A stretch of 64,000 bases of DNA. Source: Actinomadura rudentiformis. GTDB lineage: Bacteria > Actinomycetota > Actinomycetes > Streptosporangiales > Streptosporangiaceae. The translations under genes and the position numbers were made by a program. The notes below the pieces were generated by a model. It saw nothing but the letters and a program-made list of their open reading frames with translations, made no database searches and was not told where the DNA came from. Positions 1-64,000 of this stretch are shown in pieces (positions within the stretch are counted from its first letter, which is position 1; every line of letters begins with the position of its first letter). Location: positions 1-64,000 of the forward strand of contig NZ_WBMT01000023.1 in assembly GCF_008923185.1 (NCBI RefSeq), given 5' to 3'.

Positions 1-60
1 GCCGCGCGCGGCCGTGCCCGCGCCGCGCGCGGTGGCGCCCATGCCCTCCCGGAAACCCAT
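1..60 (-). CDS. N-terminal fragment of a divergent gene, cut by the window edge
   Basis: An ATG at 58-60 on the minus strand opens a frame that stays open to the left edge, giving only 20 residues (MGFREGMGATARGAGTAARG). A GGGGGA stretch lies about 9 nt upstream of the ATG as a possible ribosome binding site. It would be transcribed divergently from the DUF3027 gene. The basic, Gly/Ala-rich start resembles the cytoplasmic N-terminus of a membrane transporter, but this is a guess from 20 residues and no family can be assigned. Confidence 0.35.
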   Translation of the reverse strand, partial: MGFREGMGATARGAGTAARG

Positions 61-259
61 GCGGTCAGTCCCCCAGTCCGGTCCGCATCGTCACTCCCTG
101 TGCGAACGTTCTGAACCATCTTCACCCTGGAAGGCCCCGTCTTCACCCCCACCAGGGCCAGGACTGGGCCAGGAATGACGTTTACCCGGGCCTCAGCGAA
201 CCCAACCTCGGACCAGAGATGCGCGTTGTGGCCGATGGGGTGCGCGGCCACGCCTTTCC

Positions 260-1207
260 ATGAGCGAGAATTGGGCTGTGAGCCCACTCCGTCAATCCAG
301 CCCCGCGCGTTCGTCCACCACCGGGTCCGCCCGGCGAGCCCGTCCGCCGGCCGTCGACGCCGCCTGCGCGGAGGCCATCGATCTTGCCCGGGAGGCCGCG
401 GTGGAGACCTCGCGGCCCGTTCCCGTCGGCGAACATCTGGGCGTACGGGCCGAAGGTGACCGGCTGGTCACGCACTACTTCGACTGTATGGACCCCGCCT
501 ACCGGGGCTGGCGCTGGGCCGTCACCGTGACCCGCGCCTCCCGCGCCAAGGTCGTGACGGTCGACGAATGCGTCCTGCTGCCCGGCGATGACGCGCTGCT
601 CGCGCCGCCCTGGGTGCCGTGGCTCGAACGCCTGCGTCCCGGCGACCTCGGCCCGGGCGATCTGCTGCCCACGGCACCCGACGACGTCCGGCTGGCACCC
701 GGGTTCACGCAGGTCAGCGACGCGGCCGATCCGCAGCTGGGCTGGGAGCTCGGCCTCGGCCGGCCGCGCGTGCTGTCCCAGGAGGGGCGCGACGAGGCCG
801 CGAGCCGCTGGTACGAAGGGGTGGCGGGGCCGCGCGCCCCGATCGCGTCCTCGGCTCCGGCGCAGTGCTCGACCTGCGGGTTCTACCTGCCGCTCGCGGG
901 TGAGCTGCGGCAGATCTTCGGCGTCTGCGCGAACGAGTACGCCCCCGACGACGGCCGGGTGGTCTCCGCCGACCACGGGTGCGGTGCGCACTCCGAGGCG
1001 GTCAACCTGCCGGCCGCCTCCGAGCACAACCCGCCTGTGATCGACGAGCTGGGTTACGACCTCATGCCCGCGTCAGCCGCCGCCGCGCCGGACGCGCAAG
1101 CCACGACAGCCGTGCAAGCCACGCCGGATGCGTCGGACACGCCGGACGCGTTGGACACGCCGGACGCGTTGGACACCGAGGCCGAAGAGGCGCTCGGCCA
1201 CAGCTGA
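260..1207 (+). CDS. DUF3027 domain protein
   Basis: A 315-residue protein of the actinobacterial DUF3027 family, whose function is unknown. The conserved core covers roughly residues 30-260: the ACAEAIDLAREAA start, the DPAYRGWRWAVTV stretch, a CSTCGFY motif and a later DHGCGAHSE motif. The Cys/His pairs suggest a metal-binding ribbon, which is my inference. The C-terminal 50 residues are low complexity and carry in-frame repeats of DTPDAL. The ATG at 260 is chosen because the core begins soon after it. A GHKL-ATPase-like gene follows 40 bp downstream in the same direction, and the order DUF3027, giant ATPase-like protein, DUF2530 is a recurring actinomycete neighbourhood. Confidence 0.85.
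   Translation: MSENWAVSPLRQSSPARSSTTGSARRARPPAVDAACAEAIDLAREAAVETSRPVPVGEHLGVRAEGDRLVTHYFDCMDPAYRGWRWAVTVTRASRAKVVTVDECVLLPGDDALLAPPWVPWLERLRPGDLGPGDLLPTAPDDVRLAPGFTQVSDAADPQLGWELGLGRPRVLSQEGRDEAASRWYEGVAGPRAPIASSAPAQCSTCGFYLPLAGELRQIFGVCANEYAPDDGRVVSADHGCGAHSEAVNLPAASEHNPPVIDELGYDLMPASAAAAPDAQATTAVQATPDASDTPDALDTPDALDTEAEEALGHS
1121..1174 (+). repeat. 18-bp in-frame tandem repeat, 3 copies
   Basis: Three consecutive 18-bp units (acgccggacgcgttggac; the first copy has two substitutions) encode the repeated TPDALD tail of the DUF3027 protein. The last two copies are identical, so the expansion looks recent. Confidence 0.8.
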
Positions 1208-1247
1208 TCCACTCGTACGGTGTCCTCGATGTCGTGCAGACGGATGG

Positions 1248-4200
1248 GTGAACGGGCCGGTGACTGAACCGTCGGATCGAGCAGAGACCTCCCGCGCCGG
1301 CGTCGACGCCGGTATCAGGGCGGGAGCGGATACGGGTGAGGCCGACGGGGCCGATCCGTTCGGGAGTGATCCGTTCGGGATCGGGGCTCTCCGTGAACGG
1401 GTGCTGCGCGCCTGGGCGGAGTCGCCCGCGCGCTTCCGCGAGGACGCCAACGCCGAAGAGGACTACGCGCTCGGCGGCTACCGCGACCGCGTCATCGTCG
1501 AACTGGCGCAGAACGCCGCCGACGCCGCCGCGCGGGCCGGAGTGCCGGGGCGGCTCTGGCTGAGCCTGCGGGACGGCGTCCTGCTTGCCGCCAACAACGG
1601 GGCCCCACTCGACGCCGCCGGGGTCGAGGCGCTGTCCACCTTGCGCGCGTCGGCCAAGCGGGACGACGCGGGCGCCGTGGGGCGGTTCGGGGTCGGATTC
1701 GCCGCCGTGGTCGCGGTGAGCGACAACCCCTCGATCGCCGGGGTCGAATGGTCGGCGACCCGGGCACGCGAGCTGGTGGCGCGCGTCCCCGCGCTCGCGG
1801 AGGAGCTCGATCGCCGGGGCGGCCACGTACCCCTGCTCCGTCTGCCCTTTCCGCAGACCGGCCCGCGGCCACCCGTCCCTGAGGGCGCCACGACGGTCGT
1901 ACGGCTGCCGTTGCGCGACGCCGCGGCCGAAGCCCTCGTACGGGACCAGCTCCAGCAGGCCGGCCCCGCCCTCATGCTCGCGCTGCCCGTCCTGGAGAAG
2001 ATCGAGCTCGACGTCGACGGGGTGCCCCTCCGCACCCTGACCGCCGATCACCGCACTCCCGGCGCGGCGGTGATCGACGACGTGTCCTGGCGGACGGCCG
2101 AGGCCCATGGCCCGATCCCGGCCGAGCTCCTGGCCGACCGCCCCACCGAGGAGCGGGCCCGCCCGATCTGGCAGGTGCGCTGGGCCATGCCGGAGTCCAG
2201 AGGGCTCCCCGCAGGCACGCCCGCCGTCCTGCACGCCCCGACGCCCAGCGACGAACGGCTCGACTTTCCGGCCCTGCTGATCGCCTCGTTCCCGCTCGCG
2301 CCCGACCGCCGCCACGTCGCGCCCGGGCCGCTCACCGACTACCTGGTGGAACGGGCCGCCGAGGCCTACGTACAGCTGCTGCGGGACATCCCGGCGACGC
2401 CGCGCCTGCTCGATCTGATCCCCGGCCCGGTCGGCGCGGGGGAGTTCGACGCCGCGATCCGCCGTGCCATCCGGGCCCGCCTGCCCGAGACCCCCCTCTT
2501 GCCGACGGCCGCGGCCCCGGAGGGCGGTGCCGTCCGGGGACGGGACGCGGTGGCGGTGGACGGGCCGTCGGCGCTGATCGAGCTGCTGGCGGGCGGGCCG
2601 GGGCGCAGCGAGGTCGTCGTACCGGGTCTGCTGCCCGCCGGGTGGCCCGTCCGGCACCAGGCGCTCACCGCGCTCGGCGTGCGCCGCATGGAGCTCGCGG
2701 ACGTCGTCGACGAGCTGGCCGCGCTCGACCGGGAGCCCGCATGGTGGCGTCGGTTGTACGAGGCGTTCACGGGGGCGTCCACCGACTCCCTCGGTGCCCT
2801 GCCGGTGCCGTTGGCAGGCGAGCCCGATCCGTTCAGGGAGCAGGGGCCGTTCGGCAAGCAGAGCGCCCGGATGGTGCGTGGGCCGCGCGGGCTGCTCGTC
2901 GCCGCCGACGGCATCGACCCGGCAGGCCTCGACGCCCTCGGGCTGCGGTTCGTTCACCCGGAGGCCGTGCATCCGCTGCTGCTGCGGCTCGGCACGGTGG
3001 AGGCGGGGCCGCGGACGGTGCTCGCAGATCCGGTCGTACGGGCCGCGGTGGAGGATTCGTTCGACGCGGACGATCCGGATCGGGTCGCGGAGGCGGTGCT
3101 CGGTCTGGTGGCCGCGGCCCACCTCGATCCCGGCACGGAACCGTGGCTCGCCGAGCTCGCACTGCCGGGCGACGACGGCGATCTTTACCCGGCCGGAGAG
3201 CTCCTCCTTCCCGGCAGCCCGCTCCGCGACATCATGGCCGACGACGCGCCGTTCGGCGTGGTGGCGGCCGAGCTGGTGGACCGCTGGGGGGCCGAGCCTC
3301 TTGAGGCCGTCGGCGTGCTCAACGGCTTCGCCATGGCCCGCGGTGAGGACGTCAATCTGGCCGCTCTCGCCGATCTGGCGGAGTCGTTCGACCTGGATGG
3401 CGAGGACCTCTGGGCGGACGAGGTGCTGGAACGGCTCGGATTCCAGGATCTGCCGCCGCTGGTGCCGGAGTTCCAGGCCGTCCGGGACCTCGAGCTCGTC
3501 GCCGACTGGGACGCCGCGCTCCGCTCCCTTGCCCGGCCGCCGTGGCGTGCCGCGCTGGTCGAGCCCGCACACGTGACGCTCGCCGACGGCCGTCGCGTGA
3601 CGGTGCCCTCGTACACGGCCTGGTGGCTCGCACGGCATCCGGTCCTGAACGGGCGGCGGCCTGGCGAGCTGCGTTTCGCCTCCGGCTCAGCGCCGCCCTT
3701 CGCCTCCGGCTCAGAAGAGCTGGCAGGGCTGTACGAGGTCGTGTCCGGCGATCTGGACCGCGAGGTCCTGCTGGCACTCGGCGTGCGCACGTCGCTCGCC
3801 CAGCTGCTGGCGGAGCCCGGTGGCGCCCAGGAACTCCTGGACCGCATGGGTGACCCGTCCCGCACCGTTGCCCGTGACCAGCTGAGCACCCTGTGGACTG
3901 CGCTGGCCGATCTCCCCGAGGACGTGCGGGTGCGGCCGCCGGAGCGGGTGCGCGCCGTCGTGGACGGCGAGGTGGAGGTCGCCGAGGCCCCCGACGCGCT
4001 GATCCTCGACCGTCCGGACCTGCTCCCTCTGCTCGCGGGCCAGCCGCTGATCATCGCTGCGCACGGGCGGGCCGAGCGCCTGGCGGAGGTGCTGGACCTG
4101 CCGGTCGCGAGTGAGGAGGTCCCGGGCGTACTGGGATCGACCGGCGAGGTGCACCTTGTCCCGCAGGACGTCTTCGCCGTGCTGCCGGACGCCCCCGAGA

Positions 4201-4415
4201 CCTACATGGCCCACGTCGGCCTCCTGGTGAACGGCATGCCCGTCCCCTGGTGGTACCAGAACGGCGTGATCCACGCGTCCGGCCTGGCAGGCCTGGCCCG
4301 CGGTCTCGCCTGGTCCTGCGAACGCTGGGAGGACCGCTTCTTCCTGGAAGCCGTCCTCCGCGAGCCGCACGCCCTCCCCATCTTCCAAGCCGAATCCGAC
4401 CTCCACGCTCCGTGA
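1248..4415 (+). CDS. Sacsin/HSP90-type GHKL ATPase-fold protein, very large
   Basis: A protein of about 1055 residues with an N-terminal GHKL (HSP90/histidine-kinase-like) ATP-binding domain of the sacsin N-terminal type. Visible motifs are the N-box ELAQNAADAA, the following LLAANNGAP stretch and the glycine-rich GRFGVGFAAV lid, all within the first about 150 residues. The remainder is long and has no motif I recognise; it contains direct repeats such as FASGS twice near 3676-3714 and DPFG twice near 1352-1374. Start: the frame is open from 1128, but that part overlaps the DUF3027 gene and reads as arginine-rich shadow sequence. GTG at 1248 or 1260 is preferred. Chaperone or remodelling ATPase activity is inferred from the fold only. 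Confidence 0.8.
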   Translation: MNGPVTEPSDRAETSRAGVDAGIRAGADTGEADGADPFGSDPFGIGALRERVLRAWAESPARFREDANAEEDYALGGYRDRVIVELAQNAADAAARAGVPGRLWLSLRDGVLLAANNGAPLDAAGVEALSTLRASAKRDDAGAVGRFGVGFAAVVAVSDNPSIAGVEWSATRARELVARVPALAEELDRRGGHVPLLRLPFPQTGPRPPVPEGATTVVRLPLRDAAAEALVRDQLQQAGPALMLALPVLEKIELDVDGVPLRTLTADHRTPGAAVIDDVSWRTAEAHGPIPAELLADRPTEERARPIWQVRWAMPESRGLPAGTPAVLHAPTPSDERLDFPALLIASFPLAPDRRHVAPGPLTDYLVERAAEAYVQLLRDIPATPRLLDLIPGPVGAGEFDAAIRRAIRARLPETPLLPTAAAPEGGAVRGRDAVAVDGPSALIELLAGGPGRSEVVVPGLLPAGWPVRHQALTALGVRRMELADVVDELAALDREPAWWRRLYEAFTGASTDSLGALPVPLAGEPDPFREQGPFGKQSARMVRGPRGLLVAADGIDPAGLDALGLRFVHPEAVHPLLLRLGTVEAGPRTVLADPVVRAAVEDSFDADDPDRVAEAVLGLVAAAHLDPGTEPWLAELALPGDDGDLYPAGELLLPGSPLRDIMADDAPFGVVAAELVDRWGAEPLEAVGVLNGFAMARGEDVNLAALADLAESFDLDGEDLWADEVLERLGFQDLPPLVPEFQAVRDLELVADWDAALRSLARPPWRAALVEPAHVTLADGRRVTVPSYTAWWLARHPVLNGRRPGELRFASGSAPPFASGSEELAGLYEVVSGDLDREVLLALGVRTSLAQLLAEPGGAQELLDRMGDPSRTVARDQLSTLWTALADLPEDVRVRPPERVRAVVDGEVEVAEAPDALILDRPDLLPLLAGQPLIIAAHGRAERLAEVLDLPVASEEVPGVLGSTGEVHLVPQDVFAVLPDAPETYMAHVGLLVNGMPVPWWYQNGVIHASGLAGLARGLAWSCERWEDRFFLEAVLREPHALPIFQAESDLHAP

Positions 4416-4431
4416 CCTGACGGCGTGATGG

Positions 4432-4689
4432 TCACTCCGGGTCGGCGGGGGTCCTGCGGGCGGCTCGGGCGGCCTCCTGGCGGGCACGGCCCGACTGGAG
4501 GCGGGGGACGTACCAGATGGCGAAGAGGCCGATGGCGATGCCGGTGACGCAGACCCAGAGCCACCAGCGGTCGGCGCCGGTGATCAGGAGGACGATCAGG
4601 GCGATCACCCAGGCGACGGTGCCGGCCTGGGCGATCCGCACGTCGTTGGTCTCCAGCGGCGGCGGGTCGGGGCGGCGGGCACGGGTCAT
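4432..4689 (-). CDS. DUF2530 family small membrane protein
   Basis: An 85-residue protein matching DUF2530: a short acidic/proline N-terminus (PPPLETNDVRIAQAGT), two transmembrane segments (about residues 24-42 and 44-62, WWLWVCVTGIAIGLFAIWYVPR) and an arginine-rich cytoplasmic tail. Function is unknown. It is convergent with the preceding ATPase-like gene (16 bp apart) and divergent from the purine permease. The ATG at 4689 sits 6 nt behind a TAGGCT -10 element, so the mRNA is probably leaderless. Confidence 0.85.
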   Translation of the reverse strand: MTRARRPDPPPLETNDVRIAQAGTVAWVIALIVLLITGADRWWLWVCVTGIAIGLFAIWYVPRLQSGRARQEAARAARRTPADPE

Positions 4690-4695
4690 GCGATC

Positions 4696-4701
4696 AGCCT
4701 A
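4696..4701 (-). promoter_or_regulatory. -10 element of a probable leaderless promoter (DUF2530)
   Basis: TAGGCT reads toward the DUF2530 gene and ends 6 nt before the ATG, which puts the expected transcription start at or very near the start codon. No Shine-Dalgarno sequence is present. The same hexamer at the same spacing precedes serC. Confidence 0.45.
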
Positions 4702-4835
4702 AACGGCGGCCTCCAGAGATCTGGATCACACCCTCTGTGGCGGCCGGGTTTCACGCTCGTAACGATGGCCGGCGGGACGAGTTCTTTACTGATTGAGGTC
4801 TTTTCGGTCGGCCGTGTTTCTGTCACCGTGCGCGC

Positions 4836-6347
4836 ATGAGCACTACCGATGACGCTGTCGAACGGCAGGCGAGTCCACTCGACCGGTACTTCAAGATCTC
4901 TGAGCGTGGCTCGACCGTGAGCCGTGAGGTGCGGGGCGGGCTGGCCACGTTCTTCACGATGGCCTACATCGTCGTTCTCAACCCGCTGATCATTGGGACC
5001 GTCGCCGACGCGGACAAGCAGTTCCTCGGCGATCTGACCACTCCCGGAGCGAGCATCCCGCTCGTGGCGGCGGCGACGGCGCTGGTGGCCGGGCTGCTGA
5101 CGCTCGCCATGGGCGTGATCGGCCGCTATCCGTTCGCGATGGCGGCCGGGCTGGGGCTGAACGCGTTGCTCGCGTACAGCATCGCCAGCGGCATGTCGTG
5201 GGAGGACGCGATGGGCATCATCGTCCTCGAAGGCCTGATCATCACCGTGCTGGTGCTGACAGGGTTCCGGGTGGCGGTGTTCCGCGCGATCCCGGCCGGG
5301 CTGAAGACGGCGATCGCCGTCGGCATCGGGTTTTTCATCGCGTTGATCGGGTTTGTGGACGCCGGATTCGTCCGGCGTATCCCGGGGGCCGTCGGCGAGG
5401 CGACAGTGCCCTTGCAACTGGGAGCGACGGGCAGCCTGTCCGGCTGGCCGACGCTGGTGTTCGGGTTCGGGCTGATACTGACCGTGCTGCTGGTGGCGCT
5501 AAAAGTGCGCGGGGCGATCCTGATCGGGATCCTGGGGACGACGGTCGTCGCGATCGTGGTGGAGGCACTGGCCAAGGCGGGGCCGTTCAACAAGGGGCCG
5601 GGACCGGACGGGAAGCCCGTGATCAACCCCGACGGCTGGCAGCTGAACGTGCCGGAGCTGCCGGACAAGATCGTCGACACGCCGGACCTGAGCCTGATCG
5701 GTGACTTCAGCCTCTTCGGGAGCTTCGAGCGGGCCGGGGTCACGGCGGCGATCCTGTTCATCTTCACGGTGATGCTGGCCGACTTCTTCGACACGATGGG
5801 CACGGTCGTCGGCGTCGGCAAGGAGGCCGAGCTGCTCGACGAGAAGGGCGAGCTGCCCGGCATCCGCAACGTCCTGCTGATCGACTCGGTCGGGGCGGCG
5901 GCGGGCGGCGCGGCGTCGACTTCGTCCAACACCACCTACATCGAGTCGGCCGCGGGCGTCGCGGAGGGCGCGCGGACCGGGCTGGCGAGCGTGGTGACCG
6001 GCGGGCTCTTCCTGGTGGCGATGTTCTTCGCGCCGCTGGTCACGATCGTGCCGTTCGAGGCGGCCACCCCGGCGCTGGTGGTGGTCGGCTTCCTGATGAT
6101 GACGCAGATCAGGCACATCGACCTGAACGACTACGACATCGCGATCCCGGCGTTCCTCACGATCGTGCTGATGCCGTTCGCGTACTCGATCACGGTGGGC
6201 ATCGGGGCGGGCTTCATCAGCTATGTGGCCATCAAGGCGGCCCGGCGCCGCTTCGACGAGATCCACCCGCTCATGTGGCTGATCGCGGCCCTGTTCGTGC
6301 TGTACTTCGCGCTCGACCCGATCAAGGAGCTGCTGAACGTGGGCTAG
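4836..6347 (+). CDS. NCS2/AzgA-type purine (guanine/hypoxanthine) permease
   Basis: A 503-residue polytopic transporter of the NCS2 nucleobase family, AzgA-like subgroup, expected to import hypoxanthine/guanine/adenine by proton symport. Sequence signs are the N-terminal GSTVSREVRGGLATFFTMAYIVVLNP typical of this subgroup, the MAAGLGLNALLAY segment, ADFFDTMGTVVGVG, and the signature region GGAASTSSNTTYIESAAGVAEGARTG, which carries the substrate-coordinating residues in the family. About 12-14 hydrophobic segments are present. The ATG at 4836 follows a 146-bp intergenic region shared with the divergent DUF2530 gene. I saw no purine-riboswitch-like structure there. Confidence in the family is high; the exact substrate is not resolved. 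Confidence 0.92.
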   Translation: MSTTDDAVERQASPLDRYFKISERGSTVSREVRGGLATFFTMAYIVVLNPLIIGTVADADKQFLGDLTTPGASIPLVAAATALVAGLLTLAMGVIGRYPFAMAAGLGLNALLAYSIASGMSWEDAMGIIVLEGLIITVLVLTGFRVAVFRAIPAGLKTAIAVGIGFFIALIGFVDAGFVRRIPGAVGEATVPLQLGATGSLSGWPTLVFGFGLILTVLLVALKVRGAILIGILGTTVVAIVVEALAKAGPFNKGPGPDGKPVINPDGWQLNVPELPDKIVDTPDLSLIGDFSLFGSFERAGVTAAILFIFTVMLADFFDTMGTVVGVGKEAELLDEKGELPGIRNVLLIDSVGAAAGGAASTSSNTTYIESAAGVAEGARTGLASVVTGGLFLVAMFFAPLVTIVPFEAATPALVVVGFLMMTQIRHIDLNDYDIAIPAFLTIVLMPFAYSITVGIGAGFISYVAIKAARRRFDEIHPLMWLIAALFVLYFALDPIKELLNVG

Positions 6348-6382
6348 GCGGCGTGGCCGGCCCCTGAGGTCAGGTGCTCAGG

Positions 6383-6934
6383 TCAGGTCCTGTGGAGGCC
6401 GCCGATGACCATCTGGATGAGGAGTTCGTAGCTGGTCTCCAGATCCTGCGGGAGGCCGAAGCCTCCCGACGCCTCCAAAATGGCGAAGCCGTGCGAGGTC
6501 GAACGGAGGGCTCGTGCGGCGTGGATGAGGGCGTCGTCGTCGAGCTCGTACGCGCGGAGGGCGGCGAGGATGATGCCCAGGAGCCGGCCGGCGGCGGCCT
6601 CCAGGCGCGGGTCGGGTGCCTGGTCCATGGCGGCGTAGCGGCCCGGGTGGTCCACGACGTAGGAACGGTAGGCCCGCATGATGGCGCGTACCGCGTCGTC
6701 GCCGGAACGGCCGAGCGCCGCCTCGCCGAGCCGTCCGGTGAGCTCCTCGATCACGCGGAGCGTCACCAGCTGCCGGAGCTCGGCGAGGTTGCGCACGTGC
6801 TTGTAGAGCGACGGCGTCTGGACCCCGGCCTGCGCGGCGACGGCCGACAGGGTGAGGGCGGCGGGGCCCTCGGCGTCCACGATCGCGATCGCGGCGTCGA
6901 CGACCCCGTCGGGGGACAGCCCTACCCGCGGCAT
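6383..6934 (-). CDS. TetR/AcrR-family transcriptional repressor
   Basis: A 183-residue regulator with an N-terminal TetR helix-turn-helix (about residues 10-50; LSAVAAQAGVQTPSLYKHVRNLAEL) and a C-terminal ligand-binding domain of the WHG type (GRYAAMDQAP and SFRSTSHGF-like LRSTSHGFAIL stretches). Its ATG overlaps the stop codon of the upstream alpha/beta hydrolase by one base, so the two are translationally coupled. It probably represses its own operon through the inverted repeat upstream of the hydrolase (7776-7792), with a hydrolase substrate or related hydrophobic ester as a possible inducer; this is inference from gene order. Confidence 0.88.
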   Translation of the reverse strand: MPRVGLSPDGVVDAAIAIVDAEGPAALTLSAVAAQAGVQTPSLYKHVRNLAELRQLVTLRVIEELTGRLGEAALGRSGDDAVRAIMRAYRSYVVDHPGRYAAMDQAPDPRLEAAAGRLLGIILAALRAYELDDDALIHAARALRSTSHGFAILEASGGFGLPQDLETSYELLIQMVIGGLHRT

Positions 6935-7746
6935 CAGGCGGCCCCCTGGGTGGTCGGCGCGACCTGGCCGAGGAACGCCAGGACGGCGGCGGCGGTCTCG
7001 GCGGGGAACTCCTGATGGGGATAGTGGCCCGCGCCCTCGATCATCACGGTCTCCGTCTTACCCGCCAGCTCGCCCGCGACGATGCCGGCCTCGGCCTCGG
7101 GGTCGGGGAAGTCGGGGTCCTTGGTGCCGTACATGATCAGCGTCGGGGCCGTGACTCGCCCGAGGCGGCCGTCCATGTCGGTCTTGGTGCCCAGGCCCAT
7201 CTCTCGGGCGGCGGCCATCCGGCCCTTCTCGCGCATGTTGGCCTTCACGGCGGCCAGGTGCTCGGCGAAGTCGGCGGGCTTCGGGCCCTTGAAGAGCGTC
7301 TTGTAGTACATCCCCCACAGTGCCGGGAAACCGAGCACGAGCCTCGCGAGTTGTGTCATGAAGAGGTTCATGGAGACGGGCCGGGTGAAGGCGCCCACCA
7401 GCACCAGCCCGTTCACCAGCGAGGCGTCCTCCCCGGCGGCCCAGACCGCCGAGCCGCCGGAGAACGAGTGGCCAACGATGACGGCGGGTCCGCCGAGGTG
7501 GCGGATCAACGCGACGAGGTCGGCTCCCGCGCTCGTGTTGTCGTAGGAGGCGAACGGGGTGCTGGACTCGCCGTGGCCGCGCAGGTCCGTCGTGACGACG
7601 CGGTAGCCGGCCCGGACCAGCTCGGGGCCCAGCAAACGGTAGGTGGAGCGCAGGTCTCCCATGCCCGGGGCGAGGATCACCAGGGGGCCCTCGCCGGTCA
7701 CGTCGTAGGCGATCCGCCCGCCGGAAACCTCGATGTACTCGGTCAT
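6934..7746 (-). CDS. Alpha/beta-fold hydrolase
   Basis: A 270-residue single-domain alpha/beta hydrolase. The oxyanion/first-strand region APGMGDLRSTYRLLGPEL is followed by DLRGHGES, the nucleophile elbow GHSFSGG (catalytic Ser about residue 95), the acid-strand region LIMYGTKDPDFP, and catalytic His in EGAGHYPHQE. Substrate is unknown. The start at 7746 (MTEYIEVSGG) is fixed by a strong AAGGAG ribosome binding site 6-7 nt upstream, although the frame is open much further. It is the first gene of a two-gene operon with a TetR repressor. Confidence 0.9.
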   Translation of the reverse strand: MTEYIEVSGGRIAYDVTGEGPLVILAPGMGDLRSTYRLLGPELVRAGYRVVTTDLRGHGESSTPFASYDNTSAGADLVALIRHLGGPAVIVGHSFSGGSAVWAAGEDASLVNGLVLVGAFTRPVSMNLFMTQLARLVLGFPALWGMYYKTLFKGPKPADFAEHLAAVKANMREKGRMAAAREMGLGTKTDMDGRLGRVTAPTLIMYGTKDPDFPDPEAEAGIVAGELAGKTETVMIEGAGHYPHQEFPAETAAAVLAFLGQVAPTTQGAA

Positions 7747-7775
7747 TCCGCACTCCTTAAGTTCGATAGCCGTAA

Positions 7776-7803
7776 AGCTAATACTATTAGCTTGTCTTGT
7801 CAA
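7776..7803 (-). promoter_or_regulatory. Promoter with TetR-type operator for the hydrolase-TetR operon
   Basis: On the minus strand a consensus -35 TTGACA lies at 7798-7803, and a weak -10 (TAGCTT, 7775-7780) follows after 17 bp. Nearly filling the spacer and -10 is the AT-rich perfect inverted repeat AGCTAAT-ACT-ATTAGCT at 7776-7792. A repressor bound there would block RNA polymerase. The AT content contrasts sharply with the surroundings. The downstream TetR gene is the obvious ligand. Confidence 0.7.
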
Positions 7804-7941
7804 GCGGGTCGCATGGGACGATGGAGGCCGGGAGTCCAGCGACCGATCGGAGGGGCCGGAGTCGTTGTGCGCCGCCGCCGGCGAGGGGAATAGCCTTCCC
7901 CGCCAGGTCGTTAGCAAAAGCAATGACTTCTGCGAACGAAC

Positions 7942-8424
7942 ATGACCATGCCACCGACCGGAACCGGAGCGTCCGTGCCGTCCTCGGCGCACGGGCTGGC
8001 CGAAGATCTGCGCATCTCGATCGCCCGGCTGTCGCGCCGCCTGCGCAGGCTGAGGCCCGTACCCATCGAAGGCGCCGGCGGTCCAGGCCCGCTGACGCTG
8101 ACCCAGTTCGCCGCGCTCGCCGCCCTGGAGCGCCATCAGTCGATGACGCCCCGGGAGTTGGCCGATCACGAGAAGGTGCAGCCGCCCTCGATGACGCGCG
8201 TGATCGCGTTCCTGGAGGGCCAGGGGCTCGTGGAGCGCAGCCCGCACCCGACGGACGGCCGCCAGGTGGTGCTGAGCGCGACGACCGCGGGACGGGACCT
8301 GCTGGCGGAGGAGCGGCGCCGCAAGGAGGCGTGGCTCTCGCAACGCCTGAGCGAGCTGACACCGGAGGAGCGAGCGATCCTGCGCAAGGCGGCGCCCATC
8401 CTGGACAAGCTCAGCCAGGCCTGA
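7942..8424 (+). CDS. MarR-family transcriptional regulator
   Basis: A 160-residue winged-helix regulator. The core is LTLTQFAALAALERHQSMTPRELADHEKVQPPSMTRVIAFLEGQGLVER followed by the wing SPHPTDGRQVVLSATTAG (about residues 50-110), a classic MarR arrangement. An ATG at 7942 and another two codons downstream (MTMPP) are both possible. An MFS exporter starts 62 bp downstream in the same direction, a common pairing in which MarR represses an efflux pump and is released by the exported compound. The gene is divergent from the hydrolase operon. Confidence 0.9.
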   Translation: MTMPPTGTGASVPSSAHGLAEDLRISIARLSRRLRRLRPVPIEGAGGPGPLTLTQFAALAALERHQSMTPRELADHEKVQPPSMTRVIAFLEGQGLVERSPHPTDGRQVVLSATTAGRDLLAEERRRKEAWLSQRLSELTPEERAILRKAAPILDKLSQA

Positions 8425-8486
8425 CCCCGGCGCCCGCCCCCGCTGAGCCATCCGACACCCCGGCTGCCGACAGTGCGGCTGGTGGG

Positions 8487-9776
8487 ATGTTCCGGTCGCT
8501 GCGCAATCGCAACTACAGGCTTTTCACCGCAGGGCAGGTGGTCTCCAACACCGGTACCTGGATGCAGCGGGTCGCGCAGGACTGGCTCGTGCTCGAGCTC
8601 ACCCACGGCAGCGGCGTCGCGCTCGGGATCACGACCGGGCTGCAGTTCTTGCCGCTGCTGCTGTTCGGGCTCTGGGGCGGGGTGGTCGCCGACCGCTACT
8701 CCAAGCGCCGGGTACTGATGATCACCCAGGTGTCGATGGGTGTGCTCGCGCTGATCCTCGGCGTGCTGGCCATGAGCGGGACGGCTCAGGTCTGGCACGT
8801 CTACCTGCTGGCGTTCGGCCTCGGCCTCGCCACGGTGGTCGACAACCCCACGCGGCAGGCGTTCGTCGTGGAGATGGTCGGCAAGCGCGACCTGCCCAAC
8901 GCCATCGCGCTCAACAGCGCCACGTTCAACGGCGCGAGGCTGCTCGGCCCGGCGCTCGCCGGCCTGCTGATCGCCGCGATCGGCACCGGCCCGGTCTTCC
9001 TGGTGAACGCGGCGTCGTTCGGCGCCGTGCTCCTCGGCCTGTACGCGATGCGCGAGCGCGAACTGAACGTCGCCGAGCCGGTCGCGCGGGCCAAGGGGCA
9101 ACTGCGCGAAGGGCTCCGGTACGTACGCGGACGCCGCGATCTGATGCTGGTGCTGGCCCTCGTCGGCTTCGTCGCCACGTTCGGCATGAACTTCCAGATC
9201 ACGGTCGCGCTGGTGGCCCGCGAGGTCTTCCACACTGGCGCGTCCTCGTTCGGCCTCGCCTCCAGCATGCTCGCGGTGGGTGCGCTCACCGGCGCCCTCC
9301 TGGCGGCCCGTCGCGCGTCACGTCCGCGCCTGCGCCTGTTGCTGGGCGCGGTGCTGGTGTTCGGCGTTCTGGAGGTGATGACAGGCCTGATGCCGACGTA
9401 CGGCACGTTCCTGGTGATGCTCATCCCCACCGGCATCGCGCTCATGACCTTCACCACCGCCGCGAACGCGACGATGCAACTGAGCGTCGAGCCGGAGATG
9501 CGCGGCCGCGTGATGGGGCTCTACATGCTCGTCTTCATGGGGACGAACCCGCTGGGCGCACCGATGGTCGGCTGGATGGCGCAGGCCTTCGGCCCCCGCA
9601 TGACGATCGTCTTCGGCGGCGTCGTCGCGACCCTCACCGCCCTCGTCGTCGCGGCGCTGGCAGCTCCCCGCGGAGCAGCCAGCCGCTCGCCGCGCGAAGG
9701 CGGCAGTGTCCCACGCCGGATCGTTCGCGTACCGGCGATGCTGGCGAACCGGATGACAGCGGGGCGCGGCTACTGA
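8487..9776 (+). CDS. MFS transporter (EntS/MFS_3 type exporter)
   Basis: A 429-residue, 12-TM major facilitator of the enterobactin-exporter (MFS_3) type: FRSLRNRNYRLFTAGQVVSNTGTWMQRVAQDWLV at the N-terminus, the loop 2-3 motif GGVVADRYSKRRVLM, and DNPTRQAFVVEMV in the middle. Probably exports a small molecule or drug. The ATG at 8487 is chosen because everything upstream in frame overlaps the MarR gene or is low-complexity; it lies 62 bp after the MarR stop, consistent with co-transcription. Confidence 0.88.
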   Translation: MFRSLRNRNYRLFTAGQVVSNTGTWMQRVAQDWLVLELTHGSGVALGITTGLQFLPLLLFGLWGGVVADRYSKRRVLMITQVSMGVLALILGVLAMSGTAQVWHVYLLAFGLGLATVVDNPTRQAFVVEMVGKRDLPNAIALNSATFNGARLLGPALAGLLIAAIGTGPVFLVNAASFGAVLLGLYAMRERELNVAEPVARAKGQLREGLRYVRGRRDLMLVLALVGFVATFGMNFQITVALVAREVFHTGASSFGLASSMLAVGALTGALLAARRASRPRLRLLLGAVLVFGVLEVMTGLMPTYGTFLVMLIPTGIALMTFTTAANATMQLSVEPEMRGRVMGLYMLVFMGTNPLGAPMVGWMAQAFGPRMTIVFGGVVATLTALVVAALAAPRGAASRSPREGGSVPRRIVRVPAMLANRMTAGRGY

Positions 9777-9881
9777 CACTCTTTGACGGTCATTGCTCGG
9801 CATGCCGGGATCGCCCGGTTTGATGCCTGCCGGCTATTGATGCAGGGTGCTGCTCGTACGGAGGAGGGGGAGGGCACGGCG

Positions 9882-10451
9882 ATGGCTGTCTCGATGCAGA
9901 AAGGCCAGCGGATCTCGCTGGAGAAGCCCGGTGACGCGCTGACGATGGTGCGGATGGGCCTGGGCTGGGACGCGGTGAAGAAAAAGGGCTTCTTCGGCGC
10001 CCGCCAGCAGGAGATCGACCTCGACGCCTCCTGCGTGCTGTTCGCCGACGGACGGCTCGCCGACGTCGTCTACTTCGGCAAGCTCGTCAGCGATGACGGT
10101 TCCGTCCGGCACACCGGCGACAACGTGACCGGGCACGGCGACGGCGACGACGAGTCAGTGCTCGTCGACCTCGGGCGGCTGCCGGTGCACGTCACCTCGC
10201 TGGTGTTCACGGTGAGCTCGTTCAACGGGCAGACGTTCGACGAGGTCGACAACGCGTTCTGCCGCCTGGTCGACGAGACGGGCGGCGGCGAGCTGGCCCG
10301 CTATACGCTCACGGGCGGCGGCGGGCACACGGCCATGGTGATGGCCCGGCTCTACCGGCACGCCAGCGGCTGGAAGATGGCCGCCATCGGTGAGCCCAGC
10401 CAGGGCCGCACGTTCGAGGACATGTTGCCGTCCATCACCGCGCACGCCTGA
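9882..10451 (+). CDS. TerD-family stress protein
   Basis: A 189-residue TerD/TerE/CAPA-domain protein. Characteristic stretches are MQKGQRISLEKPGDALTMVRMGLGWD, the IDLDASCVLF strand, the acidic calcium-binding loop SDDGSVRHTGDNVTGHGDGDDE, LPVHVTSLVFTVSSFNGQTFDEV and FEDMLPSITAHA at the end. Family members bind Ca2+ and act in tellurite, phage or envelope stress responses; the role here is unknown. The internal ATG at 9882 is used because a purine-rich GGAGGAGGGG site precedes it and the domain begins right after it. A second TerD-like gene follows 17 bp downstream. Confidence 0.9.
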   Translation: MAVSMQKGQRISLEKPGDALTMVRMGLGWDAVKKKGFFGARQQEIDLDASCVLFADGRLADVVYFGKLVSDDGSVRHTGDNVTGHGDGDDESVLVDLGRLPVHVTSLVFTVSSFNGQTFDEVDNAFCRLVDETGGGELARYTLTGGGGHTAMVMARLYRHASGWKMAAIGEPSQGRTFEDMLPSITAHA

Positions 10452-10468
10452 GCGCGGACGATCCCCGG

Positions 10469-12169
10469 ATGACAGAGTCCTTTCCTGTGCTGCCCCGCGG
10501 GGCCAATGCCCCGCTGCCCGCGCGCCTGGTCGGTGTCGTCGTCTCCTGTGCGGCGCCGGTCGACGTGAGCGCGCTGATCGTGGGTCCCGACCGGCGCGTG
10601 CGTTCGGACGCGGATCTGGTGTTCTTCAACGCGCCCGAGGCGTCCGGCGTGCGCTGGTCGGAGGCGGGCGGCGGCCAGCGCATCGACGTCGATCTCGACG
10701 CGGTGCCGGACGGCGCCGACGCCGTGATGGTGGCGGTGAGCCTCACCGAGCCGGGGTCGTTCGGCGCGGTCCCGCCGCCGCGCCTGGAGATCGTCGGCGC
10801 GAACGGGACGGCGCTCGCGGCGTTCACCGTCGACGGGCTCGGCCCGGAGAAGGCGATCGTCGGATTCGAGATCTACCGGCGGGCCGGCGCGTGGAAGGTG
10901 CGGGCCGTCGGACAGGGGTATGCAGGCGGCCTGGCCGAGCTGGTCACCGACCATGGCGTCGAGGTCGAGGACACAGGCGAGAACGCCGCTGAGGAGACCG
11001 CGTCCGCGCAGGCGGGCTCGCAGCCCGTGGCGCCCCCGTTCGGCGGGCCTGCGGGCGTTCCGGCGCCGCCCAGGCCGCCTGTGCAGCCCCCTCCGTCGCC
11101 GGCGGGGGCACCGCAGCAGCCTGGGCCGCACGAGGTCGGCTACGTCGAACGGTGCTGGCTGGTCTGGGAGGACGCGAGCCGTTCGTTGTCGGCGTTCCGG
11201 GCCTCCACCGAGCACGCCCTCGTCATCCGGAACGACGAGATCGCCGGGCGGGCGCCGTCCGGCCGCTACCAGGAGCTGATGAGCGCGGCGACCGAACGCC
11301 TCCACGCCGACGCCGCCCAGCTCCGCGACGAGCTCGCCGCCTCCGACCCGTTCTCCACGGCGGAGGTCGCGCCGTTCTCCGGGCCGGCCTGGCTGACCTG
11401 GCAGCCGCGTACCGACCTGGCCGAAGGCGTCCTGCTGGGCGGGCTGTCGGTCGACGAACTGCCCGGCCTCCAGGTGCCGCTCGTGTTGCGCATGCCGTGG
11501 CGGCGCGGGATCTGGATCTCGCGGGGCGCGCTGCCCGGGGACTCGCTTGCGTACGCGTGGTCGCTGGTCACCCGGTTCTTCGCCGCCCTGCCGCCCGGTG
11601 TGGCGGGCGTCGAGGTCATCGACGCCGCGGGCCTGTCGGGCGCGGGCTGGCTGAACGACCTGGACCCGGCGGGACCGGTACTGCGCGAGGTCCTGCTCGG
11701 CGGGGGCGTCGCCAGCGGACCCGCCGCCACCGAACGGCTCCGCCGCCTGCTCGACCTCATCGACCTGCGCGGCGTCGGGGCCGACGAATCCGAGCTGCCC
11801 ACCGGACCGCCGATCAGGCTCGCCGTCATCCTGGACGCCGGTTCGATGCTCGAAGGCGACCAGGCGCACCAGGTGCTCCGCCTGGTCGAGGACGGCCCGC
11901 TGGTCGGCGTCCCCGTGCTGCTGGTGGAGACCGACACGCCGGCGGCCGAGTCCGTACGGGCGATGCGGGTGCGCCAGGTGTGCAACAGCCTGCCGTCCAT
12001 CCCTGACAGCGTCGCCGACTCATGGGTCGGCGCGGACTGGACGCTCACCCCGGACGTGCTACATGACGCCGGCGACGGCACCCGCGCACCGTCCCTTCTC
12101 GCGCACGTACTCGGCGCTCACGCCCGGACGATCGCGTCGTACGGAGGGGAGTCGCAGTCGCTGGGATGA
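10469..12169 (+). CDS. TerD-like domain fused to an FtsK-like module without motor
   Basis: A 566-residue three-part protein. Residues 1-160 are a diverged TerD domain: DLVFFNAPEASGVRW, RIDVDLDAVPDGADAVMVAVSL and IVGFEIYRRAGAWKVRAVGQGY are typical, although the acidic Ca2+ loop is poorer than in the neighbour. Residues about 170-222 form an Ala/Pro-rich linker. Residues 225-566 start with ERCWLVWEDASRSLSAF and then contain LQVPLVLRMPW, a LPPGVAGVEVIDAAGLSG strand and IRLAVILDAGSMLEGD, which recall the segment preceding the motor in FtsK/SpoIIIE-type translocases. No Walker A or Walker B motif is visible. It probably works with the preceding TerD protein, as both lie in one operon 17 bp apart. 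Confidence 0.65.
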   Translation: MTESFPVLPRGANAPLPARLVGVVVSCAAPVDVSALIVGPDRRVRSDADLVFFNAPEASGVRWSEAGGGQRIDVDLDAVPDGADAVMVAVSLTEPGSFGAVPPPRLEIVGANGTALAAFTVDGLGPEKAIVGFEIYRRAGAWKVRAVGQGYAGGLAELVTDHGVEVEDTGENAAEETASAQAGSQPVAPPFGGPAGVPAPPRPPVQPPPSPAGAPQQPGPHEVGYVERCWLVWEDASRSLSAFRASTEHALVIRNDEIAGRAPSGRYQELMSAATERLHADAAQLRDELAASDPFSTAEVAPFSGPAWLTWQPRTDLAEGVLLGGLSVDELPGLQVPLVLRMPWRRGIWISRGALPGDSLAYAWSLVTRFFAALPPGVAGVEVIDAAGLSGAGWLNDLDPAGPVLREVLLGGGVASGPAATERLRRLLDLIDLRGVGADESELPTGPPIRLAVILDAGSMLEGDQAHQVLRLVEDGPLVGVPVLLVETDTPAAESVRAMRVRQVCNSLPSIPDSVADSWVGADWTLTPDVLHDAGDGTRAPSLLAHVLGAHARTIASYGGESQSLG

Positions 12170-12255
12170 CCGGCCCTGCGCCGGGACGTGACAACGCGGC
12201 TCGGGTGCTGACAGGCTGTGCACGTGGCGATGCGCATCGGGCCTCTGGAACGCCG

Positions 12256-12819
12256 ATGAGACTCTTCGTCGCGCTCGTTCCGCCGCCGGAGATCCTTGAC
12301 GAGCTCGAGGAGTTCATCGCTCCGGTCAAGGCCGACTGGCCCGACCTCAAGTGGATCCGCCGCGAGCTGATCCACGTCACGCTGACGTTCCTCGGCGAGA
12401 TCGACGAACGCACCCTGGAGAAGCTGCTACCCCGCCTGGAGCGCGCCGTGGGCCGCCACGACCGGCTCTCGCTCTCGCTGGCGGGGGCCGGCGCCTTCCC
12501 GGGCAGCGGAGCGCACGCCCGCGTCGTCTGGACGGGCATCTACGGCGACCGGCGCGGCGTCGCCCGCCTGGCGGCCTCGACGACGGCCGCAGGCCGCCGC
12601 GTCGGCACCCCACCCGACAAGCACCGGACATTCCGGCCCCACCTCACCCTCGCGCGGTCCCGCCGGCCGGTCGACGTACGGCCGTTGCTGGAGTCGCTGT
12701 CCACGTTCGCCGGCTCCTCCTGGACGGCGACCTCGATCCACCTGATGCGCAGCCATCTGCCGGGGAAGGGGCATCCGGACCTGGAGTACGAGTCGCTCAA
12801 GACGTGGTCGCTTCGCTGA
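12256..12819 (+). CDS. thpR: RNA 2',3'-cyclic phosphodiesterase (LigT/ThpR, 2H family)
   Basis: A 187-residue 2H phosphoesterase that opens 2',3'-cyclic phosphates on RNA ends. The two diagnostic HxTx motifs are H40-V-T-L (in ELIHVTLTFLG) and H129-L-T-L (in FRPHLTLARS), and the start MRLFVALVPP is canonical. The ATG at 12256 is chosen over an in-frame upstream start at 12166 because the family begins with RLFVAL. An MFS transporter starts 4 bp after the stop, so the two are likely co-transcribed. Confidence 0.93.
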   Translation: MRLFVALVPPPEILDELEEFIAPVKADWPDLKWIRRELIHVTLTFLGEIDERTLEKLLPRLERAVGRHDRLSLSLAGAGAFPGSGAHARVVWTGIYGDRRGVARLAASTTAAGRRVGTPPDKHRTFRPHLTLARSRRPVDVRPLLESLSTFAGSSWTATSIHLMRSHLPGKGHPDLEYESLKTWSLR

Positions 12820-12823
12820 CGGC

Positions 12824-13984
12824 ATGAGAGCCCAGATGTGGCCGCTGTACGCGGCCGGATTCACCACCGCGTTCGGCGCCCATGGCATCGCGGCCAACCT
12901 GGGTTCGGAGGACGCGGTCACCTCGCTCCTTGTCCTCGGTGGTCTTCTCGCCCTGTACGACGGTGCCGAAGTCCTGCTCAAGCCCCTCTTCGGCACCCTG
13001 GCAGACCGGATAGGAGCCCGTCCCGTCCTCCTGGGCGGCCTCATCGCGTTCGCCGCGGCCTCCGCCCTCTACACCGCGGCGGACAGCACCGCCTACCTCT
13101 GGATGGCGCGCCTCGGCCAGGGCGCCGCCGCCTCCGCGTTCAGCCCCTCGGCCTCCGCGCTGGTCGCCCGCCTCAACCCGACCGCGCACGGAAGGGCCTT
13201 CGGCTCGTACGGCTTCTACAAGTCCATCGGCTACACCCTCGGCCCGCTGCTCGGCGGGGCCCTCATGTGGGCGGGAGGGATGCGCCTGCTCTTCCTGACC
13301 CTGACGATCCTGGCCGCCGTGGTCGCCCTCTGGGCCGCTCTCGCCGTCCCCCGGGTCCCGCCCCTTCCCAAGACGCGGCAGACGGTCCTCGACTTGGCCC
13401 GCCGCCTGCTCGACCGTTCGTTCCTCGGCCCCACCTCTGCCCTGGCCGCCGCAACAGCCGCCCTCTCGGTAGGCGTGGGCTTCTTGCCCGTCTCCGGCGC
13501 CGCCGCCGGCATGGGCACCCTGGCCACAGGCGCCGCCGTCTCCGTCCTCGCAGGCTGCGCGGCCCTCGTCCAACCCAAGGTGGGCCGTGCCCTAGACGCC
13601 GGCCGCCTCACAGCCAGACGCGGCATCCTGACCGGCCTCGCTCTGACCGCCACTGGCCTGGCCGCTGCGACCATCCCCGGCGTGCCCGGAGTCCTGGCCG
13701 CCGCCGCCCTCATCGGCGTCGGCACCGGCCTGATAACCCCGCTGGGCTTCGCAGCCCTAGCCGCCGCCACCCCCACCGAACGCCTTGGCCAAACGATGGG
13801 CGCCGCCGAATTAGGCCGCGAACTAGGCGACGCAGGCGGCCCCCTCCTGGTAGCCGGAGTAGCCACCCTGGCCACCCTCACCTACGGCTTCACGGCCCTA
13901 GCCCTCCTTCTAGCCATAGCCCCTCTGTTCGTTCTCGTCGGCAGCCGGACAGCCTCATTTTCTCGAAAGCGTCAGCACAAATAG
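12824..13984 (+). CDS. MFS transporter containing a TTA codon
   Basis: A 386-residue, roughly 12-TM major facilitator. The loop motif GTLADRIGARPVLLGG and the GHGIAANLG-type N-terminus resemble small-drug exporters. It carries a TTA leucine codon (13811-13813, in GAAELGREL), the only one I found in any gene of the window. The last quarter also uses CTA, GTA and ATA codons that are rare elsewhere. In streptomycetes a TTA codon makes a gene depend on the bldA tRNA; whether that holds here depends on the host. The C-terminus is a short basic tail. Substrate unknown. Confidence 0.85.
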   Translation: MRAQMWPLYAAGFTTAFGAHGIAANLGSEDAVTSLLVLGGLLALYDGAEVLLKPLFGTLADRIGARPVLLGGLIAFAAASALYTAADSTAYLWMARLGQGAAASAFSPSASALVARLNPTAHGRAFGSYGFYKSIGYTLGPLLGGALMWAGGMRLLFLTLTILAAVVALWAALAVPRVPPLPKTRQTVLDLARRLLDRSFLGPTSALAAATAALSVGVGFLPVSGAAAGMGTLATGAAVSVLAGCAALVQPKVGRALDAGRLTARRGILTGLALTATGLAAATIPGVPGVLAAAALIGVGTGLITPLGFAALAAATPTERLGQTMGAAELGRELGDAGGPLLVAGVATLATLTYGFTALALLLAIAPLFVLVGSRTASFSRKRQHK

Positions 13985-14076
13985 GTCGTTCGACCGGCAG
14001 CACACGCGGCCCCAGAGGCACTCCGCGTGCCCTTGACCATTCATGGCCGGAGCCCGCTGTTAGGGCTTGTGGCCGG

Positions 14077-16074
14077 CTAGAGCTCGGGTGGGGGTGGGGC
14101 GGGACGGTCGGCGTCGGGTGGGCCCCAGGGGAGGCCGTACTGCTCGCAGGCGCGGCGGAGCTCGTTGAGGTCGGGCGGGAAGGTGACGTGGCGGAGGACG
14201 CGGCTGGTGGGGCTCCAGACCACCAGGCGGGGCATGCGGTCGGTCGAGTCGTCGATGCCGATGCCGCCGACGCGGTCACGGTCGAGCTCCCATTCGACGC
14301 GGCCGCGGCGGGTGACCACGGCCAGGCCGGCTGAGGAGACGCGCAGCTGGGAACGGTTGCGGTCGTAGAGCCAGTAGCCGCCCAGGCCGATGAGGATCCC
14401 GGCGGGCATCGACCAGCTCGCGGTCGTCAGGAAGCCGCCCAAGTCGGGGCCGAGCCAGACGGCGCCGAGGACGGCGACCAGTTCGCAGAGGAGCATGCTC
14501 ATCGCGTACGTGCCGATGCGGGAACGCCGCGTCGCGTCGAGCAGGACGCCGGGGGCCGTCACGGCGCCGGGGGGTGGGGACAGTTCGAGCGGGGGGATCG
14601 TGACGGACGGGGCCGGGGCGGAGAGGGTGGAGACGGCCGAGTGGAAGGCGGCGCTGAGGTACGCGTCGTACTCGGCGTCGGTGATGGGGAGGCCGGCGCG
14701 GCGGGCGGACTCCCGGAGGTCGGTGCGGGAGATCCGGAGCGCGGAGAGCGGGGCGGCGAAGAACTCGTCGCCGTCGGAGTCGTAGAGGCGGACCCAGGCG
14801 TGGCCGCCGATCGTCAGCAGCTCGATCCCGCCGATGCGGTCCTGTGGCATGCGCAGCACGACGTCGCCCGCGGCGTCGGCCCAGCCGAGGCCGTCGTCGG
14901 CGACGACCAGGCGCCCGCCCGGGACCTGTGCGAAGACCTCAGGCAGGCCGTCCAGGCCGTAGTCGGGCGTGCGGGGCGGACGGGTGGCGGAGGTGATCAC
15001 GCGGTAGCCGTGGTCGTCGAGCGCGTGCGCGAGCTGGAACGCGTCCAGGCCGTGCGCGGGCAGCCGGGCGACCAGGCGCAGCCGGTGGTCGAACGCGAGG
15101 ACGGCGAGGGGCGCGGGCCGGGGGTCGCCGGAGACGGGGTCTGGACGCAGACCAGGGCCGAGGACGAGTGCGGCCACTTCGGCGGCGGGGACGTCGACGG
15201 TCGCTCGGGGGGCACGGGCGTGCAGGCGTTCGCTGGTGATCTCCCACTGGACGTGGTCGGCCCGCAGGAGGCGGCGCCGCGCGATGAGCACGGCGGTGAT
15301 CGCGGCCAGTGCCCAGCAGCCCGCGGCGAGCCGGGGCCCGAAGCCGTCGGCGCCCTCGATGGCGATGCGCGCGACCATGGTGGCGCCGAGGACGCCGGCG
15401 AGCCCGCCGAGGACGGCGATCCGGCGGCGGCTGGGGAGGGGGGACGGCGTCGAGAGGAGGACGGGCGGGGCGGGGGCCGGTTCGGCGGACGGTTCGTGGG
15501 AGGCAGCGAGCAGCTGGGCTTCCTGGTCCAGGAGGCGCTGTTCGGCGGCGTGGTCGCGGGACAGGCCGGTGTCGTCCAGACCGGGCACGTGCGGGGCGTC
15601 CTCGACGGCCGGGTCGAGCAGGTCGGCCGCCTCGCCGTCCAGGATGTGCATCGTGATGCCGAGGCGCCGGGCCGTCACGAAGAGGGCCAGCGGCTCCATG
15701 CCCATGGCCGACAGCTCTCCCACGGCGGTGCGGCCGAACTTGTGGAAGACCGTCAGCACACCGTCATCGGATGTGAGAGCGAGGCCGTCGATCCGGGACC
15801 GCTCGTACCGCACACCGCCGGGGCCGAGGCGTTCGAGGCCGGCTGCGGTCAGCCGCCACTGCGGCCGGGCCCGCCGGCCGCGGGCCTCGGGGGCGGCGCC
15901 CAGCAGCCATGGCGCGGCGGCCACGGCGGCGATCAGCGCCGCCCAGAGCCAGACCGGACGGATCGGCAGCAGCGCGATCGCCACCGCCAGCAACGAGAAC
16001 GGCCCCGCCGCGATCGGGCGCCACCGGCCTCCCGGCCCCTGCAGGCCGACCAGCTCATGCTCCACAGTTCCCAT
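14077..16074 (-). CDS. Large membrane protein with PH-like repeats, unknown function
   Basis: A 665-residue protein without a family I recognise. It has three hydrophobic hairpins (about residues 22-60, 215-262 and 545-590), each followed by a soluble stretch of similar style: PQWRLTAAGLERLGPGGVRYERSRIDGLAL; HVQWEITSERLHARAPRATVDVPAAEVAAL; SQLRVSSAGLAVVTRRGRVEWELDRDRVGGI. This looks like a tandem arrangement of TM hairpin plus bacterial-PH-like beta domain, triplicated within one chain. Proline-rich linkers separate the units. It is convergent with the MFS gene. Function cannot be stated. Confidence 0.7.
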   Translation of the reverse strand: MGTVEHELVGLQGPGGRWRPIAAGPFSLLAVAIALLPIRPVWLWAALIAAVAAAPWLLGAAPEARGRRARPQWRLTAAGLERLGPGGVRYERSRIDGLALTSDDGVLTVFHKFGRTAVGELSAMGMEPLALFVTARRLGITMHILDGEAADLLDPAVEDAPHVPGLDDTGLSRDHAAEQRLLDQEAQLLAASHEPSAEPAPAPPVLLSTPSPLPSRRRIAVLGGLAGVLGATMVARIAIEGADGFGPRLAAGCWALAAITAVLIARRRLLRADHVQWEITSERLHARAPRATVDVPAAEVAALVLGPGLRPDPVSGDPRPAPLAVLAFDHRLRLVARLPAHGLDAFQLAHALDDHGYRVITSATRPPRTPDYGLDGLPEVFAQVPGGRLVVADDGLGWADAAGDVVLRMPQDRIGGIELLTIGGHAWVRLYDSDGDEFFAAPLSALRISRTDLRESARRAGLPITDAEYDAYLSAAFHSAVSTLSAPAPSVTIPPLELSPPPGAVTAPGVLLDATRRSRIGTYAMSMLLCELVAVLGAVWLGPDLGGFLTTASWSMPAGILIGLGGYWLYDRNRSQLRVSSAGLAVVTRRGRVEWELDRDRVGGIGIDDSTDRMPRLVVWSPTSRVLRHVTFPPDLNELRRACEQYGLPWGPPDADRPAPPPPEL

Positions 16075-16159
16075 CCTCTCCGGAGCCTTGCGGGCCCGTT
16101 GCCTCCTTCCGACGATCCGGTGGCGCGCTCTGTTCGAGAACGCTTCCGCAGGTAATCCT

Positions 16160-17254
16160 TCAGGATCGTTTTCGCACTACTCCGTAGCCGATGGCCGCGG
16201 CGATGCCGAGCACGACGAACATCCCTACTCCCGTGCTCGTGGAGTCGCGGCTGCCCTCGTCGGCGTTGTCCTTGCCGCCACCCCGGGCTCCCGGCTTGGC
16301 GGTCGGGGAGGGGATGGCGCTCTCCGGCAGCGGCACCTCGTACACCGGCTGGCCGCCGCCCTCCGAGCCGACGAGCAGGGACCTGCCGTCCGGCGAGTAC
16401 GTGACCGACTCGCCCTGCTCCTGCGCTGGCAGCCCTACCGAACGCATGGACTTGCCCGGTCTGCCGTCGTCCTTCACGGAATAGATTCGCGCGCCGAAGT
16501 AGGTGCGGATGACATAGCTCCGGCCGTCCGGCGCGAAGGCCCCGTCGGTGGCGATCGCCGGGGCGTCCCCGATCTTGCGCATCGTGTTGTATCCGCTGCT
16601 GCGCAGCCGGGCCGGCGCCTCGTACAGCGCGCCCGAGAACAGCTTGCTCGCCACGTACAGCCGGTTGGTGCGCGGGTTGATCATCATCGTCTCGGCGTTG
16701 CGCGGGCCGTCCTCGTACTTGAGCTTGAACGAGGTCGCCCGCAGGGTCTGGCTGCGCAGCCGGGTGGGCTCGGGGATCCGGTAGACGGTGACGTACGGCC
16801 AGGCGCCGCCGAGGTTGTCGCCGATGTCGGCCACGTAGATCGCCGGGCGGCCCTTCTCGTCCTGGCCGATCGCCATGCCCTCCCAGTCGCGGGCTCCCGC
16901 TCCCGCCAGGGTCAGCACCGCCCTGGTGGAGCCGTCGGGGCCCAGCGCGAAGATCTGCGCCACACCGCCGGAGTCGTTGTGCGTGTAGATCACACCCTGG
17001 TGCCGCCTGCTGACCGCCAGCCCGCTGGACTCGTTGATCCGCGGATCGGAGATCTTGAAGACCACCTTCGGGTCGCGTTCGGCGGCGGCCGGAACGGTCG
17101 CGGAGGCGGCGGCCGTGCCGGTGAGGGGGAGCGCGCCTGCGAGGGGGAGCGCGCCTGCGAGGGTGAACGCGCCTGCGAGGGTGAACGCGGCGAGAGCCGC
17201 GACGGGTCGGATGAGCCGGTTGGGCCGGCTGCGGCGCGGCGATGGCGATCGCAT
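16160..17254 (-). CDS. Secreted, C-terminally anchored beta-propeller-like protein
   Basis: A 364-residue exported protein. It has an N-terminal signal peptide (RRSRPNRLIRPVAALAAFTLAG, cleavage likely near TAAASA), a beta-strand-rich middle with INESSGLAVSRRHQGVIYTHNDSGG, GARDWEGMAIG and YVADIGDNLG, typical of SdiA-regulated/esterase-like propeller domains, and a C-terminal TM helix (GMFVVLGIAAAIGYGVV) ending RKRS. It is therefore probably held on the outer face of the membrane. The start at 17254 is preferred because it places GGGGAAGA about 8 nt upstream and begins directly with the signal peptide. Its signal sequence contains an 18-bp tandem repeat. Ligand or substrate unknown. Confidence 0.78.
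   Translation of the reverse strand: MRSPSPRRSRPNRLIRPVAALAAFTLAGAFTLAGALPLAGALPLTGTAAASATVPAAAERDPKVVFKISDPRINESSGLAVSRRHQGVIYTHNDSGGVAQIFALGPDGSTRAVLTLAGAGARDWEGMAIGQDEKGRPAIYVADIGDNLGGAWPYVTVYRIPEPTRLRSQTLRATSFKLKYEDGPRNAETMMINPRTNRLYVASKLFSGALYEAPARLRSSGYNTMRKIGDAPAIATDGAFAPDGRSYVIRTYFGARIYSVKDDGRPGKSMRSVGLPAQEQGESVTYSPDGRSLLVGSEGGGQPVYEVPLPESAIPSPTAKPGARGGGKDNADEGSRDSTSTGVGMFVVLGIAAAIGYGVVRKRS
17123..17190 (-). repeat. 18-bp tandem repeat inside a signal-peptide coding region
   Basis: About 3.7 copies of an 18-bp unit (gagggggagcgcgcctgc and its variant gagggtgaacgcgcctgc) encode the hydrophobic FTLAGA/LPLAGA repeats of the signal peptide. Copy-number change would lengthen or shorten the hydrophobic core by six residues without a frameshift. 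Confidence 0.8.
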
Positions 17255-17337
17255 GAACTGATCTTCCCCGGTCCGGGTCATGTCGATCACGCGCTCCACG
17301 CCGTTCCGGTGCGCGCCAGACCCTGTTTCGGTCACGT

Positions 17338-17421
17338 TCAATTCAGCAGCGCGCCGACGACCACCGCGAGGACGAGCGCGGTAAGCACGGTGGGGAGCAG
17401 CCATTGGGGCGCACGGTTCAC
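17338..17421 (-). CDS. 27-residue single-TM peptide
   Basis: A short frame from GTG at 17419-17421 to TGA at 17338-17340 encodes a peptide starting (M)NRAPQWLLPTVLTALVLA and ending VVVGALLN. It is one clean transmembrane helix with a basic N-terminus. The codon third positions are G/C rich as in neighbouring genes, and the composition would be unlikely for random sequence. No strong ribosome binding site is seen. It lies between the exported propeller-like protein and the divergent amidotransferase gene. No function can be given; it could be a membrane peptide or a chance frame. Confidence 0.42.
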   Translation of the reverse strand: MNRAPQWLLPTVLTALVLAVVVGALLN

Positions 17422-17487
17422 GTTCTGAGCTTATTCGCCCGGGCGCACGGCTCGAACCGGGAGCTCATGATCTGCATCTCATCCAGC

Positions 17488-18516
17488 ATGTGCGGATTGT
17501 TCGGGTTGCTGCGTTCCCCCCTCGCTGCTCATCCCGAGCGGGCGTCGGAGGCGTTCGTCACGCTGGGCATCTTGGCGGAGGAACGGGGGCGCGACTCGGC
17601 CGGCGTGGCGCTCTTGAACGGCCGGCCTGTGCTGCAGGCGGCCGGCCGGTCGCGGACGGCGCACGGGCGCGAGGACGACCGCCGGTCCGACCTGAGCCAC
17701 ACCGGCGTGCGAGTGATCAAGGGCCGCGGGCGGTTCTCCGGGATCTGGCGTGCGGACCTGCTCGACCGCCTCGACCGGTCGCCGATCGCGATGGGGCACA
17801 CCCGCTGGGCCACCCAGGGCTCCCCGTTCGACCTGCTGAACGCCAGCCCGCTGGTCGTGCCGGACGGCACCGGGTCCGGCATCGTGGCCACCCACAACGG
17901 CGACGTGGAGGCGGGGTCGCTACGAGCGCGGCACCCGCTGCTGCCGCCCGCGCAGGGCACCACCGACAGCGAGCCGGTCTTCCAGCTCCTCGCCGGGTGC
18001 CGCGGCACGGCGAACGTGACGGGAGTCCTCGGTTCGCTCGTCGGCCGGGCCGCCCTCGCCTGGGTCGACCGGGCCCGTCCCGACCGGGTCCATCTGGCCA
18101 GGGCCGCGCTCAGCCCGCTGACCGTGGCGGTGGACACCGAGCAGAACTTCTACTGGGCCTCCAACCCGCGCTGGCTGCGCGAGGTCGAGCGGCACACGAA
18201 GGTGCGTTTCGCGTCCGCGGTCATGCTCCGCGAGGGCACCTACCTCCAGGTCGGGCTGACCGCCGCCTCGTCCCGCCGCCGCCCCCGGCCGCGCGTGCTC
18301 ACCCGCGCGGGCTTCGTGCCGACCGCCCGCGACTGGGACCTGGACGACCGGGTATGGACCGGCTTCACCGCCGCCGACATGGCCCGCGACCGCGCGACCC
18401 TGCGGCACCGCGTGATCGACACCCGCACGCCACGGCCCGTGCCGGACACGCGGCCCGCACCCGACACGGTCGCCGCCGCCACGCCGGTGTCGCCCGGGCT
18501 CGCCCCCGCGATCTGA
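17488..18516 (+). CDS. Class II glutamine amidotransferase
   Basis: A 342-residue Ntn-type glutamine amidotransferase. Starting at the ATG at 17488 puts the nucleophile Cys at position 2 (MCGLFGLLRSP), which decides the start over the in-frame upstream ATG. Other family marks are EERGRDSAGVAL, MGHTRWATQGSP, THNGDVEAG and the TTDSEPVFQLL stretch. It has only the glutaminase half with a basic tail, so it is not a full PurF or GlmS; the acceptor domain would have to be another protein. The family in actinomycetes is largely uncharacterised. It is convergent with serC. Confidence 0.85.
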   Translation: MCGLFGLLRSPLAAHPERASEAFVTLGILAEERGRDSAGVALLNGRPVLQAAGRSRTAHGREDDRRSDLSHTGVRVIKGRGRFSGIWRADLLDRLDRSPIAMGHTRWATQGSPFDLLNASPLVVPDGTGSGIVATHNGDVEAGSLRARHPLLPPAQGTTDSEPVFQLLAGCRGTANVTGVLGSLVGRAALAWVDRARPDRVHLARAALSPLTVAVDTEQNFYWASNPRWLREVERHTKVRFASAVMLREGTYLQVGLTAASSRRRPRPRVLTRAGFVPTARDWDLDDRVWTGFTAADMARDRATLRHRVIDTRTPRPVPDTRPAPDTVAAATPVSPGLAPAI

Positions 18517-18555
18517 CGCCGTCCGAGGCCCGTCTGAGGCCTGTCTGATGCCGAA

Positions 18556-18606
18556 AGCCGGTCCCCGTGCCGGGCGTGGAGGTCACGCCCGGCCCCGAGA
18601 CCGGCT
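18556..18606. terminator. Nested hairpin between convergent genes
   Basis: Two nested perfect stems: the outer AGCCGGTC/GACCGGCT (18556-18563 with 18599-18606) and the inner GCCGGGCGTG/CACGCCCGGC (18569-18578 with 18584-18593). They lie between the stops of the amidotransferase gene and serC. There is no U-run, as is usual for GC-rich actinomycete terminators. It is followed by a 13-bp direct repeat (gaacgggccgtac, about 2.5 copies from 18614). Confidence 0.6.
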
Positions 18607-18647
18607 CACGGTTCGAACGGGCCGTACGAACGGGCCGTACGAACGGG

Positions 18648-19823
<1,176 letters not shown>

Positions 19824-19876
19824 TCATGAGACGCGTTCCACTGCGCCGGGCCCGGAATGATCATTAAGGTGAGGCT

Positions 19877-20416
19877 GTGCGCCCCGTCACGTCCGTTCTG
19901 ATCGCCACGGCCACCGCTGCCGCCGTCGCCGCCACCGCGGCCGTCCTCGCCCGGCGTCGGCTGGTGATCGTGCATGTGACCGGGCCGAGCATGCTGCCCA
20001 CGTACCGGGCCGGCGACCGGGTGCTCATCCGCCGGGTGTCCGCGCGGAGCCTCCGGCGTGGCCAGGTGGTGGTCTTCGAGGGGCCACGGGAGGGCCGGTG
20101 GCGCGCCGGTCCGCTGCCCGGGCTGGACGCCGCCGCATGGATGATCAAGCGGGTCACCGCGCTGCCCGGCGATCCGGTGCCCGATGACGTCGCCCCCGCC
20201 GTCGCGGACGCGATGGTCCCGGAGGGGCGGCTGGTAGTCATCGGGGACGGCGTGTTCAGCGCCGACTCGCGCAAGTGGGGGTACGTCCCGGCCGATCGCG
20301 TGCTGGGCGTGGTCGTGCGCGGACTCACGTCCGGCCGGGCACGGGTCGAACACGAGTCCGCTCAGCCCGGCTGGACGCCCGAGGGGGCCGGCTGGGTACC
20401 GGTGGACGACTCGTAA
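19877..20416 (+). CDS. S26 family (type I) signal peptidase
   Basis: A 179-residue S26 peptidase. It has an N-terminal membrane anchor (residues 5-25), the catalytic Ser38 in TGPSMLPTYRAGDRVL, the box C strand RGQVVVFEGP, and the catalytic Lys91 in MIKRVTALPGDPV, followed by VIGDGVFSADSRKWGYVPADRVLGVV, which contains the GDN/SxDSRxxG-like box E. It is slightly shorter than housekeeping LepB. GTG at 19877 follows an AAGGTGAGG site. It converges on, and overlaps by 55 bp, the ABC exporter gene, beyond which lies a small precursor-like peptide. I infer that this is a dedicated peptidase for that peptide rather than the general one. Confidence 0.88.
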   Translation: MRPVTSVLIATATAAAVAATAAVLARRRLVIVHVTGPSMLPTYRAGDRVLIRRVSARSLRRGQVVVFEGPREGRWRAGPLPGLDAAAWMIKRVTALPGDPVPDDVAPAVADAMVPEGRLVVIGDGVFSADSRKWGYVPADRVLGVVVRGLTSGRARVEHESAQPGWTPEGAGWVPVDDS

Positions 20417-22221
20417 CCGCTGGCCTGCAGGGAGAACAGCCGGGCGTACTCGCCGTCCCGCGCCATGAGCTCCTCGTGCGAGCCCCGCTCGGTGATCTGC
20501 CCGTCGGAGAGCACGACGATCAGATCGGCCTCCCGCACGGCGCCGAGCCGGTGCGAGATCAGCACGCTGGTGCGGCCCGCGCGGTGGGTGCGCAGCCCCA
20601 TGTGGATGGCGTGCTCGGCCTCGGCGTCCAGACCCGAGCTCGGCTCGTCCAGGATGAGCAGGTCCGACCGGTCGCGCATGAGCGCACGGGCCAGCGCGAG
20701 CCGCTGCCACTGCCCGCCCGACAACATCACGCCCGCGTCCGCGTCGTTGTCGCCGAAGAAGATCCGGCTGAGCAGCGTGTCGTAGCCGCGAGGGAGCGCG
20801 GCGAGGGCGTCGTGGATGCCGGCGCGGCGGGCGGCGTCCTCCAGCACCGCCCGTTCGCCGCCGGTCGCCAGGTCGCCGAGCATGATGTTCTCGGCGGCCG
20901 TCAGGTCGTAGGACATGTAGTCCTGGAAGACCGCGCCGATCCGGCGGCGCAGCTCGTCCGGGTCGGCCTCGCGCAGGTCCACGCCGTCCCAGCGGATCGA
21001 ACCGCGCACCGGGTCGTACAGGCGGCACAGCAGCTTGACCAGCGTGCTCTTGCCCGCTCCGTTGAGGCCCACCAGCGCGACCGACCGGCCGCAGGGGATG
21101 AACAGGTCGACCCCGCGCAACACCCACGGGTGGCTCTCGTCGTAGCGGAACCACACATCGCGCAGCTCGATGCCTTGGCGCAGCGCGGGCAGGGACACCG
21201 GCTCTGCGGGCACGGGCAGCAGGGGCTCGGCACGCATGACCTTCAGGTAGCGGCCGAACATCAGCAGCGCGTTGTGCGCGTCGGCCCACTGTCCGACGAT
21301 CGTGTTGAGCGACGCCTGCACCCCGGCGACGGCGGCGATGAAGACCGAGACGTCGCCGATGCTCAACGCGCCATCGGCCGCCGCGAGGACGGCCCACAGC
21401 AGCCCGCCGCCCGCGATCAGTGCGCCGAGCAGCGAGAGCAGGCCCTGGCTTCGCAGGGTCCGGCGCTCGATGTCCTCCTCGGCGGCGTTGATGGTACGCA
21501 GCTCGGTGAGCATGCGCTCGCGCAGGTGGCCACCCAGGCCGAACAGCCGCACCTCTTTGGCGGCCTCGGGACTGCTGAGCAGGGCGCTGAAGAAGATCTG
21601 CCGCCGCGTGTTGGTACTGACGCCCCACATCATGCTGGCGCGCCGCCTGCTCAGCACGAGCTGGGCGCGGGCCGAGGGGAGGGCGGCGAGCAGGATGACG
21701 ACGATCATGATGGGGCTGATCACGACGAGGGTGCCGACGAAGCCGGCCAGCGTGATCGTGCCCTGGCCGATCGCGAGGGAGCCGCGGACGATGCGGTCCG
21801 GCGCGTCCTGGCCCGCCTCCTGCGCCAGCCTGAGGTCGTCGTGGAAGGCGGGGTTCTCGAAGCGGCCGAGGCCCGGGTCGGCGTTCACCCGCTCGTACAG
21901 GCGTCCGGAGATGAGCACGCGCAGCGATCGGTGCAGCCGGCCCTGCATGTAGTCCGAGACGTACGGCAGGGCGATGAGGACGAGGCCCGCGGTGGCCAGC
22001 GCGACCGCGGCGGGAACCAGATCGGCGGCGGTCGTGCCCTTGCCGATCCCGTCCAGCACGACCTTGGTCAGCCAGGCCGTGACCACCGGAGCCAGGCCCA
22101 TCAGCACCGCCGCGGAGACCGAGAAGGCCGTCGCTCCCGGCTGCGCCTGCCAGCTCAGCGCGGCCGCGGACCGCGCGCGCTCCCAGAGCGTGCTGCCGTC
22201 GTCCCCCTCCTGCTCTTTCAT
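20362..22221 (-). CDS. ABC exporter (TM domain fused to ATPase), candidate peptide exporter
   Basis: A 619-residue half-transporter. Residues 30-330 hold about six TM helices. The nucleotide-binding domain has Walker A GLNGAGKST (385-393), Q-loop VFQDYM, an unusual acidic insert DNDADAG just before the signature LSGGQ (500-504), Walker B LLILDEP (521-527) and the H-loop in LISHRLG. There is no N-terminal C39 peptidase domain, so any leader removal must be done by another enzyme. The start at 22221 (MKEQEGDDG) has GGGAGAG about 9 nt upstream. The gene lies 118 bp downstream of, and co-directional with, a 53-residue precursor-like gene, with a hairpin between them. Confidence 0.88.
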   Translation of the reverse strand: MKEQEGDDGSTLWERARSAAALSWQAQPGATAFSVSAAVLMGLAPVVTAWLTKVVLDGIGKGTTAADLVPAAVALATAGLVLIALPYVSDYMQGRLHRSLRVLISGRLYERVNADPGLGRFENPAFHDDLRLAQEAGQDAPDRIVRGSLAIGQGTITLAGFVGTLVVISPIMIVVILLAALPSARAQLVLSRRRASMMWGVSTNTRRQIFFSALLSSPEAAKEVRLFGLGGHLRERMLTELRTINAAEEDIERRTLRSQGLLSLLGALIAGGGLLWAVLAAADGALSIGDVSVFIAAVAGVQASLNTIVGQWADAHNALLMFGRYLKVMRAEPLLPVPAEPVSLPALRQGIELRDVWFRYDESHPWVLRGVDLFIPCGRSVALVGLNGAGKSTLVKLLCRLYDPVRGSIRWDGVDLREADPDELRRRIGAVFQDYMSYDLTAAENIMLGDLATGGERAVLEDAARRAGIHDALAALPRGYDTLLSRIFFGDNDADAGVMLSGGQWQRLALARALMRDRSDLLILDEPSSGLDAEAEHAIHMGLRTHRAGRTSVLISHRLGAVREADLIVVLSDGQITERGSHEELMARDGEYARLFSLQASGYESSTGTQPAPSGVQPG

Positions 22222-22267
22222 GGGCTTGGCTCTCCCACTCGCGTTCAGCAGACCGGTCGGTAAAGCG

Positions 22268-22305
22268 GAACGGCATCCGCCCGGGCTTGATGACGGATGC
22301 CGTTC
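22268..22305 (-). terminator. Hairpin between precursor and exporter genes (attenuator-like)
   Basis: A perfect 12-bp stem, GAACGGCATCCG (22268-22279) pairing with CGGATGCCGTTC (22294-22305), with a 14-nt loop. It sits in the 118-bp gap between the peptide stop and the exporter start. There is no U-tract. A partial terminator or stabilising 3' hairpin here would give much more precursor than exporter mRNA, as in many peptide biosynthesis operons. Confidence 0.65.
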
Positions 22306-22339
22306 GCCGAAGGGCTGGGTCAGCCGGACAAAACGGTGA

Positions 22340-22501
22340 TTACCAGAGTCGCCTGCAGTAGGTCGTGCCGCCCATGATGCAGCACTCGTACACGCCGCCT
22401 CCACGGTATTCGCGCCAGCAGCCGGGGTCCGCGGACGCCTTGGTGCTGGGGGCGAGCCTGTCCAGCAGGCGGTCGCCGAGTTCGCTGAGGGAACGGATCA
22501 T
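22340..22501 (-). CDS. 53-residue candidate secreted peptide precursor
   Basis: A small gene with an excellent GGAGGAGA site 5-6 nt before the ATG at 22501. The first 24 residues (MIRSLSELGDRLLDRLAPST then KASA) form an amphipathic, non-hydrophobic leader ending in an Ala-x-Ala signal-peptidase-like site. The remaining 29 residues begin DPGCWREYRGGG and end TTYCRRLW. They carry four cysteines (28, 40, 41, 49), five glycines and several aromatics, like a cyclised or disulfide-linked core. An ABC exporter lacking a peptidase domain and an S26 peptidase are adjacent. I infer a bacteriocin- or signal-like peptide exported by the ABC protein. I recognise no lanthionine synthetase, radical-SAM or lasso enzyme nearby, so modification beyond disulfides is not supported. 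Confidence 0.7.
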   Translation of the reverse strand: MIRSLSELGDRLLDRLAPSTKASADPGCWREYRGGGVYECCIMGGTTYCRRLW

Positions 22502-22570
22502 GGTGTCTCCTCCGTCCAGTGGAGCTCCGGGGCCGGTGCTCCTTGGCGACTGGACGCTATCCGGCTTAAC

Positions 22571-22594
22571 GATCTTGAAGACATGTTCAAGATC
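22571..22594 (-). promoter_or_regulatory. 24-bp dyad operator upstream of the peptide precursor
   Basis: A perfect inverted repeat with 9-bp arms, GATCTTGAA (22571-22579) and TTCAAGATC (22586-22594), separated by gacatg. It lies 70-93 bp upstream of the precursor ATG, in an AT-richer patch where a promoter is expected. No regulator gene for it is obvious in the immediate cluster, so the binding protein may be encoded elsewhere. Confidence 0.65.
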
Positions 22595-22652
22595 CACATC
22601 TCGGAGGAGGTTTTTTGATCATCTCTTGTGTGTTTGTGACCGGCTTCCTGGC

Positions 22653-23021
22653 TCATCGCCGCCGGCGGTGAAAACTCCAGACCAGGAGCCCTGCGAGGGC
22701 GATGACGCACAGTGCGCCGACGGTCGCGGGCGGGTAGATCCACGGATCGTTCCGCCGCCGCGCCTCCAGCGCCGTGACGGCCGAGTCGTACACGAGGAAC
22801 GCCAGCAGCAGCGCGGCGAGAACGGCGGCGACACGGGCGGAGGCGGCGTTGATCCGGCGGCGGCGCGCCTCGCGTTCCTCCTCGTACCGCCTGAGCTCCG
22901 CCGCCGCGTCGGCCACGGGGGGCTTGTCCGAGGACGACGCCGGTGCGGACGCCGGTTGCGACGACGGTCGGACGCTGGGGCCGATATCGCCCTCCAGCGG
23001 CTCGTCAATGTCATCGATCAC
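22653..23021 (-). CDS. Small two-TM membrane protein, unknown
   Basis: A 122-residue protein starting at GTG 23021. It has an acidic/serine-proline N-terminal tail (about residues 1-35), a charged coiled-coil-like stretch ELRRYEEEREARRRRI (43-58), then two TM helices (about 62-80 and 97-115) with a basic end FHRRRR. The topology suggests both termini are cytoplasmic. It lies 151 bp upstream of the peptide precursor in the same direction, and divergent from the 937-residue receptor-like gene. It might be an immunity or accessory protein of the peptide locus, but nothing in the sequence proves this. Confidence 0.65.
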   Translation of the reverse strand: MIDDIDEPLEGDIGPSVRPSSQPASAPASSSDKPPVADAAAELRRYEEEREARRRRINAASARVAAVLAALLLAFLVYDSAVTALEARRRNDPWIYPPATVGALCVIALAGLLVWSFHRRRR

Positions 23022-23138
23022 GGATCAATCATCGCAAATGGGCTTCCCTGGTCCTGCCCGTGATCGATTTCATTGCGGTCGGCGTCCCATCAAGGAGGCG
23101 CAGGGAAGCAAGAGATCAAGGGCTCGTGGAGGTGCCGA

Positions 23139-25952
23139 GTGAACATGGGCGGCGATGTCACCCGGCTGGAGGGACTCCTCAGCCTTTTCCAACGGCTGAG
23201 GGAACGGCCGACGAGCCGGGCCGGTGATCGGCTGCGACCGCTCCTGCTCACCATCGGGACGCCGCACGAGACCAGGCAGGTCGCCCATTTCTTCGTCGAG
23301 GAGTGCATGGCGGACGGCGGCCCGTACAGCCACATCACCGCCGACGGCCAGTCCTCGTTCACCGATCTCGCCTTGCTCCTGCGGCACGTCAGCCGCGACC
23401 TCTCGGCGCACCGGCCCCGCTTCGAGCCCGCGTTGCGCTTCCCGTTGCTGAGCATGGCGCTGTGGCTGCTGGAACTGCGGCGGATGCGCCTTCAGCAGGA
23501 GCAGGCGGGTGAGAACGAGCAGGCGCCGAGATTCTCCTCCAACGCGCAGCGGCAGGCTTGGCAGCTGGCCGGCGACCTGCGGGCCGCCGAGGAGGACGCG
23601 CACCGCCGCACCCTGCTGGGCCGCGGCATCCGCAGGCGCCGCCAGATCGTCGTGCCCGCCCAACGGCCGGGCGAACGGGGGCGGCTCGCTTCGGCACTGG
23701 TCTATCTGGAGCAGGTGGCGCCCATCGGGGTGGCGGTGGTGGCGCTGCTCAGCGCCGGTACCGCGGCCACGCTGAACCTAGCCACGGCCATGCTGGCGGC
23801 CGCGGTCGGCATCGTCTTCATCGCCGGCCAGATCACCGCGCGGACACGAGACTGGGCGGGACGGCGCCGCTATCGCTGGTTCACGGCCTCACGGCAGACG
23901 TACCTGCGCGGCAACCGTTCGTCGGACTTCCTCGGGCTGGCCCTGGACGTCTTCTTCCGGGACGAGCCCGATCCCGGCACCCCGCTGGACGACGAGCTCG
24001 AACGGCTGCTGGTCGCCGCGTTCCTCCAGGACCTGCGGCATGGCTACCGGCGCAGTATCTGGCGGGCCAACTGGGCGCGCGTGCGCTATCCGGTCGTGGT
24101 CATCGACCTCTTCCCGGCCGGCCATCCGAGCCGGGACCAGACCCGGCGGTTCGTCGAGCGGGTCGAGGAACTGCGCCGGCACGAGGAGCGTTTCGATCCG
24201 CTCGTCGTCGTGTTCCCGCTCGCCTCGGCGGACGAGGCCGCCCGGCTCGCCGGCTCGATACGGGTGCCGCTCGCCCAGGCCGCCACGGTGGATCTGGGCA
24301 TGGTGCGCGAGTACGAGGAAGGCAACCCGTTCTGGAACGAGTACCTCGCCGAGCAGCGGCGGGTGGCGGTGCTCGGCACGCGGCGCGCGTTCCAGGTGGA
24401 TCTCGGGGCGGGCGACGGCTCGTCCACCGAGCCGATCCACCGGGGGCGGCGGCGGCCGTGGGTGGCGCATCCAGCGATGCCGTGGATCGCGATGGGCGCG
24501 ATCCTCGTCGCCTCGGTCACGGTGATCACGTTGCAGACGGTGCGCTACTGCTCGCCGGTCTCGGTCTGGCACGCGGACAACGGGGAATGCATCGGCATCA
24601 CCGATGGCTCGCACATCTACGCCAAGCGGCTGGCAGGAGTGGAGAAGCGCATCCACAGGCTCAACAAGGACGCGGTGTCCTCGGGCAAGCCGTACGTCAC
24701 GATCGTCTACCTGGGGCCGATGACGACCGACCCGCAGGACAGGAGCCCCCAGGCCGACCTGATGGCCGGCGTGCACGGCGAGCTGGTCGGCCTGTCGATC
24801 GCACAGGAGAAGCACAACGAGGCCAACGGGCAGCCGCGGCTGCGCATCCTGCTGGCCAACTCGGGCTCGCGTTTCCGGTACGCGAAGCAGGTCGCCGATC
24901 ACATCCGGAAGCGGGCGGGCGAGGACCCGCGGATCGTGGCGGTGATCGGGTTCGGCCAGAGCAGGCGGCAGACGGACGAGGCCATCGATGTGCTCGGCAA
25001 GTCGGCGCTGCCGATGATCGGGACCACGAACACCTACGACCTGACAGCGCGCCGCAAGACCAGCTTCTCGCCGTACTACTTCCGCCTGGCGCCCTCCAAC
25101 TGGCGACTGGCCAGGCACGCCGCGTACTGGAGCCGGAACGGGCAACTCGACGGTCTCCAGGCGTCCAGCGCGGACGTCTTCTACGACGCCTCCAGGGACG
25201 ATCGGTACAGCCAGAATCTGGCCCGCGACTTCGCCGACGCGTTCAAGCCGGGCAAGGTCCGGATCTTCGCGTACTCGGACCCGAGCCAGGTGCCGGGCAA
25301 GGTCGAGGAGGCGTGTGCGGCCCCGGCGCAGCTCTTCTACTACGCGGGCCGGTCGGACGAGTTCCGCTCGTTCATCAACAAGGTCGCCAACACCTCGTGC
25401 GGCGGCCCCCTGGTCGTGCTGGGCGGGGACGAGGTCACCAAGTACGTGAGCGACAACGGAGCCGAGCTCGGCAGGACGGACACGCTGCGGCTCTACTACA
25501 CGCCGCTGGCGGCCAAGGAGGCATGGGACCGCCGCTGGGTGGGCGGCCGGCCGCTGCAGACGTTCTATACCGAGTTCGAGCCGGTGGTCGACTCGCTGGT
25601 GGGCAGGACCGCCCCGGCGAACGTGCGGCCCTCCCGCACCCACGCGGCCATCGGTTACGACGCCGCCCGGACGATCATCAATGTGGCGGAACGGATCTTC
25701 GGAGAGCAGGCCCGGACGCTGCCCACGGCCGCGGCGATCCTGTCGGAGCTGACCGAACCGGACCAGCGCGCGTTCCCGCAGGGGGCGAGCGGGTTGCTGC
25801 GGTTCGGCCCGCGCACGACCGGGCACGCGGTCGAACAGAAACCAGTGGTGCTCGCCAAGGTGGAGAAGAACGGCGCCACCACCGTCCTCCAGGTGTGCGG
25901 ACACCTCGTCGACAGCGGTCAGCAGGGAGCTTCCTGCCCGCCCAACCCCTAG
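23139..25952 (+). CDS. Membrane-spanning receptor-like protein with periplasmic-binding-protein ectodomain
   Basis: A 937-residue protein with two halves. Residues 1-185 are soluble and basic (start LRPLLLTIGTPHETRQVAHFF). A hydrophobic hairpin follows (about 195-231), then a second cytoplasmic region (232-445) containing YPVVVIDLFPAG. A further TM helix spans 448-466. The outer half (475-937) begins CSPVSVWHADNGECIGITDG and reads as a type 1 periplasmic-binding fold of branched-chain amino acid receptor type: VTIVYLGPM, LRILLANSGS, VAVIGFGQSRRQTDEAIDVLG, LPMIGTTNTYDLT, AHAAIGYDAARTII-like region. I see no convincing Walker A. Start: GTG 23139 has GGAGG 5 nt upstream; the ATG two codons on is the alternative. 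Possibly a ligand sensor. Confidence 0.72.
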   Translation: MNMGGDVTRLEGLLSLFQRLRERPTSRAGDRLRPLLLTIGTPHETRQVAHFFVEECMADGGPYSHITADGQSSFTDLALLLRHVSRDLSAHRPRFEPALRFPLLSMALWLLELRRMRLQQEQAGENEQAPRFSSNAQRQAWQLAGDLRAAEEDAHRRTLLGRGIRRRRQIVVPAQRPGERGRLASALVYLEQVAPIGVAVVALLSAGTAATLNLATAMLAAAVGIVFIAGQITARTRDWAGRRRYRWFTASRQTYLRGNRSSDFLGLALDVFFRDEPDPGTPLDDELERLLVAAFLQDLRHGYRRSIWRANWARVRYPVVVIDLFPAGHPSRDQTRRFVERVEELRRHEERFDPLVVVFPLASADEAARLAGSIRVPLAQAATVDLGMVREYEEGNPFWNEYLAEQRRVAVLGTRRAFQVDLGAGDGSSTEPIHRGRRRPWVAHPAMPWIAMGAILVASVTVITLQTVRYCSPVSVWHADNGECIGITDGSHIYAKRLAGVEKRIHRLNKDAVSSGKPYVTIVYLGPMTTDPQDRSPQADLMAGVHGELVGLSIAQEKHNEANGQPRLRILLANSGSRFRYAKQVADHIRKRAGEDPRIVAVIGFGQSRRQTDEAIDVLGKSALPMIGTTNTYDLTARRKTSFSPYYFRLAPSNWRLARHAAYWSRNGQLDGLQASSADVFYDASRDDRYSQNLARDFADAFKPGKVRIFAYSDPSQVPGKVEEACAAPAQLFYYAGRSDEFRSFINKVANTSCGGPLVVLGGDEVTKYVSDNGAELGRTDTLRLYYTPLAAKEAWDRRWVGGRPLQTFYTEFEPVVDSLVGRTAPANVRPSRTHAAIGYDAARTIINVAERIFGEQARTLPTAAAILSELTEPDQRAFPQGASGLLRFGPRTTGHAVEQKPVVLAKVEKNGATTVLQVCGHLVDSGQQGASCPPNP

Positions 25953-25999
25953 CGGGACGCCGCTGGTGGGGACATGGCCGACCGGCCGGCCAGGCATGC

Positions 26000-26033
26000 A
26001 AAAGGCCCCCGGCGGGTCGGCTGCCGGGGGCCT
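26000..26033 (-). terminator. Rho-independent-type terminator of citrate synthase
   Basis: A perfect 11-bp stem, AGGCCCCCGGC (26003-26013) with GCCGGGGGCCT (26023-26033) and a 9-nt loop. Read on the minus strand it is followed by TTTT (26000-26003), making a rare canonical terminator 36 bp past the citrate synthase stop. Confidence 0.8.
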
Positions 26034-26069
26034 CGAGCGCGTCGTGCGGGGGTGGCTGGACGCCGTTGG

Positions 26070-27182
26070 TCAGGCGTCGTTGCGCTTGAGGGCCTCCGCT
26101 GCGCCGGCGACGTCCTCGATGGAACGGCTGCCGGGGCCGACGTACTTGGCGCTCGGCCGGACGAGGCGGCCGGTGCGCTTCTGCTCCAGGATGTGCGCGG
26201 CCCACCCGGCGGTACGGCCGCAGGTGAACATGGCGGGCATCATCGCGGTCGGGACCTGGGCGAAGTCCAGGATGACGGCGGCCCAGAACTCGACGTTGGT
26301 CTCGATGGCGCGGTCCGGACGGCGCTCGCGCAGCACCGCCAGGGCGGCGTCCTCCAGGGACTTGGCAGCCTCGAAGCGCTCGGCGCCGAGCTCCTTGGCG
26401 GTACGGCGGAGCACGCGGGCGCGCGGGTCCTCGGCGCGGTAGACGCGGTGGCCGAAGCCCATCAGGCGCTCGCCGCTGTCGAGGATGTCGGTGACGACCT
26501 TGCGCGCGTCGCCGACCTGCTCGACCTTTTCGATCATCGGCAGCACGCGGGCCGGGGCGCCGCCGTGGAGTGGTCCGGACATGGCGCCGATGGCGCCGGA
26601 GATGCTGGCCGCGACGTCGGCGCCGGTGGAGGCGATGACGCGGGCGGTGAACGTGGAGGCGTTGAGACCGTGCTCGGCGGCGGAGACCCAGTACGCGTCG
26701 ATGGCCTGGACGTGCTTGGGGTCAGGCTCACCGCGCCAGCGGATCATGAACCGCTCGGTGATGGTCTTGCCCTCGTTGATACGGGTCTGCGGCACCATCG
26801 GCACCGACACGCCACGGGCCGACTGGGCGGCGAACGACAGCGCCGTCACCGACACCTGGGCCAGGTTGGCGCGTGCCTCCTCGTCGCTGATGTCGAGCAG
26901 CGGGCGCATGCCGTACGCCGGGGCCAGGATCGGCAGGGCGCTCTGGACGTCGACCCGGACGTCGCCGGAGTTGACCGGCAGGACATGCGGCTCGGCGGGG
27001 GCGAGGCCCGGGTCGAAGCTGTCGTCGACCAGCAGGCCCCAGGCGTCACCGAAGGAGACGCGACCGACGAGTTCCTCGATGTCGACGCCCCGGTAGCGGA
27101 GAGCGCCGCCCTCCTTGTCCGGTTCGGCGATCTCGGTCTCGAAGGCTACGACCCCCTCGAGACCAGGTTTGAAGTCGGACAT
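26070..27182 (-). CDS. Citrate synthase (short actinobacterial type, citrate synthase 2)
   Basis: A 370-residue citrate synthase condensing oxaloacetate and acetyl-CoA. Marks are the N-terminal GLEGVVAFETEIAEPDKEGGALRYRGVDIEELVG, the catalytic AAEHGLNASTFTARV (His), GPLHGGAPARVLPM (His), MGFGHRVYRAEDPRARVL, and the catalytic Asp region ETNVEFWAAVILDF. The length fits the short bacterial (CitA-like) subgroup rather than the hexameric type II enzyme, so this may be one of two paralogues. The start at 27182 (MSDFKPG) has a purine-rich AAAGGCAGGA upstream. It is divergent from pdxH and ends in a clear terminator. Confidence 0.92.
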   Translation of the reverse strand: MSDFKPGLEGVVAFETEIAEPDKEGGALRYRGVDIEELVGRVSFGDAWGLLVDDSFDPGLAPAEPHVLPVNSGDVRVDVQSALPILAPAYGMRPLLDISDEEARANLAQVSVTALSFAAQSARGVSVPMVPQTRINEGKTITERFMIRWRGEPDPKHVQAIDAYWVSAAEHGLNASTFTARVIASTGADVAASISGAIGAMSGPLHGGAPARVLPMIEKVEQVGDARKVVTDILDSGERLMGFGHRVYRAEDPRARVLRRTAKELGAERFEAAKSLEDAALAVLRERRPDRAIETNVEFWAAVILDFAQVPTAMMPAMFTCGRTAGWAAHILEQKRTGRLVRPSAKYVGPGSRSIEDVAGAAEALKRNDA

Positions 27183-27273
27183 GTCGTCCTGCCTTTCGCG
27201 TCCATAGTGATAAGGCGGTGCCGTGCCATTGAACCCTGTCCGCCCTACTGGTGAGTACCCAGGTCCCTGTGAG

Positions 27274-27987
27274 ATGCACAATGCCCTGGTGGGAGGCTCA
27301 GACGCTGTGGATCGCCCAACGCCAGACCCCGCACGGCTCCGGAGAGCATACGAGGGAGGGGAATTGCTGGAGAGCGGCGTGCCCGACAACCCGTTCGAGC
27401 TCTTCGACGCGTGGTTCGCCGACGTCGCCGCCGCGGGCCTGCCGGAGCCGAACGCCATGGTCCTCGCGACCGCCTCCGCCGACGGCGTGCCGAGCGCCCG
27501 GACGGTCCTGCTCAAGGGGTACGGGCCGGGCGGCTTCCGCTTCTTCACCAACCTGACCTCCGACAAGGCCCGGGACCTGGCGGCCAACCCCCGCGCGGCG
27601 CTCGTCTTCCCCTGGCACGCCCTCCACCGGCAGGTGCGGGTCGTGGGCCGGGTCGAGCCGCTGACGCACGCGGAGAACGAGGCCTACTTCAGCACCCGGC
27701 CGTACGGTTCGCAGCTGGGCGCCTGGGCCAGCCACCAGTCCGCCGTGATCGCGAACCGGGACGTCCTGGAGGCGCGCTACGCCGAACTCACCGAGCGGTG
27801 GCCGGATCCGGCCGCGACGGCCGACGGGCCTGGCGGCGAAGGTGTGCCGCGGCCCGACTTCTGGGGCGGGTACGCCGTGATCCCCGAGTCCGTCGAGTTC
27901 TGGCAGGGCCGCCCGGACCGCCTGCACGACCGCCTCCGCTACCGGCACGAGGACGCCGGCTGGATCCTGGAACGCCTCGCTCCCTGA
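27274..27987 (+). CDS. pdxH: Pyridoxamine/pyridoxine 5'-phosphate oxidase
   Basis: A 237-residue FMN enzyme that makes pyridoxal 5'-phosphate from PNP or PMP. Diagnostic stretches: DPARLRRAYEGGELLE, NPFELFDAWFADV, PNAMVLATASADGVPSARTVLLKGYGPGGFRFFTNLTSDKA, RQVRVVGRVEPL, RPYGSQLGAWASHQS, and the C-terminal FWQGRPDRLHDRLRYRHEDAGWILERLAP. The ATG at 27274 is used; a GTG at 27307 (VDRPTPDPARL) with GGGAGG upstream is a credible alternative. Divergent from citrate synthase. Confidence 0.95.
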   Translation: MHNALVGGSDAVDRPTPDPARLRRAYEGGELLESGVPDNPFELFDAWFADVAAAGLPEPNAMVLATASADGVPSARTVLLKGYGPGGFRFFTNLTSDKARDLAANPRAALVFPWHALHRQVRVVGRVEPLTHAENEAYFSTRPYGSQLGAWASHQSAVIANRDVLEARYAELTERWPDPAATADGPGGEGVPRPDFWGGYAVIPESVEFWQGRPDRLHDRLRYRHEDAGWILERLAP

Positions 27988-28000
27988 CCGCCGCGTGACC

Positions 28001-28040
28001 GTTTCCCCGGTCAGTAGCGACGTTTCCCGGTCAGTAGCGA
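28001..28040. repeat. 20-bp direct tandem repeat in an intergenic region
   Basis: Two adjacent near-identical 20-bp units (core ggtcagtagcga, each preceded by gtttccccg or gtttcccg) lie just after the pdxH stop and about 65 bp before the MFS start. They could be tandem regulator sites or a slipped duplication. Confidence 0.7.
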
Positions 28041-28103
28041 CCCTGGGTCAGGGGGCTGTCGGGTGAAGTGCTTAACCTTGCTAAGGAGTACCCCCGACCA
28101 AGA

Positions 28104-29453
28104 GTGAGCAACGTGCAGGACGCGAACAAGCCCCCGGAAGAGAGCGAGCCCTCGGAGGAGCACAAGCCCTCGGAGGAGAGCGAGCCCCGATCGGGCCGGA
28201 CGAGGCGGATCGCGATCGACACGCGGCCGCTCGCCCACCCCGCGTACCGGCGGTTGTGGATGGGCCAGGGCGTGTCGTTCGTCGGGTTCCAGGTCACCGC
28301 CGTGGCCGTGCCGGTGCAGGTCTACGACATGACCAAGTCGTCGTTCTGGGTCGGCGCGCTCGGGGTGGTCAACCTCGTGCCGCTGATCGTCTTCGGGCTG
28401 TGGGGCGGGGCCGTGGCCGACCACATGGACCGGCGCCGGTTGCTCTTCATGTCCTCGTGCGTGACCTGGGTGTCCACCCTCCTCCTGCTGGCGCAGGCGT
28501 TGCTCGGGGTGCACAACCTGTGGCTGATCATGGCGATCGTCGCGGTGCAGGCCACCGGATTTGCGATCTCGTCACCGACCCGCAGCGCGATCATTCCCCG
28601 GCTCCTGGAGAAGGAGCTCGTCCCGGCGGCCAACACGCTCAACTTCACAGCCAGCCAGGTCGGCATGCTCGCCGGGCCACTCTCCGCCGGACTGATCCTG
28701 GCCAAGTTCAGCTACTCGGCGGCTTACGCGTTGGACGCGGTTCTCTTCACCGTCGGCCTGTACGCGGCGTTGCGGCTCCCGCCCGTGCCTCCGCTCGGCG
28801 TCGTCACCGGCACGCCCGGCCTGCGTTCGGTGTTCGAGGGCTTCCACTACCTGGCCACCCAGCCGGTACTGCTGATGTCGTTCGTCGTCGACATCATCGC
28901 GATGGGCGTGGCCATGCCGCGGGCGCTCTTCCCTGAGCTGGCCGACACGCGCTACGGCGGTGACGAGGCGGTCGGCTGGCTGTTCGCCGCGATCGCGATC
29001 GGCGCGGTCCTCGGCGGCCTCTCCTCGGGCTGGATCGGCCGGATCCGCCGCCAGGGCATCGCGCTTGTGGGAGCCATCGTCGTCTGGGGGCTGGCGGTGG
29101 CTGCCGCGGGGCTGGCCCACAGTCTCTGGTTGGCGGTGCTCTTGCTTGCCGTGGGCGGCGCGGCCGACCTTGTCTCGGCTGTGTTCCGCCAGACCATGCT
29201 GCAGACGTACGCCCCAGACGAGATGCGTGGCCGCCTTCAAGGCGTCTTCACCGTCGTCGTTGCGGGTGGTCCTCGCCTGGGTGACCTCCGTGCGGGAGCC
29301 ACTGCGGCCATGGCTGGGGCAACGGTCTCTTGGGTGGGCGGCGGGATCGCTTGCGCCGTGCTCGTGGTGGTCGCCGGGCTCGCCGTTCCTGCCCTTCTCC
29401 GCTACGACACCCGCACCGCGACCCCTGCTCCGGAGCCGGCACCGGCTCACTAG
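28104..29453 (+). CDS. MFS transporter (EntS/MFS_3 type)
   Basis: About 449 residues with 12 TM helices. A charged N-terminal tail holds Glu/Ser/Pro repeats (EESEPSEEHKPSEESEP), then come YRRLWMGQGVSFVGFQVTAVAVPVQVYDMT, the loop motif GGAVADHMDRRRLL and FRQTMLQTYAPDEMRGRLQGVF. Likely a drug or siderophore exporter. GTG at 28104 is chosen; GTG 28068 would add 12 residues, and AAGGAG (28082-28087) lies between them. It converges with the udgX gene and their stop codons overlap by four bases. Confidence 0.86.
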   Translation: MSNVQDANKPPEESEPSEEHKPSEESEPRSGRTRRIAIDTRPLAHPAYRRLWMGQGVSFVGFQVTAVAVPVQVYDMTKSSFWVGALGVVNLVPLIVFGLWGGAVADHMDRRRLLFMSSCVTWVSTLLLLAQALLGVHNLWLIMAIVAVQATGFAISSPTRSAIIPRLLEKELVPAANTLNFTASQVGMLAGPLSAGLILAKFSYSAAYALDAVLFTVGLYAALRLPPVPPLGVVTGTPGLRSVFEGFHYLATQPVLLMSFVVDIIAMGVAMPRALFPELADTRYGGDEAVGWLFAAIAIGAVLGGLSSGWIGRIRRQGIALVGAIVVWGLAVAAAGLAHSLWLAVLLLAVGGAADLVSAVFRQTMLQTYAPDEMRGRLQGVFTVVVAGGPRLGDLRAGATAAMAGATVSWVGGGIACAVLVVVAGLAVPALLRYDTRTATPAPEPAPAH

Positions 29454-30142
29454 CCGAGGGCGCCGGCCACCTTCCTCAGATCGTCGACCAGGCCGGCGTA
29501 CATCTCGTCGCGATTGTCCGAGCGGAGCACGGCCGAGGGGTGGATGGTCGCGAGCAGCTGGGCGCCGGAGCGCTTCTTCTCCTCGACGTTGGTCTTGGCC
29601 TTCGGGGTCCCGAGCAGCTCCAGGTCGGGCAACGGCAGGAGCTCGCCGCGCTGCTTGGTCACGCGGAACGTGGAGCCGAGGAGCGCCTTGCCCGCCGTGG
29701 CCCCCAGCGTGACCACGACATCGGGGTCGAGGCTCCGGAGCTCGGCGAGGAGCCAGGGGCGGCAGGCGCGCATCTCACCGGAGTTGGGGTTCTCGTGGAT
29801 CCGGCGCTTGCCCTGGTACTTGAACTTGAAGTGCTTGACCGCGTTCGTCACGTAGACGTCGCCGCGTTCGATGCCCGCCTCTTCCAGGGCACGGTCCAGC
29901 AGGCGCCCCGCCGGTCCGACGAACGGGGCACCCTGGCGATCCTCCTGATCACCTGGCTGCTCGCCGACGAGGACGACCGCCGCGTCCGGTGAGCCCTCGC
30001 CGAAGACCGTCTGCGTCGCGTTCTCGTGCAGCGGGCACCCCTGGCAGCCCGCCGAGGCCTGCCGCAGCGCCTCAAGATCGGTCCGGAGCTGGGGATCTTC
30101 CGGCAGGAAGGGTTCCGCGTCGTGGGAAGTATTCGCAGTCAT
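29450..30142 (-). CDS. udgX: UdgX-type uracil-DNA binding/glycosylase protein
   Basis: A 230-residue member of the uracil-DNA glycosylase superfamily, UdgX subfamily. Motif A is GEQPGDQED (60-68) and motif B region is ATIHPSAVLR. The UdgX-specific loop KRRIHE (112-117) contains the His that in characterised UdgX attaches covalently to the deoxyribose after uracil excision. CxxC (C33, C36) and CRPWL (C127) are iron-sulfur ligands; the third family-4 Cys position is His in NAVKHF, as usual in UdgX. The start at 30142 has GGAG about 9 nt upstream; an ATG at 30157 is possible. It is divergent from the iron regulator ideR. Confidence 0.9.
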   Translation of the reverse strand: MTANTSHDAEPFLPEDPQLRTDLEALRQASAGCQGCPLHENATQTVFGEGSPDAAVVLVGEQPGDQEDRQGAPFVGPAGRLLDRALEEAGIERGDVYVTNAVKHFKFKYQGKRRIHENPNSGEMRACRPWLLAELRSLDPDVVVTLGATAGKALLGSTFRVTKQRGELLPLPDLELLGTPKAKTNVEEKKRSGAQLLATIHPSAVLRSDNRDEMYAGLVDDLRKVAGALG

Positions 30143-30242
30143 GGTGTGTTGCTCCATACCCGCCACGAGAGGGATATGTGCAGGCACCGCCTCCGGGCCG
30201 GATGAGCAAGTAGACTCGATCGCACAAGACTGGAGGGAGCTC

Positions 30243-30944
30243 GTGACCTCACACGGCCTGATTGACACCACGGAGATGTACCTCCGTACGGTTTTCGAGC
30301 TCGAAGAAGAGGGGATCATTCCTCTCCGCGCACGCATCGCCGAGCGCCTCTCCCAGAGCGGCCCCACGGTGAGCCAGACGGTGGCTCGCATGGAACGCGA
30401 CGGGCTGCTGCGAGTCGAGGGCGACCGCCACCTCGAACTCACCGAAGCGGGCCGCCACCTGGCGGTGTCCGTCATGCGCAAGCACCGTCTCGCCGAGTGC
30501 CTGCTGGTCAACGTGATCGGCCTGCCCTGGGAGGACGTTCACATCGAGGCGTGCCGCTGGGAGCATGTGATGTCGGAGGAGGTCGAGCGGCGCCTGGTGG
30601 CCCTGCTGGACAACCCGACGAGCTGCCCGCACGGCAACCCCATCCCCGGCCTGGACGAGCTGGGCGGCCACGGCGACGACAGCGACACCGCCCCGGTCTC
30701 GGTGATGTCCGCGGTGGCGACCCCCCTCGGCGCCCGCGCGGTCATCCGCCGGATCAGCGAGCAGGTGCAAAGCGACAGCGATCTGATGCTTAAACTCAAG
30801 CAAATCGGGATACAACCGGGACGCGAGGTAACCCTTCAGACGACGGACGACGGTGTGCGGGTGACATGTGACGACGAAGCCGACAGCCCTTCGAGCGAGC
30901 TGCCGCGCGACATCGCCGAGCACGTCTTCGTCAGCCGGCGCTGA
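30243..30944 (+). CDS. ideR: DtxR/IdeR-family iron-dependent repressor
   Basis: A 233-residue metalloregulator with an N-terminal winged helix (LIDTTEMYLRTVFELEEEG, SGPTVSQTVARMERDGLL), a dimerisation domain and a C-terminal SH3-like FeoA domain (TPLGARAVIRRIS to the end). Metal ligands are visible: M12, C104, E107, H108 at the primary site and H81, E85, H100 at the ancillary site. Cys104 fits the iron-sensing IdeR/DtxR class rather than MntR. The GTG at 30243 follows GGAGGGAG; the upstream frame is not used. A TAGACT -10 lies at 30211-30216. Expected to repress iron uptake genes when loaded with Fe2+. Confidence 0.92.
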   Translation: MTSHGLIDTTEMYLRTVFELEEEGIIPLRARIAERLSQSGPTVSQTVARMERDGLLRVEGDRHLELTEAGRHLAVSVMRKHRLAECLLVNVIGLPWEDVHIEACRWEHVMSEEVERRLVALLDNPTSCPHGNPIPGLDELGGHGDDSDTAPVSVMSAVATPLGARAVIRRISEQVQSDSDLMLKLKQIGIQPGREVTLQTTDDGVRVTCDDEADSPSSELPRDIAEHVFVSRR

Positions 30945-31172
30945 CGGGGCTCCGTTGCCTTCCTCCACTCGGGCGACCTCTGGTCGGGGGCTCCAGGCCC
31001 CCTCCCCGACTCGCTTCGGAGTATCTTCCCATGGGGACAACCCCCTGGAATCCCCGCGATCGTTCCGGGTCTTTTCCGAAGATCTCCGTTCTCCCCTGTC
31101 GTTCTCGCGTATCCCCGAGGCGAGTTCGTCGTTCAATACTGGGGACGCATCTGGACTCGGACGGGCGGGGTC

Positions 31173-33458
31173 ATGAAGAGCTGGGGGGAATCGCCGTTCG
31201 CGGCGCACCTGCCGCCTGAGACCGTCCTCAGCCAGATGGAGATGGCGGTCATCGTCTGCGACCGCTTCAGCAACGTCATCTACGGCAACTCGTTCGCCCG
31301 TCAGCTCTTCGGCTTCGGCGGAGACGAGGTGATCGGACACTCGGTGCTGTCGCTGGGCATCGCCGAGGAAGATCATGAGCAGGCCACCGAGCTGGCCAGG
31401 CATGTGCTCAAGGGCGGGGTGTGGGAGGGGACCTTCTGCAACCTGCGCGCCGACGGCACCTCGGTCTACACGCGGGCGCACGCGGTGCCGCTCCGGCATC
31501 CGTCCGGGGCCGTCGACGGCATCGTGATCTTCGCCCGCGAGGCGCTCCGCAGCAACCAGCGCGAGCAGGACCGGTACGGCCTGCTGGAGCGCATCGGCGA
31601 GCGGCTGGCCGGGTCGCTGGAGCTGCAGACCACGCTGCGGCGGGTGGCCGACATCCTGGTTCCGCAGTTCGCCGACCACTGCTTCATCGACCTGTTCGAC
31701 ACCGGCGAACGGCAGAACCAGGCGTACGGCCGGCTCGTCCGGCGTGCGGCACGGCACGCGGGCGGCTGGGAGCCCCCATCCGGCACGTGGGCCGACATCG
31801 GCGAAGCGATCTCCTACCCGGCCGGGCATTTCAGCGCCAAGGCGATGAGCCGCAGGGACGCGGTCCTCGTCGAGGACATGGTCCAGCACCGGTTCTCCGC
31901 GCCGAGCGACTCCAGCAAACGGCTCGGCGACGAGATGGGAATCACCTCGGTGATCTCCGCGCCGCTGATCGTGCGCGGCGAGCTGCTGGGCGTGATGAGC
32001 GTGGCGCTGTCCAACCTGACCAAGCGCCCCGACCCGCACTACGACGGCTTCGACCGCGACCTGATGGGCGCGATCGCCGGGCGGGTCGCGATCGCCGTCG
32101 ACAACGCGATGCTCTTCGAGGAGGAGCGCGAGACGGCGCTCGCGTTCCAGAAGAACCTGCTCCCCAGCGAGCGGCCGCCGCGGCTGGACGGCCTCCAGGT
32201 GGCCTGGCGCTACGAGCCCGCGCGGCCCATCGAGTCGCACGGGCATGGCGTCCAGACCCAGGTCGGCGGCGACTGGTACGACGTGATCCCGCTGTCGGCG
32301 GGCCGGGTCGGGCTGGTCATCGGCGACGTCGAGGGGCGCGGGGCGCGGGCCGCCGCGGTCATGGGCCAGCTGCGCGCCGCGATGCGCGCGTTCGCCCAGG
32401 ACGACAAGTCGCCCGCCGAGATACTGCGCAAGCTGGACGAGTGGGTGCGCACGATGACCCGGCCGGAGCGGCAGCGCTCGGGCTGGGCGCCCTACAACGA
32501 CGAGGTCCGGCCGCCGCTGGTGTCGTGCACCTACTTCACCTACGACGCGTGGTCGCGGGTGCTGGAGTTCGCCAACGCCGGGCACGACCCGCCGCTGCTG
32601 ATCGCGGACGGCGAGGTCTCGGAGCTGAAGTTCGAGAGCGAGGGCGCCATGCTCGGCGTCCGCGGTCCGGGCATGGGCGGCGAGATCCTCTTCAACGAGG
32701 AGTCGACCGAGCTCAAGCCCGGCACCACGCTGGTGCTCTACACCGACGGCCTGATCGACCGGCGGCCCAAGGAGAACGGCGAGTACCACACCCGTGAGGA
32801 GGCCCGCGAGATGGTCCGCGCGGCCATCGCCGAGGTGGCCCGCCGGGACGTGGAGACGATCGCCGGCGCCGTCTACGACGCGGTGCAGGGCGACATCGAC
32901 GACGACGTGGCCATCGTGGTGATCCGCACCGCCGCGGACGAGCTCGCGGTGGAGGAACGGCTGTTCCCGGCCGAGCCGATCATGGTGTCGGAGGCGCGCC
33001 GGATGGCCGCCGACGCGTTCGCCTCCTGGGGCATGCTCGACGAACAGGCCGAGCTGGCGTGCCTGCTGGTCTCCGAGGTGGTCACCAACGTCGTGCTGCA
33101 CGCCACGACGACGCCGACCCCGCGCCGCGAGCTGGTGCCGTCCGGCATGCCGCAGGTCCAGTTCAACGCGGCGGGCGACCTCGACGGGGTCTTCGACGAG
33201 GACGACTGGAACCTCGGCGCCGATCTCGGCCGCCGGGAGCCGCCGACCAAGGACTTCCGGCTGCGGCTGCGCCGTGGCGCGGAAGCGATCTGGGTGGAGG
33301 TCTTCGACTCCGACCTGCGGCTGCCGCGCATCCGCAGCGCGGGCGAGACCGACGAGGGCGGCCGCGGGCTCTACCTGGTCGACCAGCTGGCGACCCGCTG
33401 GGGCGCCCGCCCGACCTCGGACGGCAAGGCCGTCTGGTTCGAGCTTCCTCTGCGTTGA
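31173..33458 (+). CDS. PAS-GAF-PP2C (SpoIIE-like) phosphatase with C-terminal HATPase domain
   Basis: A 761-residue cytoplasmic signalling protein: PAS domain (about 15-125; MEMAVIVCDRFSNVIYGNSFARQLFG), GAF domain (about 145-315), PP2C/SpoIIE phosphatase domain (about 335-590; QVGGDWYDVIPL, VIGDVEGRG, LEFANAGHDPPLL, LVLYTDGLIDRRP, DDVAIVVIR) and a RsbW-like HATPase_c_2 domain (about 610-761; LLVSEVVTNVVLHA, DEGGRGLYLVDQLATRWG). Such proteins dephosphorylate anti-anti-sigma factors and may act as a kinase on them in partner-switching control of sigma factors. About 230 bp upstream hold no gene. No STAS or sigma gene is adjacent. Confidence 0.93.
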   Translation: MKSWGESPFAAHLPPETVLSQMEMAVIVCDRFSNVIYGNSFARQLFGFGGDEVIGHSVLSLGIAEEDHEQATELARHVLKGGVWEGTFCNLRADGTSVYTRAHAVPLRHPSGAVDGIVIFAREALRSNQREQDRYGLLERIGERLAGSLELQTTLRRVADILVPQFADHCFIDLFDTGERQNQAYGRLVRRAARHAGGWEPPSGTWADIGEAISYPAGHFSAKAMSRRDAVLVEDMVQHRFSAPSDSSKRLGDEMGITSVISAPLIVRGELLGVMSVALSNLTKRPDPHYDGFDRDLMGAIAGRVAIAVDNAMLFEEERETALAFQKNLLPSERPPRLDGLQVAWRYEPARPIESHGHGVQTQVGGDWYDVIPLSAGRVGLVIGDVEGRGARAAAVMGQLRAAMRAFAQDDKSPAEILRKLDEWVRTMTRPERQRSGWAPYNDEVRPPLVSCTYFTYDAWSRVLEFANAGHDPPLLIADGEVSELKFESEGAMLGVRGPGMGGEILFNEESTELKPGTTLVLYTDGLIDRRPKENGEYHTREEAREMVRAAIAEVARRDVETIAGAVYDAVQGDIDDDVAIVVIRTAADELAVEERLFPAEPIMVSEARRMAADAFASWGMLDEQAELACLLVSEVVTNVVLHATTTPTPRRELVPSGMPQVQFNAAGDLDGVFDEDDWNLGADLGRREPPTKDFRLRLRRGAEAIWVEVFDSDLRLPRIRSAGETDEGGRGLYLVDQLATRWGARPTSDGKAVWFELPLR

Positions 33459-33571
33459 ATTGAGCCCCGGCTCCGCCGGACTCGCCTGGCGGCTCGCCCG
33501 ACGGCCCGGATCTCGTGCGAGCGCGACGTCGGCTGAGGCTGTTGCGGGGTGTCCCGGCGTACCGTGGTGGG

Positions 33572-34567
33572 GTGCGCGCCTGGATGGTCGACAAGCCCGG
33601 ACCGATCGACGACGGGCCGTTGCGGCGGATCGACCGGGACATGCCCGAGCCTGGGCAGGGCGAGCTACTGCTCAAGGTGCTGGCCTGCGGGGTCTGCCGT
33701 ACGGATCTGCATGTCGCCGAGGGCGATCTGCCCGTGCACCTGCCCGGGGTGACGCCGGGCCACGAGATCGTCGGCGAGGTCGTCGCGGTGGGGGCGGGTT
33801 GCCGCCGGAGCGTGGGTGAGCGGGTCGGCGTGGCGTGGCTGCGCGGCACCTGCGGGGCGTGCCGGTTCTGCCGGCGCGGTGCCGAGAACCTCTGCCCGGC
33901 CTCGGTCTACACGGGCTGGGACGCACACGGCGGGTACGCGGAGTACGCGATCGCCGTTGACGCGTACGCCTACGCGCTGCCGCCCGAGCTCGACGACGTC
34001 CGTGCCGCGCCGCTGTTGTGCGCAGGGATCATCGGCTACCGTGCGCTGCGGCGCGCGGAGCTGCCCCCCGGCGGACGTCTCGGGATCTGGGGGTTCGGCG
34101 GCTCGGCGCACCTGGCCGCGCAGATCGCGCGGGCGGAGGGCGCCGCGGTGCACGTCTTCACCCGTTCACCGGCGGCCCGCGAGCTGGCGCTGTCGCTGGG
34201 CGCGGTCTGGGCGGGCGACTCGTTCGGCGAGGCGCCCGGACCGCTCGACTCGGCGATCATCTTCGCGCCCGCGGGCGGCCTGGTGCCGGCCGCGCTCGAA
34301 CGGCTCGATCGGGGCGGCACGCTGGCGATCGCCGGTATCCACCTGACCGACGTGCCGCCGCTCGACTACCAGCGGCACCTCTTCCGGGAGCGGCAGGTGC
34401 GGTCCGTGACCGCCAACACGCGGGCGGACGGGGAGGAGTTCCTCGCGCTGGCCGCGCGGCTCGGGGTGGCGGTGACGACACGCCCGTACGGGCTGGACGA
34501 GGCGGATCAAGCGCTGGCCGACCTGGCGGCCGACCGTTTCACCGGGGCAGCCGTGCTCGTGCCCTGA
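33572..34567 (+). CDS. Zinc-dependent alcohol dehydrogenase (MDR family)
   Basis: A 331-residue medium-chain dehydrogenase. Catalytic zinc ligands are seen in [10 protein letters not shown] and GHEIVGEV; the structural zinc site is [15 protein letters not shown] (four Cys). The Rossmann glycine motif is [17 protein letters not shown], followed by HVFTRS, which lacks an acidic residue, suggesting NADP preference (inference). It belongs to the short AdhA/YogA-like branch, oxidising or reducing alcohols/aldehydes of unknown identity. GTG at 33572 ([10 protein letters not shown]) is the likely start; upstream frame residues are arginine-rich shadow. Confidence 0.9.
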
Positions 34568-34604
34568 AGCGAGGTTCTGAGGCGCGTCCTGAGGCGCGTC
34601 GGGA

Positions 34605-35519
34605 TCAGATCGGCTCGGCGGCCACGTGTGCCCAGTTCTGGGTGAACCAGAGCTCGCCGCCGATGATGCGGGGCTTGGCCCCGGTCCGGGGACCGCCGTC
34701 GACCTCCTCCTCCAGGGCCTCGCGGATCTCCGCGGCGGCGGCCAGGGAGTGCGCCCCGGCGAGCCAGGGCTCCACGGGCCGTTCGACCGTGAAGACGTCC
34801 AGCCGCCGGACGTTCGCGCCGGCGCTCGTGATCAGGTCGGTGAGACCGGCGATCGAGAAGGTGCCCGGGTGGTCGGGGTTCTTGACGCGCTCGATCCAGT
34901 CACGGTCGGCCCCGGCCAGATTGGTGCGCACCACGTCGGCGATGATCAGCCGTCCGCCGGGACGGGTCACGCGCAGCAGCTCCCGCAGGACCTGGGCGGG
35001 ATCACCGAGGTTGTAGAGAGAGAAGCGGGTGGTGACGAGGCTGAACGCGTTGTCCTGGTAGGGGAGCGCGGTCGCCTCCGCACGCACCGTCTCGGCACGT
35101 ACCGTGAGCGCGTCGGCGGACTCGATCGGGAATCCGTCGGGATCGGTCATGTCGTGCTGCCGATCTCCGGCCGTGCGTTGCGACGGGAAGTGCTGTGACC
35201 TGCGTATCTCCCGATGCGTGGCGGCGGGGTCCCGGTCGCCGTCAGCGTCGGCGATGCGGACGGGGCCGGTGCCGAACTCGACGGTGGGCACGCGGCCCTG
35301 GCCGTCGGGACGGCCGGCCCAGGCGGACGGCGGGGGCGCCGCGTCCACGGCGGTGACATGGCGGACCTGGGGGGACAGGGCGGCGGGCATCGGCCCGCGG
35401 CCCCGGGCGACGTCCAGGCAGACGTCCTCCCGGGTCGGCTCGGCGAAGTCCAGCAGGCGTCGTACGTGCGGGGTCACCGTGCCGCCGGACTCATGGACCT
35501 CGGTCGCGGGGTGCGGCAC
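34605..35519 (-). CDS. SAM-dependent methyltransferase with atypical insert
   Basis: A 304-residue class I methyltransferase of the UbiE-like type. The C-terminal half is clear: ATALPYQDNAFSLVTTRFSLYNLGDPAQVLRELLRVTRPGGRLIIADVV. In the N-terminal half the SAM-binding motif I is weak (VCLDVARGRGPMPAAL instead of LDVGCGTG), and about 60 residues rich in Arg/Asp/Gln (QGRVPTVEFGTGPVRIADAD and the following stretch) separate motif I from the rest. The insert may be a real domain extension or a decayed region. Substrate unknown; it is convergent with the alcohol dehydrogenase gene. Confidence 0.75.
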   Translation of the reverse strand: MPHPATEVHESGGTVTPHVRRLLDFAEPTREDVCLDVARGRGPMPAALSPQVRHVTAVDAAPPPSAWAGRPDGQGRVPTVEFGTGPVRIADADGDRDPAATHREIRRSQHFPSQRTAGDRQHDMTDPDGFPIESADALTVRAETVRAEATALPYQDNAFSLVTTRFSLYNLGDPAQVLRELLRVTRPGGRLIIADVVRTNLAGADRDWIERVKNPDHPGTFSIAGLTDLITSAGANVRRLDVFTVERPVEPWLAGAHSLAAAAEIREALEEEVDGGPRTGAKPRIIGGELWFTQNWAHVAAEPI

Positions 35520-35713
35520 GTCGGGTCTCCCTCGGCTCAGGTCGGCTTCGCGCTGCGGGTCGCCGCTCGGTCTCGTCGTACGCGTGCCACCGGCACCACT
35601 GCGAGCGGGGTCTGGAAGCCGAATTCGTCAGTTATGACTCTCTGGAGGGGGAGAAAGTTCGCCCACCAGGGAGGGAAGTTCGTCCCCATTGGAGGAGAAA
35701 AGGCTACTCGACC

Positions 35714-35875
35714 TCACGAGTCCAGTTGTTGTCCGAACAAGGCCAGCGTGACCAGGACGAAAACGACGAAGACCGCGATGTAGGTCGGCACCGGCAGCCG
35801 TAGCCGCTGGGCGGCCCAGCGCACCGCGAATCCGCACAACAGCGCCGTCACGACGAGCGCGATGATCCCTTCCAT
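35714..35875 (-). CDS. 53-residue two-TM membrane protein
   Basis: A small protein starting at ATG 35875 with AAGGTG five nt upstream. Two hydrophobic segments (residues 3-17 and 28-47, YIAVFVVFVLVTLALFG) flank the basic turn RWAAQRLRLP. Divergent from the EmrB-type exporter gene. No known family; plausibly a real small membrane protein because of the ribosome binding site and composition. Confidence 0.6.
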   Translation of the reverse strand: MEGIIALVVTALLCGFAVRWAAQRLRLPVPTYIAVFVVFVLVTLALFGQQLDS

Positions 35876-36059
35876 GGCCACCTTCGTTCCGGGGGGAGGT
35901 GCCGTTCCCCTTGAACGATAGACGGGTTGATCGAGCGAGTGGTGGGAGCGGGCGGAGCCGGGGGCGGGGCCGGCCGGGGAGCGGACCGCGCCGAGGCCGT
36001 GATCTTCGCGGGTCGTGGGGTAGGTCTCCTCCGTATGTCCACGTCTTGGGGGGCGCGGG

Positions 36060-38114
36060 ATGACCGCTGATATGACGACCAAGGAGGACGGCAGGTCCAT
36101 GCCTCAGGGCCGGGACCTGTACGTGATCCTCGGCGCGCTCATGCTCGCGATGCTGCTCGCGGCGCTGGACCAGACGATCGTCTCCACGGCCCTGCCGACG
36201 ATCGTCAGCGACCTGGGCGGACTCAACCATCTCTCCTGGGTGGTGACGGCGTACCTGCTCTCGTCGACGGCCTCCACGCCGCTGTGGGGCAAGCTGGGCG
36301 ACCAGTACGGGCGCAAGCGGCTCTTCCAGACCTCGATCGTCATCTTCCTCATCGGGTCGGCGCTGTGCGGCGTGGCCCAGGACATGACCCAGCTGATCGC
36401 GTTCCGCGCCGTGCAGGGCCTGGGCGGCGGCGGGCTCATGGTGCTCGTCGTCGCGATCGTCGGCGACGTGGTGCCGGTCCGGGAGCGCGGCCGCTACCAG
36501 GGGCTGTTCGGCGCGGTCTTCGGTGTCTCCAGCGTGTGCGGGCCGCTGCTGGGCGGCTGGTTCGTCGACAACCTGTCGTGGCGCTGGGTCTTCTACATCA
36601 ACATCCCGATCGGCATCCTCACGCTGATCGTCATCGCCGCCGTGCTGCACGCCGTGTCCGTGCGCGAGCAGCACAAGATCGACTATCTGGGCACTCTGCT
36701 GATCGTGGGCTGGGCGGTCGGGCTGGTGCTGATGACCACCTGGGGCGGTACGGAGTACGCGTGGACGTCGCCGCAGATCATCGGGCTCGGCGCCGGCTCG
36801 CTGGTCCTCATCGCGTTGTGGATCTACGTGGAGCTGCGCGCCACCGAACCGGTCATGCCGCCGCGGCTCTTCACGGAGGCCGTCTTCTCGCAGGGCTCGG
36901 CGATCAGCTTCGTGATCGGCTTCGCGATGTTCGGCGCCATGACGTTCATCCCGATCTTCCTCCAGGTCGTGCACGGTGTCTCGCCGACGATGTCGGGCGT
37001 GCACCTGCTGCCGATGATGCTCGGCATGCTGGTCGCCTCGATCGGGTCCGGCCAGCTCATCAGCGGCACCGGCCGCTACAAGATCTATCCGGTCGTCGGC
37101 ACCCCGATCGTCGCGCTGGGAATGTGGTTGTGCGCGGGCATGGACGAGACCACCTCCACGCTCTCGATGAGCCTGCGGTTCGCCCTGCTCGGCTTCGGTC
37201 TGGGGCTGGTCATGCAGGTCCTGGTCATCGCCGTGCAGAACGCCGTCCCGTACCAGGATCTCGGCTCGGCCACGTCGGGCGTCACGTTCTTCCGCCAGAT
37301 CGGTGGCTCCTTCGGTGTCGCGGTGTTCGGCTCGGTCTTCGCCAACCAGCTGGCCTCCAACATGGAGGCCGTGGCGCGCAAGGGAGAGCTGCCGCCTGGC
37401 TTCGACCCGTCCGCCGCCGAGGGCGATCCGGGCCTCCTCGACCAGTTGCCGCCCAAGGTGCGGGCCGACGTGCTGCACGTGTACGCGGAGTCCATCCAGA
37501 CCGTCTTCCTCTGGGCGGTTCCGGTCGCCCTCGTCGCGGTCGTGCTGACCTGGTTCCTGCGCGAGGTGCCGCTCCGCGCGACCGCCGGCGCCCAGGACTA
37601 TGGCGAGGGCTTCGGCGGCGCCCCCACGGTCCGTTCGTCCCGGCATGAGATCGAACGGGCGCTCAGCGTGCTCATGCGCAAGGACGCCAGAGCCATGGAG
37701 CTGTACGAGCGCCTTGGCGCCATCTCCGGGGTCAACCTGCCTGCCGGGAGCATGTGGGCGCTCTGCCGGATCGCCAAGGACGGCACGGTGTCCGGCGCTG
37801 AACTGGCCGAACGCGCCGGTGTGCCCGTCGAACGCGGGCGCCCGTACGTGGACCGTCTGGTGAACGCGGGCTTCGTCGTTCGCCGGGAGGGCGACCTCGT
37901 CGTCACCGACAGCGGCCAGGCGGTCGCCGGCCGGCTCTTCGAGGCCCGTCGCGAGGGACTGGCCGAGCACCTGGCCGGCTGGTCTCCCGACGAACATCCG
38001 GAGCTCGCCGAGATCCTCACCAGGCTCTCCCGCGAGAGCCTGGGCGATGACGCCGACGCCGAGGCCGTCCAACCGAGACCCAGGTCACATGGCGTTGCCT
38101 CCCGGGAGATGTAA
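36060..38114 (+). CDS. DHA2/EmrB-type multidrug MFS exporter with C-terminal MarR-like domain
   Basis: A 684-residue fusion. Residues 20-505 are a 14-TM DHA2 exporter: LDQTIVSTALPTIVSDLGG, PLWGKLGDQYGRKRLF, FGVSSVCGPLLGGWFVDNLSWRWVFYINIPIG, and FFRQIGGSFGVAVFGSVF. Residues about 525-670 are cytoplasmic and look like a MarR winged helix: LPAGSMWALCRIAKDGTVSGAELAERAGVPVERGRPYVDRLVNAGFVVRREGDLVVTDSGQ. Proton-driven export of lipophilic compounds is the family role. The attached winged helix is recurrent in actinomycete exporters; its function is unclear. ATG 36060 is used; ATG 36072 is an alternative. Confidence 0.9.
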   Translation: MTADMTTKEDGRSMPQGRDLYVILGALMLAMLLAALDQTIVSTALPTIVSDLGGLNHLSWVVTAYLLSSTASTPLWGKLGDQYGRKRLFQTSIVIFLIGSALCGVAQDMTQLIAFRAVQGLGGGGLMVLVVAIVGDVVPVRERGRYQGLFGAVFGVSSVCGPLLGGWFVDNLSWRWVFYINIPIGILTLIVIAAVLHAVSVREQHKIDYLGTLLIVGWAVGLVLMTTWGGTEYAWTSPQIIGLGAGSLVLIALWIYVELRATEPVMPPRLFTEAVFSQGSAISFVIGFAMFGAMTFIPIFLQVVHGVSPTMSGVHLLPMMLGMLVASIGSGQLISGTGRYKIYPVVGTPIVALGMWLCAGMDETTSTLSMSLRFALLGFGLGLVMQVLVIAVQNAVPYQDLGSATSGVTFFRQIGGSFGVAVFGSVFANQLASNMEAVARKGELPPGFDPSAAEGDPGLLDQLPPKVRADVLHVYAESIQTVFLWAVPVALVAVVLTWFLREVPLRATAGAQDYGEGFGGAPTVRSSRHEIERALSVLMRKDARAMELYERLGAISGVNLPAGSMWALCRIAKDGTVSGAELAERAGVPVERGRPYVDRLVNAGFVVRREGDLVVTDSGQAVAGRLFEARREGLAEHLAGWSPDEHPELAEILTRLSRESLGDDADAEAVQPRPRSHGVASREM

Positions 38115-38146
38115 TCTCATACTGACTAACCGAATCTCACTCGGTT
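38095..38146 (+). promoter_or_regulatory. Promoter and inverted-repeat operator of the thiolase operon
   Basis: -35 TTGCCT (38095-38100), 17-bp spacer and -10 CATACT (38118-38123) point to a start near 38130. The inverted repeat AACCGA (38128-38133) and TCGGTT (38141-38146) lies over the expected start, the position of a repressor site. A TetR-type fatty-acid regulator is a likely binder but is not encoded next door. Confidence 0.5.
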
Positions 38147-38182
38147 TCGGGACGGAACCCCAACCCCACCTTTGGAGGCGTA

Positions 38183-39328
38183 GTGGCCGAGGCGTACATC
38201 GTCGGCGCGGTCCGTACCCCCGTCGGCACCAAGAAGGGTGCCCTGAAGGACGTTCACCCCGCCGACCTCGGGGCCCACGTGCTCAAGGAGCTCGTGAACC
38301 GGACCGGGGTCGACCCGTCCGCCGTCGAAGACGTGATCACGGGCTGTGTCATGCAGGTCGGGCCGCAGTCGCTCGACATCGCGCGTACCGCCTGGTTGTC
38401 GGCCGGCCTTCCCGAGAACGTGCCCGGCGTGACCATCGACCGGCAGTGCGGCTCCTCGCAGCAGGCGATCCACTTCGCCGCCCAGGGCGTGCTGTCCGGC
38501 ACCCAGGACCTCGTGGTCGCCTCCGGCATCGAGCAGATGGCCGTCGTGCCGATGGGTTCCTCGGTCGCGATGGCGCTGGAGAAGGGCATGCCCTTCCCCT
38601 ACGGCGACGGTTGGGCCGAGCGCTACGGCCAGCAGGAGATCTCGCAGTTCCGCGGCGCGCAGCTGATGGCCGAGAAGTGGGGCTTCTCGCGCGAGGACCT
38701 GGAGAAGTACGCCCTGGAGAGCCACCAGCGCGCGTCCAAGGCCATCGAGGCCGGCTATTTCGACAGGGAGATCGCGCCGATCGCCGGGCTGTCCAAGGAC
38801 GAGGGCGCCCGCCCCGACACCTCGCTGGAGAAGATGGCGGGCCTCAACCCGCTGCGCGAGGGCTGGGCCATCACGGCCGCCGTCGCCTCGCAGATCTCGG
38901 TCGGCGCGTCCGCGCTGCTCATCGCCTCCGAGGAGGCCGTCAAGCAGCACAACCTGACCCCGCGGGCGCGGATCCACACCCTCACCGTGTGCGGCTCGGA
39001 CCCGGTCTACATGCTGACCGGCCCGATCCCGGCGACCGAGAAGGCGCTGCAGCGCAGCGGCCTGAAGATCGACGACATCGACGTCTTCGAGGTGAACGAG
39101 GCGTTCGCCCCGGTGCCGATGGCGTGGGCGGCCGACACCGGCGCCTCGCTGGAGAAGACCAACCCCAACGGCGGCGCGATCGCTCTCGGCCACCCGCTGG
39201 GCGCGACCGGCGGCATCCTGATGACCAAGCTGCTGCACGAGCTGGAGCGCACCGGCGGCCGCTACGGCCTCCAGACGATGTGCGAGGGCGGCGGCCAGGC
39301 CAACGCGACGATCATCGAGCGCATCTGA
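38183..39328 (+). CDS. Acetyl-CoA C-acyltransferase (thiolase)
   Basis: A 381-residue thiolase; cleaves 3-ketoacyl-CoA or condenses acetyl-CoA units. The acylated Cys is in VTIDRQCGSSQQAIHFAAQG (about residue 89), the catalytic His in NPNGGAIALGHPLGATGG and the base Cys in QTMCEGGGQANATI. A GTG start follows TTTGGAGG. With the enoyl-CoA hydratase 52 bp downstream it makes a beta-oxidation-type operon; the acyl-chain specificity cannot be read from the sequence. Confidence 0.93.
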   Translation: MAEAYIVGAVRTPVGTKKGALKDVHPADLGAHVLKELVNRTGVDPSAVEDVITGCVMQVGPQSLDIARTAWLSAGLPENVPGVTIDRQCGSSQQAIHFAAQGVLSGTQDLVVASGIEQMAVVPMGSSVAMALEKGMPFPYGDGWAERYGQQEISQFRGAQLMAEKWGFSREDLEKYALESHQRASKAIEAGYFDREIAPIAGLSKDEGARPDTSLEKMAGLNPLREGWAITAAVASQISVGASALLIASEEAVKQHNLTPRARIHTLTVCGSDPVYMLTGPIPATEKALQRSGLKIDDIDVFEVNEAFAPVPMAWAADTGASLEKTNPNGGAIALGHPLGATGGILMTKLLHELERTGGRYGLQTMCEGGGQANATIIERI

Positions 39329-39379
39329 GTGCCGGCGGGCGGGGCCCTGGGCCTCGCCCGCCCCGCTTTGGGGAGAGCC

Positions 39380-40141
39380 ATGATCCTGTACGAGGTGGCC
39401 GACCGGGTCGCGACGATCACGCTGAACCGCCCGGACGCCCGGAACGCGCTCAGCGACCAGATGATCGAGGAGCTGCTCGACGCGTTCGACCGGGCCGGTG
39501 CCGACGACGGCGTCCACGTGATCGTGCTGACCGGCGCGGGCGACCGCGCGTTCTGCGCGGGCGCCGACCTGGGCGGGCTGAGCACCGACCAGATCGACGA
39601 CATCCGGGCCAGCGCCCCGTACCGCCTGTTCACGGCGTTCCCCCGGCTGGGCAAGCCGATCATCGCGCGCCTGGCCGGGCACGCGGTCGCGGGCGGCCTC
39701 GGCCTCGCCGCCGCCTGTGACCTGGTCATCGCCGCCGACGACGTCACGCTCGGCACCCCCGAGGTCAACGTCGGGCTCTGGCCGATGATGATCATGGCCA
39801 TCATCAACCGGAACGTGGCGCCCAAACACGCGTTCAAGCTCTACTACACGGGGCAGCGCATCACCGCCGCCGAGGGCCGCGAGATCGGCCTGGTCACCGA
39901 GGTCGTGCCACGCGCAGACCTGGACGCCCGGGTGGCCGAACTGGCCGCGACCATCGCGTCCAAGAGCCCCATCGGCCTGCGCATGGGCCGCGAGGCGTTC
40001 TTCGCCATCGAGGGGCGCCCGCTGGAGGACCAGATCGCGCACCTGCTCGGCGAACTGGTCGTGCTGGCCGGGACCGAGGACGCCAAGGAGGGCGTCACGG
40101 CCTTCCTGGAGCGCCGCGAACCGGACTTCAAGGGCCGCTGA
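39380..40141 (+). CDS. Enoyl-CoA hydratase/isomerase family protein
   Basis: A 253-residue crotonase-fold enzyme. The oxyanion-hole segments are AFCAGADLGGLS and AGHAVAGGLGLAAACDLVIAADD, followed by GTPEVNVGLWPMM, where the hydratase Glu position is filled by the E of TPEVN; the usual second Glu region reads LWPMMIM, as in several short-chain hydratase relatives. ATG 39380 has GGGGAGAG upstream; the in-frame extension from 39329 overlaps the thiolase end. It follows the thiolase, presumably in the same transcript. Confidence 0.9.
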   Translation: MILYEVADRVATITLNRPDARNALSDQMIEELLDAFDRAGADDGVHVIVLTGAGDRAFCAGADLGGLSTDQIDDIRASAPYRLFTAFPRLGKPIIARLAGHAVAGGLGLAAACDLVIAADDVTLGTPEVNVGLWPMMIMAIINRNVAPKHAFKLYYTGQRITAAEGREIGLVTEVVPRADLDARVAELAATIASKSPIGLRMGREAFFAIEGRPLEDQIAHLLGELVVLAGTEDAKEGVTAFLERREPDFKGR

Positions 40142-40203
40142 CCTGGGCGCTGACCTGGGCGCCTCCGGGATATCCGGGCGCCCGCATGGTTGAGTGATCG
40201 ACC

Positions 40204-40560
40204 ATGCGAAGAGCCGCGCTGCCCGTCGACGACGAGTACGCCCCGCTGTACTCCGTGGGCCAGGTCGCCGCGATGTTGCACCTCCGCCAGGCGTTCCTGC
40301 GCCGCCTCGACGAGTACCAGGTGGTCTGCCCCCGCCGCACGGAAGGCGGCCAGCGCCGCTATTCGCGGTCGGAGATCAGCCGCGTGCAGTACGTCGTGGA
40401 GCTGGTCGGCGAGGGCATGACCCTGACCGCGATCCGTCGCGTCCTGGACCTGGAACAACGCGTCCGCGATCTAGAACGCCGCCGCGATGACGACGCCCGC
40501 CGGATCCGCGACCTGGAATCCCGCCTCAGAGGCCGCCGGGCCCCCGTACCGCCCATGTAG
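40204..40560 (+). CDS. MerR-family regulator
   Basis: A 118-residue MerR/HspR-like regulator: YSVGQVAAMLHLRQAFLRRLDEYQVVCPRRTEGGQRRYSRSEISRVQYVVELVGEGMTLTAIRRVLDLE, followed by an Arg-rich coiled coil (EQRVRDLERRRDDDARRIRDLESRLRGRR). There are no metal-binding cysteines, so the effector is unknown. Starts 62 bp after the enoyl-CoA hydratase, which it could share a transcript with. Its 3' end lies within a 19-bp tandem repeat. Confidence 0.88.
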   Translation: MRRAALPVDDEYAPLYSVGQVAAMLHLRQAFLRRLDEYQVVCPRRTEGGQRRYSRSEISRVQYVVELVGEGMTLTAIRRVLDLEQRVRDLERRRDDDARRIRDLESRLRGRRAPVPPM

Positions 40561-40583
40561 GGCCGTACCACCCATGTAGGGCC
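40546..40583. repeat. 19-bp tandem repeat spanning a stop codon
   Basis: Two copies of gtaccgcccatgtagggcc (one with g to a) follow each other, the first containing the TAG stop of the MerR gene. The second copy lies in the 24-bp gap before the convergent IclR gene. It is a recent slippage duplication. Confidence 0.8.
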
Positions 40584-40584
40584 G

Positions 40585-41349
40585 TCAGGCGATGGTGAGG
40601 CTCAGGGTGCGCTGGATGCGGGCGGCGGTCGCCTGGATGCGGTGGGCGGAGGCCTCGATCTTGGGGAGCTTGCTGGTGCGGCAGGAGATGGCCAGCGCCC
40701 CGACGACGCTGCCGGTGGCGTCGGTCACGGGGACGGCGGCGCAGCCGGTGCCGAGCGCGTATTCCTCGCGGTCGAGGGAGAGCCCGGATGGCTTGGCCAG
40801 GGTGCGCAGGAGCTGCTGCCGGTCGGTGATGGTGTGCGGGGTGAGGTCGACGAGCGGGTGGCGGGCCAGGTAGTCGCGGCGGCGTTCGTCGTCGAGCTGG
40901 CCGAGCATGCACTTGCCGATGGCGGTCGCGTGGGCGGCGGCGTCGAAGCCCACCCAGAGATCGACGCGGGGGGTGCGGGGGCCGTCGGCTATGTCGACTA
41001 TGCGGATCTCGTCGTCCTCGTGCAGGCCGAAGTACGCGGCGACGCCGAGCTCGTCACGCAGCGCCATCAGGGCGGGGCGGATGCGGGCGAGCAGCTGCTG
41101 GGTCTTGCTCTGGCCGTGCAGCGACTGGACGCGGTCGCCGATGACCCAGACGCCGTCCGAGAGGCGCATCGCGTAGCCCTCGTGGGCGAGGGTGCGCAGC
41201 AGGTGGTACGTCGTGGCGAGCGGCAATCCGGCCTCGCGGGCCAGCTGCTTGGCGGGCGCCCCGTTGGGATGCGAGGCCACGGCCTCCATCAGGTGCAAGG
41301 CACGTTGCACTGAAGCGATGAGAGTAGGTCTCCGTGTCTCATCCATCAC
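40585..41349 (-). CDS. IclR-family transcriptional regulator
   Basis: A 254-residue regulator with an N-terminal winged helix (SVQRALHLMEAVASHPNGAPAKQLAREAGLPLATTYHLLRTLAHEGYAMR) and a GAF-like effector domain (YFGLHEDDEIRIVDIADG, AAHATAIGKCMLGQLDD, GLSLDREEYALGTGCAAVPVTDATGSVVGALAISC). Divergent from the acyl-CoA dehydrogenase, which is its most likely target through the 293-bp intergenic region containing the dyad GTGAT (41391-41395)/ATCAC (41410-41414). Effector unknown, probably an aromatic or short-chain acid by family. Confidence 0.92.
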   Translation of the reverse strand: MMDETRRPTLIASVQRALHLMEAVASHPNGAPAKQLAREAGLPLATTYHLLRTLAHEGYAMRLSDGVWVIGDRVQSLHGQSKTQQLLARIRPALMALRDELGVAAYFGLHEDDEIRIVDIADGPRTPRVDLWVGFDAAAHATAIGKCMLGQLDDERRRDYLARHPLVDLTPHTITDRQQLLRTLAKPSGLSLDREEYALGTGCAAVPVTDATGSVVGALAISCRTSKLPKIEASAHRIQATAARIQRTLSLTIA

Positions 41350-41642
41350 GCACAGCGAACCCCTCTGGCCTCGTCAGGTCAAGGCCTTTCGTGATACTGA
41401 GTCCATTGGATCACTTCTTGCTCGGTCTGGCGCCGTGTTCACGGAAGCCAGCGGCCGAATTCAGTGTGCTGGAACGGTCCTTTCTCGGGCCTTAACTCTG
41501 TGGCGAGATCATTGTTCCCGCGGACAACATAAGTGCGCTGTTAACGCATTGGCATCGGCTGGTGTTCGGTGGGCCCTACTCGGGGGTACGACTCGGGAGT
41601 AACTTCGCAAGGGAGACGCGGAAGCCATTCCGAGGAGCCGGT

Positions 41643-43589
41643 ATGACCCAGCCGAGCCGCGTAGACGAGCGCACCGCCCGAAAGATCGCCGAAGAGGCGC
41701 GCGAGACCGAATGGCGCCTTCCGAGCTTCGGAAAGCAGCTGTTCCTGGGCGACTTCCGCCTCGATCTCATCCATCCCCATCCGCGTTCTGACGAGGTCAT
41801 GGTGCGTAAGGGGGAGGAATTCCTGGCCCGGCTCCGGGAGTTCTGCGCGACGAAGGTCGACTCGGCGGCGATCGAGAGGGACGCGCGCATTCCCGATGAG
41901 GTCATCAAGGGACTGCGCGCGCTCGGCGCTCTCGGCATGAAGATCCCGGAGAAGTACGGCGGCCTCGGGCTCGGGCAGTATCACTACGGGCGGGCCCTGA
42001 TGATCATCGGTTCGGTCAGCCCGGCGCTCGGCGCGCTCGTCTCGGCCCACCAGTCCATCGGAGTCCCGCAGCCGATCAAGCTCTTCGGCACCGACGAGCA
42101 GAAGAACACCTGGCTGCCGCGCTGCGTCAACGAGATCAGCGCGTTCCTGCTGACCGAGCCCGACGTCGGCTCGGACCCCGCGCGGCTGCGGACCACCGCG
42201 GTGCCCACCGGGAACGGCGAATACGTCTTGAACGGCGTCAAGCTGTGGACCACCAACGGCGTCGTCGCCGACCTCGTGGTCGTGATGGCGCGGGTGCCGA
42301 AGTCCGAGGGGCATCGCGGCGGCATCTCCGCGTTCGTCGTCGAGGCGGGCTCGCCGGGCATCACCGTCGAGCGCCGCAACGCGTTCATGGGGCTGCGCGG
42401 CATCGAGAACGGCGTCACGCGCTTCCACGACGTCCGCGTCCCCGCCGCGAACCTGATCGGCAAGGAGGGCGCCGGACTGAAGATCGCGCTCACCACGCTC
42501 AACACCGGCCGCCTGTCGCTGCCCGCGTTGTGCGCGGCGGCCGGCAAGTGGTCGACCAAGATTGCGCGCGAGTGGTCCAAGGAACGGGTGCAGTGGGGCC
42601 GCCCCGTCGGCGAGCACGAGGCCATCTCCAAGAAGCTCGCGTTCATCGCCGCGACCTCGTACGCCCTGGAGGCGATGCTCGACCTGTCCAGCCAGCTGGC
42701 CGACGACGAGCGCAACGACATCCGCATCGAGGCGGCGTTGGCCAAGCTGTGGTCCTCCGAGATGGCCAGCAGGATCGCCGACGAGCTGGTCCAGATCCGT
42801 GGTGGCCGCGGCTACGAGACCGCGGCGTCGCTGGCGGCTCGCGGTGAACGCGGCGTGCCCGCCGAACAGGTCCTGCGCGACCTCCGGATCAACCGGATCT
42901 TCGAGGGCTCGACCGAGATCATGCACCTGCTGATCGCCCGTGAGGCCGTGGACGCGCACCTGTCGGTGGCCGGCGACATCATCGACCCGGACGCGTCACG
43001 CGGGCAGAAGGCGCGCGCCGCCGCCCGAGCCGGCGGCTTCTACGCGCGGTGGTTGCCGACGCTGGTCACGGGCGCGGGGCAGCGTCCCGGATCGTACGGC
43101 GAGTTCGGGCCGCTGGCGCAGCACCTGCGCTATGTCGAACGTGCCTCCCGCAAGCTGGCCCGCTCGACCTTCTACGCCGCCGGACGCTGGCAGGGAAAGC
43201 TGGAGTACAAGCAGGGCTTCCTCGGCCGCATGGTCGACATCGGCGCCGAGCTCTACGCCATGAGTGCCGTCTGCGTACGGGCGCTGCAAGACAGCAGGGA
43301 GCACGGGACGCGGTCGAGCGAGGGCGAGACGGTCCGTTCGCCTGGCGTGTCCGCGACCAGGCTGGCCGATGCCTTCTGCAGGCAGGCGCGGGTACGGATC
43401 GAGGAGCTCTTCGACGGGCTCTGGCGCAACACCGATGCCCTGGACGCGAAGCTCGCCAAGCGCGTCCTCTCAGGCGACTTCACCTGGCTTGAGGAGGGCA
43501 TCCTCGACCCGTCCATCCCAGGTCCCTGGATCGCCGACGCGACCCCTGGCCCGTCCAAGCAGGAGAACGTCCACCGCCCGATCGGCTGA
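41643..43589 (+). CDS. Acyl-CoA dehydrogenase, long form with C-terminal extension
   Basis: A 648-residue FAD enzyme. The ACAD core spans about 45-440: FLLTEPDVGSDPARLRTTAV, LNGVKLWTTNGVVADLVVVMA, FMGLRGIENGVTRFHDVRVPAANLIG, QWGRPVGEHEAISKKLAFIAA, and VPAEQVLRDLRINRIFEGSTEIMHLLIAREAVDAHL. In the last, the segment preceding FEGSTEI often carries the catalytic base in the long-chain class. The extra 200 residues (RAAARAGGFYARWLPTL to the end) are helical and typical of the VLCAD-like/FadE5-type bacterial subgroup. ATG 41643 has GAGGAG seven nt upstream. Divergent from the IclR regulator. Confidence 0.92.
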   Translation: MTQPSRVDERTARKIAEEARETEWRLPSFGKQLFLGDFRLDLIHPHPRSDEVMVRKGEEFLARLREFCATKVDSAAIERDARIPDEVIKGLRALGALGMKIPEKYGGLGLGQYHYGRALMIIGSVSPALGALVSAHQSIGVPQPIKLFGTDEQKNTWLPRCVNEISAFLLTEPDVGSDPARLRTTAVPTGNGEYVLNGVKLWTTNGVVADLVVVMARVPKSEGHRGGISAFVVEAGSPGITVERRNAFMGLRGIENGVTRFHDVRVPAANLIGKEGAGLKIALTTLNTGRLSLPALCAAAGKWSTKIAREWSKERVQWGRPVGEHEAISKKLAFIAATSYALEAMLDLSSQLADDERNDIRIEAALAKLWSSEMASRIADELVQIRGGRGYETAASLAARGERGVPAEQVLRDLRINRIFEGSTEIMHLLIAREAVDAHLSVAGDIIDPDASRGQKARAAARAGGFYARWLPTLVTGAGQRPGSYGEFGPLAQHLRYVERASRKLARSTFYAAGRWQGKLEYKQGFLGRMVDIGAELYAMSAVCVRALQDSREHGTRSSEGETVRSPGVSATRLADAFCRQARVRIEELFDGLWRNTDALDAKLAKRVLSGDFTWLEEGILDPSIPGPWIADATPGPSKQENVHRPIG

Positions 43590-43725
43590 GCGCCTGGGCG
43601 GGCGGCCCGGGGATCGTCGCACAGTGTCACCATGTGAAAACTCTCTGCCTGTGTTCAGGGCCGAGTGCCGATATGTTGCACTCACCCGGTGGTGCCGTGG
43701 TGACGACAGGGCGGAGGGCGACGCG

Positions 43726-43941
43726 ATGCTCAGCGTGATCGTCGATGGCCCGCGATACGGCGGACACACCCGTTCCGGCATTGATCCCCGTTCCGGCAAG
43801 GACGCCCGTTCCGGAGTGCGGCCCGACCTCGATGTGCTCGTGGCCACGGCTGTCGAAGGGTTCGGCCTCCCGGCCGCCGCACTCCGGGACGGGATCATGC
43901 AGGTGTCCCGCGTTCGCACCCGGCGCGCCGGACGAGCGTGA
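43726..43941 (+). CDS. 71-residue hypothetical protein with RSG repeats
   Basis: A short frame from ATG 43726 with GGAGGGCGAC upstream. It encodes MLSVIVDGPRYGGHTRSGID, then RSGxD-type repeats, then LDVLVATAVEGFGLPAAALRDGIMQV and a basic tail. Three 14-15-bp units (cccgttccgg plus spacer) underlie the RSG repeats. G/C third-position bias is moderate. No family known. It could be a real small protein or a chance frame. Confidence 0.42.
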   Translation: MLSVIVDGPRYGGHTRSGIDPRSGKDARSGVRPDLDVLVATAVEGFGLPAAALRDGIMQVSRVRTRRAGRA

Positions 43942-44223
43942 GCGAGCTCACCGAGACCGTCTCTCCGTGGTCCGGTACGGTGACGTGACCTGGCATTTGG
44001 CGGGTCGCCGGTCGACACGCCAAGGTGTGTGGCACAGCAGCGCGCTCCGGGGCGTCCGAGGCTGAATGACACGCACACGGCTCGTGAACGTTCACTGTCG
44101 ACTAGACTGACCCGACCTTTGCGCTAGAGATCGGCCCGCCTCGAAGTCCAGGTCGGCACGCCGGTCCGGCGAACGCCAGCCGATTGCCAGGCGAGCGACA
44201 ACGCACTCCAGCGAGCGGGAAGT

Positions 44224-45036
44224 ATGCATTCACCAGGTCAGAAAAAGTCCATTGCCGGTACGCTCCTCAAGCTCCTCGGCAGCAAGACCCAGCCTGCCGT
44301 TCCCACCGCCGGCGACGGCGAACTCGTCCAGCCGGCCGCGGGCGACGGCGCCCTGGAAAACCACCTCGGTGGCGACGAGGCCCGCAACTACCGCAAGTAC
44401 GAGTACGACATGGTGGCCCCGCACGTGGGCCGTTCCCTGCTGGAGATCGGCTCCGGCCTCGGGCACTTCTCCGAACAGTTCGCCGGGCGGCTCGACTACC
44501 TGGCCGTGAGCGACAACGACCCCTACTGCGTGGGCGAGCTCCGCAAGCGCTACGACGACAACGACGACGTCGAGGTGCTCGACCTGGAGCTGCCCGCCGA
44601 GGTCGACATCCGGCAGAAGGTCGACACCGTCGTGATGATGAACGTCCTTGAGCACATCAAGGACGACGTCCAGGCACTGCGCGACCTCGCCGCCGTGACC
44701 CTGCCCGGCGGCCGCATCGTCATCTGGGTGCCCGGCTACATGCAGCTCTACGGCGAGTTCGACCGCAAGGTCGGCCATGTGACCCGTTACACCCCGGCCA
44801 CCCTGGAGGCTTCGGTCCGCGAGTCCGGGCTGATTCCCGAGGTGCTCAAGCCCATCAACTTCCTGGGCGGCATCGCCTGGTGGGCCGCCGTCCGGCGCGG
44901 CGGCGCCGGCTACCCCGACCCGCGCCTGGTCAAGATCTACGACCGCACGGTCATCCCCACCACCCGCGCCATCGAGCGCCTGGTGCGCCCGCCGTTCGGC
45001 CAGACCGTCTTCTGCGTGGCCCGCGTTCCCAAGTAG
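44224..45036 (+). CDS. Class I SAM-dependent methyltransferase
   Basis: A 270-residue methyltransferase of the Methyltransf_11/UbiG-like type. After a 55-residue Gly/Ala tail the core reads NYRKYEYDMVAPHVGRSLLEIGSGLGHFSEQFAG (motif I), LAVSDNDPYCV (acidic end of strand 2), VDTVVMMNVLEHIKDDVQALRDLAAVTLPGGRIVIWVPGY. The GHVTRYTP and late RTVIPTTRAIERLVRPPFGQTVFCVARVP segments resemble proteins found with glycosyltransferases, suggesting a sugar or lipid substrate (weak inference). A TAGACT -10-like hexamer lies at 44103-44108. Confidence 0.85.
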   Translation: MHSPGQKKSIAGTLLKLLGSKTQPAVPTAGDGELVQPAAGDGALENHLGGDEARNYRKYEYDMVAPHVGRSLLEIGSGLGHFSEQFAGRLDYLAVSDNDPYCVGELRKRYDDNDDVEVLDLELPAEVDIRQKVDTVVMMNVLEHIKDDVQALRDLAAVTLPGGRIVIWVPGYMQLYGEFDRKVGHVTRYTPATLEASVRESGLIPEVLKPINFLGGIAWWAAVRRGGAGYPDPRLVKIYDRTVIPTTRAIERLVRPPFGQTVFCVARVPK

Positions 45037-45199
45037 ACCGATCCACATCCGGCGGCCTGGTCGCGTCGGACTGGCGCGCCGCGCCCGCACCGATCGCGGT
45101 CGGTAATCGGGTCCTCTCGGGTCGTGGTCGGGCGGGTACGATGCGGGAAACCCTCCGAAACGTCGGTCACGTCACCGGCGATGCGACCAGAGGCGGCCC

Positions 45200-47503
45200 G
45201 TGGCGAGCGTTGCGCTGGAACGGCGGGCGGGCAGGCTGCCCGCAGAGGTGACCAGGTTCGTCGGCCGGAAGCGCGAGCTCGCCCAGGGCAGGCGCCTTCT
45301 CGAGGCGTCCCGGCTGGTGACGTTGACGGGGGCGAGCGGAGTCGGCAAGACCCGGCTGGCGCTCCGGCTGGCGGGGGAGGCCCGTCCCGGTTACGCGGAC
45401 GGGGCGTGGTTCGTCGATCTGTCGGCGTTGCGTGACGCCGAGCTGCTCGCGCACACCGTGGCCGAGGCGTTGCATGTGCCCGACCAGTCCACGCGCGACC
45501 GGCTCGACATGCTCGCCGAGCATCTTGCCGATCGCGAGCTGCTGCTGGTGCTCGACACCTGCGAGCATCTGGTGGACGCCTGCGCGATTCTGGCGGAGGT
45601 GTTGCTGCGGGCCGCGCCGCGCCTGCATCTGCTCGCCACCAGCCGCGAGCCGCTGGATGTTCTCGGCGAGCACACCATGGTGCTGCCGCCGTTGAGCCTG
45701 CCTGACGCCGAGGGCCCGGCGGCCGAGGTCGCGGCGTCGGACGCGGTGGCGCTCTTCGCCGACCGTGCCGCGGCGGTCGTGCCTGGCTTCACGCTCAGCG
45801 GCGACGAACTGCCTGCCGTCGCGCGGCTGTGCCGGAGGCTGGACGGCATTCCGCTCGCGATCGAGCTGGCTGCCGTACGGCTGCGGGCGCTGTCGGTCGA
45901 GCAGCTCGTGGAACGGCTGGACGACCGGTTCCGGCTGCTCGGCACCCATCGCGCGCAGCGGGCAGGCCGTTCCCGCCATCAGACCTTGCGGGCGGCGGTG
46001 CAGTGGAGCCATGAGCTCTGCACGCCGCGGGAGGCATTGTTGTGGGCCCGGCTCACGGTGTTCCCCGGCGGGTTCGATCTCGCCGCGGCCGAGCAGGTGT
46101 GCGCCGACGCGGAGGGTGCGGAGACCGGACTGCCCGCGGACGCGGTCTATGAGACGCTCGCGCGTCTGGTCGAGAAGTCGATCGTGCTCCGCGAGGAGGG
46201 CGGCCGCCGCTACCGGATGCTCGACACGCTGCGCGAATACGGCAGCGACCTGCTGGCGGGGCGGGAAGAGGTGGAACGGCTGCGGCGGCGGCATCGGGAC
46301 TGGTTCCTCGGGCTCGCCGTCCGCGCCGAGGCGGAGGCGTTCGGTGCCGATCAGGCCGGACGTCTCGAACGCCTCATGCGTGAGCACGCCAACCTCCGTG
46401 CCGCGCTCGACTACTCGGTCACCACTCCGGGCGAGGGCGCGCAGGCGACGCGGATGGCGGCGGCACTCGCCCAGTTCTGGTTCTCCGCCGGACTGCTCGG
46501 CGAGGGCCGCCTGTGGTTGGGCAAGGCCCTCGCCACGGACGCGACGTCCGATCGTGCCAGGGCGCTGTGCCTGTCCGGATTGCTCGCGGTGCTCCAGGGA
46601 GACCTTGAGGCGGCCGAGGGCTTCCAGGCAGAGGCGGTGCCGCTGGCGTCCAGCAGTTTGGAACGCGCCTACACGGTCGAGCTGGCCGGGCTGGTGGCGT
46701 TCTTCCGCGGCGACCTGGAGGCGGCGCGGCCACTCCTGGCGGAGCCTGCACCGAGCGGCGATATCTGGACGATGTTGCGGTTGCCGCTGCTCGCGGCGCT
46801 GCACTGCCTCACCGGCGACATCGACCGGGCGCTGGAGTACTGCGAGGAGTGCCAGGTGCTCAGCGCCGCGTCCGGTGACCAGTGGTGCCTGGCGTACGCG
46901 ACGTGGGTACGCGGGCTCGCGCACTGCCTCCGTGGCGACCCGCAGACGGCGAGTGTCGAGGCACAGCGGACGTTGCGGCTCATGCGGGGACTCAACGACC
47001 GGCTCGGCAGCGCGATGGCGCTGGACCTGGCCGCGGGCTGCGCGGGTTTCACCGGATCGGCCGAACGGTCGGCACGGCTGTTCGGCGCCGCCGACCGGAT
47101 GTGGCGGATCGTCGGCGCGCCGATGTTCTTCGGCCCCGCCTACCTGTCCCTGCGCGGAGTCGTGCTCTCCGAGGTGCGCGGCTCGCTCGGAGAGGGCGGC
47201 TGGCAGGTCTTCTACGAGGAGGGACTCCGGCTCAGCCTCGACGAGGCCATGGACCACGCCCTGGACGAGCGGCCCGGCGTCAACGCTCGCGGCGTCGACC
47301 CATGGGAACCGCTCACCCGCCGCGAACGCGAGATCGCCGCCCTGGTCGCGCAGGGACTGTCCAACCGGGAGATCTCCGAGCGCCTGGTCATCGCCAAGCG
47401 CACGGTCGACTCCCACCTCGAACACATCCTCGCCAAACTCGAGATGGCCTCCCGGACGCAGATCGCCGCCTGGGTCACCGAGCGCCTACGTCCCAGCCGC
47501 TGA
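45200..47503 (+). CDS. LuxR-family regulator with AfsR/STAND-type NTPase domain
   Basis: A 767-residue regulator. Residues 15-270 are a STAND NTPase: RFVGRKRELAQGRRLLE, Walker A GASGVGKT (44-51), Walker B LLLVLDTCEH, sensor LLATSREPLDVLGE and the GxP-like LDGIPLAIELAAVRLR. Residues 270-690 are helical repeat (TPR-like). The end is a LuxR HTH: LTRREREIAALVAQGLSNREISERLVIAKRTVDSHLEHILAKL. Starts at a GTG. This class activates target genes after ligand or partner binding and ATP hydrolysis; targets unknown. Convergent with another large LuxR regulator. Confidence 0.92.
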   Translation: MASVALERRAGRLPAEVTRFVGRKRELAQGRRLLEASRLVTLTGASGVGKTRLALRLAGEARPGYADGAWFVDLSALRDAELLAHTVAEALHVPDQSTRDRLDMLAEHLADRELLLVLDTCEHLVDACAILAEVLLRAAPRLHLLATSREPLDVLGEHTMVLPPLSLPDAEGPAAEVAASDAVALFADRAAAVVPGFTLSGDELPAVARLCRRLDGIPLAIELAAVRLRALSVEQLVERLDDRFRLLGTHRAQRAGRSRHQTLRAAVQWSHELCTPREALLWARLTVFPGGFDLAAAEQVCADAEGAETGLPADAVYETLARLVEKSIVLREEGGRRYRMLDTLREYGSDLLAGREEVERLRRRHRDWFLGLAVRAEAEAFGADQAGRLERLMREHANLRAALDYSVTTPGEGAQATRMAAALAQFWFSAGLLGEGRLWLGKALATDATSDRARALCLSGLLAVLQGDLEAAEGFQAEAVPLASSSLERAYTVELAGLVAFFRGDLEAARPLLAEPAPSGDIWTMLRLPLLAALHCLTGDIDRALEYCEECQVLSAASGDQWCLAYATWVRGLAHCLRGDPQTASVEAQRTLRLMRGLNDRLGSAMALDLAAGCAGFTGSAERSARLFGAADRMWRIVGAPMFFGPAYLSLRGVVLSEVRGSLGEGGWQVFYEEGLRLSLDEAMDHALDERPGVNARGVDPWEPLTRREREIAALVAQGLSNREISERLVIAKRTVDSHLEHILAKLEMASRTQIAAWVTERLRPSR

Positions 47504-47675
47504 TTTTAGGTACGCCTATCGGGATGTCTCCCGATGCATCCCCGTGCCCAGGTCCGCAAGACTGTTACTTGCCGAAAGGGTCACGGACCGCCTCTCCACG
47601 CGGAGAAGTGCCGCGTACTTCCGCGGGCCGTGTCCGGGACGGCAACCACTGAAGTTCCCGTGTGGTCCGACGATG

Positions 47676-47713
47676 CGGCGGCGGGAGCCCGGGAGGGGAG
47701 GTTCCCGCCGCCG
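47676..47713. terminator. Hairpin between two convergent LuxR genes
   Basis: A perfect 11-bp stem, CGGCGGCGGGA (47676-47686) with TCCCGCCGCCG (47703-47713), 16-nt loop, lies in the 242-bp gap between the two convergent regulators and could end both transcripts. No U-run. Nothing else was recognised in this gap. Confidence 0.55.
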
Positions 47714-47745
47714 GATCCATCCCGCGTCGCCAGGGCCGCGCCCCC

Positions 47746-50655
47746 TCAGCGCTTCAGGGTGGGGGCCGGGAAGAGGGCGAGGCGGTGTGCGGTGGCTGCG
47801 GCTTCGCCGCGGCTGGTGACGTCGAGCTTGGTCAGGATGTTGGAGACGTGGACGCTCGCGGTCTTGGCCGAGATGAAGAGCATCTCGGCGATCTCACGGT
47901 TGCTCTGGCCGTCGGCGACCAGGCGTAGCACTTCGAGTTCGCGCGGAGTCAGGCCGAGCGGCGGGGCGGTGGTCTGCCCGGACGTGCGGGTGAGGCGGGC
48001 GCGGCGGAAGAGGTCGTCGATCTGTGCGGAGAGTGGCCCGGCCTTGAGCCGTTCGGCGAGGTCGGCGGCCCGCCGCAGGCGAGCCGCGGCGCCGTCACGG
48101 TCGCCGTCGAGGATCGATGCCTCGCCGGCGCGGGTCAGCGCGGTGGCGAGTGAATGGCTTTGGCCGAGCTCGTCCCACGCGGCCGCGGCGGCGTCCCAGG
48201 CGACCCGGTCGTTCACGCCGCGGGCTCGCGAGACCTCCGCCAGGAATGTGAGACGGTGCGCCTCCTGGGCGGGGCCCAGCACCTTCAGGCCGGCGGCACG
48301 GGCCTCGATCTGCGGAAGGGCGGGTTCGCCGTTGATCATCGCCCGTTCGCCGAGGGCGGCGCAGGCGGTGGCGCCGAGGACCATGACCGGCCAGGCGTAG
48401 CGGCTGTCGTCCGGCAGGCCCGTGGTGGGGATCACCGGGCGCACGGCCTCCAGCGCCTCCTCGTACCGGCCCGCCGCGATCCGGAGCCGGGCCTTCAGCC
48501 GGAGCGTGGCGAAGTAGTCCTGGGTCTTCCGCCCCTCCATGGTGACGTCCATGATCTCGTCCGAGGCGTTGAGCCAGGCCTCGGCGGTCGCCAGTTCGCC
48601 GCGCGCCGTCGCCACCTCGCCGAGGAGCACCAGCAGCGAGGTGCGGATCGTGATCGCCGGGTCCTGTTCCAGCGCCTGGTCGAGGACGGTGAACGCCTCG
48701 TCCCAGCGGCCGAGCGACACCAGCGGCTCGGCGAGGTTGATGCCGAGGAACGTGCCCTTCGTACGGGCGACGCCGAATTCCTTGGCCTGCTCCATGCCGC
48801 GCCGGGCCACCTCGACGGCCTCCTCGTGCAGGCCACGGCCCTCCAGGAAATGCGACTTGATCACGGCGAGGCGAAGCAGCACACGGTGGCTTCCGGAGCG
48901 CAGCGCGACCTCGTCGACCTCGGCGAGCATCTGGGCGTCCTCGTCGTAGTCGATGTCGACGCAGAACAGCGTGATCAGCGCGTCGGCCTCGGCCGTGACG
49001 TCGCCCAGCGCCCGGGCGATCTCGAGCGACTCGATCGCGGCGCTCCGGGCCTCGTGCGTATCGGTCGTCAGACGTACGTACTGCGCCAGTGTGGCCAGCG
49101 TACGGGCGCGGATCACGGTCGGCTCGGCCGGCAGGCAGCGCACCGCCTCGCGCAGGTCCTCGACGAACCCTGGCCGGGCGATCTCGAAACGCATCCGGCC
49201 GCGCAGCTCCAGCAGGGCGGCGCGCCGCGTGCTGGGGCCGCCGGACTCCTCGACCTCGCGCAGGGCCGCGGTGGCCAGCCTGATGCCGATCTCGTACTCG
49301 CCGGCGAGGTCGGCGGCGATCGCTGCGTCCTCCAGCACGTCGGTGTGGCCGGCGCCGATCCGTTCGGCGGCGTCCGGCACCCGTTCCCAGAGCTCCAGGA
49401 CGCGCGACAACATCGCCAGCGACTCGGCGTAGGCCAGGGCCTTGTGGGCGTCACCGGCCGCGCGGCTGGAGCTGACCAACGCCCACGTGGCATCGTGCGC
49501 GGCGTTCCAGTGGTGGCTGAGCTCGATCCACAACCGTCCGGCGGGGACAAGGCCCGGGGTGTTCTCGAGCGCTTGGGCGTAGCGGGTGTGGAGCCTGGTG
49601 TGCTCGCCCGGCAGGAGATCGTCGTGGAGCGCCTCGCGGATCAGGGCGTGCCGGAACGCGTAGCCGTCGCCGTCCACCACCAGCACATTCGCGGCCACGG
49701 CGGGCCGCAGGACGCGGGTCAGCGTGGTGTCGTCAAGCCCGGAGACCGCGGCGAGCAGGGCGTGCTCGATGCGCGTGCCGCCGCCGCTGGCGTCGCGCAG
49801 CACGTCCTGTGTCTCGTCCGGCAGCCGCTGTACGCCCGCGAGCAGCAGGTCACGCAGCGACTCGGGAATCTCGCTGGCGAGCGTCCCGTCGCTGTCGAGC
49901 AGCGCCTCGATGAACAGCGGGTTGCCCTCGCTGCGCGCATGGATCTTGTCCACCAGCTGGGGCTGTGGCTCGGTCCCGAGGATCCGGGCGGCCAGCTCGG
50001 CGACCTCTGCGCGCGACAGCCGGGCCAGCTCGACCCGCCGGACCTTGTCGCTGCGCCCGAGCTCGGCCAGCAGCGGCCGTAGGGGATGGGTGCGGTGCAA
50101 CTCGTCGACGCGGTACGTGACGACGATCAGCAGCGGTGTGGCGATGACGTTGCGGATGAGGAACGCCAGCAGGTCACGGGTGGACCGGTCGGCCCAGTGC
50201 GCGTCCTCGATCACCAGTACCAGCGGCTGCCGCTCGGCCAGCCGTTCCAGCAAGGTCAGGACCAGCTCGAACAGCCGGGCACGTTCCTCGCCGGAAGGCG
50301 TGTCGCTCTCCGGCTCGCCGAACTCGGGCAGCAGGCGCGCCAGGCCGCGGGTGTCGCCGCGCGGCAGCAGTTCAGCCACCCCGTCGATGCCGATGTCGCG
50401 GACCAGGCCGCGCAGCACAGTGGTGAACGGGGCGAACGGCAGGCCGTCGGAGCCCAGCTCCAGGCAGCCGCCGACCAGCAGCCGCCCCCGTGGCGTCCCG
50501 TCGACCGGCCTCTCAACCGCCCTGGCGAACTCACGGATGAGCCGTGTCTTGCCGAGCCCCGCCTCACCGCCGACCAGCACGGCCCCCGGTGCGGCGGCCA
50601 GCGCCTCGTCCAGATCGCCGAGCTCGGCCGAACGGCCCACCAGGACCGGACTCAT
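47746..50655 (-). CDS. LAL-type (large ATP-binding LuxR) transcriptional regulator
   Basis: About 969 residues. N-terminal AAA ATPase: LVGRSAELGDLDEALA, Walker A GGEAGLGKTRLI, Walker B LVLVIEDAHWADRSTRDLLAFL, then a long TPR-like region with many Ala/Leu helices, and C-terminal LuxR HTH LTPRELEVLRLVADGQSNREIAEMLFISAKTASVHVSNILTKLDVTSRGEAAATAHRL. It is the MalT/LAL type rather than the AfsR type of its convergent neighbour. The start is uncertain: ATG 50655 (MSPVLVGR) is used, while GTG 50670 is five codons upstream. A palindrome lies just upstream. Confidence 0.9.
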   Translation of the reverse strand: MSPVLVGRSAELGDLDEALAAAPGAVLVGGEAGLGKTRLIREFARAVERPVDGTPRGRLLVGGCLELGSDGLPFAPFTTVLRGLVRDIGIDGVAELLPRGDTRGLARLLPEFGEPESDTPSGEERARLFELVLTLLERLAERQPLVLVIEDAHWADRSTRDLLAFLIRNVIATPLLIVVTYRVDELHRTHPLRPLLAELGRSDKVRRVELARLSRAEVAELAARILGTEPQPQLVDKIHARSEGNPLFIEALLDSDGTLASEIPESLRDLLLAGVQRLPDETQDVLRDASGGGTRIEHALLAAVSGLDDTTLTRVLRPAVAANVLVVDGDGYAFRHALIREALHDDLLPGEHTRLHTRYAQALENTPGLVPAGRLWIELSHHWNAAHDATWALVSSSRAAGDAHKALAYAESLAMLSRVLELWERVPDAAERIGAGHTDVLEDAAIAADLAGEYEIGIRLATAALREVEESGGPSTRRAALLELRGRMRFEIARPGFVEDLREAVRCLPAEPTVIRARTLATLAQYVRLTTDTHEARSAAIESLEIARALGDVTAEADALITLFCVDIDYDEDAQMLAEVDEVALRSGSHRVLLRLAVIKSHFLEGRGLHEEAVEVARRGMEQAKEFGVARTKGTFLGINLAEPLVSLGRWDEAFTVLDQALEQDPAITIRTSLLVLLGEVATARGELATAEAWLNASDEIMDVTMEGRKTQDYFATLRLKARLRIAAGRYEEALEAVRPVIPTTGLPDDSRYAWPVMVLGATACAALGERAMINGEPALPQIEARAAGLKVLGPAQEAHRLTFLAEVSRARGVNDRVAWDAAAAAWDELGQSHSLATALTRAGEASILDGDRDGAAARLRRAADLAERLKAGPLSAQIDDLFRRARLTRTSGQTTAPPLGLTPRELEVLRLVADGQSNREIAEMLFISAKTASVHVSNILTKLDVTSRGEAAATAHRLALFPAPTLKR

Positions 50656-50691
50656 CACACGTGCACTCACGCACCAAGGATGCCGCATGAC

Positions 50692-50706
50692 TACGACAAA
50701 GTCGTA
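50692..50706. promoter_or_regulatory. 15-bp palindrome upstream of the LAL regulator
   Basis: TACGAC-AAA-GTCGTA, a perfect 6-bp inverted repeat with 3-bp spacer, centred about 45 bp before the LAL start codon in an AT-rich patch. It has the shape of a TetR/GntR-type site and may be an autoregulatory or partner site. Confidence 0.5.
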
Positions 50707-50792
50707 CAAATATCACCCTGTGAGACCCTCGGCACGCTCATGCCGACGAGCGGCAAGGTGGTGGTCGGGGCGTTGCGGTCGGGGTGCTGCGG

Positions 50793-51833
50793 TCAGGGGT
50801 GCCAGGTCTGGTTCTGGTGCTCGTCCAGCTCCGCGACCGGGCCGGGCGGTAGCGGCGGATGCACTGCCGTGCGAACGGGGCTTCCCACCGTGTCGCCATG
50901 GATCACGCCCCGGCTTCCGAAATGCTCGTGCGCCATCATCTCGGCCCGCGTCAGCAGCGGGGCGACGGGGGCGCCTGCCGTGCCGAGACGTTCGACCGCC
51001 TCGTCCCGGGTGAGATGTGCGACGGCAGCCGCTACGGCCTCGTCCAGCTCGCGCACTCGTCCGAGCCGTTCGAGGAACGGGACGTCCGCATACTCGTCCA
51101 GGCCCAGAGCCGCGCACGTCGCCGTCCAGAGGTTCTCCTCGGAGACCACTCCGAGCGTGATCTTCTGGCCGTCCTTGGTCGTGTAGACGCCATAGCCGGG
51201 CACGGGTCCCGAACCGCCGTTCCGGTTGATCGCCGTGGGCACCGTTCCGACCCAGTTGGCCAGCACGTCGGCCATGCCGAGGTCGATCCGGTCACCGACG
51301 CCGGTCGCACGCGCCTTGAGGCACGCCGCGGTGATCGCGAACGCGGCCATGGTCGCGGCCGCCATGTCGGCCACCGGCAGCTCGTCGGCGTCGGGTGAGA
51401 CCGCGTCGGCTGGAAGCGCAGCCGTGTAGGCCCGGTAGTTGACGTCATGTCCGGGCACAGCCGCCAGCGGTCCCTCCGCCCCGTACCCCGACAGCGAGCA
51501 GTAGACGAGCCGCGGATTGAGCGCCAGCAGAACCCCATGGCCGACGCCGAGCCGGTCGGCCACCCCTGGCCGGAATCCTTCGACGAAGACCTCGGCCTCG
51601 GCCGCCAGCTCAAGACAACGTGCCCGGTCGGCGTCGTCCTTCAGATTGAGCGCGATGCTGCGCTTGTGCTGGTTGAGCAGGTCGAAGTGGCTCCGGAACA
51701 TCCGCATCGGCTCCCCGCCGGGCGGCTCCACCTTGATCACGTCCGCGCCGAGCTGGGCGAGCAGTTGCGTGGCGTACGGCCCAGGCCGCCACATCGTCAG
51801 ATCCAGCACCCGCAACCCGTCCAGCAGCGCCAT
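50793..51833 (-). CDS. CaiB/BaiF-type family III CoA transferase
   Basis: A 346-residue class III CoA transferase moving CoA between carboxylic acids. Family marks: LLDGLRVLDLTMWRPGPYATQLLAQLGADVIKVEPPGGEPMR, NQHKRSIALNLKDD, EVFVEGFRPGVADRLG, YCSLSGYGAEGPLA, and the catalytic Asp in PGHDVNYRAYTA. The ATG at 51833 is preferred because GAGGAGAG is 6 nt upstream; the GTG two codons earlier (51839) is nearly on the site. Divergent from the LLM-SCP2 gene across a region with a strong palindrome. Suggests catabolism of an unusual acid or sterol side chain. Confidence 0.92.
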   Translation of the reverse strand: MALLDGLRVLDLTMWRPGPYATQLLAQLGADVIKVEPPGGEPMRMFRSHFDLLNQHKRSIALNLKDDADRARCLELAAEAEVFVEGFRPGVADRLGVGHGVLLALNPRLVYCSLSGYGAEGPLAAVPGHDVNYRAYTAALPADAVSPDADELPVADMAAATMAAFAITAACLKARATGVGDRIDLGMADVLANWVGTVPTAINRNGGSGPVPGYGVYTTKDGQKITLGVVSEENLWTATCAALGLDEYADVPFLERLGRVRELDEAVAAAVAHLTRDEAVERLGTAGAPVAPLLTRAEMMAHEHFGSRGVIHGDTVGSPVRTAVHPPLPPGPVAELDEHQNQTWHP

Positions 51834-51889
51834 GGACACCTCTCCTCGACCGTGATCGGTCCACGGTGTCGTCCCGGCCCCGGGCGAGT

Positions 51890-51903
51890 CAAGCGAGCGC
51901 TTG
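51890..51903. promoter_or_regulatory. TetR-like operator between CoA transferase and LLM oxidoreductase
   Basis: CAAGCG-AG-CGCTTG, a perfect 6+2+6 inverted repeat, in the 187-bp divergent intergenic region, followed by a T-run. TetR regulators of lipid and sterol catabolism in actinobacteria often bind CAAG...CTTG palindromes, so a single regulator may control both directions. No regulator gene is adjacent. Confidence 0.6.
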
Positions 51904-52020
51904 GTTTTTTAGCTTCACCCACGTGAGCCCTCCGGCCCCCGCATCCGTTGACAGAGCGTCTAATTCAGGGTGACGCTGGCCGGGTGGGCCGGCCGGTCAC
52001 TACCGGTGGAGGTGGTTGGG

Positions 52021-53757
52021 ATGCGGTTTTCCCTCTTCTACGAGCACCAGCTTCCGCGGCCTTGGGAGCACGGGGAGGAGCATCGGCTCTACAAGGACGC
52101 CCTGGAGCAGATCGAGATCGCGGATCGGGTGGGCTTCGACCACGTATGGCTGGTCGAGCATCACTTCCTGGAGGAGTACAGCCACTCGTCGGCGCCGGAG
52201 GTCTTCCTGGCGGCGGCGTCGCAGCGGACGAAGCGGATCCGGTTGGGGCACGGGATCGTTCAGTTGCCGCCCAATGTGAACCATCCGGCGCGGGTGGCGG
52301 AGCGGGTTGCGACCTTGGATCTGGTTTCGGACGGGCGCGTCGACTTTGGAACGGGCGAGGCGAGCTCCAGCGCGGAGCTGGGGGGCTTTGGCGTGCGGCG
52401 CACCGAGAAGCGGGCTCAGTGGGAGGACGCGATCGACGCGATCACCCGGATGTTCGTGGAGGAGCCGTTCGCGGGGTGGGAGTCCAAGTATTTGCAGATG
52501 CCGCCGCGGAACGTGATACCGAAGGCCTTGCAGAAGCCTCATCCGCCCCTGTGGGTCGCGTGCTCGCGGAGGGAGACGATTCATTTCGCCGCGCGGAACG
52601 GGATCGGCGCTTTGTCGTTCTCCTTTGTGGAGCCGGAGGACGCGGCCAAGTGGACGGGTGAGTACTACCGGATCATCGAGTCGGACGAGTGTGTGCCGGC
52701 GGGGTTCGCGGTCAATGCGAATGTGACCGTTGTGCTGCCGATGATGCTGCACGAGGACGAGGCGATCGCGATCGACCGCGGGATCGACGGGGCGCACTTC
52801 TTCGGGTTCGCGCTCGCGCATTACTACGGGACCACGCCGCACGATCCGGGGCGTACGGATGTGTGGGCCGAGTTCCAGGAGCGGCGGGCGGCGCGGGGGT
52901 TCGATCGGGATCAGATCATCGCGAACGCGGAGGCGCTGAACGTCAATGTGGGGTCATTGAGGGGCGCGGTCGGCACTTCTGAGCAGGTGATCGACCTGGT
53001 CCGGCGGTACGAGACGGCTGGGGTCGACCAGATTGGTTTCGTGCTCCAGTCCGGGCCCAATCGACATGAGCACATCTGCGAGAGCATCGAGCTCTTCGGC
53101 AAGGCCGTCATGCCGCATTTCGTGGAAGGGCGGCAGGAGCGGGAGGCCGCGAAGGCTGAGCGGCTCGCCCCGGCGATCGAGGCGGCGCTGGCCCGGCGGG
53201 CTCCGGCGCGGAAGGTGCCGCCCGGTTACCGGATCGATGAGGAGGCTGAGCTTGCGCGGGCGCGGCGCGCACGCAGGTCGGGACGTCCGGCGGGACTCCG
53301 TCCGGCGTTGGTGCTGGTGCGTGAGGAGGCGCGGTCGACCGCGCGTCGGCGTGTGCAGCGGGGCTTGTCCCGGCTGGTTCGCGGGCGGTCGGACGCCGAG
53401 ATCGAGCGAAGGTTCGGTCCCCGGGCGCAGCGGGTCTTCTTCGCCGGGATGGCGCGGCAGTACGACCCGTCGATGGCGGCGGGCTTCGAGGGGGAGCTGG
53501 AGTTCCGGCTGAACCGCCTGGACGGGACGCAGACCGCGTGGACCATCCAGGTGCGAGAGGGGAGGGCCCGGTCTCGGCAGGGCGAGGCTCGGGAACCCGC
53601 CATCACCATTGTCACCGGGACCGGCGACTTCCTGCGGACGCTCTCGGGCGACGCCAATCCTGCGACTTTGCTGATGGACGGACGCCTGAAGATCCGGGGG
53701 AATTTGGAGCTCGCGCCGAAAATCAGCGAGATGTTCGGGGGTCCGTCGCCCTATTGA
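52021..53757 (+). CDS. LLM-class flavin-dependent oxidoreductase fused to an SCP2-like domain
   Basis: A 578-residue fusion. Residues 1-375 are a luciferase-like TIM barrel: MRFSLFYEHQLPRPW, ADRVGFDHVWLVEHHFLEEYSHSSAPEVFLAA, RIRLGHGIVQLPPNVNHPARVAERVATLDLVSDGRVDFGTG. After an Arg-rich linker (about 395-450), residues about 455-578 resemble an SCP2 sterol-binding domain: GFEGELEFRLNRLDGTQTAWTIQV, PAITIVTGTGDFLRTLSGDANPATLLMDGRLKIRGNLELAPKISEMF. The LLM part uses FMN or F420; the SCP2 part would hold a hydrophobic substrate. ATG 52021 has GGAGG about 8 nt upstream. Divergent from a CoA transferase, so lipid or steroid catabolism is plausible. Confidence 0.85.
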   Translation: MRFSLFYEHQLPRPWEHGEEHRLYKDALEQIEIADRVGFDHVWLVEHHFLEEYSHSSAPEVFLAAASQRTKRIRLGHGIVQLPPNVNHPARVAERVATLDLVSDGRVDFGTGEASSSAELGGFGVRRTEKRAQWEDAIDAITRMFVEEPFAGWESKYLQMPPRNVIPKALQKPHPPLWVACSRRETIHFAARNGIGALSFSFVEPEDAAKWTGEYYRIIESDECVPAGFAVNANVTVVLPMMLHEDEAIAIDRGIDGAHFFGFALAHYYGTTPHDPGRTDVWAEFQERRAARGFDRDQIIANAEALNVNVGSLRGAVGTSEQVIDLVRRYETAGVDQIGFVLQSGPNRHEHICESIELFGKAVMPHFVEGRQEREAAKAERLAPAIEAALARRAPARKVPPGYRIDEEAELARARRARRSGRPAGLRPALVLVREEARSTARRRVQRGLSRLVRGRSDAEIERRFGPRAQRVFFAGMARQYDPSMAAGFEGELEFRLNRLDGTQTAWTIQVREGRARSRQGEAREPAITIVTGTGDFLRTLSGDANPATLLMDGRLKIRGNLELAPKISEMFGGPSPY

Positions 53758-53952
53758 CGTCATCTTCGCTCGATGTTCTCTCTCCAGGAGCCCCCTCTCT
53801 TCACGCGCCTGAAGTCCGAGCGCATCCTTACTGACCGCATGGGGAGACTGGGGCCCCCGGATCTCAGTGATTGGGCCCAGGGGCCCTGTTTCACGTGATG
53901 CCGAATTCATAGCGTTTCGGATGCAAGCACCATCACCTATTTCGCAGAGGGA

Positions 53953-54024
53953 ATGCTCGTGAAGATTCGCCATCTCGCATCCGGTGGAATTGCCGCCGCC
54001 GTCGCGCTCATGCGCCGCGTCTGA
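53953..54024 (+). pseudogene. Truncated signal-peptide-like reading frame (23 residues)
   Basis: ATG 53953 with GAGGG directly upstream encodes MLVKIRHLASGGIAAAVALM then RRV and a stop. It looks like the N-region and hydrophobic core of a Sec signal peptide that ends before a cleavage site. The next gene starts 8 bp after the stop. It may be the remnant of a secreted protein gene joined to unrelated sequence by a deletion, or a short leader frame controlling the next gene. Confidence 0.4.
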
Positions 54025-54031
54025 CGCTTCC

Positions 54032-54577
54032 ATGATGAGGGCCGAAGACGTCGCGCTGCTGCACCATCTCGTCCAGCTGTCCGACATACAGTTCGCCGGA
54101 GCCCAGCTCGGCATCATGCTGAGCTGGGCCTCGTTCTCCATGCCTTACATGAGCGGCTTCGCAACAGGGACCGGCGACGCCGACAAACCGTCCAGGCCTT
54201 GGGCGGAGTTGTTCCCCCACGCGCCCATCCCCAAGGGCGGCGTCCTCCCGGATCACGAGGAGCGGCGGCTGACGTACTGGCAGCCGGCCGCGGACGCACC
54301 GGCGTCCCTGCACCTCGCCTGGTTGCTGCACGGTCTCGCCGACGAGCTCCATGCCTTCAGCAAGGCGCGCCTCGACCTCCAGAGGCTCGACGTCGTCGAC
54401 GCGGCGTACGCGGACATCGCGTTCTACCACGGTGCGCTCTGTACGGTCCGCGTCCAGCTCGCCGACCGCGTCGACCCGCTCGACTTCCCGGGGATCCTCA
54501 TCCGGGAGAGCCTCGAAGACCACTTCCGCGCCCATCGTTCTCGCGACGCCCTGATCGACCTGTGCCACCGCCTCTAA
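54032..54577 (+). CDS. Hypothetical protein, 181 residues
   Basis: Starts at ATG 54032 (MMRAEDVALLHHLVQLSDIQF) or the second ATG three bases on. Mostly alpha-helical by composition, with HLAWLLHGLADELHAFSKARLDLQRLDVVDAAYADIAFYHGALCTVRVQLAD and no signal peptide or long TM helix. No known motif. Preceded by the signal-peptide-like remnant. Codon bias fits a real gene. Confidence 0.6.
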   Translation: MMRAEDVALLHHLVQLSDIQFAGAQLGIMLSWASFSMPYMSGFATGTGDADKPSRPWAELFPHAPIPKGGVLPDHEERRLTYWQPAADAPASLHLAWLLHGLADELHAFSKARLDLQRLDVVDAAYADIAFYHGALCTVRVQLADRVDPLDFPGILIRESLEDHFRAHRSRDALIDLCHRL

Positions 54578-54612
54578 GTAAGCCGCCCCAGCTCGGGGAC
54601 ATTTGATGGGAT

Positions 54613-55275
54613 TCACCGAACAGGAGTGTTCGTGTCGGAGTGGTCTCGCTCGCAGTCGCGGCCCTGGCGTCCCGCGGTGAAGGCCGTGTAAACCAGGATC
54701 CGCCTCGGGGAATGGTGCTCCTCCGCGACCACCAGCGGCGTGACGGCCAACGCCGGAATCGCGGTGCAGGTGGATGTCAGAGGGGCGGTGGTGTGGTTCC
54801 TGCGGCGCTGGTAGTTGAGGGTGACGGCGGCCAGGAGCGGGGCCCAGGCCACCAGGGGCAGGTAGAGGAAGCCGACCACGAGGTGCCCGGTCGCGGTCAT
54901 GCCCTCGTGCGGCATCGCCCACCAGGCCGCGAACGGTGTCCAGAGGAACGCGAGGATGGCGACTCCCGTCCAGGCCGGGATCAGCACCGCGCGGGGCGGG
55001 ATGGCTTTGCCGTTGACAAAGGGGACCCACCGGGGGACCACCTCTCCCCAGCGGTGAACGAGTCCCAGGGTGAGCAGTGCGGCGGCCTCGGTCAGGAGGC
55101 TGAGAAGGATGAGGTAGGTCGGTCCCCAGATGCCGGGAGGGCAGATGTCACGGAGGCCCTCTTCGGTGTAGCCGGAGGGCCCACCCAGGGCCACGCCTAT
55201 GCGCCACAGACCGGAGGGGAGCGTGGTCAGAGCGATCGTGTGAGCGGCCAAGCGGGCCCAGGGCGGTGCGGTCAT
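54613..55275 (-). CDS. Polytopic membrane protein, unknown
   Basis: A 220-residue protein with about five hydrophobic segments: HTIALTTLPSGLWRIGVALG, GPTYLILLSLLTEAAALLTLGLVH, AVLIPAWTGVAILAFLW, GHLVVGFLYLPLVAWAPLLAAVTLNY, and a final segment AIPALAVTPLVVA. The last about 40 residues are hydrophilic and less conserved in style. No ribosome binding site is obvious. Similar 4-5-TM proteins are common in actinomycetes without a known role. It is followed by another membrane protein gene upstream at 55306. Confidence 0.68.
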   Translation of the reverse strand: MTAPPWARLAAHTIALTTLPSGLWRIGVALGGPSGYTEEGLRDICPPGIWGPTYLILLSLLTEAAALLTLGLVHRWGEVVPRWVPFVNGKAIPPRAVLIPAWTGVAILAFLWTPFAAWWAMPHEGMTATGHLVVGFLYLPLVAWAPLLAAVTLNYQRRRNHTTAPLTSTCTAIPALAVTPLVVAEEHHSPRRILVYTAFTAGRQGRDCERDHSDTNTPVR

Positions 55276-55305
55276 GTGACTGATCTTGCTAGGAGTGAAA
55301 GGTGG

Positions 55306-55926
55306 TCACCTCCCGCTGAGGAGGTGGCTGGGCTCACCCGTTTGGGGGAGATCGGGCTTGGGCGGGTTCGCGGCCATGGACCAGAGGGCCAGGGCCAGCC
55401 AGACGATTCCTGTTCCGGCGACCAAGTGGCCGGTGCGGTTGACGACCGCGGGCAGGGCGAAGGAGAGGCAGACGGGGGCGAAGCCCAGGACGAAGAGAGT
55501 TGCGGCTGGGCGCGGGACGATGCCAGCGCGGTACATGGCGGCGCCGAAGAGGACTGTGCCGACCAAGGTCAGGAGGGCCGCTCCGAGGAACGGGATTCGG
55601 TGCGTTCCCGCTAGGAGCGCTTCGATTTCGGATTTCTCCATGTGGACCAGCACGAAGTTGCGGGCGTACGCAGCCCCGGCGAAGAGGGCTAGGCCTAGGT
55701 AGTTCAGCATGAACGCCACGGCGCCGAATCTGCCGACGGCCTCGCGCTGGGCCAGGTAGAGGCCTGCTAGGAACGCCAGGCCAAATGCCGGTGACACGCC
55801 GTTCAGGTAGCCGCTGGCGATTGTCTTGTCGCCTGCTAGGAGTTCGCTTAGGCCGCCCAGAGCGATGGACAGGCCGCAGATGACACCGGCTAGCGCGCTG
55901 ATTCGGAAGAGAGAGGCAGTGGGCAT
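55306..55926 (-). CDS. DUF4386-like membrane protein
   Basis: A 206-residue protein with six hydrophobic segments (FRISALAGVICGLSIALGG, SPAFGLAFLAGLYLA, FMLNYLGLALFAGAAY, FLGAALLTLVGTVLFGAAMY, TLFVLGFAPVCLSFALPAVV and LVAGTGIVWLALALWSMA). Resembles the DUF4386/small integral membrane protein group. The start at 55926 has an AAAGGAG site 7 nt upstream. Next to, and divergent from, the histidine kinase gene; it may be a target of the two-component system (speculative). Confidence 0.75.
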   Translation of the reverse strand: MPTASLFRISALAGVICGLSIALGGLSELLAGDKTIASGYLNGVSPAFGLAFLAGLYLAQREAVGRFGAVAFMLNYLGLALFAGAAYARNFVLVHMEKSEIEALLAGTHRIPFLGAALLTLVGTVLFGAAMYRAGIVPRPAATLFVLGFAPVCLSFALPAVVNRTGHLVAGTGIVWLALALWSMAANPPKPDLPQTGEPSHLLSGR

Positions 55927-56067
55927 GGAGTGCTCCTTTCCAGTGCCTCGAACGTAGGAAGCGCGCGTCGGTGGCGTGAGTGCCGTGCGACCTGGACACC
56001 CATGACCTTTGGCCAAAGTCGCCGCTGCCCCGTATCGGTGGGTGGTCCAGGCTCCTAATCTGGGCCT

Positions 56068-57114
56068 ATGCCGCGCATGGCCTCGTGGTTGGCGATGTTC
56101 CTTTACGTCACCGTTCTGGTGGCGGGACTGTATTCAGCGATTGCCGGGTTGTGTCCGGCTGACCTGCGCACGGCGGGGTTCGCCGGGACGCTGGTGCTCT
56201 TGATCGCGCTTGAGGCGATGCGGCGGGGGCCTGCGGGTCCGATGCTGGCGTTGCGGTGTGGGCTCTATGTGGTGGTGGCCCTGCTGGATTGCTCGGGCAT
56301 GGGGCGCGCGCTCTTGTTGCTCATCCCGTTCATCGGCTACTTCGCCCTCGGCCGCAGGGCGGGTTATGCGCTGGGTGCGCTGTGCCTTGCCGGGGTGGTG
56401 GGAACGCTCTCCACGTCCGGATGGGACACCGAGGCCGTCTCGGACTTGCTGATGTTCGTGATCGGGCTCGTCTTCGCGATCGCGATGGCGGCGGTCGCCC
56501 AACGGCACGCGGAGCAGGCGGCGGCGCTGGCCACGGCTGCCGAACGCAACCGGCTCGCGCGGGACATCCACGACAACGTGGGCCACCATCTGACCGTGAT
56601 CTCCGTTCAGCTGGAGAAGTCGGCGGCCTTTCGAAACATCGATCCGGCAGCGGCCGATCAGGCCCTGACGGACGCGCGGGAGTCCGCCCGGCTCGCTTTG
56701 GAAGACGTGCGGCGGTCGGTGGGGACGCTCCGGACACACGGGCAGTTCTCGCTGGCGGCGGCGCTCAGCGCGCTGGTCGGACGGTTCGGCACGGCCGTGT
56801 CCCTTGAGATCCGGGGCGATGAGTCGGCACTTGACGGGGTGGCCTTGCCGGTGCTCTACCACGCCGCCCAGGAGAGCCTCACCAACGCCCACCGCCATGC
56901 CTGCGCGGACCGTGTGAGTGTGGAGGTCGAGCTGGGAAGGCGGGAGGCGCGCCTGATCGTCGAGGACGACGGCAAGGGCTTTGAGTCCCAGGTCGAGGGT
57001 TTCGGTGTGCGTGGGATGCGGGAGCGGCTGGAGCTCGTGGGCGGCTCGTTGCGGATCGACAGCGTGCCTGGCGAGGGCACGCGGGTGACGGCGACCGTGC
57101 CCGGACCGTCATGA
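56068..57114 (+). CDS. NarL-type sensor histidine kinase (HisKA_3)
   Basis: A 348-residue membrane kinase. The N-terminal about 145 residues contain 4-5 TM helices without a clear extracellular domain. The HisKA_3 dimerisation domain is ERNRLARDIHDNVGHHLTVISVQLEKS with phosphoacceptor H168. The ATPase shows QESLTNAHRHA (N-box), VEDDGKGF and GVRGMRERLELVGGSLRIDSVPGEGTRVTATV. The stop overlaps the response regulator start by four bases. Likely senses an envelope or membrane signal. Confidence 0.93.
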   Translation: MPRMASWLAMFLYVTVLVAGLYSAIAGLCPADLRTAGFAGTLVLLIALEAMRRGPAGPMLALRCGLYVVVALLDCSGMGRALLLLIPFIGYFALGRRAGYALGALCLAGVVGTLSTSGWDTEAVSDLLMFVIGLVFAIAMAAVAQRHAEQAAALATAAERNRLARDIHDNVGHHLTVISVQLEKSAAFRNIDPAAADQALTDARESARLALEDVRRSVGTLRTHGQFSLAAALSALVGRFGTAVSLEIRGDESALDGVALPVLYHAAQESLTNAHRHACADRVSVEVELGRREARLIVEDDGKGFESQVEGFGVRGMRERLELVGGSLRIDSVPGEGTRVTATVPGPS

Positions 57115-57752
57115 GCGACGTCCGGGTGCTCGTCGCCGATGACCAGCGGCTGATCCGCGAGGGCATCGCCTCGCTGCTGGGGCTCCAGACCGGGGTGGCC
57201 GTGGTGGGTGTGGCGGAGGACGGGCGGGAGGCGGTCGAACGGGCGCTCGCGCTCACTCCCGACGTGGTGCTCATGGACGTGCGCATGCCGGTGATGGACG
57301 GTGTGGAGGCCACGTCGCTGCTCCGAGCCAGGACGCCGGAGTGCCGGATCTTGATGCTCACCACCTTCGACGACGAGGAGTACGTGGTCGCCGCGTTGCG
57401 GGCCGGTGCGAGCGGATATCTCCTCAAGGATCTGCCCGCCCCCGAGCTGGCCCAGGCGGTGCGCATGGTCCACGCGGGGGTCGACCAGTTCGCCCCGGCC
57501 GTCACGGGGCGCTTGCTGAAGGCCGTCCGGGACGTGCCCAAGGACGTGCCCAAGCCGGACGTCGCGCTCACCGGCCGCGAGCTCGACGTGATCCGGCTGA
57601 TCGCGGCCGGTGCCACCAATCGCGAGATCGCGACCCGTCTCTATGTGAGTGAGGGCACGGTCAAGAATCACGTCTCCAGCATCCTGGCGCGCCTCGGGCT
57701 GCGCGACCGCACCCAGGCCGCGATCTACGCCCATGACCACGGGCTGCTCTAG
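57111..57752 (+). CDS. NarL/FixJ-family response regulator
   Basis: A 213-residue two-domain regulator. Receiver: VRVLVADDQRLIREGIASLL, phosphoacceptor D56 in VVLMDVRMPVMDG, T84/T85 and K106. LuxR-type HTH: LTGRELDVIRLIAAGATNREIATRLYVSEGTVKNHVSSILARLGLRDRTQAAIYAHDHGLL. A short direct repeat (DVPKDVPKPDV) is in the linker. Translationally coupled to the kinase. Confidence 0.95.
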   Translation: MSDVRVLVADDQRLIREGIASLLGLQTGVAVVGVAEDGREAVERALALTPDVVLMDVRMPVMDGVEATSLLRARTPECRILMLTTFDDEEYVVAALRAGASGYLLKDLPAPELAQAVRMVHAGVDQFAPAVTGRLLKAVRDVPKDVPKPDVALTGRELDVIRLIAAGATNREIATRLYVSEGTVKNHVSSILARLGLRDRTQAAIYAHDHGLL

Positions 57753-57779
57753 GCGAGGACGGCGCCGCCGGGGCCGGGA

Positions 57780-58682
57780 TCACATCTCGTCGAGGATGTT
57801 CTGAAGGATCTTGGGCGTGGCGGAGGCCGGAGCCGACTGCACGGCCAGCCGGTTCATCACGTCGGTGTAGTGGAAGACGTCGGCCGGCTTGTCGGGATAG
57901 AACGCGTTGGTGAGCTGCTCCAGGTAGACCACGTCGGGCAGGTCGGCGGCGGGCAGCCGCAGGATGCTGATCGGGCCGCCCGCGCCGTGGCCGCCCGCGC
58001 TGAACGGGTTGATCTGCACGGTGACGTGCGGCAGTTCGTTAAGGGCGATGAGCTGCTTGAGCTGGGCCCGCATGGTCGCGCGGTCGCCGAACGGCCGCCG
58101 GATCGCCGCCTCGTCGAGCACGGCCCAGAACCGCAACGGGTCGGGCCGGCTGAGCACCTGCTGGCGTGCCGTCCGCAGCTCGACGCGGCGTTCGATCTCG
58201 TCTTTGGAGGCGCTGGGCATGCCGAGCCGGATCAGGGCATGGGCGTAGGCCTCGGTCTGCAACAGGCCCGGCACGAACTGCACCTCGTAGCAGCGGATCA
58301 TGCTGGCACCCTGCTCCAGCCCGAGATACGCCTCGAACCACGGCGGCACCAGGTCGCTGTAGGGCTGCCACCAGCCCGGCGCGCTGGCCTGCTGTGCCAT
58401 CTCCAGCAGCGGCAGCCGGTCGGCCAGCTCGGTGACGCCGTACAAGGTCAGCAGGTCGGAGACGTCACGATCCTTGAACCCGACCCGGCCCAGCTCCATC
58501 CGGCTGATCTTTGATGCTGATCCACGAATCTCGTACGCCGCCTCCTCGGCGGTGATGCCGCGGTGCTCGCGCAGCCGTCTCAGCTGCGCGCCCACGACCA
58601 ACCGCAGCACGGTCGGTCCAGCTCGCCCGTGCGTCAGCGCACTGGGCGGCACATCCGTGACGCGTTCGGTGCCCACTCCCAC
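57780..58682 (-). CDS. XRE-family regulator with DUF5753 domain
   Basis: A 300-residue protein: N-terminal helix-turn-helix (LRRLREHRGITAEEAAYEIRGSASKISRMELGRVGFKDRDVSDLLTLYGV) followed by the actinobacterial DUF5753 (PPWFEAYLGLEQGASMIRCYEVQFVPGLLQTEAYAHALI, RLELRTARQQVL-like, FWAVLDEAAIRRP, YLEQLTNAFYPD). The BldB/AbaA-like partner families often sit next to such genes. Here a SAM methyltransferase gene lies 86 bp upstream in the same direction. GTG 58682 is used; later GTGs are possible. Confidence 0.9.
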   Translation of the reverse strand: MGVGTERVTDVPPSALTHGRAGPTVLRLVVGAQLRRLREHRGITAEEAAYEIRGSASKISRMELGRVGFKDRDVSDLLTLYGVTELADRLPLLEMAQQASAPGWWQPYSDLVPPWFEAYLGLEQGASMIRCYEVQFVPGLLQTEAYAHALIRLGMPSASKDEIERRVELRTARQQVLSRPDPLRFWAVLDEAAIRRPFGDRATMRAQLKQLIALNELPHVTVQINPFSAGGHGAGGPISILRLPAADLPDVVYLEQLTNAFYPDKPADVFHYTDVMNRLAVQSAPASATPKILQNILDEM

Positions 58683-58688
58683 TCCCGA

Positions 58689-58718
58689 AAATCACAAGCG
58701 ACGCCGAACCCCGGTCAA
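58689..58718 (-). promoter_or_regulatory. Possible promoter of the XRE-DUF5753 gene
   Basis: On the minus strand TTGACC (58713-58718) and TGATTT (58689-58694) are 18 bp apart, ending 6 nt before the GTG at 58682. The transcript would have little or no leader. Confidence 0.4.
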
Positions 58719-58768
58719 GACTGACATCCACCCCATGGTGGAGACAACCGTGCCGGGAACCTCTTCGC

Positions 58769-59566
58769 CTAGCGTTTACGCGCGACGCCGCACAGGGTGG
58801 ACGTCTTGGTGATGTCATCGAACGGGCTGGGTTCGGGACGCCAGGACTCGCAGGCCACCACGCCCGGCTCGACGAGGTCGAAACCGTCGAAGTAGCCGAC
58901 GATCTGCTCTGGCGGGCGCAGACGGTAGGGCACCGCGCCGGTGTCGTCGTACTCCTGCTGAGCCTTGTTGTGCGCGTCGTCGGTGTCGGTGTCGTCGTAC
59001 AGGGCCAGATAGCTGCCCGCCGGGAGCCCGCCCATCAGGCCCCGGATGATGGACAGGACTTCCTCGTACGTCTGGATGTGGCCGAGCACGCCCATGAGCA
59101 TCAGGGCGATGGGACGCTCGAAGTCGAGCTTTTCCTGGGCGAGGCGCAGGATCTCCTTGGGATTGCGCATGTCGGCTTCGATGTAGCTCGTCGCGCCCTG
59201 GGGCGAGCTGGTCAGCAGGGCGTGCGCGTGGACGAGCACGAGAGGGTCGTTGTCGACGTAGACGATGTGCGACTCGGGGGCCACCCGCTGGGCGACCTCG
59301 TGGGTGTTGTCGACCGTCGGCAGCCCGGTGCCGACGTCGAGGAACTGCCGGATGCCCGCCTCGCCGGCCAGGTAACGGACGGCGCGGGCGAGGAAGTGCC
59401 TGCTCACGCGGGCGACGTCCACGATGCCCGGGTAGACCTGGACATAGGCGTCCCCGGCTTCGCGATCGACGGGGTAGTTGTCCTTGCCGCCGAGCCAGTA
59501 GTTCCAGATCCGGGCCGAGTGCGGCACAGTGGTGTCGATCTGCGGGTGCTCCGGGTCGTCTGCCAT
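58769..59566 (-). CDS. SAM-dependent methyltransferase (PF04672 family)
   Basis: A 265-residue member of the actinobacterial S-adenosylmethionine-dependent methyltransferase family PF04672. Family stretches: PHSARIWNYWLGGKDNYPVDREAGD, FLDVGTGLPTVDNTHEVAQRVAPESHIVYVDNDPLVLVHAHALL and RPIALMLMGVLGHI. Members are abundant and paralogous in actinomycetes, and their substrates are unknown. Paired here with an XRE-DUF5753 regulator, a common association. GAGGAG lies upstream of the ATG. Confidence 0.93.
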   Translation of the reverse strand: MADDPEHPQIDTTVPHSARIWNYWLGGKDNYPVDREAGDAYVQVYPGIVDVARVSRHFLARAVRYLAGEAGIRQFLDVGTGLPTVDNTHEVAQRVAPESHIVYVDNDPLVLVHAHALLTSSPQGATSYIEADMRNPKEILRLAQEKLDFERPIALMLMGVLGHIQTYEEVLSIIRGLMGGLPAGSYLALYDDTDTDDAHNKAQQEYDDTGAVPYRLRPPEQIVGYFDGFDLVEPGVVACESWRPEPSPFDDITKTSTLCGVARKR

Positions 59567-59747
59567 GGCTCAGCGGGCTCCTCTACACAGTCACGCCGGA
59601 GGCGCGGGGGAAGTGTGCGGGGCCGACCCCCATCGGGCGGCACAGCATGTTTGATTTTCTCGACCAAGATAGACGACCTGTAGAATTTTTGCACTCTCTG
59701 GCCGTTTTGTGCAGGTGCCGGGCGTGCGCGATGCTGGAGGCGTGTCA

Positions 59748-60692
59748 ATGGAGACTCTTGCGAGCGCCACTGAGCTGCGCGCCTTCCTGCACGGGCTGCC
59801 GGGCGTCGACCAGGTCGGGGCGGAGGAGCGGGCCGCGCGGCTCGCCACGCGTTCGATCAAGACGTCGGCCAAGGCCCAGGCCATCGACCTGGCGATCACC
59901 ATGGTCGACCTCACCACGCTGGAGGGCGCGGACACGCCCGGGAAGGTGCGCGCCCTGTGCGCCAAGGGCATGCGGCCCGATCCCGGCGATCCGGACGTGC
60001 CGCAGGTGGCGGCCATCTGCGTCTATCCGGACATGGTCCCGACGGCGGTCGAGGCCCTCCAGGGGTCCGGGATCGGGGTGGCGAGCGTGGCCACCGCGTT
60101 CCCCTCGGGGCGGGCGCCGATGGAGGCCAAGCTGGCCGACACGCGGGCGGCGGTCGAGGCGGGCGCCACCGAGATCGACATGGTGATCGACCGCGGCGCG
60201 TTCCTGGCCGGCGACTACCTCAAGGTGTACGAGGAGATCGTCGCGACCAAGGAGGCCTGCGCCGGCGCGGCCAACGACGGGCACGGCGCGCACCTCAAGG
60301 TGATCTTCGAGACCGGCGAGCTCGTGACCTACGACAACGTGCGCCGTGCGTCCTGGCTCGCCATGCGGGCGGGCGCCGACTTCATCAAGACCTCCACCGG
60401 CAAGGTCTCCCCGGCCGCCACGCTGCCGGTGACGCTGGTCATGCTGGAGGCCGTGCGGGACTTCCGGGACCAGACCGGGCGCATGGTCGGGGTCAAGCCC
60501 GCGGGCGGCATCCGGACCACCAAGGATGCGATCAAGTACCTGGTGCTGGTCAACGAGACGGCCGGACCGGACTGGCTCACCCCGGAGTGGTTCCGCCTGG
60601 GCGCCTCCAGCCTGCTGAACGATCTCCTCATGCAGCGCCGCAAGCTGGCCACCGGTGTCTACTCCGGCCCCGACTACTTCACGCTCGACTGA
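59748..60692 (+). CDS. deoC: Deoxyribose-phosphate aldolase
   Basis: A 314-residue class I aldolase converting 2-deoxyribose-5-phosphate to acetaldehyde and glyceraldehyde-3-phosphate. The Schiff-base Lys214 is in GADFIKTSTGKVSPAA; the second active-site Lys is in VGVKPAGGIRT; the Asp region is AIDLAITMVDLTTLEG. The long form is normal for actinomycetes. ATG 59748 has GGAGG 7 nt upstream, which argues against the GTG at 59742. First gene of an operon with two aldehyde-dehydrogenase genes, which may oxidise the acetaldehyde. Confidence 0.95.
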   Translation: METLASATELRAFLHGLPGVDQVGAEERAARLATRSIKTSAKAQAIDLAITMVDLTTLEGADTPGKVRALCAKGMRPDPGDPDVPQVAAICVYPDMVPTAVEALQGSGIGVASVATAFPSGRAPMEAKLADTRAAVEAGATEIDMVIDRGAFLAGDYLKVYEEIVATKEACAGAANDGHGAHLKVIFETGELVTYDNVRRASWLAMRAGADFIKTSTGKVSPAATLPVTLVMLEAVRDFRDQTGRMVGVKPAGGIRTTKDAIKYLVLVNETAGPDWLTPEWFRLGASSLLNDLLMQRRKLATGVYSGPDYFTLD

Positions 60693-60715
60693 CTCGACCG
60701 ACTGGATTGCTGATC

Positions 60716-62146
60716 ATGGACTTCGAGTACGCGCCGGCACCCGAGTCGCGGGCCGTCGTCGACATTCGGCCCTCGTACGGGCTGTTCGTCGACGGCGAGT
60801 TCCGCGACGGGCACGGCGAGCCGTTCAAGAGCATCGACCCGTCGAACGAGGAGCCGCTCGCCGAGATCGCCGCCGCCGACGCGGCGGACGTGGACCGGGC
60901 GGTGGCCGCCGCCCGGCGCGCCCACGACAAGGTCTGGGGCCCGATGAGCGGCCGGGAGCGGGCCAAGTACCTCTACCGGATCGCGCGGATCATCCAGGAG
61001 CGCTCGCGCGAGCTGGCCGTGCTGGAGTCGATCGACAACGGCAAGCCGATCCGCGAGTCGCGCGACGTCGACCTGCCGCTGGTCGCCGCGCACTTCTTCT
61101 ACTACGCCGGGTGGGCGGACAAACTCACCCATGCGGGCTTCGGGCCGGATCCCAGGCCGCTGGGCGTGGCCGGTCAGGTCATTCCGTGGAACTTCCCGCT
61201 GCTGATGCTGGCCTGGAAGATCGCACCGGCGCTGGCGTGCGGCAACACGGTGGTGCTCAAGCCCGCCGAGACCACGCCGCTGACCGCGCTGGCGTTCGCC
61301 GAGATCTGCCGCCAGGCCGACCTGCCGCCGGGCGTCGTCAACATCATCACCGGCGCGGGCGAGACCGGCCGGCTGCTGGTCGAGCACGCGGGCATCGACA
61401 AGGTCGCCTTCACGGGTTCCACCGAGGTGGGCAAGCAGATCGCGCGCGCCGCGGCCGGCACGGACAAGAAGCTGACGCTGGAGCTCGGCGGCAAGGCCGC
61501 CAACGTCATCTTCGACGACGCGCCGCTGGACCAGGCCGTCGAGGGGATCGTCAACGGGATCTTCTTCAACCAGGGCCACGTGTGCTGCGCCGGGTCGCGC
61601 CTGCTCGTCCAGGAGTCGGTGGCGGAGGAACTGCTCGACCAGCTCAAGCGGCGGATGGCCACGCTGCGCGTCGGCGACCCGCTCGACAAGAACACCGACA
61701 TCGGCGCGATCAACTCCGGCGCCCAGCTGGAGAAGATCCGGATGTTGTCCGAGATCGGCGAGCAGGAGGGCGCCGGCCGCTGGTCGCCGCCGTGCGAGCT
61801 GCCGCAGCGCGGGTTCTGGTTCGCCCCGACGATCTTCACCGACGTCGCCCAGTCGCATCGGATCGCCCGCGAGGAGATCTTCGGGCCGGTGCTGTCGGTG
61901 CTGACGTTCCGTACGCCCGCCGAGGCCGTCGAGAAGGCCAACAACACCCCTTACGGGCTGTCGGCCGGGGTCTGGACCGAGAAGGGCTCCCGCATCCTGT
62001 GGATGGCCGAACGCCTGCGCGCGGGCGTCGTCTGGGCCAACACGTTCAACAAGTTCGACCCCGCGTCGCCGTTCGGCGGCTACAAGGAGTCCGGCTACGG
62101 CCGCGAGGGCGGCCGGCACGGACTGGAGGCCTACCTCGATGTCTGA
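60716..62146 (+). CDS. Aldehyde dehydrogenase (NAD(P)+), active form
   Basis: A 476-residue ALDH. Key residues: PWNFPLLMLAWKIAPALACGNTVVLKPAE (cofactor), FTGSTEVGKQIARAAA, catalytic Glu256 in LELGGKAANVIF and nucleophile Cys290 in FNQGHVCCAGSRL. EIFGPVLSVLTF completes the family marks. Starts 24 bp after deoC; its stop overlaps the next ALDH-like gene by 8 bp. Probably oxidises acetaldehyde or a related aldehyde made by DeoC. Confidence 0.93.
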   Translation: MDFEYAPAPESRAVVDIRPSYGLFVDGEFRDGHGEPFKSIDPSNEEPLAEIAAADAADVDRAVAAARRAHDKVWGPMSGRERAKYLYRIARIIQERSRELAVLESIDNGKPIRESRDVDLPLVAAHFFYYAGWADKLTHAGFGPDPRPLGVAGQVIPWNFPLLMLAWKIAPALACGNTVVLKPAETTPLTALAFAEICRQADLPPGVVNIITGAGETGRLLVEHAGIDKVAFTGSTEVGKQIARAAAGTDKKLTLELGGKAANVIFDDAPLDQAVEGIVNGIFFNQGHVCCAGSRLLVQESVAEELLDQLKRRMATLRVGDPLDKNTDIGAINSGAQLEKIRMLSEIGEQEGAGRWSPPCELPQRGFWFAPTIFTDVAQSHRIAREEIFGPVLSVLTFRTPAEAVEKANNTPYGLSAGVWTEKGSRILWMAERLRAGVVWANTFNKFDPASPFGGYKESGYGREGGRHGLEAYLDV

Positions 62147-63011
62147 GCGATCTGAACGATCTGAACGGCTCGCCGTGCGCAAGACCTACAAGCTGTTCAT
62201 CGGGGGCGCGTTCCCCCGGTCCGAGTCCGGCAGGTCGTACGTGGTGAACGACGGCAAGGGCACCTTCCTCGCCAACGCCTCCCAGGCGTCCCGCAAGGAC
62301 GTGCGGGACGCGGTGGTCGCCGCCCGCAAGGCGTTCGGCGGCTGGGCCGGGCGCACCCCCTACAACCGGGGTCAGATCCTCTACCGGATCGCCGAGATGC
62401 TGGAGGGCCGCCGGGCGCAGTTCGTCGAGGAGCTGCGCGCCGCCGGGCTGGCCAAGGCCGCGGCGAACGCCGAGGTGGACGCCGCGATCGACCGCTGGGT
62501 CTGGTACGCGGGATGGGCCGACAAGCTCGGCGCGGTCGGCGGCTCGGCCAACCCGGTCGCCGGACCGTTCTTCAACTTCTCCACGCCGGAGCCGACGGGC
62601 GTCGTCGGCATCGTCGCCCCGGACTCCCCGCTGCTCGGTCTCGTGTCGGTCGTCGCCCCGGCGATCGTGTCGGGCAACACGTGCGTCGTCATCGCCTCCG
62701 AGCCGTCGCCGCTGCCTTCGATCACGTTCGCCGAGGTGCTGGCGACGTCGGACCTTCCGGGCGGCGTCGTCAACGTGCTGACCGGCCGCCGCGATGAGTT
62801 GGCGCCGTGGCTCGCCGCGCACATGGACGTGAACGCCATCGACCTCGCCGGAGTGGCACGGGACCGCGTCAGGACCCTGGAAGAGGCGGCCGCCGAAAAT
62901 CTCAAGCGGGTGCTGCGACCGGGCGTGACCGACTGGTCCGCAGAGCCCGGAACAGGCCGTATGACCGCCTTCCTGGAGACCAAGACGGTATGGCATCCGG
63001 TGGGCGTCTGA
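62139..63011 (+). CDS. Truncated ALDH-like protein without catalytic domain
   Basis: A 290-residue protein with the ALDH cofactor-binding half only: KLFIGGAFPRSESGRSYVV, APDSPLLGLVSVVAPAIVSGNTCVVIASEPSPLPSITFAEVLATSDLPGGVVNVLTG. After this the chain ends in a short tail (VRTLEEAAAENLKRVLRPG) with no catalytic Cys or Glu loop. It overlaps the active ALDH by 8 bp, so the two are probably made in equal amounts. An ALDH16-like pair, in which a pseudo-ALDH unit accompanies an active one, is a reasonable reading. The N-terminus has an S-E-R microrepeat (tctgaacga). Confidence 0.85.
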   Translation: MSERSERSERLAVRKTYKLFIGGAFPRSESGRSYVVNDGKGTFLANASQASRKDVRDAVVAARKAFGGWAGRTPYNRGQILYRIAEMLEGRRAQFVEELRAAGLAKAAANAEVDAAIDRWVWYAGWADKLGAVGGSANPVAGPFFNFSTPEPTGVVGIVAPDSPLLGLVSVVAPAIVSGNTCVVIASEPSPLPSITFAEVLATSDLPGGVVNVLTGRRDELAPWLAAHMDVNAIDLAGVARDRVRTLEEAAAENLKRVLRPGVTDWSAEPGTGRMTAFLETKTVWHPVGV

Positions 63012-63059
63012 CCTGCTGAAGTAACAGTGTGTGTGTAGAGCGTCAACAAATGTGGAATA

Positions 63060-63094
63060 GATCTCCCCGTAACTGATCACACGGGGGGGAGATC
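63060..63094 (+). promoter_or_regulatory. Hairpin sequestering the ribosome binding site of the histone-like gene
   Basis: GATCTCCCC (63060-63068) pairs perfectly with GGGGAGATC (63086-63094), which includes most of the Shine-Dalgarno sequence of the next gene (run of G, then GAGATCA, two nt before the GTG). A GT/AC pair (63069-63070 with 63081-63082) could extend it. In the folded mRNA the start would be hidden, a possible translational control. Confidence 0.5.
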
Positions 63095-63095
63095 A

Positions 63096-64000
63096 GTGCC
63101 TACCAAGACTGCAGAGCGCGCGACGTCCAGCCGAGGTACGGCTAGTCGCGCGAAAAGCTCAGCCGCGAGGAAGACCACCGGGCGCAAGCCGGCCACCAGG
63201 AAGTCGGCCGGCAAGCGTGTCAGCGCCGCCGCGAAGACCACGGCACCGCGTACCACGGTCAAGCGCTCGACGGCTGCCAAGGGCACCGCCAAGAAGTCCA
63301 CGGCCCGGAAGTCGACCACGGCCCGGAAGTCCACTTCCGCGGCCCGCAGGTCGACCACCGGCACGTCGGCCGCCAGCAGGTCGACGACCGCCAGAAAGTC
63401 CACCACGGGCAGGAGGAGCACCACCGCCGCGAGGAAGACGGCGTCCCGCAGCACCGCCACCGCCGGCCGGACGTCCTCGGCGATGGCGACCAAGGCCAAG
63501 ACCGCCGCCACCAAGGCCTCGTCCGCCGCCAAGCAGATGAAGTCGGCGACGACCAAGGCCACGGCGTCGGTCAAGGCCATGACGGCCATGACCAAGGCGA
63601 TGACCACCGCCACCAAGGCGATGAACGACGCCGCCAAGGCGATGAGCACTGCCGCCAAGGCCGTGTCCACGGCCCAGAAGACCTCGGGCACGGCCCGGAA
63701 GGCGGCCGGTGGCCGGAAGGCCACGTCGGCTGCCAAGAAGACGACCTCGACCGGCCGGGCCACAGGGGCCCGCAAGTCGACCAGGGCCAAGAAGGCGACC
63801 GCGGAGAAGTCGACCGCCAAGAAGACGACCGCGCGCAAGTCGACCGCTCGCAAGGCGACCACGGGCCGCAAGGCCGCCGCCAAGAAGTCCACCACCGCCG
63901 GCAAGACCGCGGCGGCACGGAAGAGCACAGCGGGGAGGAGCACGGCACGCAAGTCCACGACCGCGCGTAAGTCGACCGCGCGTAAGTCGACCGCGCGTAA
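63096..64000 (+). CDS. Lys/Ala/Ser/Thr-rich histone H1-like protein, 3' end cut by the window
   Basis: From GTG 63096 the plus strand stays open to the last base (about 301 codons, no stop). The product starts VPTKTAERATSSRGTASRAK and is almost only K, R, A, S, T and G, with many KSTARK/KSTTARK-like repeats, resembling the C-terminal tails of eukaryotic H1 and of HupS/HU2 proteins. No HU fold precedes the tail here. A central region is richer in Met and Ala (KAMTAMTKAMTTATKAMND). Likely binds DNA non-specifically and compacts it. A strong G-rich Shine-Dalgarno site lies directly upstream and can be hidden by a hairpin. Confidence 0.82.
   Translation, partial: MPTKTAERATSSRGTASRAKSSAARKTTGRKPATRKSAGKRVSAAAKTTAPRTTVKRSTAAKGTAKKSTARKSTTARKSTSAARRSTTGTSAASRSTTARKSTTGRRSTTAARKTASRSTATAGRTSSAMATKAKTAATKASSAAKQMKSATTKATASVKAMTAMTKAMTTATKAMNDAAKAMSTAAKAVSTAQKTSGTARKAAGGRKATSAAKKTTSTGRATGARKSTRAKKATAEKSTAKKTTARKSTARKATTGRKAAAKKSTTAGKTAAARKSTAGRSTARKSTTARKSTARKSTAR

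Follow-up and report, generated by a model that had tools for sequence, protein, structure and literature searches.

Class II bacteriocins that depend on C39 exporters are made with a leader peptide, have a dedicated ABC exporter and often contain disulfides. In the nickel superoxide dismutase (SodN) system a dedicated short S26 enzyme removes a non-Sec leader, and this system is not known to include an exporter. The maturation of methylamine dehydrogenase by MauE and MauD is resembled by many relatives of the locus described here, in which MauE (PF07291) and a CxxC redoxin are encoded beside a small Cys-rich and presumably exported protein, but no dehydrogenase family recurs among them, the substrate is short and bears a leader, and both redox genes are absent at the locus itself.

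Among the literature matches listed, in a search that covered mostly papers outside subscription, decRiPPter (2020) alone ties MauE to such peptides, and it reported MauE-bearing candidate RiPP families (PMC7794033). The preliminary description of the locus had called it uncharacterised, and this needs qualification, as the kind is not wholly unreported. In the available text of that study the clusters are Streptomyces mauE clusters (one with mauD), filtered for a transporter, a peptidase and a regulator and carrying a Cys-rich predicted precursor, and a role of MauE in disulfides is cited. The same text names no leader motif, Cys parity or case outside Streptomyces, the available main text contains neither 'signal peptidase' nor 'S26' (one 's26' occurs in the wider text), and the families have MauE, whereas our locus does not. 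The source strain there was S. viridosporus T7A, and one of our related loci (L057) comes from S. viridosporus NRRL 2414; it need not be the decRiPPter cluster, because the precursors reported there have at least 8 Cys and the one in L057 has 6. TMcin (PMC13252029), as far as the available text describes it, is also a gene-encoded peptide with a leader that is removed and a dedicated disulfide enzyme (the DsbA-like TmcD), but it comes from a staphylococcus, its precursor contains a transmembrane helix, and a site-2-type metalloprotease takes off the leader.

The three-gene island of the window

The stretch of DNA that we analysed in full (the window) is 64 kb long and contains a 2.9-kb island (19776..22652) bounded by serC and by a gene for a 122-aa membrane protein. 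The island, intergenic DNA included, consists of three genes: one for a small Cys-rich peptide, one for its probable export pump and one for an enzyme that resembles signal peptidases and is likely to do the trimming. It belongs to a family of cassettes that is widespread and has been little studied. All evidence presented here is computational.

The precursor gene (22340..22501, minus strand, stop codon at 22340-22342) encodes 53 aa and is preceded by a ribosome binding site, GGAGGAG (22507..22513, minus strand), which can be read directly 5 nt from the ATG. Residues 1-24 form the leader, MIRSLSELGDRLLDRLAPSTKASA, which ends in KASA, and residues 25-53 form the predicted core, DPGCWREYRGGGVYECCIMGGTTYCRRLW, of 29 aa with 4 Cys. 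The leader has a hydrophobic moment of 0.72, a value reached by 0.34% of shuffles, and a best 10-residue hydropathy mean of 0.17, so that by hydropathy it lacks the hydrophobic h-region of a Sec signal peptide. No Pfam or NCBIfam family was found for the precursor. An AlphaFold model made from ten sequences (mean pLDDT 68.4) places a low-confidence helix at residues 3-23 and three strands inside 28-51, and the modelled core had no match in the PDB at an E-value of 0.001 or better. The precursor has the leader and core of ribosomal origin expected of a RiPP, with the cleavage between them predicted; disulfides are the sole modification suggested for the peptide, and whether the RiPP label applies then hinges on definition.

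The ABC exporter gene (20362..22221, minus strand) lies 118 nt 3' of the precursor gene, is co-directional with it and encodes an ABCB/MsbA-type half-transporter of 619 aa. Its best Pfam match is ABC_tran, C39 is not listed among its Pfam matches, and it scores 145.9 bits against the C39 exporter model TIGR01193, for which the cut-off is 523.85. With no C39 match and with a leader that ends in KASA and not in a double glycine, the locus differs from those of class II bacteriocins.

The S26 gene (19877..20416, 179 aa) lies on the plus strand and is thus convergent to the exporter gene, whose 3' end it overlaps by 55 bp (20362-20416). The product, a signal peptidase I-like membrane peptidase, scores 69.3 bits against TIGR02227 (cut-off 47) and 70.5 bits against PF10502. 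The PF10502 match is split into two parts (42.9 and 26.4 bits), whereas each of the long S26 copies of the genus is matched once, over the full length, at about 150 bits. Its Ser/Lys dyad, Ser38 (within GPSM) and Lys91, was read from the sequence, and both columns are conserved in relatives: the catalytic Ser is present in 92% and the Lys in 93% of 74 S26 proteins. It is not a nickel-SOD protease of the SodN type, as its score against TIGR02754 is 34.5 bits and the cut-off is 63.25.

The preliminary description had given the coordinates of the three reading frames and their 55-bp overlap, a co-directional exporter without a C39 domain, an S26 enzyme with Ser38 and Lys91, and a 53-residue gene with a strong ribosome binding site, a non-Sec leader ending in KASA and a four-Cys core, and each of these agrees with our reading of the sequence and with the profile scores, hydropathy and conserved columns above.

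Related loci and the recurrence of leader and cysteines

A protein search with the precursor as query, which requires shared exact words, returned one relative (92% identical), and we therefore reached the family through the exporter. Weaker precursor matches (E above about 0.01) were judged to be mostly chance, and among those followed, L116 and L132 have no cassette gene. In a quick tree the window exporter falls within the starred 19-row clade of cassette exporters. The related exporters gave 66 loci, of which the actinobacterial part (L031-L088) comprises 58 and the other 8 served as a control. The preliminary description had proposed looking for a conserved small ORF beside ABC and S26 homologues, and this search found one: a Cys-rich small ORF whose leader is similar is present in 47 of the 58 loci (35 by a fixed pattern, and 12 chosen by inspection of a less strict list) and an S26 gene in 54, in both orientations. 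A redoxin is found near the exporter in 52/58 and MauE in 36/58, with CxxC in 71/72 of the redoxins and CxC in 49/49 of the MauE proteins. No precursor was found in 11 of the 58 loci, some of which are contig ends or fragments, and S26 is absent in 4. In other ABC loci (L089-L096 and L115), S26, redoxin and MauE were found in 0/9.

In a further set of 45 loci, 44 of which have an exporter (L199 does not), the small ORF was present in 31/44 and S26 in 38/44, although this set is partly redundant with the first: L196, L232 and L234 share identical precursors with L053, L069 and L077, and L237 and L078 resemble one and the same locus. The RefSeq plasmid records of the laboratory organism S. clavuligerus (L241; pSCL4, a full cassette with two precursors) and S. 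atratus show the gene order precursors, MauE, redoxin, ABC, S26. Besides the cassette genes, a BTAD/STAND-type regulator family occurs in 28/58 loci (two members carry BTAD and STAND-type domains), and no other family of called genes of at least 80 aa occurs in more than 3 of the 58. The exporter is distributed patchily, in 37 of 65 same-genus genomes with up to 5 copies, and in a phylum-wide sample it was found in 2/396 genomes including the source genome, a count that leaves prevalence outside the genus unsettled because the sample is sparse and only 3 candidates were scored per genome.

To find precursors we used a pattern built from the relatives' sequences that demanded [AGSV]xA together with three or more Cys. 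On the strand 5' of exporters (the window and L031-L138) it has 59 matches in 0.33 Mb. The 2.35 Mb outside gave 6 matches, all of them next to one or more further cassette genes, and the reversed sequences (2.68 Mb) gave 3, and the occurrence of the pattern 5' of exporters exceeds chance. The likeness of the leaders and their AxA are partly built in, since the pattern was derived from sequences already seen and demanded the motif; strict AxA ends the leader in 73 of 75 distinct precursors, and all of the 15 ORFs (13 distinct) picked by eye from a list without an AxA demand have it. Judged by hydropathy, the leaders are too low for a Sec h-region, with a best 10-residue mean of at most 1.73 across the 75, and in comparison with shuffled sequences 47/75 are amphipathic at the 5% level. 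Mean identity between clusters is 0.23 for cores and 0.40 for leaders, a gap that is partly by construction because leaders served to find the precursors.

The number of core Cys is even in 74 of the 75 precursors and in 33/33 core clusters (4 Cys in 17 precursors, 5 in 1, 6 in 28, 8 in 25, 10 in 1 and 12 in 3), and the Cys spacing differs among the even-count cores. The one odd case (L119, 5 core Cys) comes from a locus with exporter fragments only. Candidates from the further loci are even in 33/35, or in 29/31 once those with 90% or more likeness to the first set are left out. The odd ones are in L212, where a precursor with 5 Cys accompanies another with 6, and in L210, where the ORF has 3 Cys and lies outside the cassette. 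Chance ORFs are even in 33%, rising to 72% (204/285) if the count is restricted to those with at least 4 Cys, since most of them carry 3 or 4 (this null consists of 623 start-ORF pairs, which are not independent); they do not reproduce the gap at 7, 9 and 11 Cys seen in the 75 precursors. The even numbers therefore point to fully paired disulfides.

Proposed export, cleavage and oxidation, and the alternatives

We regard it as probable that the island is a compact cassette that produces a small disulfide-linked peptide and secretes it by leader-directed ABC export, S26 cleavage and oxidation outside the cell. An amphipathic non-Sec leader (a helix with an L-G-D-R-L-L motif followed by P-x(n)-A-x-A) would be recognised by the dedicated ABC exporter, which would carry the peptide out through the membrane. 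Next, the dedicated S26 peptidase, itself membrane-bound, would cut after Ala24 (KASA|DPGC) on the outer face, and the four Cys of the core would be oxidised outside to give two disulfides. The conserved linkage of small ORF and S26 gene is consistent with the ABC translocation and S26 cleavage of the preliminary description, which largely holds as the likely route. Profile HMMs found neither MauE nor a redoxin in the window, and both are encoded elsewhere in the source genome; since the pair is missing from this locus, although most relatives have it (a linkage that is usual but not universal in the family), we assign oxidation to these distant copies, as a guess. The earlier suggestion of a product that is only disulfide-linked is supported by the even Cys numbers and has to be corrected for the family by the redoxin and MauE genes of relatives. 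With two disulfides the core would have a monoisotopic neutral mass of about 3382.4, which reduction would raise to 3386.5.

The released peptide would most likely act in antagonism between bacteria, although this is a guess and is weakened because no immunity gene recurs among the genes of at least 80 aa in the 58 loci, a size limit that smaller ones would escape. The same absence fits a peptide from the same cassette that serves as a signal or as a developmental or cell-surface factor, as do the patchy yet frequent exporter in the genus and the regulator family. We consider such a role unlikely, though worth keeping in mind, because the cores vary far more than the leaders (with the reservation on construction given above), seven different precursors occur in a single locus (L062), and no receptor-like gene recurs among genes of at least 80 aa in the 58 loci.

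That the peptide is a RiPP modified further by enzymes encoded elsewhere in the genome is in line with decRiPPter, which classed clusters with MauE as candidate RiPPs and, in its available text, proposed a role in precursor modification (PMC7794033). We find this improbable, as no modifying-enzyme family recurs among genes of at least 80 aa in the 58 loci and disulfides alone account for the Cys parity. The S26 gene could also be a bystander belonging to serC, with the precursor cut by a housekeeping signal peptidase or left uncut: in the window it lies on the opposite strand and adjoins serC, long and presumably housekeeping S26 enzymes are present in 11/11 genomes searched, and a short-form relative (L125, genome G018) has precursor and exporter, whereas the 16 kb retrieved for it contain no S26. 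However, none of the loci L001-L106 has a serC match, S26 accompanies the exporter in either orientation as described above, and in 13/13 same-genus genomes all three island genes are absent together beside serC; we therefore reject this very improbable reading. Least credible is a metal binder or small cytoplasmic redox protein, with the exporter carrying another substrate, which the Cys-rich peptide and the redox proteins among the relatives' neighbours might suggest, but the leader recurs while the core varies, the opposite of what a metal site needs, and the even Cys counts range between 4 and 12 and the spacing differs.

If the secreted disulfide-linked peptide is real, disulfide-rich peptides would have a widespread source in such cassettes, one likely to be overlooked when genomes are mined by way of modification enzymes or C39 exporters. 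It would also become possible to test how, following ABC export, S26 cuts a substrate that has no hydrophobic segment, and which role MauE-type proteins play beyond methylamine metabolism. More tentatively, and with somewhat less than even confidence, we suggest that actinomycetes possess a large, as yet uncharacterised class of secreted miniproteins in which ABC transporters, and not Sec or Tat, hand substrates that lack a hydrophobic signal to dedicated S26 enzymes, and MauE and a redoxin fold them by oxidation outside the cell. The window would then hold a pared-down version of the cassette, which has lost its oxidation module and uses that of sister cassettes, and the hypervariable cores would be a bacterial counterpart of a defensin repertoire.

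Inverted repeats within the island

An operator-like inverted repeat, GATCTTGAA-N6-TTCAAGATC (22571..22594), lies upstream of the precursor start and was not found upstream of the precursors in the 15 other loci checked. Between precursor and exporter, on the minus strand, a perfect 12-bp inverted repeat with a 14-nt loop (22268..22305) forms a stable predicted RNA hairpin (the 124 nt around it have a z-score of -2.95), which is possibly an attenuator or a processing site.

The precursor, exporter and S26 genes and their linkage

The three open reading frames of the preliminary description are present as described: a precursor peptide gene (22340-22501, minus strand), an ABC exporter gene (20362-22221, minus strand) and an S26 peptidase gene (19877-20416, plus strand). 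The precursor reads MIRSLSELGDRLLDRLAPSTKASA followed by DPGCWREYRGGGVYECCIMGGTTYCRRLW, and the strong ribosome binding site claimed for it is GGAGGAG, 5 bases ahead of the ATG. A gap of 118 bases, which holds a perfect 12-bp inverted repeat, separates the precursor from the exporter downstream on the same strand; the end of the exporter shares the expected 55 bp with the S26 gene, which lies on the opposite strand. Family searches of all three proteins match the S26 protein to PF10502 and TIGR02227, the exporter to ABC_tran and the precursor to no family; compared by sequence with solved structures, the exporter best matches ABCB-type and MsbA-like exporters. Upstream of the precursor lies a perfect 9-bp inverted repeat with a 6-bp spacer (22571-22594; one match in the window, 0 in 100 shuffles), a possible operator.

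A genome scan with the exporter as query returned 66 loci, of which we tallied the 58 actinobacterial ones. Within 6 kb of the exporter we find an S26 gene in 54/58, a redoxin in 52/58 and MauE in 36/58. A fixed pattern detects a precursor in 35 loci and a looser look at the pattern-negative loci adds 12, picked by eye, so that the small ORF recurs in 47/58; lack of such conservation would have refuted the preliminary description. S26, redoxin and MauE are found at none of nine control ABC loci (eight distant and one other of the A. rudentiformis genome). When called genes of at least 80 aa in the 58 loci were clustered, only five families occurred in more than three loci. Four of them are the exporter, MauE, redoxin and S26, and the fifth is a large regulator family (28/58), two members of which carry BTAD and STAND-type domains. 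In a further set of 44 loci, nearly all from Actinomadura and partly overlapping the first, redoxin is the most frequent (42), ahead of S26 (38), a precursor (31) and MauE (27). The exporter is carried by 37 of 65 Actinomadura genomes in up to five copies, the number found in A. rudentiformis (GCF_008923185.1). Further cassettes of this genome lie at L107:6422-10164, L108, L109, L110 and L112; L107 is complete (precursor, MauE, redoxin, ABC, S26) and the others are partial by the HMMs used.

In the RefSeq plasmid records of S. clavuligerus pSCL4 and S. atratus, the genes run precursor(s), MauE, redoxin, ABC, S26. Small products annotated there as "hypothetical proteins" can be read as precursors, every one with 6 Cys, and the redoxin, also annotated as hypothetical, is matched by the redoxin HMM and has a CAPC motif. 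On pSCL4 (L241:4219-8444) the cassette is complete and has two precursor genes in tandem, in an organism that lends itself to laboratory work. The decRiPPter report (PMC7794033) describes three candidate families with mauE in Streptomyces, one also with mauD, whose precursors have at least 8 Cys, and proposes RiPP precursor modification; no other report tying MauE to such peptides is among the literature matches listed. As far as the literature was searched, the leader signature, the near-constant S26 partner, the cysteine parity and the stripped form without MauE and redoxin are new here, as is the spread across several actinomycete families in the exporter tree.

Leaders and core cysteines

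A strict AxA ends the leader in 73 of 75 distinct precursors, and P-x(3-6)-AxA is present in 64; the pattern behind most of the 75 demands [AGSV]xA, and all 15 ORFs picked without this demand have AxA. A hydrophobic run of the Sec type is absent from the leaders: the highest mean hydropathy over 10 residues is 0.17 for the window leader and no more than 1.73 in any of the 75. The window leader is strongly amphipathic (moment 0.72, reached by 0.34% of shuffles), and 47/75 leaders are amphipathic at the 5% level. Mean identity between core clusters is 40% for leaders and 23% for cores (19% without Cys), a contrast that is partly built in because leaders helped to find the set.

Core cysteine counts in the 75 precursors are 4 (17), 5 (1), 6 (28), 8 (25), 10 (1) and 12 (3). 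The number is even in all 33 core clusters (below 40% identity), in 33/35 candidates of the further loci and in 42/44 clusters of both sets combined; among same-form ORFs taken from reversed sequence, 33% have an even count, rising to 72% once those with 3 Cys are excluded. The strongest sign that every cysteine is paired is that the classes 7, 9 and 11 are empty. The sole odd count of the first set comes from a same-genus locus with the exporter in fragments only (L119:7995-9580), and is consistent with decay. Net charge of the cores has a median of +1 and spans -3 to +6.

Possible origin of the island and probable loss of the redox module

All 14 Actinomadura genomes searched for serC, A. 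rudentiformis included, carry it. In the 13 others its usual neighbours follow: citA and pdxH in 13/13 and a 122-aa membrane protein, 14 to 104 bp after serC, in 11/13. Because these 13 serC regions contain no S26 or exporter match and 0 matches to the precursor pattern, the three genes of the window are a single island of about 2.9 kb (19776-22652). The window exporter clusters with Streptosporangiaceae exporters in a quick tree (SH-aLRT 93, not starred) and not with the most similar cassette of its own genus, which hints at a gain from outside the genus. A 935-aa protein (23145-25952), with no Pfam family over the cut-off, lies between serC and citA in 7/13 of the other genomes and is doubled in one (G045); by eye, its C-terminal half resembles a substrate-binding protein.

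Cassette MauE proteins have an invariant CxC (49/49) and the redoxins have CxxC in 71/72. Both genes are absent from the window cassette, and likewise from L117, L123, L125 and L201. On the quick tree the short-form cassettes fall at three places (the window, L123, and L117 together with L125), each next to cassettes having MauE/redoxin, so at least three losses of the module are probable. Four of the five short-form genomes were searched and all four have MauE elsewhere, that of A. rudentiformis sitting in L107; in the fifth (G489), the cassette at L219 includes MauE. The redox module may plausibly be supplied in trans.

Proposed export pathway and putative activity

The exporter would recognise the leader and translocate the peptide, the membrane-bound S26 enzyme would cleave after AxA at the outer face, and the peptide would be oxidised outside the cell, an order and sidedness taken from the general behaviour of S26, MauE and ABC proteins. 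Antagonism is the favoured putative activity because of the variable cores, the several precursors per locus (seven in L062), the patchy occurrence and the linked regulators. No recurrent immunity gene is found among called genes of at least 80 aa in the 58 loci, which speaks against antagonism or implies that the exporter protects. In the Rhizohabitans arisaemae locus (L062:2194-8080), seven different precursors surround one cassette exporter, S26 and MauE, forming a natural series for core diversity.
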